Positions 1 to 38,183 of a stretch of DNA of 38,183 nt are shown one piece after another (position 1 is the first letter of the stretch; every line of letters begins with the position of its first letter). The translations under genes were made by a program, and so were the position numbers. Source of the stretch: an uncultured Opitutia bacterium (GTDB taxonomy: Bacteria > Verrucomicrobiota > Verrucomicrobiia > Opitutales > Opitutaceae); assembly GCA_903820035.1 (NCBI GenBank), contig CAIJFT010000146.1:1-38183 (forward strand). Direction: 5' to 3'. The notes beneath the pieces were generated by a model. It had not been told where the DNA came from, searched no databases, and saw only the letters and a list, made by a program, of their open reading frames with translations.

Positions 1-1884
1 GACTATGATTTGCGGGAAATCGCGCTGACGGCGGATGCGGTGGATGCCGCCGGCGTCCCTGCCCGGGCGCTGGCGATGAGGGTGTTTCCCCGGCCATTAC
101 CCGCGGTGGAGGTTTCCGCCGTGGCTTCGCTATTTGGGGCACCGCTGACCGTCAGAGCGGAGGCCAACCTTGAGCGCCGCAACGGCACGGTCGATTTTCA
201 CGGGGCCCTTTCCCCGCAAGTGCTCGGGTTGATCAGCGCGCGGGTGGGCGCCGACGTCAGGAAGTGGTTCGACTTTGATTCGCTGACGGTCGAACGCGCG
301 CAGGCCCGCTTCGGCGACCGGCTCACCTTTGAGCACCTGAATGCCCTGGTGGAGATTCCCGTGGTGCGCGCATACGGGGTGAACCTCGCGGAGGCCAAAG
401 CGGTGGTCGAACTGGAGCCGGGGCGGTTTTACTCGCCCGAGGTATCGGCCCGCTCCGGGGCGAATTTCGCGCGGGGATCGTACGAACAAGACCTGAAAAC
501 GAACCAATACCGCTTTCTCCTCGAGGGCAGGCTGCGGCCGTTGGACATCTCGCCGTGGTTCCGCGAATCGTGGCCAAACTTCTTCCGGCATTTCGAATTT
601 CCCGTCGCGCCACCCGAAGCCACGGTCGACGTCATGAGCACATGGCGCAGCGGCGACCAGACGCGCATCTTCGTGTTCGCGGATGCGCCGCAGCCGGTGA
701 TCCGCGGCACGCCGCTGGATCACGTGCGCACGCGGATTTTCCTCCGGCCCGGCTTCTACGACGGTTTGGAAATCCTCGGCGAGCGCGACGGCGGTCGTGC
801 GTACGGTAAATTCACCTACGTACTGGAACCGGTCTCGTCCGAGTGGCAGACGATCGACTTCAACGCCGCCTCCACCCTCGACCTCAAGATCATCACCCGT
901 CTACTTGGTCCGCTGGCGCGCGCGCTTGAGCCGATCCAGCTCGCCCACCCGCCGGAGTTGAACGTCACCGGGCACTTCGGCAGCCACCTTGCCGCCGGCG
1001 GGCCGACCGAACAGTTGCGCGTCGCGGCGCGAACGACGGGCGATTTCTATTTCCACCATTTCCCGCTGCAGGATGTCTCGCTGAACGCGGCACTGAACAA
1101 CGGGGAAATCATCCTCGATGACATCCATGCCACCGTCGCATCCGGTTCAGCCTCCGGTCACGCCCGCGTTTGGGGCGCGGGGGAGCAGCGGCGCCTCGGC
1201 TTCGACCTCGCGCTCCAGGAGGCGCACCTCGGGCAGGCGGCGGCGGCGCTGGAGGAGTATTTTGCCGCGCAGCAAAACCGGCCGCCGACACCCCCGGGGA
1301 AATTTGTCCAGGAAAAGGCCAATCTCCGGCTCGACCTCGCCGCCTCGGCGGAGGGCGCCTACGATAACACCTACAGTTACCACGGCGACGGCAGCGCCGT
1401 GCTGCGCGGCGCAGAAATCAGCGAAGTCCCGCTGCTCGGCCTGCTCTCGGACCTGCTGAAGTTCACCTCACTCCGGTTCACCGAGGCTCGGGGCAACTTT
1501 AAGATCAACGGGGCCAAGCTGGATTTTCCGGAGATGACGCTGCGTGGCGCAAACTCGAAGATGAGCGCCCACGGCAACTACGTGCTCGACCGGCGGGAGT
1601 TGAATTTCTACGCGAAGGTATTTCCGTTCGAAGAGAGCGGGGGGTTACTGAAGAGCGTGGTGGGGGCGGTGCTTGCGCCACTGTCCTCGGCCCTCGAAGT
1701 AAAGCTCACCGGCTCGCTGGAGAAGCCGCGCTGGGAGTTTGTGATGGGGCCGAGCAATCTACTCCGATCGCTCGGCGGCGGAAACGAGGAGAAGGCCGCG
1801 GCTCCCGCCCCGACGCCGGTCCCGCCGCCCACGCTCACCCCGTCACCCGGAGAGCCCGCACCCTCCTCCCCGCCAAAGTTGTAG
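1..1884 (+). CDS. AsmA-like envelope protein, 5'-truncated
   Basis: The reading frame is already open at base 1, so the start lies outside the window; 627 residues and the stop (TAG) are present. It consists of long beta-rich stretches without transmembrane segments. The last third (about residues 455-590) has the pattern of the AsmA C-terminal region: a 'GDGSAVLRGAEISEVPLLG' segment, then 'FTEARGNFKINGAKLDFPEM' and 'GNYVLDRRELNFYAKVFPF'. The extreme C-terminus is a Pro/Ala/Thr-rich tail of about 35 residues. AsmA/TamB-type proteins are inner-membrane-anchored periplasmic proteins tied to lipid transport and outer-membrane homeostasis. Function here is inferred from that family only. The next gene follows after 67 nt on the same strand. 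Confidence 0.7.
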   Translation, partial: DYDLREIALTADAVDAAGVPARALAMRVFPRPLPAVEVSAVASLFGAPLTVRAEANLERRNGTVDFHGALSPQVLGLISARVGADVRKWFDFDSLTVERAQARFGDRLTFEHLNALVEIPVVRAYGVNLAEAKAVVELEPGRFYSPEVSARSGANFARGSYEQDLKTNQYRFLLEGRLRPLDISPWFRESWPNFFRHFEFPVAPPEATVDVMSTWRSGDQTRIFVFADAPQPVIRGTPLDHVRTRIFLRPGFYDGLEILGERDGGRAYGKFTYVLEPVSSEWQTIDFNAASTLDLKIITRLLGPLARALEPIQLAHPPELNVTGHFGSHLAAGGPTEQLRVAARTTGDFYFHHFPLQDVSLNAALNNGEIILDDIHATVASGSASGHARVWGAGEQRRLGFDLALQEAHLGQAAAALEEYFAAQQNRPPTPPGKFVQEKANLRLDLAASAEGAYDNTYSYHGDGSAVLRGAEISEVPLLGLLSDLLKFTSLRFTEARGNFKINGAKLDFPEMTLRGANSKMSAHGNYVLDRRELNFYAKVFPFEESGGLLKSVVGAVLAPLSSALEVKLTGSLEKPRWEFVMGPSNLLRSLGGGNEEKAAAPAPTPVPPPTLTPSPGEPAPSSPPKL

Positions 1885-1951
1885 GGAACCGGCGGGAATA
1901 ACGCATTGCTCCGTGGAGGCGGAGGCGCTTTGCTGCCGGACGATTCCCACG

Positions 1952-5929
<3,978 letters not shown>

Positions 5930-5936
5930 TTTTTTC

Positions 5937-6569
5937 ATGATGCAAATTGATTGGAGCCGCTTTCTCCCCGCCTTGGTCCTCCTGCTGCCGCCCATCGCCC
6001 TCTTTCACGGCCCACGGGTGCGCTACCGCGCCCTGCCCCAAGACTGGGGCAGCTACTGGATTCCAACCCTTCGGCTTGGCCTGCACTCGATTGATGTCCT
6101 GCGGGCGATGCTGGGAGCCTGGTGCCTCCTCGAGTCGTTTTCCGCCGCACCCGGCGCGTCCAAGTTCCTGCCACCGACCGCGGCCGCCGTCGTGATGGGC
6201 TGCGCCATGTTGCTGCAAACCTTCTTTTGCCGGGAACCCCACGCGGTCCACGCGCCCTTCGCTTTTGCCGCAGGCCTGATCATCGGCTACCTTCCGGTCG
6301 CCAGCGGCGGCTTCTCGCTGGTCATCGCCGCCGTCGTCGCCGCCGGAACCCGCAGCCCCATATCTTTTTTTCCCGTCCTGTCATTCGCGGTGGTGGTCAC
6401 CGGCGTGCTCTTCAACCAACTCGCCCTCTCCCTCCGGACGGCGACGGCGGCAGCGGCCGTGGGTCTGCCGTGGTTGATCGTGCTGCTGTTCCCCCGCTAC
6501 TGGGTGGCCACCCACGCCCGCAAGCGCACGACGCATTCCCACGGAGACCAAAGGGACAAACGGGGCTAA
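5937..6569 (+). CDS. multi-pass membrane protein of unknown function
   Basis: 210 residues starting with two consecutive Met codons, 7 nt after the histidine kinase stop, so probably co-transcribed with it. About five or six hydrophobic segments are visible (residues 10-25, 48-68, 78-96, 105-140, 145-165, 172-190), followed by a charged His/Arg/Lys-rich C-terminus. I recognise no family. The position suggests a partner of the kinase or simply a read-through neighbour. Its TAA stop abuts directly on the stop codon of the convergent sulfatase-like gene with no base between them. Confidence 0.7.
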   Translation: MMQIDWSRFLPALVLLLPPIALFHGPRVRYRALPQDWGSYWIPTLRLGLHSIDVLRAMLGAWCLLESFSAAPGASKFLPPTAAAVVMGCAMLLQTFFCREPHAVHAPFAFAAGLIIGYLPVASGGFSLVIAAVVAAGTRSPISFFPVLSFAVVVTGVLFNQLALSLRTATAAAAVGLPWLIVLLFPRYWVATHARKRTTHSHGDQRDKRG

Positions 6570-7760
6570 TCACACCAGCGCCCGCAGCGCCGCCAACTCG
6601 CCGCCCCGGAGCGGGTCAGCCGCGAGGTTGTGTAACTCCGCCGGATCCGCCCCCAAATCGAAGAACAGCCACGGCGAGTCGTCGGCGTTGAGCACCAACT
6701 TGCGGGTCGGCGTCCGCACGCCGCGCCAGATCCGGGGGCACTGATCGGGCAACGCGACGACCGACGGCATCGAAATTCGACGGAAATCCGAACCCGCGGA
6801 CCACGACGTTCCATCCGCCCAAGCCCGCGTCATCGCCGGAAGATCGAGCAGCGAAACCACCCGCGCTTCGCGCCGGGCGCCTTCTCCCGGCCGGCGGACC
6901 AGGAACGGCACCCGCACGCTCTCCTCCTGGGGCCAGCCTTTGCGAAACAACCCGTGCGCCCCGTGCATATCGCCGTGCACCGAGGTAAAAACGACCACGG
7001 TGCGGTCCGCCGGCGCCGCCGCCAACAGTCCGGCCAACGCGCGATCCGTCGCCGCCAGATGCGCGTAGTAACCGGCGAGTTCACGACGCGCCCGCGCCGC
7101 CGCCGGACCGGGCGGGACGTTCGCCGCGAGGCGCACCGCGGCCGGATCAACGGCGGTTACACCGGCACTCGGAGCGGTGTAGGGCGGATGCGGCGCTTCG
7201 AGACTGACCACCGCAAACCACGGCCCGGCCGCCGGCAACCACTCACCCGCGCGCTCGCACAGCACGTCACTCTGATAGCCGGAAAAACGCACGGGAACCG
7301 GCAGCCGCGACCCGTGCAGATACGGATCGTTCAACAGGAACCCGCTTTCAAAGCCTTCCCAAAATCCAAATCCACCCCGGCCGCCCGGCGGCACGAGCTG
7401 CCGCGCATGCGTCTCCCCGACCAGCGGCGCGGCCCGATCCCGCCGCGCCAGATGCCACTTGCCAAAGAAGGCCGTCGTGTACCCACGCTCCGTGAGATCA
7501 TGTGCAATGGTGCGCGCGCCCTCGGGCAGCGGATCAAAATAGTCACCGACGCCGTTGGCCGGCGAAGGCACGCCCGTGAGCAGCGCGGCCCGCGCAAAGG
7601 GGCCGAACGGATGCGGCGTCACCGCCTGAGTGTAGTTGGTCGCCTGGGACGCGAGGGCGTCGAGCACCGGCGTCCGCGCCTGCCCGTCCCCCGCGTAACC
7701 GCAGGCCTGCGCCCGCCATTGCGTGGTCACGATCCAGAGGATATTCGGCGGCCGGGCCAT
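6570..7760 (-). CDS. sulfatase-fold protein lacking catalytic residues (putative pseudoenzyme)
   Basis: 396 residues from the ATG at 7760, chosen because the sulfatase N-terminal strand starts right after it ('MARPPNILWIVTTQWR'). The fold is clear: 'FFGKWHL' (Lys101, His103), 'APHPPY' (His191), 'KGWPQEESVRVPFLVRRPG' and the C-terminal 'WLFFDLGADPAELHNLA'. Residues needed for catalysis are changed. The metal Asp of the usual 'TDQ/TDD' is Thr13, the formylglycine Cys/Ser of C-x-P-S-R is Gly53 (with Phe55 for Pro, while Arg57 and the following ALLTG remain), and the Asp of 'TSDHGD' is Val261. No signal peptide is evident. It may be catalytically dead, a binding protein, or have another chemistry. 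It lies 200 nt downstream of the LamG-like gene on the same strand. Confidence 0.88.
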   Translation of the reverse strand: MARPPNILWIVTTQWRAQACGYAGDGQARTPVLDALASQATNYTQAVTPHPFGPFARAALLTGVPSPANGVGDYFDPLPEGARTIAHDLTERGYTTAFFGKWHLARRDRAAPLVGETHARQLVPPGGRGGFGFWEGFESGFLLNDPYLHGSRLPVPVRFSGYQSDVLCERAGEWLPAAGPWFAVVSLEAPHPPYTAPSAGVTAVDPAAVRLAANVPPGPAAARARRELAGYYAHLAATDRALAGLLAAAPADRTVVVFTSVHGDMHGAHGLFRKGWPQEESVRVPFLVRRPGEGARREARVVSLLDLPAMTRAWADGTSWSAGSDFRRISMPSVVALPDQCPRIWRGVRTPTRKLVLNADDSPWLFFDLGADPAELHNLAADPLRGGELAALRALV

Positions 7761-7960
7761 TACTTCATGATCTACCGCAGGCTCCGCCCGCGTCGACCGG
7801 AATGCGCGTTCGACGGGAGCAGACGGTTGATCGATGAACGTTGCCGGTGAGGCGCCCCACCCCCGTAGACCGCGAAAGCACCAACCCTGCACTCACGCAC
7901 CGGACCGCTTGACGGAACCCGCAACTTCTAGTCCGGGGTATCCGCCGGCACGCCTCCGAC

Positions 7961-8611
7961 TCAGCGCCGCCGCTGCAGCCGCTCGTCCGGCAGCGCCTCC
8001 GTGGCGTAACGCACCTCGCGGATGAGGCCCTTGAACCAGTGGACGCGATTTTGCCGCACCCCGAGCGAAATCCGCCCGGCGCCAAGTGGGGCAAAACGCG
8101 CGAGTCGCTCGAGCTCTTTTTGCCCGTCGACAAAATGGGCCATCCGCTCGCCGTCGTAACGCAGCGCCACCCAGTACCAACGCCCGACCGGATGGACCCG
8201 CGTCGGATCGATCAACGCCACCCCACCACCCGCCGGATTGGTGATGAAGGTGTCCAACCACCACCCGCCCTTGCCATCCAATCGCGTCTCAAGCAGCGCC
8301 CGCGACTGCGCCACGTCCTGAGCATGCCAGAACCGTTGCTCCGTCGGTCCATCGGCCTCGGGATAAAACAGCACCTCGATGGTGTAGGCGCGCGCTCCTG
8401 CAAAGGGAATCGACGGCACGACGAGACCGTCCGACCGGCCGTCAAAACGCAGCGCCGGGCCGACCTCCGAGTCGACCAATCCGGGCCGACCGATGACCTC
8501 CACCGGATGGTGGTCGATCCGGAGCAACTGATCCATCCGCCAAACCGTTTCCCCCGCCATCAGGATCCTTAACCCTACAAGGCAGAACAGGAGTGGGAAG
8601 CGGAACCACAT
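7961..8611 (-). CDS. LamG/concanavalin A-like domain protein, secreted
   Basis: 216 residues from the ATG at 8611, chosen because it opens directly into a hydrophobic signal-like segment ('MWFRFPLLFCLVGL'). The mature part has the beta-sandwich pattern of LamG/laminin-like lectins: 'GPALRFDGRSDGLVVPS', 'AYTIEVLFYPE', 'RWYWVALRYDGERMAHFVDG', 'RISLGVRQN' and a closing 'KGLIREVRYATEALPDERL'. Such domains in this phylum bind carbohydrate or serve as extracellular adhesion modules; the ligand is unknown. It is divergent from the TMTC-like gene (119-nt spacer) and upstream of the sulfatase-like gene on the same strand, so both may serve glycan handling (inference). Confidence 0.75.
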   Translation of the reverse strand: MWFRFPLLFCLVGLRILMAGETVWRMDQLLRIDHHPVEVIGRPGLVDSEVGPALRFDGRSDGLVVPSIPFAGARAYTIEVLFYPEADGPTEQRFWHAQDVAQSRALLETRLDGKGGWWLDTFITNPAGGGVALIDPTRVHPVGRWYWVALRYDGERMAHFVDGQKELERLARFAPLGAGRISLGVRQNRVHWFKGLIREVRYATEALPDERLQRRR

Positions 8612-8730
8612 GCCAGCAACCTGCCGACCGGCGCAACCGGAGGCAATCCCGGCGGGACGTACCAGCGCGATTGATCGCACCGGATTTCAAGCTTTCCGCC
8701 CTGCGACACCCCGCGTCAACCTGACCGTCG

Positions 8731-10881
8731 ATGCCACGGATCGCGCCCACGGATCAGATACCACGTCGCCCGAAGGCGCTACGCTGGATCGCGCCCATCG
8801 TCCTCTGCTTGGTCCCTTTCGCCGTGTACTGGAACAGCCTCGCGGTTCCGTTTTTCTTCGACGACCAGGCCGCGGTCGTAAAAAACGCCACCCTCCGGAA
8901 TCTCTCCGCGTGGGAGACCGTCCTCGCCGGCCCTGCCGGCGGCACCGGTGCTTCCGGCCGTCCCATCGTGAACCTTTCGCTGGCAGTAAACTACGCCATC
9001 GGCGGCACCACCGTCACGGGCTACCACCTCGCCAACCTCCTCTTTCACATCATCGGCACGCTGGCGCTGTTTGGACTTTTACGCCGGAGCCTGCGTACAC
9101 CCTTACTGCGAGAACGTTTCGGAGCCGACGCCTCCCTCCTCGCCTTTTGGGGAGCCCTGCTGTGGTCGGTCCATCCTTTGCAGACGGAGTCGGTGACCTG
9201 CGTGATTCAACGCACCGAACTCCTGCTCGGGATGTTTTACCTGCTGGCACTGTACGGCTTCGTCCGCGGCGCGACGGAAGGCACCAAACGATGGACGGGG
9301 CTGGGCCTCGTCTGCGCGCTGCTCGGCATGGCCACCAAGGAAGTCATGGTCTCCGCTCCGCTGATGGTGCTGCTGTACGACCGGACGTTCCTCGCGGGCT
9401 CGTTCGCGGGCGCGTGGCGCGCGCGCCGCCTCACCCACCTCGCCTTTGCCGCCTGCCTCCTTCTCCTCGCCGTCCTGGTTCTGCGCGCCGGAGGAACCCG
9501 CGGCGAGGCCGCCGGATTCGGGATCGGCGTGCCTTGGTGGATGTACGCGCTGAAACAGTGCGAAGCCATCTGGCTGTATCTGAAGCTGTCGTTCTGGCCC
9601 CATCCGTTGGTGGTCTATTACGGGATCGACGTGATTCGTGATCCCTTCGCGGTTTGGCCGGAAATTCTCGGACTGGTCGCACTTGTCACCGGGACCGTGG
9701 TGGCCCTTGCACGGGCCCCGGTCCTGGGTTTTGTTGGCTTCTGGTTTTTCGCCATCCTCGCCCCGAGCTCGAGCGTGATCCCGCTGGCTACGCAGACGGT
9801 ATCCGAACACCGGATGTACCTGCCGGTGCTCGCGCCGCTCATCCTCGCCCTTCTTGCCGGCCACCTTCTGGCCGGGCGGAGAAGCGTCGCCGTTTTCGCG
9901 CTTCTCGCTCTCGCGGGCGCGCTCATCTCAGCCCGGAGAAACACCGACTATCGCTCCCCTCTGACCATCTGGAACGACACCGTGGCGAAAGCCCCGCGCA
10001 ACCCGCGGGCCCACGTCAATCTCGGCAGCGCGCTGCAAGCGGCGGGAGCGGGCGACGACGCCCTCGCCCATTACCGGACGGCCGCGGCCCTCGAACCAAA
10101 TTCAGCGGCAGCCTCCAACAACATCGCCGGTATCCTGCTGGATCGCGGGCAGGCGGCGGACGCGATCGCCTATGCCGAGGCGGCCCTGCGGACCGATCCC
10201 GCCTTGGACGTGGCGCACAACAATCTCGGCTCCGCGCTTCTCCGCCTTGAACGCGTGAACGAGGCCTTAAAACACCTCCAGCAGGCCATCGCCCTCAGTC
10301 CCGAATTTGCGGAGGCCCACTGCAACCTGACCTCGGCCTACACCCAGCTTAACCAAACTGCCCTGGCCATCGAACACGGCCGGCGCGCGCTCCAACTGAA
10401 ACCAGATTTTGCCCTATCCCATTTCTTTCTGGGCAACGCCTACCGTCAGGCAGGCCAGCCCGACGCCGCCCGCGCCGAGTACGAAACCGCGGTCCGGTTA
10501 AACCCGCGCGACGCTCAAGCGCATTCCAACTTGGGCGGCCTGCTCTACCAGGCCGGACGGGCCGCAGAGGCCATCCCGCACTACGAGGCCGCCGTAAAGC
10601 TCCAGCCGGATTTCACCGATGCCCATAACAACCTCGCCAGTGCCCTTTTTCAGACGGGTCGGCCCGAGGCTTCCATCACCCACTACCGCACCGCCATAAC
10701 CTTGCAACCGGACAACCTCGGCGCGCGGCTCAATCTGGCGCTCGTCCTGAGCCGGCTGGGGCGGCAGGCGGAGGCCGCCGCCACGTACGAGGCCATCCTG
10801 CGCATCGCGCCGGACCACGCAGGTGCGAAAGCCGGGCTGGCGCCGTTGCGCAACGGAACGACCGCGCCGGCCCCGCGCTGA
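8731..10881 (+). CDS. TMTC-like membrane glycosyltransferase with C-terminal TPR repeats
   Basis: 716 residues. The N-terminal 410 residues hold roughly ten membrane helices. The first loop carries 'FFFDDQ' (Asp44-Asp45), the acidic motif expected in GT-C type lipid-phosphate-sugar-dependent glycosyltransferases, and 'HPLQTESVTCVIQRTELL' matches the pattern typical of TMTC/DUF1736 proteins. From about residue 424 to 705 there are eight consecutive TPR units (for example 'AHNNLGSALLRLERVNEALKHL'). TMTC proteins are membrane O-mannosyltransferases in eukaryotes; bacterial homologues are mostly uncharacterised. The TPR part probably lies outside the cytoplasm and selects protein substrates (inference). 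It is monocistronic by layout, facing the coiled-coil gene convergently. Confidence 0.85.
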   Translation: MPRIAPTDQIPRRPKALRWIAPIVLCLVPFAVYWNSLAVPFFFDDQAAVVKNATLRNLSAWETVLAGPAGGTGASGRPIVNLSLAVNYAIGGTTVTGYHLANLLFHIIGTLALFGLLRRSLRTPLLRERFGADASLLAFWGALLWSVHPLQTESVTCVIQRTELLLGMFYLLALYGFVRGATEGTKRWTGLGLVCALLGMATKEVMVSAPLMVLLYDRTFLAGSFAGAWRARRLTHLAFAACLLLLAVLVLRAGGTRGEAAGFGIGVPWWMYALKQCEAIWLYLKLSFWPHPLVVYYGIDVIRDPFAVWPEILGLVALVTGTVVALARAPVLGFVGFWFFAILAPSSSVIPLATQTVSEHRMYLPVLAPLILALLAGHLLAGRRSVAVFALLALAGALISARRNTDYRSPLTIWNDTVAKAPRNPRAHVNLGSALQAAGAGDDALAHYRTAAALEPNSAAASNNIAGILLDRGQAADAIAYAEAALRTDPALDVAHNNLGSALLRLERVNEALKHLQQAIALSPEFAEAHCNLTSAYTQLNQTALAIEHGRRALQLKPDFALSHFFLGNAYRQAGQPDAARAEYETAVRLNPRDAQAHSNLGGLLYQAGRAAEAIPHYEAAVKLQPDFTDAHNNLASALFQTGRPEASITHYRTAITLQPDNLGARLNLALVLSRLGRQAEAAATYEAILRIAPDHAGAKAGLAPLRNGTTAPAPR

Positions 10882-10890
10882 CCGCGGAGC

Positions 10891-12303
10891 CTACTGTAGT
10901 TTCAAAGGCCGCGCCTGCACCCGGGCGGTCAGGCTGTCGAGCAGAGCTCCGGTCGCCTGCGCTTTGATGTCCGTTCCCGGCGTGATCGATTTCGTCGGCC
11001 CGAATTGTTTCAACAGCGCGCAATAGTCGCTGTTCACCATGATGCCGAGCAACTCACCGGTCTTGGCGAACACCAGATCCCCGCGCTTCGGCGCAAAGTC
11101 GCCGAACAGCCGCTTGAAAAAGCGGTTGTCCACGCGCACGAACGACGGCTCGCCCGCATCCAGCTTGAAGCCGACCTCGCCGTAGCCGCGACCGCCGCCA
11201 TCGATCAGCACCGCGTCGGGAAATTTGAACGGATCTGTCGCGAGCGGGTACACCTTGGCGCCGAGGCCGGGCACCTGTGCCGGATCCAGCGGAATCACCA
11301 CAATCCGCGGATCATGCGCCAGGAAATCGACGCGCGAAGCGAGTTGTCGCGCCACGCCGCCCTTCGTCAGCTCGACCGAAAGGCTTTCCCAGTCGATGCC
11401 GATCTCACCGAACGAAAACACCGACTCCGCCACGTGGAGCAGCGCGTACACCTGGCGACCATCGGTCACGAGCACCGTGCTGGTTTCCTTCGCCCGGTTG
11501 GATTGCCCGAGGAAGCCGCGGCGGCTCGCCGCAAACTTCGCGGTCACGCGGTTCGAAAGGTACTCGTTATAGAGCAAGTTCGCATTGATCGGCCGGTTAT
11601 CGCGGATCTCCTTGGTCAACTCGCCGGACTTTTCCGCCAACTGCCCGACGCCCTGCGCCAGCTGCGAGTTGGCTTCCTGAACCTTGAGCCGCTCGGAACG
11701 CTCGACCTCGACCTGGCCCTTCAGGACGTCGGCCGCCTCGCGCAGGCTCTTTTTTTCCTGCTCTGAAACCACGACCGCCATCGTGAGCATCTGGTTTTTC
11801 TTCTGCGCTTCGTCGAGCAACCGGTCACGGTCGGTTAAAGCCCAGCGTTGCCGCTCGGCTTCCACCTGCTTCTCCGCCAGCTCGCGCTGGAGCTGGACCA
11901 GTTGCTCTTTGGTGAGCGTGGCTTCTTGGGTGGCGGCGGAAAACTTGCGGGCCAGGTCCGCGCCGGCGCGCTGGGTTTCCCCGAGCGTGGCGGCGACGGC
12001 GTTGCGCTCTGCGGCGAACTTCGTGCGCTCCGCCTGCACCTGGGTGAGACTTTGCTCGCGCGCCGCGAGGGCGGCGTCGGTCGTCACCAGCTTTTGCGCG
12101 AGTTCATCACGCACCGATTTTTCGTCCGCCAGCGACTGGCGCATCGTCTCCACCAAGTCCTGGTCCTTGGTCACCGCGTTGGCGGCGAGTTCGGGCACCG
12201 GCGCCTGTTTGGACCGCGGCGGCTCCGCCTTCTCCCAGCGGGTCAGGGCCAGAAGATTAAGCAGGAGGAAATCGCAGATGATAAGGAGCAGCGTCTTGTT
12301 CAT
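10891..12303 (-). CDS. membrane-anchored coiled-coil protein with C-terminal beta domain
   Basis: 470 residues. It begins with a hydrophobic anchor ('MNKTLLLIICDFLLLNLLAL', residues 4-20), then a long alpha-helical coiled coil rich in Glu, Gln, Lys and Ala (about 45-235), then a beta-rich domain (about 255-455). The last domain has a pattern reminiscent of a degenerate trypsin-like fold: 'STVLVTDGRQVYALLHVAES' early and 'KRGDLVFAKTGELLGIMVNS' late, without a GDSGG serine motif. I do not recognise a named family. Its ATG overlaps the stop of the upstream membrane protein gene by 4 nt (ATGA), so the two are translationally coupled and probably form one envelope complex. Confidence 0.8.
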   Translation of the reverse strand: MNKTLLLIICDFLLLNLLALTRWEKAEPPRSKQAPVPELAANAVTKDQDLVETMRQSLADEKSVRDELAQKLVTTDAALAAREQSLTQVQAERTKFAAERNAVAATLGETQRAGADLARKFSAATQEATLTKEQLVQLQRELAEKQVEAERQRWALTDRDRLLDEAQKKNQMLTMAVVVSEQEKKSLREAADVLKGQVEVERSERLKVQEANSQLAQGVGQLAEKSGELTKEIRDNRPINANLLYNEYLSNRVTAKFAASRRGFLGQSNRAKETSTVLVTDGRQVYALLHVAESVFSFGEIGIDWESLSVELTKGGVARQLASRVDFLAHDPRIVVIPLDPAQVPGLGAKVYPLATDPFKFPDAVLIDGGGRGYGEVGFKLDAGEPSFVRVDNRFFKRLFGDFAPKRGDLVFAKTGELLGIMVNSDYCALLKQFGPTKSITPGTDIKAQATGALLDSLTARVQARPLKLQ

Positions 12304-14003
12304 GGCGCAGCGGAAACGCGGGGTGCGGCAGCCGGAGACGCGTCCCGACCGGAACCATCGCCACCGTGGCTCTCGAGAATGAGCTGGCGCTTGTACGGCC
12401 GGACGTGGCGGATTTTCACCATCGCCACGCACAGGATGCCGAAGAGATTCGAGGAATAAGCCGCGAGGAGGTTGGCCTCGATCACGCCGAGCACCTGCAG
12501 GACGAGCGCGGTGGCGGTACCGCCAATGCCGACGTAAAGCCCGCCATCGAAGAGATTCTCCTCGTTTTCCATGAGGCGCAATTTCACGAGCGCCGACACG
12601 GACTGGCGCGACACCTCGCGGATCTTCCGGAGGCACGTGAAGTACATCGCGATTTGCAGCGCGGCGAAAAAGCCGATCGAGACGAGGGTCGATGAGTCCA
12701 TGGATTTGATAGTTTGAGTCGGGGGAGAAACCGGGGAATTGGCGATGGCGACGAGCACAGGCAGGCGGAAGCGAAACTCGGACGCTGGCGCGGCCTTCAG
12801 CAAAAAGGGTTCGCTGACGACCACGAGCAGCAGGCCGAAGGCGAAGGCCAGCAGGCCCGCCTTCATGTGCCCGACCACCGCCGGCAGGCCGTCACCGCCG
12901 GGCAACACCAGCCAACGGTCAAGCCCGCGCAGCACCAAAAAGACCCCGAGAAAATAGCCGAGATACTTCAGCCCAAGGACGAGTTGCGGATGCAGCAGCG
13001 CGATTTCCGCGAAGGCATCGACGCCGGCCGCCCCGCCGCGGTTGATCGGAACCCGGCGCGCCAACAGTTGTTTCACCGCCCCCTGACCGTAGCCGAGCGC
13101 GGTGCGTAGATCCTCGAGGCCGGGCTTGCCAAACTCAATCAGGTAGCCGGCCACGCGATCCGCGGAATCGGAAAAGAGCGCAGCGGTATAGATGAGCGGC
13201 AACTGGTCCGGAGCGACACGCGCAAGGTGCGCGTACTCATCCACCGTCTTCACGCCCTCGGTGCGACGGAGCAGCTCCGACAGTTGGGCCCAATCCAGCC
13301 GGCGCCCCAGCGAAAGCAGGTTCACGCAGAAGCCCTCGAGTTCACCCAGTTCCTTTATCCGGCCCGCCTCATTAGCTAATGCCCGGATCTCCCGCTGCAG
13401 CGCCGGGGAAAAATGCCCGCCCTCATAGAGCAGGCCCGTCAGCAGGATCAACGCGTCCAGCGGTTGCCCGCCCGGCCGCGTCGCGGGCACGAACCGCCCG
13501 GTGCCCGTGAGTTCGCGCAGGCGCAGGAGGGCCTGCACCCCTTCGGAACCAGACTTCTCCAGATGAATCCGCAGCGTGCCGCGGGCCCGCTCGGTCAGGA
13601 AAAAGGTCAGCACCGGAGTGCTGCCGCGCCGGGTCGGGTCGCCGCGGAGATGGAACAGCGGATCGAGCGCCGGATCCCAGCCACCCCAAGCCATGAGGCC
13701 GGGTTGGCGCGACGCAAAGAGCGCCAAGGCCGCCGCCAACCCCGGAGCCTCGGGATCCTGCGTCGCCCGCGCCGCGGCGAGCACGAGCGCGGCGGGCCCG
13801 ATTTTGTCGACCGCAATCAAGTCACGACCGTAACCGCCCAAAGTCGCCGTCCCCTGCCCGGCCGAGCGCAACAGGGCGGGACTGATCGATTTCAGGTTGG
13901 CGGGCACAAGCCACGCCGCGATCACGATCAGCAGACCCGCAACCACGAGCACCGGCGCCGAAAAGGCAGTCAGGTTGTGGCGGCCCAGGGTCGAATCACG
14001 CAT
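12300..14003 (-). CDS. multi-pass membrane protein, partner of coiled-coil protein
   Basis: 567 residues. One hydrophobic helix near the N-terminus (residues 14-34) is followed by a large helical, probably extracytoplasmic region (35-335), then four or so membrane helices (about 340-360, 380-402, 436-458, 480-512) and a Ser/Ala/Pro-rich tail. No family is recognised. The start at 14003 lies 61 nt from the divergent peptide deformylase start. It ends in an ATGA overlap with the coiled-coil gene downstream, a strong sign of joint function. Function unknown. Confidence 0.75.
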   Translation of the reverse strand: MRDSTLGRHNLTAFSAPVLVVAGLLIVIAAWLVPANLKSISPALLRSAGQGTATLGGYGRDLIAVDKIGPAALVLAAARATQDPEAPGLAAALALFASRQPGLMAWGGWDPALDPLFHLRGDPTRRGSTPVLTFFLTERARGTLRIHLEKSGSEGVQALLRLRELTGTGRFVPATRPGGQPLDALILLTGLLYEGGHFSPALQREIRALANEAGRIKELGELEGFCVNLLSLGRRLDWAQLSELLRRTEGVKTVDEYAHLARVAPDQLPLIYTAALFSDSADRVAGYLIEFGKPGLEDLRTALGYGQGAVKQLLARRVPINRGGAAGVDAFAEIALLHPQLVLGLKYLGYFLGVFLVLRGLDRWLVLPGGDGLPAVVGHMKAGLLAFAFGLLLVVVSEPFLLKAAPASEFRFRLPVLVAIANSPVSPPTQTIKSMDSSTLVSIGFFAALQIAMYFTCLRKIREVSRQSVSALVKLRLMENEENLFDGGLYVGIGGTATALVLQVLGVIEANLLAAYSSNLFGILCVAMVKIRHVRPYKRQLILESHGGDGSGRDASPAAAPRVSAAP

Positions 14004-14064
14004 CGGCTGAAGTATTTATTTGCCCGCGGGAAATGGCAAACCCACGCTGCGCCTCCTCCGACCG

Positions 14065-14643
14065 ATGGCGCTGAAAATTGTTCACTACAACGACCCGATT
14101 CTGCATCAAAAGGGCGAAAAAATCGCAACCTTCGACCCCGCACTTGTGCGTTTGGCCGCAGAAATGTCCGAAATGATGGACCAGGCGGCCGGAGTCGGCC
14201 TCGCCGCCCAGCAAATCGGCCGCGCGCTCCAACTCTGCGTCATCGATCTGCGCGGCTGCGACATCGACTTTGACTGGGAGCTCGACGGCGCGCACCCGCC
14301 ACTTGAGTTATTCATGCCGTTGGCACTCGTGAACCCGAAGATCGCGGTCGCCCCCGGCACGCCCAACGAAACCGCCGACGAGGGTTGCCTCTCCTTTCCG
14401 CGCATCCGCGGCGATGTCGTCCGCCCCGAGGAAATCAGCGTGAAATTCCAGGACGAACGGGGCGTGCCGCATGTGCTCGCCTGCAACGGCCTCATGGCCC
14501 GGTGCGTCCAGCACGAGGTGGATCACCTCAACGGCGTGCTGTTCATCGACCGCATGACGAAGAAGGCACGCGCCAAGGTCGACGAGGCGGTGAAGGAACT
14601 CGCGAAAAAGACCAAGGCGGACGCCAAGCCCAAATCTCCATGA
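14065..14643 (+). CDS. def: peptide deformylase
   Basis: 192 residues from the ATG at 14065, which opens directly into the family N-terminus ('MALKIVHYNDPIL'). An upstream in-frame TTG at 14020 would add a non-conserved leader. All three motifs are intact: 'GVGLAAQQIG' (residues 43-52), 'EGCLS' with metal-binding Cys108, and 'QHEVDHLNG' with His150, Glu151 and His154. The enzyme removes the formyl group from nascent N-terminal Met in the cytoplasm. The C-terminus is a short Lys/Ala-rich tail. The stop overlaps the next start by 4 nt (ATGA), an unusual coupling to an oxidoreductase rather than to fmt. Confidence 0.96.
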   Translation: MALKIVHYNDPILHQKGEKIATFDPALVRLAAEMSEMMDQAAGVGLAAQQIGRALQLCVIDLRGCDIDFDWELDGAHPPLELFMPLALVNPKIAVAPGTPNETADEGCLSFPRIRGDVVRPEEISVKFQDERGVPHVLACNGLMARCVQHEVDHLNGVLFIDRMTKKARAKVDEAVKELAKKTKADAKPKSP

Positions 14644-15722
14644 GCCAGACCCAAAAAGCAGATGGCATGAACTACGCCCCGCAGGGCAAACCCAGCCCGG
14701 TGGTTAAGCCCGGCGAGTTTACCTTTGCGGCCGCCCACCTCGACCACGGGCACATCTACGGTCAGTGCAACGGCCTGCTCGAGGCCGGCGCCGGCTTGAA
14801 GTGGGTCTACGATCCCGACGCGAAGAAGGTCGAAGCCTTTGTCGCGAAGTATCCGCAAGCCCAGGTCGCACGCTCGCTGGACGAAATCCTCGCCGACCCG
14901 TCGGTCAACCTGGTCACCGCCGCCGCCGTCCCCTGCGACCGCGGCCCGCTCGGTATCCGCGTGATGCAGGCGGGGAAGGACTACTTCACCGACAAGACGC
15001 CGTTTACCTCGCTGAACCAGCTCGACGACGCCAAGGCCGCCGTCGCCATCACCAAGCGGAAGTACATGGTGTATTTCTCCGAACGCCTCCACGTCGAGTC
15101 GGCCATGTACGCGACCGATCTTGTCGCCGGGGGGGCCATCGGTCGCGTCGTTCAGGTAATCGGCCTCGGGCCGCACCGGCTCGGCAAGGCGAACCGACCG
15201 GCCTGGTTCTTCGAAAAGGCCAAGTTCGGCGGCATCCTCACCGACATCGGCAGCCACCAGTTCGAGCAGTTTCTCACCTACACGGGTGCGACCGACGCCA
15301 CGATCACGCAGGCCGCCGTGGGCAATTTCAACAATCCCGACAAACCGGAGTTCGAGGACTTCGGCGAGGCGTCGCTGCTCGGCGACAACGGTTCCTCGAA
15401 CTATATCCGCGTCGACTGGTTCACGCCGAACGGCCTCAGCACCTGGGGCGACGGCCGCACCGTCATCCTCGGCACCAAGGGCTACATCGAACTGCGCAAG
15501 TACGTCGACGTCGCCCGCGACAAGGCCGGGGAAAATGTCTACATCGTCGACGACGCCGGAGAACGTTACGTGAACGTCACCGGTCAGGTCGGCTTCCGCT
15601 TCTTCGGCCAGCTGATCCTCGACTGCCTTAACCGCACGGAAAAGGCCATGACCCAGGCTCACGCCTTCAAGGCGGCCGAATTGTGTCTCCGCGCACAACT
15701 CGCCGCGCGCAAGATCGCCTGA
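14640..15722 (+). CDS. Gfo/Idh/MocA family NAD(P)-dependent oxidoreductase
   Basis: 360 residues from the ATG that overlaps the def stop; a second Met at 14667 is an alternative start. It has an N-terminal Rossmann-like domain ('FAAAHLDHGHIYGQCNGL', 'KWVYDPDAKKVEAF', 'LDEILADPSVNLVTAA'), the dehydrogenase Lys in 'DKTPFTS' (equivalent of the EKP motif), and the C-terminal alpha/beta domain with 'GGILTDIGSHQFEQFLTYTG', where Asp and His are the usual catalytic and substrate contacts. Members oxidise or reduce sugars and cyclitols. The substrate is not predictable from sequence. Because the inositol locus lies about 9 kb away and has no IolG-type dehydrogenase, this protein is one conceivable candidate, but there is no linkage evidence. 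Confidence 0.9.
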   Translation: MSQTQKADGMNYAPQGKPSPVVKPGEFTFAAAHLDHGHIYGQCNGLLEAGAGLKWVYDPDAKKVEAFVAKYPQAQVARSLDEILADPSVNLVTAAAVPCDRGPLGIRVMQAGKDYFTDKTPFTSLNQLDDAKAAVAITKRKYMVYFSERLHVESAMYATDLVAGGAIGRVVQVIGLGPHRLGKANRPAWFFEKAKFGGILTDIGSHQFEQFLTYTGATDATITQAAVGNFNNPDKPEFEDFGEASLLGDNGSSNYIRVDWFTPNGLSTWGDGRTVILGTKGYIELRKYVDVARDKAGENVYIVDDAGERYVNVTGQVGFRFFGQLILDCLNRTEKAMTQAHAFKAAELCLRAQLAARKIA

Positions 15723-15743
15723 TCCTCCCCCCGGCCTCCTCCT

Positions 15744-16289
15744 ATGTCGCGTTCGATTGCCACCCGCACCGGGGATGACGGCACCACCGGCCTTCTTTAC
15801 GGCCAGCGCGTCCCGAAGGATCATCCGCAAATCGAAGCCGTCGGCGTCCTCGACGAACTCAATGCCGCCATTGGCACCGCCCGGGCGATGGTCACCGCCA
15901 ACGGAGCGCGCGAACTCGTCATCGGCGGACTACTCACCCGCGTACAACAAAACCTCGTCGCCCTGATGGGCGAAATTGCCTGCGCCGAAGTCGATTCCAC
16001 GCGCTTCGGGGCATCTAATTTCCCCCGGCTCGGCGCCGACGACCTCCGGATCCTTGACGAGGCGGTGGCCCAACTCGAGTCGCGCGGCCTCCGCTTCGAC
16101 GGCTGGGCAACCCCTGGCGCCAACTCCATGGCCGCCGCCTTCGACGTCGCCCGCACCACCGCCCGCCGCGCGGAACGCCGGCTCGTCGCCCTGCCGGCCG
16201 TCGGTCGCAGTCTCCGCCCCGAACTCCGGCAGTGGATCAATCGCCTCTCGGACTGCCTGTGGCTGTTGGCCCGGGAATGTGAACAGTGA
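15744..16289 (+). CDS. PduO-type ATP:cob(I)alamin adenosyltransferase
   Basis: 181 residues. The N-terminal ATP-binding segment 'TRTGDDGTTGLLYGQRVPKD' and 'VGVLDELNAAIGTARA' match PduO-type adenosyltransferases, as do the later 'GANSMAAAFDVARTTARRAERR' and 'INRLSDCLWLLARECE'. It transfers the adenosyl group from ATP to cob(I)alamin, making coenzyme B12. It starts 21 nt after the oxidoreductase stop, and the DUF6580 membrane gene follows after 54 nt. No cobalamin riboswitch could be recognised upstream. No adenosylcobalamin-dependent mutase is in this window. Confidence 0.93.
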   Translation: MSRSIATRTGDDGTTGLLYGQRVPKDHPQIEAVGVLDELNAAIGTARAMVTANGARELVIGGLLTRVQQNLVALMGEIACAEVDSTRFGASNFPRLGADDLRILDEAVAQLESRGLRFDGWATPGANSMAAAFDVARTTARRAERRLVALPAVGRSLRPELRQWINRLSDCLWLLARECEQ

Positions 16290-16343
16290 CATTGCCCTTC
16301 GTCACGCTTGTCTCCCACCACATTAGTCACAGAGTCTCGCCCC

Positions 16344-16910
16344 ATGCACCTCCTTTTTGCCCTGTCCGTGCTCGTGCTGGCAGCCGGTTGGCGTGTGCTC
16401 GCGGTCCAGATTCCCGCGCTTGCGAATTTCGCCCCGCTCATGGCTTTGACCTTCTGCGGCGCGGTCTACCTGCGCGATCGCCGGCTCTGGGTGGTGCCAT
16501 TTCTGGCCCTGGTGGTTTCGGACGTGTATCTGGACAGCTATTACGCCGCGACCTTTCAGGAGGGCTGGACTTGGCCGAGCGTGGCGATCCGCGCCGCCTG
16601 CTTCGCCTGCGCGCTGCCGCTCGGGCGACTCGTGGCCCAGCGGAAAAACATGTTCACCCTCGCCGCCGGCACCCTGGCCGGCTCACTGCTGTTCTACGTC
16701 GCCACGAATACCGACGCCTGGTTCCGCGATGTGTACTACGCCAAGACGCTCGCCGGCTGGCTGCAGGCGCTGACGTTCGGTCGGCCGGAGTTTCCGCCGA
16801 CGCTCTTCTTTTTCCGCAACACCCTCGTGAGCGACCTGCTGTTCACCGGCGCGTTCGCCGCCGCGATGGAGCTTGCCCGCCGTAAGGCCACGGTCGCCGC
16901 CCGCGCCTGA
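16344..16910 (+). CDS. DUF6580 family membrane protein, putative transporter
   Basis: 188 residues from the ATG at 16344, chosen because it starts the first hydrophobic helix. Five or six membrane segments are visible. The signature segments 'NFAPLMALTFCGAVYL', 'VPFLALVVSDVYL', 'YAKTLAGWLQAL' and 'FFFRNTLVSDLLFTGAF' fit the DUF6580 family, annotated as putative transport proteins and resembling small substrate-binding membrane subunits of vitamin importers. Cys38, Cys86 and Cys89 are present. It follows a cobalamin adenosyltransferase on the same strand, so corrinoid or other cofactor uptake is a reasonable guess (inference). Confidence 0.75.
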   Translation: MHLLFALSVLVLAAGWRVLAVQIPALANFAPLMALTFCGAVYLRDRRLWVVPFLALVVSDVYLDSYYAATFQEGWTWPSVAIRAACFACALPLGRLVAQRKNMFTLAAGTLAGSLLFYVATNTDAWFRDVYYAKTLAGWLQALTFGRPEFPPTLFFFRNTLVSDLLFTGAFAAAMELARRKATVAARA

Positions 16911-16916
16911 GGGGCG

Positions 16917-16936
16917 GCCTGCGGCGCAGGCGTTTT
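16917..16936 (+). terminator. possible intrinsic terminator after DUF6580 gene
   Basis: A perfect 6-bp stem (GCCTGC, loop GGC, GCAGGC) begins 7 nt after the stop codon and is followed by G and four T. The T tract is short, so this is only a candidate. Confidence 0.4.
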
Positions 16937-17004
16937 CCCACGTTCGAAGGCACAAGGCTCTCGCTGAGTCCGACACGGCTAGGCGTCGAAGGCCGAGGGT
17001 TGTC

Positions 17005-17025
17005 TTTCAACCCTCACCTTTCAAC
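17005..17025 (+). repeat. short 7-bp tandem repeat (TTTCAAC type)
   Basis: Three heptads in a row, TTTCAAC, CCTCACC and TTTCAAC, lie in the spacer between two convergent genes. They overlap a hairpin with a perfect 8-bp stem (GAGGGTTG at 16995-17002 with CAACCCTC at 17008-17015, 5-nt loop). The same TTTCAAC unit recurs upstream of the iolA-like gene near 28938. Confidence 0.5.
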
Positions 17026-17026
17026 T

Positions 17027-17044
17027 GGCCGCCCCGCGGCCTAC
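17027..17044 (-). repeat. REP-like GTAG palindrome at the phoH stop codon
   Basis: Read on the minus strand it is GTAG overlapping a perfect 6-bp stem (GGCCGC, loop GGG, GCGGCC). The TAG of the GTAG head is the stop codon of the PIN-PhoH gene. The outer GGCCGCCCC (17027-17035) also pairs with GGGGCGGCC at 16911-16919 on the far side of the spacer. REP elements typically show a GTAG head next to a GC palindrome at gene ends. Confidence 0.45.
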
Positions 17045-18576
17045 AGTAAATCCGCCGCCAGCTCCGCGAGCTTCGAACGCTCGCCCTTCATCAGCTTCAC
17101 GTGCGCCGAAATGGACTGCCCCTTCATCCGGTTGTGACAGTAGACGAGCCCGTTGCTGCGCGAGTCGACGTACGGGTTGTCGATCTGTGCCGGATCACCG
17201 ATCAGGACTATCTTCGAGCCTTCACTGATGCGCGTAATCACCGTCTTCACCTCGTGGGGCGTGAGCTGCTGCGCCTCATCGAGAATGAAAAACCGGCGCG
17301 CGATCGAGCGGCCGCGGATGAATGCCAGCGCCTCGATTTCAACCAAACCGCTCTTGAGCAACCGCTCGTACGGCCGGATCGAGGCGCCGTGGCCGTGCCC
17401 GTTGTTCTGGCTCGCATGTTTCGGCTGCGGCGCCGTCATCGCGGCGAGTTGGTCGTCGCGACGCCTCCCCTTTTTTGAAACTTTCTTGGCGGCAAACTGC
17501 GGTTCCTTCGGCGGTTTCGAGGGAATCAGCACTTCGAGCGCGTCATGATACGGCTGCAGCCAGGGCTTCATTTTTTCCTCGAGGGAGCCCGGCAGAAAGC
17601 CGATGTCCTTGCCGAGTGCGATGACCGGCCGCGAAATCGAAACCCCATCGTAACGCGAGTGTTCATCGTGGGTCTGGTGCAGCGCACACGCGATCGAAAG
17701 CAAGGTCTTGCCCGTACCGGCCTTGCCGTAGCAGGTCAGCATCGCGATGCTATCGTCCAGCAGCGCGTCCATGAGGAACTGCTGCTCAAGGTTCCGGGCC
17801 CGCACCGGAATCCCGCCAGGAGCCTTGATGAAATCCGGAATCTTTAGCCGGCGCACCAAACCGTCGCCATAGAACCGGGCGGGCATCGTCTTGCCTTCGT
17901 CGGAACGGAGGAGCACGTACTCGTTAAGCGAAAGCGCTTTGGCGGCGACCGCGCCAATTTCAAATACGCCCTCGGAACTAAAGCGCTGCATCTCGTAGAC
18001 GTTAACCGCGATCTCACCGTAGCTCGCCTCTTCCTCGGAGGCCGGAACCTTGTCATTAAGATAGTCCTCGGACTCGAGACCGACCGCCCGCGCCTTCAAC
18101 TGCACGTTGACATCCTTCGTCACCAAAATTGTCGGCGGCGGGAACTGCTCCTGCACAAACAACGCCGCCGCGATAATGCGATTATCCTTCTTCGAAAGGT
18201 CGGGTAAAATCGCCCGCAGCCGGTCCATCGCCGGCGAACGCCGACTGGAATCCATCAGGTACGGATTGATAATGATCGACAGCGTGCCGCCGTTGGAAAG
18301 CTCCACGCCCTCGTGCATCGCCCGCGAATCCGGCAGCAACTCCTGCAGAATACGGTGCACGCGCCGCGCGTTGCGCCCTCGCTCCGTGGACTGCTCGCCC
18401 TTGATCGAGTCGAGTTCTTCCAGCACCTCCACGGGAATCGCGAGGTTGTTGTCCTCGAATTTAAAGACGGATTGCGGGTCGTGGAGAAGAACGTTCGTAT
18501 CGAGGACGAAGGTCTTGACCTTGGCCGCCAGCTTGATCCGCGAGAAAGGGGCTGTCGCCCCGCGCAGGTTTTCCAT
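17041..18576 (-). CDS. PIN domain-PhoH family ATPase
   Basis: 511 residues from the ATG at 18576. The N-terminal PIN domain has 'KTFVLDTNVLLHDP' (Asp26), 'EVLEELDSIKG' and 'KKDNRIIAAALFVQE' with 'LVTKDVNVQLKA'. The C-terminal PhoH ATPase has Walker A 'CYGKAGTGKTLLS' (about 281-293) and Walker B 'RRFFILDEAQQLTPHE' (about 425-440). Between the Walker motifs sits a low-complexity insertion with Lys/Arg and 'NNGHGHG'. PIN-PhoH proteins combine an RNase fold with a helicase-like ATPase. An earlier in-frame ATG at 18663 would add 29 residues, but that stretch has clearly lower GC at third codon positions and contains two DnaA-box-like 9-mers, so I prefer 18576. The gene is divergent from cysE. Confidence 0.9.
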   Translation of the reverse strand: MENLRGATAPFSRIKLAAKVKTFVLDTNVLLHDPQSVFKFEDNNLAIPVEVLEELDSIKGEQSTERGRNARRVHRILQELLPDSRAMHEGVELSNGGTLSIIINPYLMDSSRRSPAMDRLRAILPDLSKKDNRIIAAALFVQEQFPPPTILVTKDVNVQLKARAVGLESEDYLNDKVPASEEEASYGEIAVNVYEMQRFSSEGVFEIGAVAAKALSLNEYVLLRSDEGKTMPARFYGDGLVRRLKIPDFIKAPGGIPVRARNLEQQFLMDALLDDSIAMLTCYGKAGTGKTLLSIACALHQTHDEHSRYDGVSISRPVIALGKDIGFLPGSLEEKMKPWLQPYHDALEVLIPSKPPKEPQFAAKKVSKKGRRRDDQLAAMTAPQPKHASQNNGHGHGASIRPYERLLKSGLVEIEALAFIRGRSIARRFFILDEAQQLTPHEVKTVITRISEGSKIVLIGDPAQIDNPYVDSRSNGLVYCHNRMKGQSISAHVKLMKGERSKLAELAADLL

Positions 18577-18579
18577 CGG

Positions 18580-18599
18580 TGTGGATATCTTGTGGATAA
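18580..18599 (-). promoter_or_regulatory. two tandem DnaA-box-like 9-mers
   Basis: On the minus strand TTATCCACA, an exact match to the Escherichia coli DnaA-box consensus, is followed after 2 nt by ATATCCACA, one mismatch away. They have the same orientation and are 11 bp apart start to start, one helical turn. They lie 3 to 23 nt upstream of the preferred PIN-PhoH start codon. Confidence 0.45.
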
Positions 18600-18744
18600 C
18601 CGTGCGCCCGATTGCCGGATTGTCGATGCCAGAAGCGAAATTGCCGCAGAGAATCTTTGTCATCCAACGCCCCCGCGTCCTAACGGACGAGCATCCTCGC
18701 TTGCCGCGGGACAAATCTGATTCACCGTTTCCGAGTCCACCGCC

Positions 18745-19680
18745 ATGCACCTCGCCCACCTTAAAGAGGCTCTCCTCTCCTCCTACCGCAGCCATGGCGG
18801 CATCAACCACCTCGACGGGGTGAACCTGCCGTCGCAAGCGTCGGTCAACCAGCTGGCCGCGGACTGCATGCACCTCCTGTTTCCCGGATACTTTGAGGAA
18901 CCCGCCCTGACCGCCGGGGAGCTGCCGCAGCTCGTCGACCGGCTGCTGGTCCAAATCGACCGCCGGCTCGTCGCGGAAGTCGAAAAGTGCCTCCGCTTCA
19001 GCCAGGAAGCCGAACCGGCCACTCGCGCCCGCGAACTCACCACCACTTTTCTGGCCCGATTCCCCGATCTGCGCGCGATCATAAAAACCGACGTGGATGC
19101 CGCCTTTGCGGGCGACCCCGCCGCGCGCAGCGTGGAGGAAATCATTCTCGCTTACCCGTGCGTGTTGGCGATCTCGCTCCAACGCCTGGCCCACGTGCTC
19201 TACGGGATGAAGGTCCCGCTGCTCCCGCGCATGATCACCGAGTACGCGCATGAACGCACCGGTTGCGACATTCACCCCGGCGCGCAGCTGGGCACCCACT
19301 TCTTCATCGACCACGGCACCGGCGTCGTGATCGGCGAAACCGCCACCGTCGGCCGCAACGTGAAACTCTACCAAGGCGTCACCCTCGGGGCGAAGTCCTT
19401 CGAGGTCGACAACGAGGGCAAGCCCATCAAGGGCGTGAAGCGTCACCCCGACATCGGCGACGACGTGACGATCTACGCGCACGCCACAATCCTCGGCGGC
19501 GACACCCGCGTGGGCGCGCATTCCATCATCGGATCCAACGTCTGGCTGATGAAGTCCGTACCCGACGAGTCCGTCGCCTACTTCAAGGGCGACAACCTGG
19601 TCATCCGCTCCCGCCGCAAAAAGGAATCGCTCGTCGGCAACACCGGCGAACTCGTGCCCGGGCACGATTGGGAAATCTAA
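18745..19680 (+). CDS. cysE: serine O-acetyltransferase (CysE/EpsC type)
   Basis: 311 residues. A helical N-terminal half (residues 1-165) precedes a left-handed beta-helix of hexapeptide repeats: 'GCDIHPGAQLGTHFFIDHG', 'TGVVIGETATVGRNVKLYQG', 'VTLGAKSF', 'RHPDIGDDVTIYAHATILGG' and 'GAHSIIGSNVWLMKSVP'. The conserved His pair of the active site is visible in 'HFFIDHGTG' and in 'KRHPDIG'. The enzyme acetylates L-serine with acetyl-CoA, the first step of cysteine synthesis. The N-terminal part is longer than in Escherichia coli CysE and resembles the longer EpsC-like form found in many bacteria. It is divergent from phoH (168 nt between start codons); no cysK lies beside it. Confidence 0.92.
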   Translation: MHLAHLKEALLSSYRSHGGINHLDGVNLPSQASVNQLAADCMHLLFPGYFEEPALTAGELPQLVDRLLVQIDRRLVAEVEKCLRFSQEAEPATRARELTTTFLARFPDLRAIIKTDVDAAFAGDPAARSVEEIILAYPCVLAISLQRLAHVLYGMKVPLLPRMITEYAHERTGCDIHPGAQLGTHFFIDHGTGVVIGETATVGRNVKLYQGVTLGAKSFEVDNEGKPIKGVKRHPDIGDDVTIYAHATILGGDTRVGAHSIIGSNVWLMKSVPDESVAYFKGDNLVIRSRRKKESLVGNTGELVPGHDWEI

Positions 19681-19749
19681 TCCCCGGCGGCGGGCGCACG
19701 ACACGGCCGCGGACCAGCCGGTCGAAATCCGAACCGCTCCGCGCAATCC

Positions 19750-20541
19750 TCACAGCGCCGCCAACAACCCGCCGTCGACGAATAGGATCTGTCCGTTCAC
19801 GAAGTCAGCCGCAGACGACGCCAGAAACACCGCCGCGCCGATCAACTCCTTCGGCTCGCCCCAGCGACCGGCCGGCGTGCGGGTGCAGATGTAGTTCTCC
19901 CAGTGCGGATCAACGGTCATGACGCCGGTCATGTCGGTGCGCATGTAACCCGGCGCGAGCCCGTTCGCCTGCACGTTGCGCCCGCCCCACTCCACCGCCA
20001 TCGCCCGCGTCAGCATCTTCAAACCACCTTTCGCCGCCGCATAGTTCGCAATCGTCGGTCGCGAAATTTCGGAGTTGAGCGAACACAGGTTGATGATTTT
20101 TCCCCCGCCACGCTGCAGCATCCCCGGGACCACCGCCCGCGTCACCAGGAACGCACTGGTGAGGTTCACGTCGAGGACGGCCTGCCAGGAATCGAGCGCC
20201 ATCGATTCCAACGGGGCCCGCCGGTGGATGCCCGCATTGTTGATCAAAATGTCGATCTCGCCCGCCACTGGTCCGAGCGCTGACGCAATTTCCTCCGCCT
20301 TCGTCACGTCGAACCGCCGTCCGTGCACCACGAATCCCTCACTGCGCAGCAGGGCGACCGCGGCGTCGAGCCGCGCCGCATCGAGATCATTAAGGATTAG
20401 CTCAGCCCCCGCCACACCGAGGCCCCGAGCCAGGGTCAGGCCAATGCCCTGACCCGAGCCGGTAAGGAGCGCACGGCGGCCGCGCAGCGAAAACAAATCC
20501 GGCGTCGCGGTCGCCGGCGGGGCTCCGGATCCAGAACTCAT
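19750..20541 (-). CDS. SDR family dehydrogenase, gluconate 5-dehydrogenase-like
   Basis: 263 residues. It has the classical short-chain dehydrogenase pattern: cofactor motif 'TGSGQGIG' (27-34), 'NNAG' (101-104), and the catalytic Ser154, Tyr167 and Lys171 in 'NLCSLNSE' and 'YAAAKGG'. 'GKIINLCSLNSEISRPTIAN' and 'RTPAGRWGEPKELIGAAVFL' fit the gluconate 5-dehydrogenase/2-deoxygluconate 3-dehydrogenase branch. It begins 39 nt after the TonB-dependent receptor stop on the same strand, so the two are probably one operon, divergent from iolB. It could oxidise an inositol or a keto-sugar acid imported by that receptor, which would fill the missing IolG step (inference). Confidence 0.88.
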   Translation of the reverse strand: MSSGSGAPPATATPDLFSLRGRRALLTGSGQGIGLTLARGLGVAGAELILNDLDAARLDAAVALLRSEGFVVHGRRFDVTKAEEIASALGPVAGEIDILINNAGIHRRAPLESMALDSWQAVLDVNLTSAFLVTRAVVPGMLQRGGGKIINLCSLNSEISRPTIANYAAAKGGLKMLTRAMAVEWGGRNVQANGLAPGYMRTDMTGVMTVDPHWENYICTRTPAGRWGEPKELIGAAVFLASSAADFVNGQILFVDGGLLAAL

Positions 20542-20580
20542 GGGCAGGGCCAGCAGCGCGGTGACATCCCGCTCTCTTAT

Positions 20581-23500
20581 TCAGAATCGCCCCCGGACGC
20601 CAAGCGTCCAGATCGGCCCGAGGATCTCGCGCGACCGCAACAGTCCCGGCTCGTTGGCGTAGTAGTCCTGAAAGGCATTAAAAATATTCCGGCCGCTAAG
20701 CGTAAGTTCGTAGGTGCGGTTGAACCTGTAGCCGGCGCTCAGGTCGGCGAGCAGTTGCTCGCTCCACCAACGGACTTCATTTGTGGCCACCGAGTCGATT
20801 TTCGCCGCGGTCCAGGTGGCCCGCAGCTGGACGTTGAAGCGGACGTTGCTGAAACGAATTCCGCCGTTCGCGGACTTGGGCACCACCCCATCCAGCGGCT
20901 TGTCGGCGATCACGCGCGAGACAGAGCCAAACACGCTGAAGCCGCGCCAGAAGCCGGGGAGGAAGACGAGTTGCTGGCTGTATTCGAAGTCCACGCCCTT
21001 CATTTTCGTCCGCTCGGTGAGGTTCGTGGGCTGCACAAATGTGTAGCCCGCGTAGTCCGGCTCGTCGCCATAACCGGCCGCCTCGGCCGATACCCGCGTG
21101 TTGGCGGATCCCATGTTCTTGATGTCGATCTGGTAGGTGGACATCGAGAGGGTGCCGGCCGGTTCGAGGAAGTATTGGAGGCTCACGAAATATTTCCTGG
21201 CATACTCGGACTTCATCCGCGGGTTCGGGAGCGTGACCACGCGCGTCGTCTCATTGATGGTAACAATCCCGGCAAGTTTGTCGTAGCCGGGGCGTAAAAT
21301 TGATTCGTTGCCCGACACCTGCAGGACCAGATCCCGCATGATCTCATACTTGGCGCCGCCGCTGAGAAACCAATCACTGCTGTCGCCATAGTGGTTCGAC
21401 CGCTCCCCATTCCGGTATTGATAAACGACGTAGGGAATAGTCGCCGGAGTGTAGCCGGCGGCCCGGACGACCGCATCCGGGAGCGGCTCGAACACCCGGG
21501 CGATGTTGCGCGTGCGCTCATGGCGAAGCCCGAGATCGAGGCGCAAAAGACCCACGCGGGTCGAGCCTTCGACATAACCAGAATCGATCTCCTCCTTGAT
21601 GCCGCGCGGCGCGATGAATTCCTTCGTGAAGTTCCCCAGCGTGTCGGGCACAAAATGCGAGGGATCCGCCACAAACCGATCGTGCAGTATCGTGTTGTCC
21701 ACGTAGGCCAGATTGAGCGAGGCGATATTGCCTCCGATCTTCGGATCAAAAGGGACGAAGTTGTGAAACACGGGAAAGACGGTCGTCGGCGCAGTCTGCG
21801 ATCCGGCCGCCCCGACATAAGTCCAACTCCGGTCGCCCTGCCGCTCGACGTCGTGCGTCGTGAGCCGGGACTTCCATCCGGACTCGAGCAGCACGAGCAG
21901 TCCGCCAAGCTTTACGGGCCGACTCGCATCCAGAAAGCCCTGAAAAACCTGATTCTGTCCGGAGAGTTCGCGGCTGCGGACGGAATTTGCATTGGTGTCA
22001 TTGCGCCCCAAACTCGCGGCGTCCGACCAGGGCAACCCCGAAAGCCGGGTGAGGCGCCAGCCGGGCTGGGAAGTACTGTCACGCTCGGCCATCCAACTCA
22101 TCCGGGTAATACGGGCTCCGACGGTTTGAAAGAACCCGCTGTTAATGTCGCTATAATGGGTGCGGCTGCGCGAATAACCGCCGCCGCCGGTGAGCGTTAG
22201 CCCGCCGGACCGGTAAACAAATTTCGGGGTGTAGGTGACGGTGTCGTTCAACCGATTGCGATGGCTCTGGGCCTCGTCCATGCGCGTGTTGGCATTGTTC
22301 GTCGGTAGCGCAATGACCTTGGTCAGCGTGGACGATGGATCAATCTGTGCCGCGCTCGCCTGAAACGTCACGGTGCGGTCGGCGTATTCATCGTTGAAGT
22401 GCGCGCCCGTCACGCGCAACGAGAACACCAGACCATCCGCCAGCTTGGAATCAAAACTGGCTCCGAACGAATCGCGCCGGGTGATTTTGGGCGCCTGGCG
22501 GAAGGATACATTCGTGATGAACGGCCCCCGCGTGGGATTGCTGAAGTCATAGTTCGTCGTGCCGTTCTCCTGCTCGGTGTAGGCGATGTTGGAGCTCACG
22601 TTGAACTGCACGCCGATGCGGCCGCCAAACGATTCACTATAGTTGAACTTGGAGCCGGGGAACACCTTCAGGTGGTTGCCATCGTCCGGCCCGGGCGTCT
22701 TGCGCATCGTCAGCGCGTAGGCATTTCCCGTCAGCGTGGCTTCAGTCACGATCTCGCGGCCTTTGCGCTCGAAGGCATTCTTGCTTTTCAAGTTGAGGCG
22801 GCCGGCGACGGCATCCGCGTCCATCTTGGCGGTAAGCGTCTTACTGACCTCGATGGACTCGATGCTGTTGATGGAAGTCTGGTCGAATTCGAACCCTCGG
22901 GACCCGGCACCAAACGAGCCCGAGGAGGCGTTCGCCATCCGCATGCCATCAATGCTGATGCCGACGTATTTTGGATCCAGCCCGCCGATGCGCGCAGCCC
23001 GCGCCTCCGACTTCGTGTAGTCGAGCACAATGCCCGGGAGATACTTGACGAATTCGCCGATACTCCCGCTCGTGACGTCACCGAAATTGTCGGTCGCCAC
23101 CGCGTTCATCATGTTGAGCGCGGCCCGCTGCTCCATGATCGCCTTCGCATTGCCCTCACGTTCCTCGGACACGACGAACGACCCCAACGCCACAATTTCT
23201 CCGTCCTTACGGCCCAGGCCGGCCACCGCCCGGTAGGTGGCCCCCTGCAGTTCGAAGTCCTGCTTCACGGCCTGTTCGGTCGCGAGCCTCACCGTGGCGA
23301 TCGCCACATCGTAGCCGGTATAGGTCACCGTCAGCCGGACCTCGCCGCCGTCCACATTGGTCAGCACGTACGATCCATCGTCGCCAGAATAGACGACGAG
23401 GTCGGTACCGCTCACGCGAATCTCGGCGTTTCGGACATAGGCACGGGTGGTTGGATTGAAAATCCGACCGCTGATTGTTCCGGCGCTCACCGGATGAGCG

Positions 23501-23607
23501 ATTATTCCGGCGGCGAGTCCGTACACGAACAGCCGAGAAAGGGAGAGGCGCTGAGTTCGGCTGGGGGGGCAGCCCGGTGCGCTCGGGTGGTCGGATCGGT
23601 TCGTCAT
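20581..23607 (-). CDS. TonB-dependent receptor beside the iol genes
   Basis: 1008 residues. A signal-like hydrophobic segment ('LFVYGLAAGIIAHPVSAG', about 27-43) is followed by a carboxypeptidase-regulatory-like beta-sandwich ('GTISGRIFNPTTRAYVRNAE' to 'VKQDFELQG', 43-117). A plug domain (about 145-280) contains 'NFGDVTSGSIGEFVKYLPGI' and 'INSIESIEVSKTLTAKMDAD', and the rest is a long outer-membrane beta-barrel ending in aromatic 'GVRGRF'. It is an energised outer-membrane importer; the substrate is unknown. Its position back to back with iolB and in front of an SDR gene suggests inositol, an inositol derivative or a related sugar acid. Confidence 0.93.
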   Translation of the reverse strand: MTNRSDHPSAPGCPPSRTQRLSLSRLFVYGLAAGIIAHPVSAGTISGRIFNPTTRAYVRNAEIRVSGTDLVVYSGDDGSYVLTNVDGGEVRLTVTYTGYDVAIATVRLATEQAVKQDFELQGATYRAVAGLGRKDGEIVALGSFVVSEEREGNAKAIMEQRAALNMMNAVATDNFGDVTSGSIGEFVKYLPGIVLDYTKSEARAARIGGLDPKYVGISIDGMRMANASSGSFGAGSRGFEFDQTSINSIESIEVSKTLTAKMDADAVAGRLNLKSKNAFERKGREIVTEATLTGNAYALTMRKTPGPDDGNHLKVFPGSKFNYSESFGGRIGVQFNVSSNIAYTEQENGTTNYDFSNPTRGPFITNVSFRQAPKITRRDSFGASFDSKLADGLVFSLRVTGAHFNDEYADRTVTFQASAAQIDPSSTLTKVIALPTNNANTRMDEAQSHRNRLNDTVTYTPKFVYRSGGLTLTGGGGYSRSRTHYSDINSGFFQTVGARITRMSWMAERDSTSQPGWRLTRLSGLPWSDAASLGRNDTNANSVRSRELSGQNQVFQGFLDASRPVKLGGLLVLLESGWKSRLTTHDVERQGDRSWTYVGAAGSQTAPTTVFPVFHNFVPFDPKIGGNIASLNLAYVDNTILHDRFVADPSHFVPDTLGNFTKEFIAPRGIKEEIDSGYVEGSTRVGLLRLDLGLRHERTRNIARVFEPLPDAVVRAAGYTPATIPYVVYQYRNGERSNHYGDSSDWFLSGGAKYEIMRDLVLQVSGNESILRPGYDKLAGIVTINETTRVVTLPNPRMKSEYARKYFVSLQYFLEPAGTLSMSTYQIDIKNMGSANTRVSAEAAGYGDEPDYAGYTFVQPTNLTERTKMKGVDFEYSQQLVFLPGFWRGFSVFGSVSRVIADKPLDGVVPKSANGGIRFSNVRFNVQLRATWTAAKIDSVATNEVRWWSEQLLADLSAGYRFNRTYELTLSGRNIFNAFQDYYANEPGLLRSREILGPIWTLGVRGRF

Positions 23608-24032
23608 TCGAGGAAAAATTGGGCCGGCATCATAATGTTTGGATTGTGATCGTTGTTTCGGCTACCCCAACGCGAACTCCATTTACGGCCGCATAAATTC
23701 GTAACACGACCGTCACAGCAGGGCGAGATGGAACGACGGCCGAAACGTCCTCCGTTGCAGACCGAAGCGCGTAAATCCAGTATGGCGATGGATCGCCAAG
23801 AAGCGCTGCTGGCGATCGCCCGCCAGATTGGCTCGTTACCGCGCATCGCGGCTGCAGGCGCGGACCCCGAACTCCATCCGACGGATCGCGCGGAGAAACG
23901 TGAGTCGCTCGTGGCCCCACGCCCGGTCGCCGACCGCTCCCGTTCACACTCAAAATCCCGTCGACGCCCCCGCGTGGGATCGCGCTTACCTTTTGACTCC
24001 GCTCCCCGCCCAACCGTCACTCGTTGCCCTGC
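23608..24032. other. intergenic control region between the TonB receptor and iolB
   Basis: A 425-nt divergent spacer with no convincing gene. It starts with a relatively AT-rich stretch (about 23625-23700), the likeliest place for the two promoters, although no clear -35/-10 pair could be assigned. It contains an inverted repeat at 23791-23817 and a self-complementary GGCGATCGCC at 23811-23820. Open frames across it have unnatural compositions and are taken as chance products of high GC. Confidence 0.6.
23791..23817. promoter_or_regulatory. candidate operator (inverted repeat) upstream of iolB
   Basis: Perfect 8-bp arms GATCGCCA (23791-23798) and TGGCGATC (23810-23817) are separated by 11 nt, giving 19 bp between arm centres, close to two helical turns. 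This is typical spacing for a dimeric repressor. No regulator gene is present in the window. Confidence 0.3.
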
Positions 24033-24875
24033 ATGTCTTCCGCGAAAACCCTGCTCCGCGGCCCCGCCCTCGGTTTCCCCACCGGCTTCACCCCGGTCAC
24101 GGCCAAGGCCACCGAGGCCACCGGGACGCATTTTCCCAGCGGGATTGATTTCGGCCTGCTTCGACCCGCCGCCGGCGAAGTGATGGCGGAAGCGTCGCCC
24201 CTCGAAACCGCGTGGGTGCTGCTGCACGGCACCGCCGAAATCGAGTGCGCAGGCCAGCGCACCCGCGTCCAACGGAATAGTCTCTTCGACGAACCGCCCA
24301 CCGCGTTGCACGTCCCGCGCGATACGCCGGTCGCCCTGCTCAATTCCGCCCCCGGCAACGAGTGGGCCGTGATCCGCACTGAGAATTCGCGCTCGTTTGC
24401 GCCGCACTTGTTCCTCCCCGCCGATCTCCGGCCCGAATACCGCGGCGCCGGCCTCGCGCAAAACGCGTGCCTGCGCAACGTGCGCCTGATCTTCGATTAC
24501 ACCAACCGCCCCGAGGCCAACCTCGTCGTCGGCGAAGTTGTCAACTACCCGGGCCGCTGGTCGAGCTATCCGCCGCACCACCACGACCAGACCGAACTCT
24601 ACCACTACCGCTTCACCGACCGGCGCGGCTACGGCCATGCGGAACTCGGCGACGACGTCGTGAAAGTCCGCGACGGCGACACGACGATCATCCCGCCCGG
24701 CCACGACCACGCGCAGGTTTCCGCGCCGGGCTACGGGATGTATTACCTCTGGATGATCCGGCATCTGCCGGGTAACCCGTACCAGGGATTCACCTTCACC
24801 GCGGAACACCAGTGGACCCTCGATCCCGCGCAGCAGGGCTGGCGCCCGCAAACTCTCCCCCCCGGACTCGTATGA
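24033..24875 (+). CDS. iolB: 5-deoxy-glucuronate isomerase
   Basis: 280 residues from the ATG at 24033. It is a bicupin enzyme with the strong family signature 'NYPGRWSSYPPHHHDQTE' (His182-184 as metal ligands), 'LYHYRF', 'IIPPGHDHAQVSAPGYGMYY' and 'IRHLPGNPYQGFTF'. It converts 5-deoxy-D-glucuronate to 2-deoxy-5-keto-D-gluconate in myo-inositol degradation. It is the first gene of the rightward iol operon; its TGA overlaps the iolD ATG by 4 nt. Length and motifs are normal for the family. Confidence 0.96.
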   Translation: MSSAKTLLRGPALGFPTGFTPVTAKATEATGTHFPSGIDFGLLRPAAGEVMAEASPLETAWVLLHGTAEIECAGQRTRVQRNSLFDEPPTALHVPRDTPVALLNSAPGNEWAVIRTENSRSFAPHLFLPADLRPEYRGAGLAQNACLRNVRLIFDYTNRPEANLVVGEVVNYPGRWSSYPPHHHDQTELYHYRFTDRRGYGHAELGDDVVKVRDGDTTIIPPGHDHAQVSAPGYGMYYLWMIRHLPGNPYQGFTFTAEHQWTLDPAQQGWRPQTLPPGLV

Positions 24876-26740
24876 AAAAACCCGTTACCCTGAGCATGGC
24901 CGCGGCGCTGGTGCGCTTCCTTCCGCAACAGTATATCCGCCGCGACGGCATCGAGCACCGCCTGATCAACGGCGTGTGGGGCATTTTCGGCCACGGCAAC
25001 GTCACGGGCTTCGGCCAGGCGCTGGAGGAAAACGGCGGCCGCGTCCTGCCCTACCTGCAGGCGAAAAACGAGCAGGCCATGGTCCACGCCGCCGTCGCCT
25101 TCGCCAAGACCCGGCAGCGCCTCGGCACCTATGCGTGCACCAGTTCGATCGGCCCCGGCGCGACCAACATGATCACCGGCGCAGCCGTCGCCACCGTGAA
25201 CCGCCTGCCCGTGCTGCTCCTGCCTGGCGACATCTTCGCCAACCGCCGCCCCGGCCCCGTGCTGCAGCAATTGGAATATGCCTCGAGCCAGGACGTGAGC
25301 GTGAACGACTGCTTCCGGCCCGTCTCGAAATACTGGGACCGGATCAACCGTCCGGAACAGCTGCTCACCGCGCTGCCCGAGGCCATGCGCATCCTGGCCG
25401 ATCCGGTCGAGACCGGCGCGGTGACGATCGCGCTGCCCGAGGACGTGCAAGCCGAAAGCTACGCCTACCCGGAGCACTTCTTCGCCAAACGCGTCTACAC
25501 GATCGACCGCGCCCCGTGCTCCACCGAAAGCCTGCGGGCCGCCGTGGCGTTAATCCGCGGCGCGCGCCGTCCGCTCATCATCGCCGGCGGCGGCGTGCAC
25601 TACAGCGACGCCGTCGCCGCCCTCGACCAGTTCGCCGCCGCGACCGGCATCCCCGTCGCCGTCACGCAGGCCGGCAAGGGCGCGATCATCGATGCGCATC
25701 CGTCGTGCCTCGGCGCCATCGGCGTCACCGGCACCGCCGCCGCCAATGCGCTCGCCGTCGAAGCGGACGTGGTGATCAACCTCGGTACCCGCCTCAGCGA
25801 TTTCACGACGGCCTCGAAGTCCCAATTTCAAAACCCGCGCGTCCGCTTCATCGGGATCAACGTCCACTCGGCCGACGCCCACAAGCACGGCGCCATCCCT
25901 TTGGTCGGCGACGCCCGCGCCGTCCTCGGTCAACTCAGCCGCGCCCTCGCCGGCTGGGGCGTACCCGCTGCCCACCGTAGCGCCATACAGCGCCAACGCA
26001 CCGCCTGGGAAAAGACCCGCGCGACCCTCGTCGCCGCCAAGCGCGGCGTGCCGCTCACGCAGGCCCAGGTCATCGACGAGCTAAACCAAGCCTGCGGTCC
26101 CGACGGCACCGTGGTCCACGCGTCCGGCGGCATCCCGGGCGACATCCACAAGCTGTGGCGCTCGCAGTCGCCCACGGACTACCATTCTGAATACGGCTAT
26201 TCGTGCATGGGCTACGAGATCGCCGGAGCCCTCGGCGTGAAGCTCGCCGCCCCGCGCCGCCGCGTGTACGCGTTCCTCGGCGACGGCAGCTACCTGATGC
26301 TGCACACCGAGATCGTCACGGCCGTGCAGGAGGGACTCGACCTCACCATCGTCGTCATCGACAACCACGGCTTCGGTTGCATCCACGGCCTGCAGCGCGG
26401 TTGCGGCGGCAACAGCTTCGGCAACGAATTTCGCCACCGCACGGGGAAGGCCGCCCGCCTCGAGGGCCGGCCCGTTGACGTCGACTTCGCCCAGAACGCT
26501 GAAAGCCTCGGCGCCAAGGGCGTGCGCGCCCACTCGCCCGCTGAACTGCGCGCCGCCCTGGCGGAAGCCAAAACCACGCGCGGCGTCGTGCTGATCTTCG
26601 TCACCACGCCTGCCGATGTCCGCCTGCCCGGCTATGCGTGGTGGGATGTACCGGTTTCGGCGACGTCGCAGGTTCCCGGCGTGAAGAAGGCCCGCGCCGC
26701 CTACGAGCGTGCGCTGCAGAAACAGAAGTTTTATTACTGA
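24872..26740 (+). CDS. iolD: 3D-(3,5/4)-trihydroxycyclohexane-1,2-dione hydrolase
   Basis: 622 residues. It is a thiamine-diphosphate enzyme of the acetolactate synthase fold. The N-terminal PYR domain has the cofactor-activating Glu67 in 'AKNEQAMVHAAVAFAK' and 'TSSIGPGATNMITGAA'. The central domain has 'RPLIIAGGGVHYS'. The C-terminal PP domain has the ThDP motif 'GDGSYLMLHTEIV' leading to 'VVIDNHGFGCIHGLQR' (about 470-510). It opens the cyclic diketone made by IolE to 5-deoxy-glucuronate, feeding IolB. The ATGA overlap with iolB implies translational coupling, and iolE follows after 13 nt. Confidence 0.97.
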   Translation: MKKPVTLSMAAALVRFLPQQYIRRDGIEHRLINGVWGIFGHGNVTGFGQALEENGGRVLPYLQAKNEQAMVHAAVAFAKTRQRLGTYACTSSIGPGATNMITGAAVATVNRLPVLLLPGDIFANRRPGPVLQQLEYASSQDVSVNDCFRPVSKYWDRINRPEQLLTALPEAMRILADPVETGAVTIALPEDVQAESYAYPEHFFAKRVYTIDRAPCSTESLRAAVALIRGARRPLIIAGGGVHYSDAVAALDQFAAATGIPVAVTQAGKGAIIDAHPSCLGAIGVTGTAAANALAVEADVVINLGTRLSDFTTASKSQFQNPRVRFIGINVHSADAHKHGAIPLVGDARAVLGQLSRALAGWGVPAAHRSAIQRQRTAWEKTRATLVAAKRGVPLTQAQVIDELNQACGPDGTVVHASGGIPGDIHKLWRSQSPTDYHSEYGYSCMGYEIAGALGVKLAAPRRRVYAFLGDGSYLMLHTEIVTAVQEGLDLTIVVIDNHGFGCIHGLQRGCGGNSFGNEFRHRTGKAARLEGRPVDVDFAQNAESLGAKGVRAHSPAELRAALAEAKTTRGVVLIFVTTPADVRLPGYAWWDVPVSATSQVPGVKKARAAYERALQKQKFYY

Positions 26741-26753
26741 GCCACTCGTCCCG

Positions 26754-27662
26754 ATGTCCTCCCGCCCGCTCCTGCCCCACTGCCTCGTCGGCGCCAATCC
26801 GATCATCTGGAGCAACGACGATTTCAACGAACTCGCCGGCGACGTCCCGCTCGACACAATCCTGAGCGAGATGCGCGCCGCCGGTTACGCCGGCTCCGAA
26901 CTCGGCCACGCCTACCCGCGCACCCCCGCCGCCCTCGCCGAGCCGCTCGCGCGCCACCACCTCCGGCTCGTCAGCGGGTGGCACAGCACCTACCTCGCGG
27001 CCCGCGATCTCGCAGCCGAGGAGGCGTCGTTTCGCTCGCACCTGAGTTTGCTGAAAACCCTCGGCGCCCGCGTCGCCATCGTCGCCGAGTGCACGCGCTG
27101 CCTCCACGGCACGCGCGAGGCCGCGCTCGGTTTCGGCGCCGCTCCGGCGCCGCAATTGGACAACGGCGAATGGACGCGCCTTGTCGCCGGGATGAAGCGC
27201 CTCGCCGCCATCGCCGCGGACGAAGAGACGAAGATCGTTTACCATCATCACATGGGCACGGTTATCCAAGGCGAAGCCGACCTCGAACGCCTGCTCGCCG
27301 CCGTCCCGGAGATTTCCCTCCTGCTCGATCCGGGCCACCTCGCTTTCGCCGGCATCGATCCGGTGGCGGTCGCCCAGCGTCACGCGACCCGCGTCGGCCA
27401 CGTGCACCTGAAGAGCGTGCGCCCCGCCATCGCCGAGCGCGTCCGACGTGAAGGCTGGTCGTTCTGCCGCGCCGTGAGCGAAGGCGTGTTCACGATCCCC
27501 GGCGACGGCTGCGTCGATTTCCCCGCCATCTTCCGGATTCTGAGCGCCGCCGACTACCGCGGCTGGCTCGTCGCCGAAGCCGAGGAGGATCCCGTCAAAG
27601 TCCCCGCCTTGCCCAAAGCCCGCGCCGCGCGGGAGTATGTTCGCCGCGAGGCCGGGTGCTGA
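26754..27662 (+). CDS. iolE: myo-inosose-2 dehydratase
   Basis: 302 residues. It is a TIM-barrel enzyme of the xylose isomerase-like/AP endonuclease 2 superfamily: 'GANPIIWSNDDFNELAGD' at the N-terminus is typical of IolE, followed by 'AGYAGSELG', 'VYHHHMGTVI', 'LLLDPGHLAFAG' and 'RVGHVHLKSV' carrying likely metal-ligand Glu, Asp and His residues. It dehydrates 2-keto-myo-inositol to trihydroxycyclohexane-dione, the substrate of IolD. It starts 13 nt after iolD in the same operon. It is followed by a 123-nt spacer with short-period repeats before the transaldolase-family gene. Confidence 0.95.
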   Translation: MSSRPLLPHCLVGANPIIWSNDDFNELAGDVPLDTILSEMRAAGYAGSELGHAYPRTPAALAEPLARHHLRLVSGWHSTYLAARDLAAEEASFRSHLSLLKTLGARVAIVAECTRCLHGTREAALGFGAAPAPQLDNGEWTRLVAGMKRLAAIAADEETKIVYHHHMGTVIQGEADLERLLAAVPEISLLLDPGHLAFAGIDPVAVAQRHATRVGHVHLKSVRPAIAERVRREGWSFCRAVSEGVFTIPGDGCVDFPAIFRILSAADYRGWLVAEAEEDPVKVPALPKARAAREYVRREAGC

Positions 27663-27725
27663 GCGTGGCGAGGCGTTGATCGGTAAGCGGTGAAACCGCG
27701 ATGCCTGAGGCACCACTCACCTTTG

Positions 27726-27781
27726 CGACCACTGTCCTCCGACTCCTCCCTGCCGACCTCTGATCTCTGAGCTCCCTTTCT
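27726..27781 (+). repeat. degenerate 7-bp tandem repeat upstream of the transaldolase gene
   Basis: Eight consecutive heptads fit a loose pyrimidine-rich pattern, best in CGACCTC, TGATCTC and TGAGCTC, ending 4 nt before the start codon. A period of 7 is not a codon period, so this is not decayed coding sequence. Small hairpins precede it (GCGGT-GAA-ACCGC at 27687-27699 and TGCC-TGA-GGCA at 27702-27712). Confidence 0.5.
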
Positions 27782-27785
27782 GAAA

Positions 27786-28841
27786 ATGACCACAAACCGC
27801 ATGTCTGAAATGACGGCCCTCGGGGCCGATTGGTGGAACGACTCCGGCATCCCCGACGAACTCAGCCAAGCCATCGCGCTCGGCGCGGTCGGCGGCACGT
27901 CGAACCCGGTCATCGTTTCCCAGGCGGTGAAGGCCCAGCCCGCGCTCTGCCATCCCATCATCGACCGGCTCGTCCGCGACCACGCTTCCGACACCGAGGA
28001 CGACCTCGCCTGGAAGCTCATCCACACGCTCGCCATCGACGCGGCGTCACGCCTCATGCCGGTCTACCATGCGACCAAGGGCGTAAAGGGGTTCCTCTCC
28101 GCGCAGGTCAACCCGAAGTATTACCGGAGCAAGGAGCTCATGGTGGCGCAGGCGACCCAACTGGCCGCCCTCGCGCCGAATATCGCGATCAAGGCCCCCG
28201 CGACCGACATCGGCATCGAGGCCATCGAGGAGATGACCGCCCGCGGCATCCGCATCAACGCCACCGTCAGCTTCTGCGTGCCGCAGGCGATCGCCGTCTC
28301 CCGCGCGCTTGAACGCGGACTCAAACGGGCCCGGGCCGCCGGCCGCGACGCCGACGCCATTCAGCCGTACATCACCCTAATGATCGGGCGCGTCGACGAT
28401 CACCTGAAACGCGTGGCCGAGCGGGAAACAATCCCGACCACCCCCGGCGTCCTCGACTGGGCCGGCATCGCCGTATTCAAGCACGCGCACCAACTCTTCA
28501 AACGCCACGGACACGTCGGCACGCTCCTCGCCGCCGCCTACCGCCACGAGGCGCATTGGTCGCAGATCATCGGCCGCGAGGTGCTGCAGACCGTGCCGTA
28601 CACCTGGTGGACGAAGTACAACGTCTCGCCGACGCAGCCCACGCTCACCCTCGATCACCCCGTCGACGGCGCCATCCTCAGCGAGCTGCGCGCCAAGTTC
28701 CCCGACTTCATCCGCGCCCACGACGAAAACGGCATGAGACCCTCCGAGTTTATCGGCTACGGTGCGACCCAACACACCCTGACCCAGTTCCTCGGCGGCT
28801 ACGACGATCTCATCCAGTCGGTCCGCGCGCGCATGCTCTGA
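27786..28841 (+). CDS. transaldolase-family aldolase in the inositol operon
   Basis: 351 residues. The transaldolase/fructose-6-phosphate aldolase barrel is recognisable: Asp19 in 'WWNDSGI', 'GGTSNPVI' (Ser39-Asn40), 'FLSAQVNPKYY', Schiff-base Lys136 in 'IAIKAPATDIG', Asn158 and Thr160 in 'RINATVSF', and Arg202 in 'IGRVDD'. Lys-to-Asn spacing is 22, as in Escherichia coli TalB (132 to 154). The residue aligned with TalB Glu96 is Gln107, as in fructose-6-phosphate aldolase (Gln59). The gene lies between iolE and iolA. Known transaldolases move a dihydroxyacetone unit. Here the likely substrate is 2-deoxy-5-keto-gluconate, giving malonate semialdehyde (inference). An ordinary pentose-phosphate role cannot be excluded. 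Confidence 0.88.
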   Translation: MTTNRMSEMTALGADWWNDSGIPDELSQAIALGAVGGTSNPVIVSQAVKAQPALCHPIIDRLVRDHASDTEDDLAWKLIHTLAIDAASRLMPVYHATKGVKGFLSAQVNPKYYRSKELMVAQATQLAALAPNIAIKAPATDIGIEAIEEMTARGIRINATVSFCVPQAIAVSRALERGLKRARAAGRDADAIQPYITLMIGRVDDHLKRVAERETIPTTPGVLDWAGIAVFKHAHQLFKRHGHVGTLLAAAYRHEAHWSQIIGREVLQTVPYTWWTKYNVSPTQPTLTLDHPVDGAILSELRAKFPDFIRAHDENGMRPSEFIGYGATQHTLTQFLGGYDDLIQSVRARML

Positions 28842-28875
28842 GGCGCTGCCGCGCCTCAGAGCCGTTGCAAGCATC

Positions 28876-28965
28876 AGGTTGAACGTGGAAAGCCCCGGAC
28901 CCGACCGGCGCACGCCAACACCAACGGTCCTTCCCCTTTCAACTTTCAACCTTCAACGTTCACCT
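28876..28965 (+). repeat. heptad repeat and inverted repeat upstream of iolA
   Basis: Four tandem heptads, TTCAACT, TTCAACC, TTCAACG and TTCACCT (28938-28965), end 5 nt before the iolA start codon. A 17-nt segment at 28876-28892 is an inverted copy of 28936-28952 with two mismatches, so the spacer could fold into a long hairpin with a 43-nt loop. Confidence 0.5.
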
Positions 28966-28970
28966 TCGTC

Positions 28971-30458
28971 ATGAGTACTCCCCTCGTTCCCCATTTCATC
29001 GCCGGCGAATGGATCCGGCCCGCCGGCCTCGCCACCACGCCCGTCTACAATCCGTCGACCGGTGACGTCATCGCAGAGTGCCCGGTCGGCGGCGCCACCG
29101 AAGTCAACGCCGCCGTGACCGCCGCGCACGCTGCGTTTGCCGACTGGCGCGAGACGCCGGCCGTGGACCGCGCCCGCGTGTTCTTTCGCTACCGTCAGCT
29201 CGTCGAACAGAACTTCGACCGCATCTGCGCGACGGTCTCGCGCGAGCACGGCAAAACCCTCGCCGAGGCGCGCGGCAGCGCCTTCCGCGGCCTCGAAAAC
29301 ATCGAGTACGCCTGCGGCGTCCCCTCGCTGCTCTTCGGCGATACCCTCGAAAACCTCGCCCGCGGCGTCGACTGCGAGACCTTCTTGCAGCCGCTCGGCG
29401 TGTGCGTGGGCATCACCCCGTTCAACTTCCCCGCGATGGTCCCGCTGTGGATGTACCCGCTCGCCATCGCCTGCGGCAATACCTTCGTCCTGAAGCCGAG
29501 CGAGAAGGTCCCGCTCACGGCGGTGCTGCTCGGCGAACTGCTCGAGCAGGCGGGATTGCCCAAGGGAGTGTTCAATATCGTCCACGGCGGCCGCGACTGC
29601 GTCGATGCGCTGCTCACCCACCCGCAGGTCCGCGCGGTGTCATTCGTCGGTTCGTCGCCGGTCGCCAAATACATCTACGAGACCGGGACCCGGAACGGCA
29701 AACGCGTCCAGGCCAACGGCGGCGCGAAGAACTACATCGTGATCATGCCGGACGCCGACATCCCGAAGACGGTCGAGGCGCTCTCGACCGCCGCCTTCGG
29801 TTGCGCCGGCGAACGCTGCATGGCCGGGTCCACCGCCATCACCGTCGGCGCCGCGGCGGAGCGCCTGCTGCCCTCGCTCGTCGACGCCGCGCGCAAGATC
29901 CGCGTCGGCCCGACCGATCGCCCCGCGCAGCCCGACATGGGCCCGGTCATTTCCGCCCTGCACCGCGACCGCATCCTCGACCTCGTCGCCACCGGGGAAA
30001 GGGAGGGCGCCAAGGTCATCGCCGACGGCCGCGGCGTGAAGGTCACCGATGCCCCGCGCGGCTTCTACCTCGGCGCCACGATCGTCGACGGCGTGCAACA
30101 GAACATGACGCTCGCCCGCGAGGAAGTCTTCGGCCCGGTGCTGAATGTGATGCGCATGGACGATCTCGACCGCGCGATCGAAATCACCAACGCGTCCGCC
30201 TTCGGCAACGGCGCCGCGATTTTCACCAACAGCGGCAAAGCCGCACGCGAGTTCAAGCACCGCGTGAAGGCCGGCATGGTCGGGATCAACGTCGGCGTGC
30301 CCGCGACGATGGCGATGTTCCCCTTCACCGGCTGGGACGACTCATTCTACGGCGATCTGCATATCCAGGGCCGCGAGGCCGTGCAGTTCTACACCCAACA
30401 GAAGGTTGTCACGACGCGCTGGTTTGGCGACGGCGTCGGCGACGTCTGGAAGAAATAA
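28971..30458 (+). CDS. iolA: methylmalonate/malonate-semialdehyde dehydrogenase (CoA-acylating)
   Basis: 495 residues. It is an aldehyde dehydrogenase superfamily member of the MmsA/IolA type: 'GVCVGITPFNFPAMVPLWMY', 'LKPSEKVPLTA', 'FVGSSPVAKYIYETG', 'RVQANGGAKNYIVIMPDAD', catalytic Cys283 in 'GCAGERCMAGS', and 'EEVFGPVLNV' near the C-terminus. It oxidises malonate semialdehyde with NAD+ and CoA to acetyl-CoA and CO2, the last step of inositol breakdown. Its presence right behind the transaldolase-family gene implies that malonate semialdehyde is made by this locus, although iolC and iolJ are not here. Confidence 0.95.
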   Translation: MSTPLVPHFIAGEWIRPAGLATTPVYNPSTGDVIAECPVGGATEVNAAVTAAHAAFADWRETPAVDRARVFFRYRQLVEQNFDRICATVSREHGKTLAEARGSAFRGLENIEYACGVPSLLFGDTLENLARGVDCETFLQPLGVCVGITPFNFPAMVPLWMYPLAIACGNTFVLKPSEKVPLTAVLLGELLEQAGLPKGVFNIVHGGRDCVDALLTHPQVRAVSFVGSSPVAKYIYETGTRNGKRVQANGGAKNYIVIMPDADIPKTVEALSTAAFGCAGERCMAGSTAITVGAAAERLLPSLVDAARKIRVGPTDRPAQPDMGPVISALHRDRILDLVATGEREGAKVIADGRGVKVTDAPRGFYLGATIVDGVQQNMTLAREEVFGPVLNVMRMDDLDRAIEITNASAFGNGAAIFTNSGKAAREFKHRVKAGMVGINVGVPATMAMFPFTGWDDSFYGDLHIQGREAVQFYTQQKVVTTRWFGDGVGDVWKK

Positions 30459-30500
30459 CCGCGCCGCCAGACCCCGTGCCGTTCGGCGTGAGGTCGGCCA

Positions 30501-30526
30501 GCTCGCTGGCGAGCGCCCGGATCCGG
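30501..30526. repeat. adjacent palindromes in the iolA-DUF1080 spacer
   Basis: The 197-nt spacer after iolA contains GCTCGC-TG-GCGAGC (30501-30514) and the perfect palindrome CCGGATCCGG (30517-30526), followed by alternating GC sequence. There is no T tract. They may be attenuating or transcript-stabilising hairpins, or simply a by-product of base composition. Confidence 0.3.
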
Positions 30527-30655
30527 CGCGCGCGAGCGCGCTGCCCGACGCCAAACCGCAGGTCCGCCGCCGCCGGATCAACCACCCGCAACGCAGCGTT
30601 GAATTGCGCCACGGCGGCGCACAACCTCACCGCGCTCTCCCTGTTTACTCCAACC

Positions 30656-31390
30656 ATGAAATCCCTGCACCTACCCCTACTTGCCCTCGCCTTCCTCTCT
30701 GCCGGTCTCGCCGCCCCCCGTGCGGCCGACGGCTTCGCGTCCCTCTTCAACGGCCGCGACCTCTCCTCCTGGAAGGTACCCGCCGGCGACAACGGTCACT
30801 GGAAGGTGCTCGACGGTGTGATCGACTACGACGCCCGCAGCGAGGCGGCCGGCGACAAGAACCTCTGGTCGGAGAAGGAATACAAGGACTTCGTCCTGCA
30901 GATCGACTGGCGCATCAAGGCGACAACCGGCCTATACCCGGTGCCGACCGTGCTGCCGGACGGCACCCACAAGAAGGGCCCGGACGGCAAGGACATCCTC
31001 ACGCCCACGCCCAACGCCGACTCCGGCATTTACCTGCGCGGCACGAGCAAGGCGCAGCTCAACATCTGGTGCTGGCCGATCGGTTCCGGGGAAGTGTATG
31101 GCTACCGGATGGACGCGAAGATGCCGTCATCCGTCCGCGCCGGCGTGACGCCGAAGCTCAAGGCCGATAAACCGGTCGGCGAGTGGAACCATTTTGAGAT
31201 CACGATGAAGGGCGAACGCCTCACCGTGGTGCTCAACGGCCAGACCGTGCTCGAAAACGCCCAACTGCCCGGCGTCCCGGAAAAGGGCGCGCTCGCGCTG
31301 CAACACCACGGCGGCTTCAAGGACGGCCAGTACTCGCCCGCCTCCAGCCTGGTGCAGTTCCGTAATATCAGCATCAAGGAATTGAAATGA
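30656..31390 (+). CDS. DUF1080 (3-keto-disaccharide hydrolase-type) secreted protein
   Basis: 244 residues from the ATG at 30656, which opens a signal peptide ('LALAFLSAGLAAPRAA', cleavage near residue 23). The mature part is a single DUF1080 concanavalin A-like sandwich: 'GFASLFNGRDLSSWKVPAG', 'LWSEKEYKDFVLQIDWRI', 'NADSGIYLRG', 'GEWNHFEITMKGERLTVVLN' and 'GALALQHHGG', ending 'FRNISIKELK'. Some DUF1080 members hydrolyse 3-keto-glycosides after a dehydrogenase has oxidised the sugar; others are only carbohydrate-binding. In this operon it might act on inositol glycosides in the periplasm (inference). Confidence 0.88.
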   Translation: MKSLHLPLLALAFLSAGLAAPRAADGFASLFNGRDLSSWKVPAGDNGHWKVLDGVIDYDARSEAAGDKNLWSEKEYKDFVLQIDWRIKATTGLYPVPTVLPDGTHKKGPDGKDILTPTPNADSGIYLRGTSKAQLNIWCWPIGSGEVYGYRMDAKMPSSVRAGVTPKLKADKPVGEWNHFEITMKGERLTVVLNGQTVLENAQLPGVPEKGALALQHHGGFKDGQYSPASSLVQFRNISIKELK

Positions 31391-31392
31391 GG

Positions 31393-31463
31393 TTGCCCCG
31401 GCCGTTGGCCGGGCAATTCGCACGAAATTCTCTAAGTCGTGCCCGCCCAACCGGCGGGCCTAC
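31393..31463. repeat. three hairpins including a REP-like GTAG palindrome
   Basis: Three stems lie in series in the 106-nt spacer: TTGCC(C)CGGCC with GGCCGGGCAA (31393-31416, one bulged C), GCACGA with TCGTGC (31420-31442), and GCCCGCC-CAACC-GGCGGGC (31441-31459) flanked by CTAC (31460-31463), i.e. GTAG plus palindrome on the minus strand. The last resembles the copies at 17027 and 32749. Confidence 0.5.
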
Positions 31464-31496
31464 AACCCAACCGCCGCCATCTCCAATCACCGAACC

Positions 31497-32621
31497 ATGT
31501 CCTACCTCACCGCCCAACCGGCCGAACGCATTCTCCTCGGGCCCGGCCCGAGCCCCGTGCCGCAGCGCGTGCTCCGCGCGCTGTCGGCGCCGACGCTCGG
31601 CCACCTTGATCCACAGTATCTCACCATCATGGACGAGACCTGCGCCATGCTGCGCGAGGTCTTCGGCACGAAAAACGCGCTGACCTTCCCGGTCAGCGGC
31701 ACCGGCATGGCCGGCATGGAGTGCTGCGCCGTGAACCTCGTGGAGCCCGGCGATGAGGTTATTGTGTGCGTCAACGGCGTCTTCGGCGCGCGGATGAAGG
31801 ACGTCATGGAACGTTGCGGCGCGGTGGTCCATGCCCTCGAAGCCCCGTGGGGCGAAGGCTATACGATCGAGCAAATCACCGCCAAGCTCGACCAGCATCC
31901 GAAGGCCAAGGTGTTCGCCATCGTACAGGCCGAAACCAGCACCGGCGCGCTGCAACCGCTCGAAGGCATCGCGGATGTCGTGCACGCCCGCGGCGCGTTG
32001 CTCCTCGTCGACGCCGTCACGAGCCTCGGCGGCCACGAGTTGAAGGTCGACGCCTGGGGCATCGATGCAATCTACAGCGGCACGCAAAAGTGCCTCAGCT
32101 GCCCCCCCGGACTGTCCCCCGTCAGCTTCGGCGACCGCGCCCTCGCCCGCATGGATGCACGCAAGACCAAGGTGCAGTCTTGGTACCTCGACGTCTCGAT
32201 GTTGCGGAAATATTACACCGGGGGCTCCGGGGCCGGCGGCGGTCGGGTTTACCACCACACCGCGCCGATCAACATGACCTACGCGTTGCGGGAAGCGCTC
32301 GTCATGGTCCTCGAGGAAGGCCTCGACGCCCGGATTGCCCGCCACGCCGCCATGCACCAGCGCCTGCGCGCCGGACTCGCGGATCTCGGACTGGGCTACA
32401 TCCCGTCCCGCTCGCTCCACTCGTTGAATTGCATCCGTATCCCCGAAGGCGCCAACGACGGGGCAGTCCGCGGCCGGCTCCTGACGGAGTACGGCATCGA
32501 AATCGGCGCCGGCCTCGGCGTCATGGCCGGCAAGGCTTGGCGCATCGGGCTGATGGGCCATGGCTCGAACGTGCGCAATGTGGACCTCGTCCTTGCAGCG
32601 CTGCGGAATATCCTGAAGTAG
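31497..32621 (+). CDS. class V aminotransferase (alanine/serine-glyoxylate type)
   Basis: 374 residues. It is a PLP-dependent fold-type I enzyme of the AGXT/SPT branch: 'LLGPGPSPVPQRVLRAL', 'TLGHLDPQYLTIMDE', 'PVSGTGMAGMECCAVNLVEP', 'VQAETSTGALQPLEGI', 'LLLVDAVTSLGGHEL' and the PLP Lys198 in 'AIYSGTQKCLSCPPGLSPVS'. Family members transfer amino groups between alanine or serine and glyoxylate. It is the last gene of the rightward group, separated from the DUF1080 gene by 106 nt of hairpins, so it may or may not be in the same transcript. A role with malonate semialdehyde (to beta-alanine) is conceivable but unsupported. Confidence 0.92.
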   Translation: MSYLTAQPAERILLGPGPSPVPQRVLRALSAPTLGHLDPQYLTIMDETCAMLREVFGTKNALTFPVSGTGMAGMECCAVNLVEPGDEVIVCVNGVFGARMKDVMERCGAVVHALEAPWGEGYTIEQITAKLDQHPKAKVFAIVQAETSTGALQPLEGIADVVHARGALLLVDAVTSLGGHELKVDAWGIDAIYSGTQKCLSCPPGLSPVSFGDRALARMDARKTKVQSWYLDVSMLRKYYTGGSGAGGGRVYHHTAPINMTYALREALVMVLEEGLDARIARHAAMHQRLRAGLADLGLGYIPSRSLHSLNCIRIPEGANDGAVRGRLLTEYGIEIGAGLGVMAGKAWRIGLMGHGSNVRNVDLVLAALRNILK

Positions 32622-32748
32622 GCTCGAAACCACTCCGACCGCGGGTCCTGATGTGATTTCGCGGACGTGGGTTGGCGTGGGGCAAGGACGGCCAAGCTGC
32701 CAGGGTCTGGCCTCCCCGTTAGGCCAAAAGGCTTTTGTTATCCGGTCG

Positions 32749-32775
32749 GTAGGACCGCCCGGCAGGCGGTCCTAC
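32749..32775. repeat. REP-like palindrome with GTAG at both ends
   Basis: A perfect 11-bp stem, GTAGGACCGCC (32749-32759) with GGCGGTCCTAC (32765-32775), and a 5-nt loop CGGCA. It lies in the 186-nt spacer between the convergent aminotransferase and TonB receptor genes. It reads GTAG on both strands. It could also act as a bidirectional terminator, although no T tract follows. Confidence 0.6.
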
Positions 32776-32807
32776 ACTGGCGAGCGCCAGCTCTCGGGAC
32801 CCTGGCA

Positions 32808-35800
32808 CTAGAACCGGCCGTTGACGCCGAGATTGATGGTCGTGCCGTTGATGATGGTGGTCTGCATTTGGCTGCGAACCCCCATGTACAAGACCTGCGG
32901 GGCATTGAATAGATTCGAAATGTCACAGGTAAGGCTGAAGCCGGGGCGCAACTGATAGGCCAAACCCCAATTCACGACCTCCATCGCCCGCCGGAAGGAG
33001 TTTCGCCCCAAGGTCGCGGCGGAGTAGGTTACGACGTAGTCGCTGGTCCGGTTGTAGAGCACCCGCGTGCTAAAATTCTGGTAGCGCCAGGACAGCATGA
33101 GGTTCGCGGCACGCGGGATGAACCCGGCAATCTGGCCGGTCTTAAGGTTGGCGTTGGTGCCGCCAAAATCGCCGTGGGTGTCGATCAACGTATAGTTCGC
33201 GGAACCGCTCAGCCCCTTGAGCAGGCCGGGCAGGAACGTGAACTGCTGCTGGTAGCTGAACTCCCAGCCCTGCACGTAGGCCGTGCCCGCGTTGATCGAT
33301 TGGAACAGGTCGTAGTTGGCGTAATCCCCGTTGTAACCGTTGTTGTTACCGGTGCCGATTTTCCCCGTGTTGATCCCCGTGATGATGTAGTCGGTGATCG
33401 TCTTCTTAAAGAACCCCACCGAAAAGTTGCCCACCGGCTCGAAATAATAATCGAGCGACGAATCCCAGTTCGTCGCCATCTGCGGCAGCAAGGCGGGGTT
33501 ATTGACACTGACGGTCTGGGCGACGTCGTTCGCACTTTCACCGGGATGCAAGTTGCTCATCGCCGGACGCCCAAAGCTCGTTGACCAACTGAGGCGGGCC
33601 TTGAGGTTACGGGTGACATCATGGGTCAGATGGGCGCTGGGAAAAGACTTGGTGTAACTGCCTTCAGAGGTCCGGAAGTAATTGCCGTAATCGCGGAGCG
33701 CAGAGCCCACTGGATCGGCCACTTGCTGCGCGGCGGTGCTCCGCGCACTGGAGCGAGGGGCTAACACCCACCCGGCGCCAGAGGTATCCGTTTTTTCGGT
33801 GCGCACACCGGTGAGGTAGCTGGTGTTTCCCAGGATCCCCTCGCGGGCAAACTTACCCTGCGCCATCAGGTAACCGGCCGTGACCGTCTCGAACAGCGTC
33901 CGCGGGGTGGAATAACGGTTGGCCTCCCGGAAATAAAGGTCCTCGGCCCAATCGGTGGGTTTGACCAGATGATAGTTGGTGAACACCGACTGGGAGTCCC
34001 ACATCGGGATATGCCGGCCGGTCTTGGTTTCATCATTCTCGAGGCGATTCGGATTAGAAGGTAGCGGACCGGTGCCCGTGTAGCTCCAGCGCCGGCTGTC
34101 GGTCAGAACCTGCGCCAGGGTTTCGCGCCATTGCGCCCCGGCCTTGATGATAATGGGCGTCGCCGTCGGGATGACGTAGCGGGCGTTGCCGCGGATCTCG
34201 CGGAGTCGGTTGTCGTTCTGGCCGTTTGCATGGGTCAGCCCATTGACCGGCGGACGATAATTGTCGGGGTTGCCCATGTCGGGACCCGCCGTCTGCACAA
34301 ACCGCGGGTACAGATCCGACTTCGACCGATCAAGGATCCAACCAATATTCGTGATGCGATTGGTGAAGGACGCGCCTTCGCCGTTGCCGTTGTTGAGGTT
34401 CGTGCGCGCGTAGTTGGCGGTATAATCGAGCTGGAGCGGCCCAAACTCCTGCTCCGCGTTGAGATCCAACCGGCGCATGCGGACCATGTAATGGTTGGGT
34501 CCAACCATATTCATGTCGATCTGCGAGGTGGGAACGGCGCGGACCTCGGTGACGCGATCGGTAAAGCCGGGCACGATGCTGGTCGTCGCACCGGGGATCG
34601 TACTCTGATTCTGCGTTCCCGTACTGGCGGTCACGATCCAGCGCACGCGCATCAACTCGTAGTTGTCGTTGGCGATGATATTCGCCGAAAGCTTCGTGTG
34701 GGCCGACAGCCGGTAGTCGGTTTTGACGTTCATACTGACCTGCTTCCGGTTGTTGTAATTATCCTGAGTCCGGTAGCTCCAAACAAAGGCGGGCTGGGTG
34801 GTGGTATTTTGAAAGTCGCGATCCGTCCGGAAAAACCCCACGGCGTTTTCACTGTAGAACGCGTTGACGCTCACGGCCAGATTCCGCTGCTCGCCGAAAA
34901 CATCAAATACCTCCTGATAGCCGAAGTTAAACATCGGATGGGAGCGGTGCTCCTCACGAATCGGGATCTGATCGGTAAACGAGGGAGCGATACGGGCGGA
35001 GAGGCTGTAGTTAAAACGGCGCTTTTCCTTCATGCTGAGCGCCGAACGGGTCTTGAGGTTCACCGTGCCGCCGAGGGAATCGGCGCCCTTGTCAGGCGTA
35101 TGGCCTTTGACGAGTTCCATCTGATCAAACATCGCGCCGGTGATGCTCTGCGTCTCAAACGCCCGGCTCGTGCCGAGGGTCGTAAGCCTAGAACCGTCGA
35201 CCGTGATGGTGTTGAGGGAGGCATCCATGCCGCGGATGCTGAAGGCATAGGCGAGACCCTCTTCGGTCGGGCTGCCCGCAACACCGGGTAGACGCATCAA
35301 GACTTCGCCGGCGCTCATATTCGGCAGGTTGCCGAATGAATCCGTCGCGACGACATTCTTCAAATTCGGCGCATTGCGCTGCGAGGTGATCGCCACGGCG
35401 CCGCCCTCGCGTTCGCCGGTGACCTTGAAGGCATCGAGCTTGTAAATGCCGGTGGTTAGATCGAAGTCCCGCGTGGCCCGCTGACCCGCCGAAACCGTCA
35501 CCTGGGTACGGACCGTATCAAGTCCGATATAGGATATAACAAGTTCATGTGTGCCGACCGGAAGCCCGCTCAGAACGTAGCGTCCGGCTTTATCGGTCAA
35601 CGTGGTCAGGCTCTGCGCCGGCACCTCGACCCTTGCGCCTTCGAGCAAGTTGCCCACCGCCGTATTGCTCACCGTGCCGGTCAGCGAACCGGAGCCGTCA
35701 GAAGCCACCAGCGGCGGGAGGAGGGAGAGCAAACCAGCCAGCGCCAGCAGACGGAGGCCAACGGGGTAAAACAGGGCACGGTAAACACCGGCCACCGAGA

Positions 35801-35819
35801 ACGGGGAGGAGGATAACAT
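32808..35819 (-). CDS. TonB-dependent receptor, tandem paralogue 1
   Basis: 1003 residues from the ATG at 35819, chosen because it leads into the signal peptide ('LRLLALAGLLSLLPPLVAS', about 22-40). The frame upstream is open to 36011 but has Arg/Pro-rich shadow composition. It has a carboxypeptidase-regulatory-like domain (about 46-125, 'GSLTGTVSNTAVGNLLEGAR'), a plug ('NLPNMSAGEVLMRLPGVAG', 'DKGADSLGGTVNLKTRSAL') and a beta-barrel ending in 'INLGVNGRF'. It is closely similar to the next receptor over most of the barrel. The substrate is unknown; a link with the inositol locus rests only on position, as it converges on the aminotransferase gene. Confidence 0.93.
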   Translation of the reverse strand: MLSSSPFSVAGVYRALFYPVGLRLLALAGLLSLLPPLVASDGSGSLTGTVSNTAVGNLLEGARVEVPAQSLTTLTDKAGRYVLSGLPVGTHELVISYIGLDTVRTQVTVSAGQRATRDFDLTTGIYKLDAFKVTGEREGGAVAITSQRNAPNLKNVVATDSFGNLPNMSAGEVLMRLPGVAGSPTEEGLAYAFSIRGMDASLNTITVDGSRLTTLGTSRAFETQSITGAMFDQMELVKGHTPDKGADSLGGTVNLKTRSALSMKEKRRFNYSLSARIAPSFTDQIPIREEHRSHPMFNFGYQEVFDVFGEQRNLAVSVNAFYSENAVGFFRTDRDFQNTTTQPAFVWSYRTQDNYNNRKQVSMNVKTDYRLSAHTKLSANIIANDNYELMRVRWIVTASTGTQNQSTIPGATTSIVPGFTDRVTEVRAVPTSQIDMNMVGPNHYMVRMRRLDLNAEQEFGPLQLDYTANYARTNLNNGNGEGASFTNRITNIGWILDRSKSDLYPRFVQTAGPDMGNPDNYRPPVNGLTHANGQNDNRLREIRGNARYVIPTATPIIIKAGAQWRETLAQVLTDSRRWSYTGTGPLPSNPNRLENDETKTGRHIPMWDSQSVFTNYHLVKPTDWAEDLYFREANRYSTPRTLFETVTAGYLMAQGKFAREGILGNTSYLTGVRTEKTDTSGAGWVLAPRSSARSTAAQQVADPVGSALRDYGNYFRTSEGSYTKSFPSAHLTHDVTRNLKARLSWSTSFGRPAMSNLHPGESANDVAQTVSVNNPALLPQMATNWDSSLDYYFEPVGNFSVGFFKKTITDYIITGINTGKIGTGNNNGYNGDYANYDLFQSINAGTAYVQGWEFSYQQQFTFLPGLLKGLSGSANYTLIDTHGDFGGTNANLKTGQIAGFIPRAANLMLSWRYQNFSTRVLYNRTSDYVVTYSAATLGRNSFRRAMEVVNWGLAYQLRPGFSLTCDISNLFNAPQVLYMGVRSQMQTTIINGTTINLGVNGRF

Positions 35820-36011
35820 GACAGCGATGGGGGTTGTGCAATGATCGGTCGGGTTGGACGCAACGCGGCGATCGGGGGGGTCTATCGTGACCGGATGCGT
35901 TAGGGGCAACGCACCGGAGGGGTGCGAACACAGAACGCCACGGCGCCACCGCATGCAAGCGGTAAGCACCCCGCCCCGAGATCGGGCGCGGTCCGGAGGG
36001 GAAAATGGCAA

Positions 36012-36025
36012 GCGCGGCGCCGCGC
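36012..36025 (-). terminator. GC palindrome just after the second tandem receptor gene
   Basis: A perfect 14-bp self-complementary sequence (GCGCGGC then GCCGCGC) 10 nt beyond the stop codon, followed on the minus strand by a weak T-containing stretch. It is a possible terminator between the two receptor genes, which would make them separate transcripts. Confidence 0.3.
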
Positions 36026-36035
36026 GCCGCCGGGC

Positions 36036-38183
36036 TCAGAACCGACCGTTCACCCCGAGACTCATCGTCGTGCCATTGATGATCGTCGTCTGCATTTGGC
36101 TCGGAATCCCGCGGTAGAGCGCCTGCGGCTCATTGTACAGGTTGCTCACGTCGGCGGTGAAGCTGACCGAGGGTCGCCACTGGTAGGCCACGCCCACGTT
36201 CACCGTCTGGTAATTGTACCGGTAAATATTCCGCCAGGGGGTCGCGGCGGTGAAGCTCGTGATGTAGCTGCCAGTGAAATTGTAGAGGATCCGTGTGCTG
36301 AAGCGCCGGTAACGCCACGACAAGCTCGCGTTGCCCGTGCGGGGAATGAACCCCGGCACCTCGTTCGTGCTGCGGTTCGCCGCGCCGCCGAAATTCCCGT
36401 GCGTGGTGATCAGGGTATAATTGGCCGAAGCGCCGAGGCCCTTGAGCAGACCGGGCAGGAACGTGAACTGCTGCTGGTAGGTAAATTCCCAGCCCTGCAC
36501 ATACGCGGTGCCGGCATTGGTCGAACTCAACCGCGCAAAACCCGCGTACTCGCCGTTGTAGCCGTTATCATTGCCGGAGGCGACCGTGCCGACGTTCGAA
36601 CCGGTCACGATGTAATCCTTGATCGTCTTGTGAAACCACGAGACCGAGACGTTGCCCACCGGCTCGAAATAATAGTCGAGCACCGCGTCCCAGTTTGTCG
36701 CCGTTTGCGGCAACAGGCTCGGGTTGTTGATCGTAAGCGTCTGCTGGTTTTCGTTCACCGACTCGTTCGGCAGGGCATTGTTGAGCGAAGGCCGGCCGAA
36801 GCTCGTCGACCAGCTGAGCCGAGCCTTGAGGTTGGAAGTGATATCGTGCGTCGCGTGGAGGCTCGGGAATGACTTGGTGTAGCTGCCGTCGCTGGTGCGC
36901 CGGGTATTGGCGTAGTCGCGCTGCGCGGAACCGACCGGATCCGCGGTTTGCTGCGCCACGGTGCTGCCGGTGCGGGCCCGCACCCAGCCCCAACTCGATG
37001 TATCCGTTTTTTCCGTGCGCACGCCGCCGAGCAAACCGGTACGACCGAGCCTGGCCTGCGCCATCACGTAGCCGGCCGTCACGTCCTCGGTCACGGCCCG
37101 GTTGGCGGTATAGTTGTTTTGTTCGTAGAAATAGAGGTCCTCCCGCCAGAGCGCCGGGGTGACCGGCTGGCGGTCCGCAAAGAATTGAATCGCCTCCCAC
37201 TGCGGGAGCCGGCGCCCGGTCTTGACGGTGTCGAAACTGAGAATCGTCGGGTCCGCCGGCAGCGCGGTCGTGCCCGCGTAGTTCCAGCGCCGGGCGGTAC
37301 TCAACGTGCCCACGTACTGCGAACGCCACAGACCGCCCGCCTTGGCGAAGAGCGGAAATGAAACCGGCAGCTCGTAGCGCGCATTGCCGCGGACCTCACG
37401 GTTCTTGTTCAAGTTGGTCAGGATCGAATTATTGTACGTCGTCGGCCGGTAGTTATTGCCGTTGGTAAAGTCGGCGCCCTCGGTCTGAACGAAGCGGGGG
37501 AAAAGATCCGACTGCGTGCGGTCGATGATCCACCCGACATTGGTGATGCGATTCACCAAAATGCCGCCCCGCCCGCCACCGCCGCCGTTGATGTTGGTCT
37601 GCGTGTAGAGCGCGTTGTAATCGAGTTGGAGGCGGCCAAAAGTCTGCTCCACACCGAGGTCGAGGCGGCGCATGCGGTTGAAGAAATTACCGGGACCGGT
37701 CGACGTGACGTCGATGGTCGACGCCGTCGACGCGCGGACTTGGGTAATCAGGTCGGTGTAGCCGGGCAGAATCCCCGCGGTGCCGGTGGTGCCGACGGAC
37801 TGGTTGGTGAAAGCGCGCGACTGGTACTGGCGGCGGAAGGTCTCGACGGCGTCGTTCACGATGGCGTTGAGCGTGAGCTTGGTGTTGGCCGAGAGCCGGT
37901 AGTCGGTCTTTATGTTCACGCTGGCCTGCTTCCGGTTGTTATAATTGTCCCAAACGGTGTAGTCCCAAAGGTACGCCGGTTGCGTCGCAATGCTCTGGAA
38001 GTCGCGCACGGTACGGAAGCCGCCAACCGCGTTCTCGCTGTAAAACAAGTTCACGGAGACGCCCAGGTTGCGCTCGCCGCCGAGCACGCCGAAGACCTCC
38101 TGCCACGCGACGTTGAACAAAGGGTGCGCCCGGTGCGCCTCGCGCAGCGGCACCTGCTCGGTGAACGACGGCGCGATGCGCAC
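36036..38183 (-). CDS. TonB-dependent receptor, tandem paralogue 2, 5'-truncated by window edge
   Basis: The last 716 codons of a receptor gene are visible; the frame is open through the window end, so the signal peptide, regulatory domain and plug lie outside. The barrel closely parallels the neighbouring receptor: 'NLFYSENAVGGFRTVRDFQ' against 'NAFYSENAVGFFRTDRDFQ', 'KARLSWSTSFGRP' in both, 'QGWEFTYQQQFTFLPGLLKG' against 'QGWEFSYQQQFTFLPGLLKG', and the end 'SQMQTTIINGTT' plus 'LGVNGRF' in both. This is a tandem duplication with diverged loops, suggesting different ligands. Confidence 0.92.
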   Translation of the reverse strand: MRIAPSFTEQVPLREAHRAHPLFNVAWQEVFGVLGGERNLGVSVNLFYSENAVGGFRTVRDFQSIATQPAYLWDYTVWDNYNNRKQASVNIKTDYRLSANTKLTLNAIVNDAVETFRRQYQSRAFTNQSVGTTGTAGILPGYTDLITQVRASTASTIDVTSTGPGNFFNRMRRLDLGVEQTFGRLQLDYNALYTQTNINGGGGGRGGILVNRITNVGWIIDRTQSDLFPRFVQTEGADFTNGNNYRPTTYNNSILTNLNKNREVRGNARYELPVSFPLFAKAGGLWRSQYVGTLSTARRWNYAGTTALPADPTILSFDTVKTGRRLPQWEAIQFFADRQPVTPALWREDLYFYEQNNYTANRAVTEDVTAGYVMAQARLGRTGLLGGVRTEKTDTSSWGWVRARTGSTVAQQTADPVGSAQRDYANTRRTSDGSYTKSFPSLHATHDITSNLKARLSWSTSFGRPSLNNALPNESVNENQQTLTINNPSLLPQTATNWDAVLDYYFEPVGNVSVSWFHKTIKDYIVTGSNVGTVASGNDNGYNGEYAGFARLSSTNAGTAYVQGWEFTYQQQFTFLPGLLKGLGASANYTLITTHGNFGGAANRSTNEVPGFIPRTGNASLSWRYRRFSTRILYNFTGSYITSFTAATPWRNIYRYNYQTVNVGVAYQWRPSVSFTADVSNLYNEPQALYRGIPSQMQTTIINGTTMSLGVNGRF

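Follow-up and report, generated by a model that had tools for sequence, protein, structure and literature searches.

A transaldolase-family protein of bacterial inositol operons as the likely replacement for the kinase IolC and its aldolase partner

Introduction

The locus described here raises the question of how 2-deoxy-5-keto-D-gluconate (DKG) is cleaved in a bacterium whose inositol operon has no recognisable DKG kinase and instead carries a transaldolase-family gene. To our knowledge, all known versions of the textbook inositol pathway phosphorylate DKG before cutting it. The fusion of the kinase IolC to DUF2090 was described earlier (PMC9007349) and is present, according to that paper, in 16 of 26 inositol-using genomes, with IolJ in 2 of the 26; other inositol users are therefore left unexplained. 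A missing aldolase has been noted in Gaiella (PMC6741124).

The window, by which we mean the whole 38,183-nucleotide stretch that was analysed, is a contig (CAIJFT010000146.1) of an uncultured Opitutia bacterium. A sequence-only reading of it had proposed that the transaldolase-family protein makes the pathway kinase-free. This proposal gains support from the co-occurrence of the gene with IolD, its alternation with IolC and its separate grouping in a tree, with the catalysis itself remaining inferred.

Results

The transaldolase-family gene lies within an inositol operon

Between iolE and iolA the window carries a gene of the transaldolase family, in company with iolB and iolD (Table 1). This arrangement had been read from the letters alone, and family profiles confirm the order iolB-iolD-iolE-tal-iolA, meeting our requirement that an iol operon contain iolB, iolD, iolE and iolA. 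Gaps of 123 bases and 129 bases separate the transaldolase gene from iolE and iolA respectively, and the opposite-strand frame over the same interval has two stops. We term iolB divergent because its TIGR04378 score is below the cut-off. The longest open reading frame of iolD begins at 24812, the likely start being an ATG that overlaps the iolB stop codon (ATGA), and the iolE frame opens with a GTG, an ATG at 26754 being the likelier start. Scans of the operon for sigma-70 promoters (no sites, 0.7 expected) and terminators (three found, 5.8 expected) were uninformative.

Table 1. Coordinates of the operon and its neighbours, with the evidence for each assignment
Feature	Coordinates	Strand	Evidence
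Proposed DKG transaldolase, 351 aa	27786..28841	+	uninterrupted frame from ATG to TGA
iolB, divergent 5-deoxy-glucuronate isomerase, makes DKG	24024..24875	+	TIGR04378 96.0 bits, cut-off 205; Pfam KduI/IolB 182 bits
iolD, trihydroxycyclohexane-dione hydrolase	24872..26740	+	TIGR04377 884.7 bits, cut-off 715 (scanned from 24875)
iolE, inosose dehydratase	26709..27662	+	TIGR04379 337.2 bits, cut-off 290
iolA, (methyl)malonate-semialdehyde dehydrogenase, would take the proposed product	28971..30458	+	TIGR01722 660.5 bits, cut-off 448.5
Short-chain dehydrogenase	19750..20541	-	best NCBIfam match gluconate 5-dehydrogenase, 302.5 bits, cut-off 408
TonB-dependent receptor	20581..23607	-	Pfam Plug and carboxypeptidase-regulatory domains
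Class V aminotransferase	31497..32621	+	PF00266 113 bits

Outside the operon, the short-chain dehydrogenase gene is divergently oriented and its position as a neighbour is kept in many relatives. The TonB-dependent receptor is, by inference, a possible uptake partner. A class V aminotransferase gene also follows iolA at three other loci (L007, L010, L091). No stretch of viral contigs matched the search patterns.

No IolC or DUF2090 is found in the genome of the window

The genome (G000) comprises 6.05 Mb in 469 contigs and is 98% complete with 4.4% contamination. A profile search of the whole of it found no IolC, the best of 15 candidates, all scored, having 102.7 bits to TIGR04382 (cut-off 300), so the kinase reported as missing from the operon was not found elsewhere in the assembly either. 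DUF2090, which had been named as a further thing to look for, gave no match at E ≤ 1. Of the DKG kinase and DKG-phosphate aldolase expected with an iol operon, IolC and DUF2090 are thus missing; IolJ lay outside the scope of the search. IolJ is a class II aldolase, and is not distinguishable because that family also serves glycolysis.

PfkB-family kinases scoring about 100 bits in this genome and in G004 were considered as the missing kinase and rejected, as by eye neither adjoins a recognisable aldolase gene; the neighbours are dehydrogenase genes in G004, and in G000 an ABC transporter follows. PF00923 matches two other genes of the genome, a short one (C135) with 130.8 bits and another, C410, only weakly with 13.1 bits. 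The short gene adjoins SIS-domain and GHMP-kinase-like genes, apparently heptose genes as judged by eye.

We extended the search to a set of 20 genomes, consisting of that of the window and 19 from relatives found by sequence pattern. Both IolC and DUF2090 were over cut-off in only 1 of the 20, a SAR324 genome, and the next-best IolC match was 185 bits (G013). The SAR324 IolC gene is on a different contig from the transaldolase, beside IolB and a DeoC/LacD-type aldolase gene.

The protein has a predicted transaldolase fold and forms a separate group

The product matches PF00923 (TAL_FSA) with 124.7 bits against a cut-off of 27, which meets the condition for superfamily membership, and is below the curated cut-off of all ten NCBIfam transaldolase and fructose-6-phosphate aldolase models that it matched. 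Among these are the pentose-phosphate transaldolase models NF002881 (120.9 bits, cut-off 367), TIGR00874 (34, cut-off 396.2) and TIGR00876 (75.7, cut-off 233.75), and the fructose-6-phosphate aldolase model TIGR00875 (44.7, cut-off 245.95), for which the chain is also not short and has Met199 at the position of Tyr131. Nor does it fit the description of a sulfo-TAL, a short chain encoded in a sulfoquinovose cluster, being 351 residues long and encoded in an iol cluster.

An AlphaFold model (20 family members) has a mean pLDDT of 93.5, and the best match to it among solved structures is the Neisseria gonorrhoeae transaldolase (Z 39.8, rmsd 2.0, 320 residues aligned). Other matches are Corynebacterium glutamicum transaldolase (Z 38.8, rmsd 2.3, 333 aligned) and E. 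coli TalB (Z about 32), with weaker ones to sulfofructose transaldolase (Z 22.5) and an FsaA mutant (Z 20.8). As far as the model goes, the protein is thus predicted to have the transaldolase barrel with its Schiff-base lysine.

This lysine, K136, aligns with TalB K132 and FsaA K85. With the TalB active-site residues, their roles and numbering as reference, ten positions (N35, E96, K132, N154, T156, S176, F178, R181, S226 and R228) are in register, of which six are kept in the alignment (N35 as N40, K132 as K136, N154 as N158, T156 as T160, R181 as R202 and R228 as R253) and four are changed (E96 to Q107, S176 to T197, F178 to M199 and S226 to A251). TalB D17 aligned on I22 and not on D19, which is the partner of FsaA D6. 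All 20 members share five residues (Q107, M199, R202, A251 and R253), although R253 is weak evidence because Lys and Ala stand there in two of the three ordinary long transaldolases aligned. The sequence-only reading had placed Q107, K136, N158, T160 and R202 correctly, and had likened Gln107, in place of TalB Glu96, to fructose-6-phosphate aldolase. The alignment bears out the likeness (FsaA Q59), but it fails as a sign of an aldolase: Gln is also found at this position in distant relatives from Shinella and in the tandem relatives, in other genomic settings, and Q107 therefore marks neither a DKG function nor free-aldolase behaviour.

In a tree, the family stands as a single group of 22 rows (support 93/95), which includes neither ordinary transaldolases nor TalB, FsaA or the tandem relatives. 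The tree has several long outer branches whose joins are unsure, and it omits the second G184 copy and L020, a near-copy of L019. Placement among the pentose-phosphate transaldolases in a genome with no other tal gene had been named as grounds for abandoning the kinase-free proposal. The protein does not fall there, and the matter of a second gene is divided. Eight of 61 genomes from the window's own family read as carriers (G000, G094, G110, G162, G179, G315, G337 and G344), and a TalB-type gene (>300 bits) accompanies the family member in four of the eight (G094, G110, G162 and G315). No TalB-type gene was found in the other four, the window's own genome among them, and several further genomes lack both.

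The gene accompanies IolD and alternates with IolC in two phyla

Two surveys were made with listing thresholds of E ≤ 1e-40 for the transaldolase, 1e-120 for IolD and 1e-50 for IolC; in both, not every first-look candidate per genome was scored. The first, a check on the kinase-free proposal that had been suggested along with it, came out in its favour. Among 288 Verrucomicrobiota genomes, IolD is over cut-off in eight, which span two families, and the transaldolase (46–100% identity, E ≤ 1e-40) is present in the same eight, in each case on the iolD contig and a few kilobases away (Fisher p 9e-16, shared ancestry ignored). Two further genomes have tandem paralogues at 34–37% identity. IolC is over cut-off in none of the 288, and three matches under cut-off (174.7–175.8 bits) are all in genomes without IolD.

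For the second survey we took the phylum to which G013 (locus L016) belongs, labelled Myxococcota, with 195 genomes. IolD is present in 15 (14 over cut-off and one partial), the transaldolase at 43–57% identity in 11 and IolC over cut-off in seven, with all of the transaldolase and IolC genomes lying among the 15 with IolD. Eight of these have the transaldolase only, four IolC only, three both and none neither; in the 180 genomes without IolD, neither was among the matches listed. The link to IolD has a Fisher p of 5e-15; among the 15 genomes with IolD, that for alternation with IolC is 0.026. Both values again ignore shared ancestry. At E ≤ 1e-50 the IolC profile matches 84 of the 195 genomes, of which only the seven pass the cut-off. 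We scanned IolC from six of the seven (G369 was left out) for DUF2090, and five of the six proteins are fusions (263–447 bits), that of G453 being unfused; it is therefore a kinase-aldolase unit that alternates with the transaldolase. In two phyla, accordingly, the gene goes with IolD and complements IolC in its occurrence, with three genomes of the second survey and SAR324 as exceptions. Across both surveys, 460 genomes have no IolD match, and a transaldolase of at least 43% identity is listed in none of them.

Inositol genes adjoin the transaldolase gene in relatives

We examined 59 neighbourhoods, one per contig place, in which L019–L021 are near-copies and from which L064 (the same as L017) and L093 (the same as L006) were left out. 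No iolC match of at least 150 bits occurs in any of the 59. In the Opitutaceae and near Verrucomicrobiota relatives, iolD and iolE adjoin the gene at 20 of 20 loci, with iolB at 15, iolA at 15 and iolG at 12. Both loci of another Verrucomicrobiota family (L058, L059) have the order iolG, transaldolase, iolB, iolD, iolE, iolG, iolA; the L058 cluster is preceded, by eye, by an apparent sugar-porter-type transporter. One group of Myxococcota (A) has iolB-iolD-iolE-transaldolase at six of six loci, and in the other (B) iolD is beside the transaldolase at none of five and an iolG-like gene at three of five. Directly upstream of the transaldolase is iolG at the SAR324 locus (455.3 bits, cut-off 355) and iolE at the locus of an unclassified bacterium.

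A Clavibacter plasmid carries iolB, iolD, iolE-like (138.5 bits, cut-off 290) and iolG-like (267.7, cut-off 540) genes, a tautomerase-superfamily gene and the transaldolase, with an upstream iolA-like stretch in two overlapping pieces that is perhaps frameshifted. The search for iolC covered 19 kb at this cluster and found none, the rest of the plasmid and the chromosome being outside the search. The tautomerase is a close homologue of the FG41 malonate semialdehyde decarboxylase (E 9.7e-49), because of which the cluster probably handles malonate semialdehyde; judged by gene content, the transaldolase is the only enzyme seen in the cluster that would be recognisable as forming it.

A related module in Erysipelotrichales

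Further relatives come from the order of G016, whose name, Erysipelotrichales, is inferred from L020 and L021. We examined 23 loci of 28 matches (G699, G671, G677, G627 and G687 were left out), and searched for IolC in G016–G018 only. An iron alcohol dehydrogenase gene is nearby at 16 of the 23, an IolA-like dehydrogenase gene at four, iolB at eight and iolD at two, the latter being L133 (iolD, iolE, iolG, iolA and transaldolase) and L140 (iolB, iolA, transaldolase and iolD). At L130, L134 and L136 (3 of 23), iolB, the transaldolase and the iron alcohol dehydrogenase are consecutive on one strand, and iolB is close to the transaldolase at seven loci without iolD (L019–L021, L130, L134, L136 and L139). 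Having a possible reductase where IolA would otherwise stand would be consistent with fermentation of malonate semialdehyde; what the dehydrogenase acts on is inferred.

Since 21 of the 23 loci have no iolD and 15 no iolB nearby (some stretches being short), some of these members may serve another substrate. The three copies least like L019 (34–40%) have no alcohol dehydrogenase, IolA-like gene, iolB or iolD nearby. Genes for a PTS transporter, a class II aldolase and an RpiB-like protein are found near many copies, which leaves room for a second use of the iolB-transaldolase module. Beyond the regulator of L133 is a ribokinase-like gene (74.4 bits to IolC, cut-off 300; 89.2 to ribokinase, cut-off 299.65), and an inositol role for it is not excluded. 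We considered whether the Erysipelotrichales cluster is a sulfoquinovose cluster and rejected this, as its isomerase is IolB-like and those pathways use the FucI-like SqvD.

Discussion

We consider it very probable that the transaldolase replaces the IolC-aldolase pair in inositol catabolism. The gene, its predicted fold and active-site residues, the gene order, the co-occurrence with IolD and the alternation with IolC are direct observations; the substrate, products and acceptor are inferred, and there are no enzyme activity data. In the proposed reaction the donor would be DKG, the product of IolB. Lys136 would form a Schiff base with its C5 ketone and the C3-C4 bond would break, releasing malonate semialdehyde for use by IolA, and the enzyme-bound dihydroxyacetone unit would most likely be passed to glyceraldehyde-3-phosphate to give fructose-6-phosphate, the entry of which into glycolysis would regenerate the acceptor. 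A single step on unphosphorylated DKG could in this way do the work of IolC as kinase and of IolJ or DUF2090 as aldolase. As judged from Fischer projections of the structures, DKG, a 5-ketose acid, is D-threo at the bond concerned, as is fructose, although its carboxylate is nearer to the Schiff base than is the phosphate of fructose-6-phosphate; transaldolases accept the D-threo arrangement of fructose-6-phosphate, and cleavage of DKG between C3 and C4 gives malonate semialdehyde. In Anaerostipes, which has IolC and IolJ, 13C work has located cleavage of the phosphorylated form at this bond too (PMC8355322).

The same replacement could be achieved by an FsaA-like aldolase acting on the same substrate and freeing dihydroxyacetone, to be phosphorylated or reduced elsewhere. 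Both transfer and release had been allowed for at the outset, and of the two we favour transfer, which is likely if the replacement is correct, the acceptor being inferred; release is improbable, without being negligible. Like FsaA, the protein has Gln where TalB has Glu96, which speaks for release, but this residue is common to relatives in other settings; FsaA Tyr131 is a Met here, and R202 and R253 are kept in all 20 members. Transfer is also the likelier in view of the rarity of dihydroxyacetone kinase (Dak1): of 24 genomes with the transaldolase, only two have a match over cut-off, one of them a 79-residue frame, in a search that was positive in the controls E. coli, Lactococcus lactis and Haloferax volcanii. 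Release is nevertheless not excluded, since a glycerol kinase or a reductase (we infer, perhaps the divergent dehydrogenase) could still use free dihydroxyacetone.

Three readings without replacement of the pair are each much harder to sustain. That an ordinary pentose-phosphate transaldolase is carried in the operon to balance carbon flow would agree with the shared fold and with the lack of a TalB-type gene in the window's genome, but we hold it very unlikely: the protein misses the curated cut-off of every transaldolase model matched, even the best (NF002881), groups separately in the tree, coexists with TalB-type genes in four genomes and is listed in the two surveys, at 43% identity or more, only for genomes with an IolD match, and this reading leaves the alternation with IolC unexplained. 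Equally little weight falls on the idea that only IolJ is replaced, with an unrecognised kinase making the DKG phosphate that the transaldolase then cleaves. Every one of 20 genomes with the gene does have PfkB-family matches to the IolC profile (E ≤ 0.001), and L133 has its ribokinase-like gene near the cluster. However, in DKG-6-phosphate the phosphate belongs to the dihydroxyacetone half of the molecule, a moiety that transaldolases take unphosphorylated, and none of the 59 neighbourhoods has an iolC match of 150 bits or more; a kinase resembling the IolC profile is moreover not tied to inositol, because most of the second-survey genomes that match below the cut-off have no IolD. There is, finally, only a slight chance that the true substrate is a different sugar acid whose use is merely co-regulated with that of inositol. 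The many Erysipelotrichales copies that lack iolD but have PTS and class II aldolase genes in the vicinity, and the distant relatives in other settings (Shinella and two Verrucomicrobiota), would suit such a role; the co-occurrence with IolD in two phyla and the nearby iolB at the seven loci without iolD do not.

Some observations count against replacement of the IolC-aldolase pair. The transaldolase and IolC occur together in three genomes of the second survey and in SAR324, and the TalB residues Ser226 and Phe178 are Ala and Met. Myxococcota group B has the gene away from iolD, most of the Erysipelotrichales loci examined have neither iolD nor iolB close by, and the window's own genome has no TalB-type gene.

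More broadly, unrelated bacterial groups appear to degrade inositol without the usual kinase and aldolase; the genomic evidence for this is strong and the catalysis inferred. A kinase-free branch that replaces the IolC-aldolase pair probably exists in five or more phylum-level groups (Verrucomicrobiota, Myxococcota, SAR324, Actinomycetota and Bacillota), together with an iolB-transaldolase module of anaerobic gut Erysipelotrichales that leads to an alcohol dehydrogenase, which may make 3-hydroxypropionate, and that may serve a second, PTS-linked substrate. The gene family may fill part of the missing-aldolase gap, and genomes scored as lacking the pathway could be read as complete. If correct, the reaction would be a new enzyme activity for the transaldolase family and, with sulfoquinovose as the first, the second natural instance in which a transaldolase takes over from a kinase and an aldolase. 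Both the superfamily and this type of bypass are already known; the novelty is the use in the inositol pathway, of which we found no description in the open-licence literature searched, among the matches listed.

Among known systems, the long transaldolases of Neisseria gonorrhoeae (3clm) and Corynebacterium glutamicum (3r5e) resemble the protein in fold and length, and agree with it in the Schiff-base lysine and at several active-site positions, but are only 20–28% identical, and the present family differs in the Glu to Gln and Phe to Met changes, its separate group and its iol context. FsaA, which releases dihydroxyacetone, has the Gln at the Glu96 position, and its D6, N28, K85, T109 and R134 are kept; it is 220 residues long, and its Tyr131 is a Met here. 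The canonical routes through IolC and IolJ or IolC-DUF2090 (PMC9007349) have the same entry steps (IolG, IolE, IolD and IolB, of which IolE, IolD and IolB were found in the window's genome) and the same substrate as is proposed for IolA, but use a kinase and an aldolase on DKG-6-phosphate to give dihydroxyacetone phosphate, whereas IolC and DUF2090 are absent here. Sulfo-TAL (SqvA/SftT) of sulfoquinovose catabolism is a decamer of short chains (216–218 residues; 8bc2, 8bc3), in contrast to the 351-residue long type, to which the model is much closer (Z 39.8 against 22.5). Its pathway uses the FucI-like isomerase SqvD (PMC9594981) where IolB is found here, and its product is sulfolactaldehyde rather than the proposed malonate semialdehyde. 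The published accounts describe a transaldolase that cuts an unphosphorylated six-carbon ketose with an acid group without a kinase (PMC9594981, PMC11659671), that can pass the C3 unit to glyceraldehyde-3-phosphate (PMC9594981), and whose aldehyde product is afterwards oxidised or reduced, and it is in these respects that the proposed DKG transaldolase resembles it.

Genes accompanying the inositol clusters

A class V aminotransferase gene follows iolA in four loci, the window and the relatives' loci L007, L010 and L091, and its substrate might be glyoxylate or malonate semialdehyde. Many Opitutaceae keep a short-chain dehydrogenase gene adjoining the operon; because iolG was not found in the window cluster, this enzyme might act as the dehydrogenase for inositol or for a ketose. 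Two further genes accompany relatives' inositol clusters, a malonate semialdehyde decarboxylase homologue in Clavibacter, where a non-ribosomal peptide synthetase gene also lies close to the cluster, and a ribokinase-like gene beyond the regulator of an Erysipelotrichales cluster that includes the transaldolase.

Coordinates of accessory genes in the window and in relatives' loci
Gene	Locus	Position	Strand	Remarks
Class V aminotransferase	window	31497-32621		after iolA
Short-chain dehydrogenase	window	19750-20541		divergent from operon
Malonate semialdehyde decarboxylase homologue	L054	7587-7991		Clavibacter plasmid, within inositol cluster
Ribokinase-like	L133	16102-17037	-	74.4 of 300 bits to IolC (kinase profile)
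Aldolase	L057	6266-7147		Streptomyces plasmid, immediately 3' of iolC

Transaldolase and aldolase genes in other settings

In Erysipelotrichales loci L019-L021, L124-L132, L134, L136 and L137 the transaldolase is grouped with PTS genes and with genes for a class II aldolase, an RpiB-like protein and an iron alcohol dehydrogenase, individual loci lacking some of these. An IolA-like gene takes the place of the iron alcohol dehydrogenase in L127, and L019-L021 additionally carry iolB-like and split transketolase genes. These PTS- and class II aldolase-linked loci may represent a second use of the transaldolase module, on an unknown substrate, and the L129 stretch is too short to judge this.

Transaldolase-like genes that are 34-37% identical occur as tandem pairs in two Verrucomicrobiota (L060 in G184 and L061 in G271), accompanied by a gene judged by eye to be alcohol-dehydrogenase-like and in L061 also by an IolA-like dehydrogenase; the pairs perhaps serve another keto-acid cleavage. 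On Shinella plasmids (L055, L056) a 31% identical family member lies within an acetoin-dehydrogenase-like operon, with genes for a class II aldolase and for triose-phosphate isomerase close by. The sole other strong transaldolase-like match in the window's own genome, of about 220 aa on contig C135 (L001, L067), sits by eye among SIS, GHMP-kinase-like and nucleotide-sugar-like genes, a neighbourhood perhaps devoted to heptose synthesis. The Streptomyces plasmid aldolase, which matched no NCBIfam model at E <= 1e-5, may be yet another 2-deoxy-5-keto-D-gluconate-phosphate aldolase.
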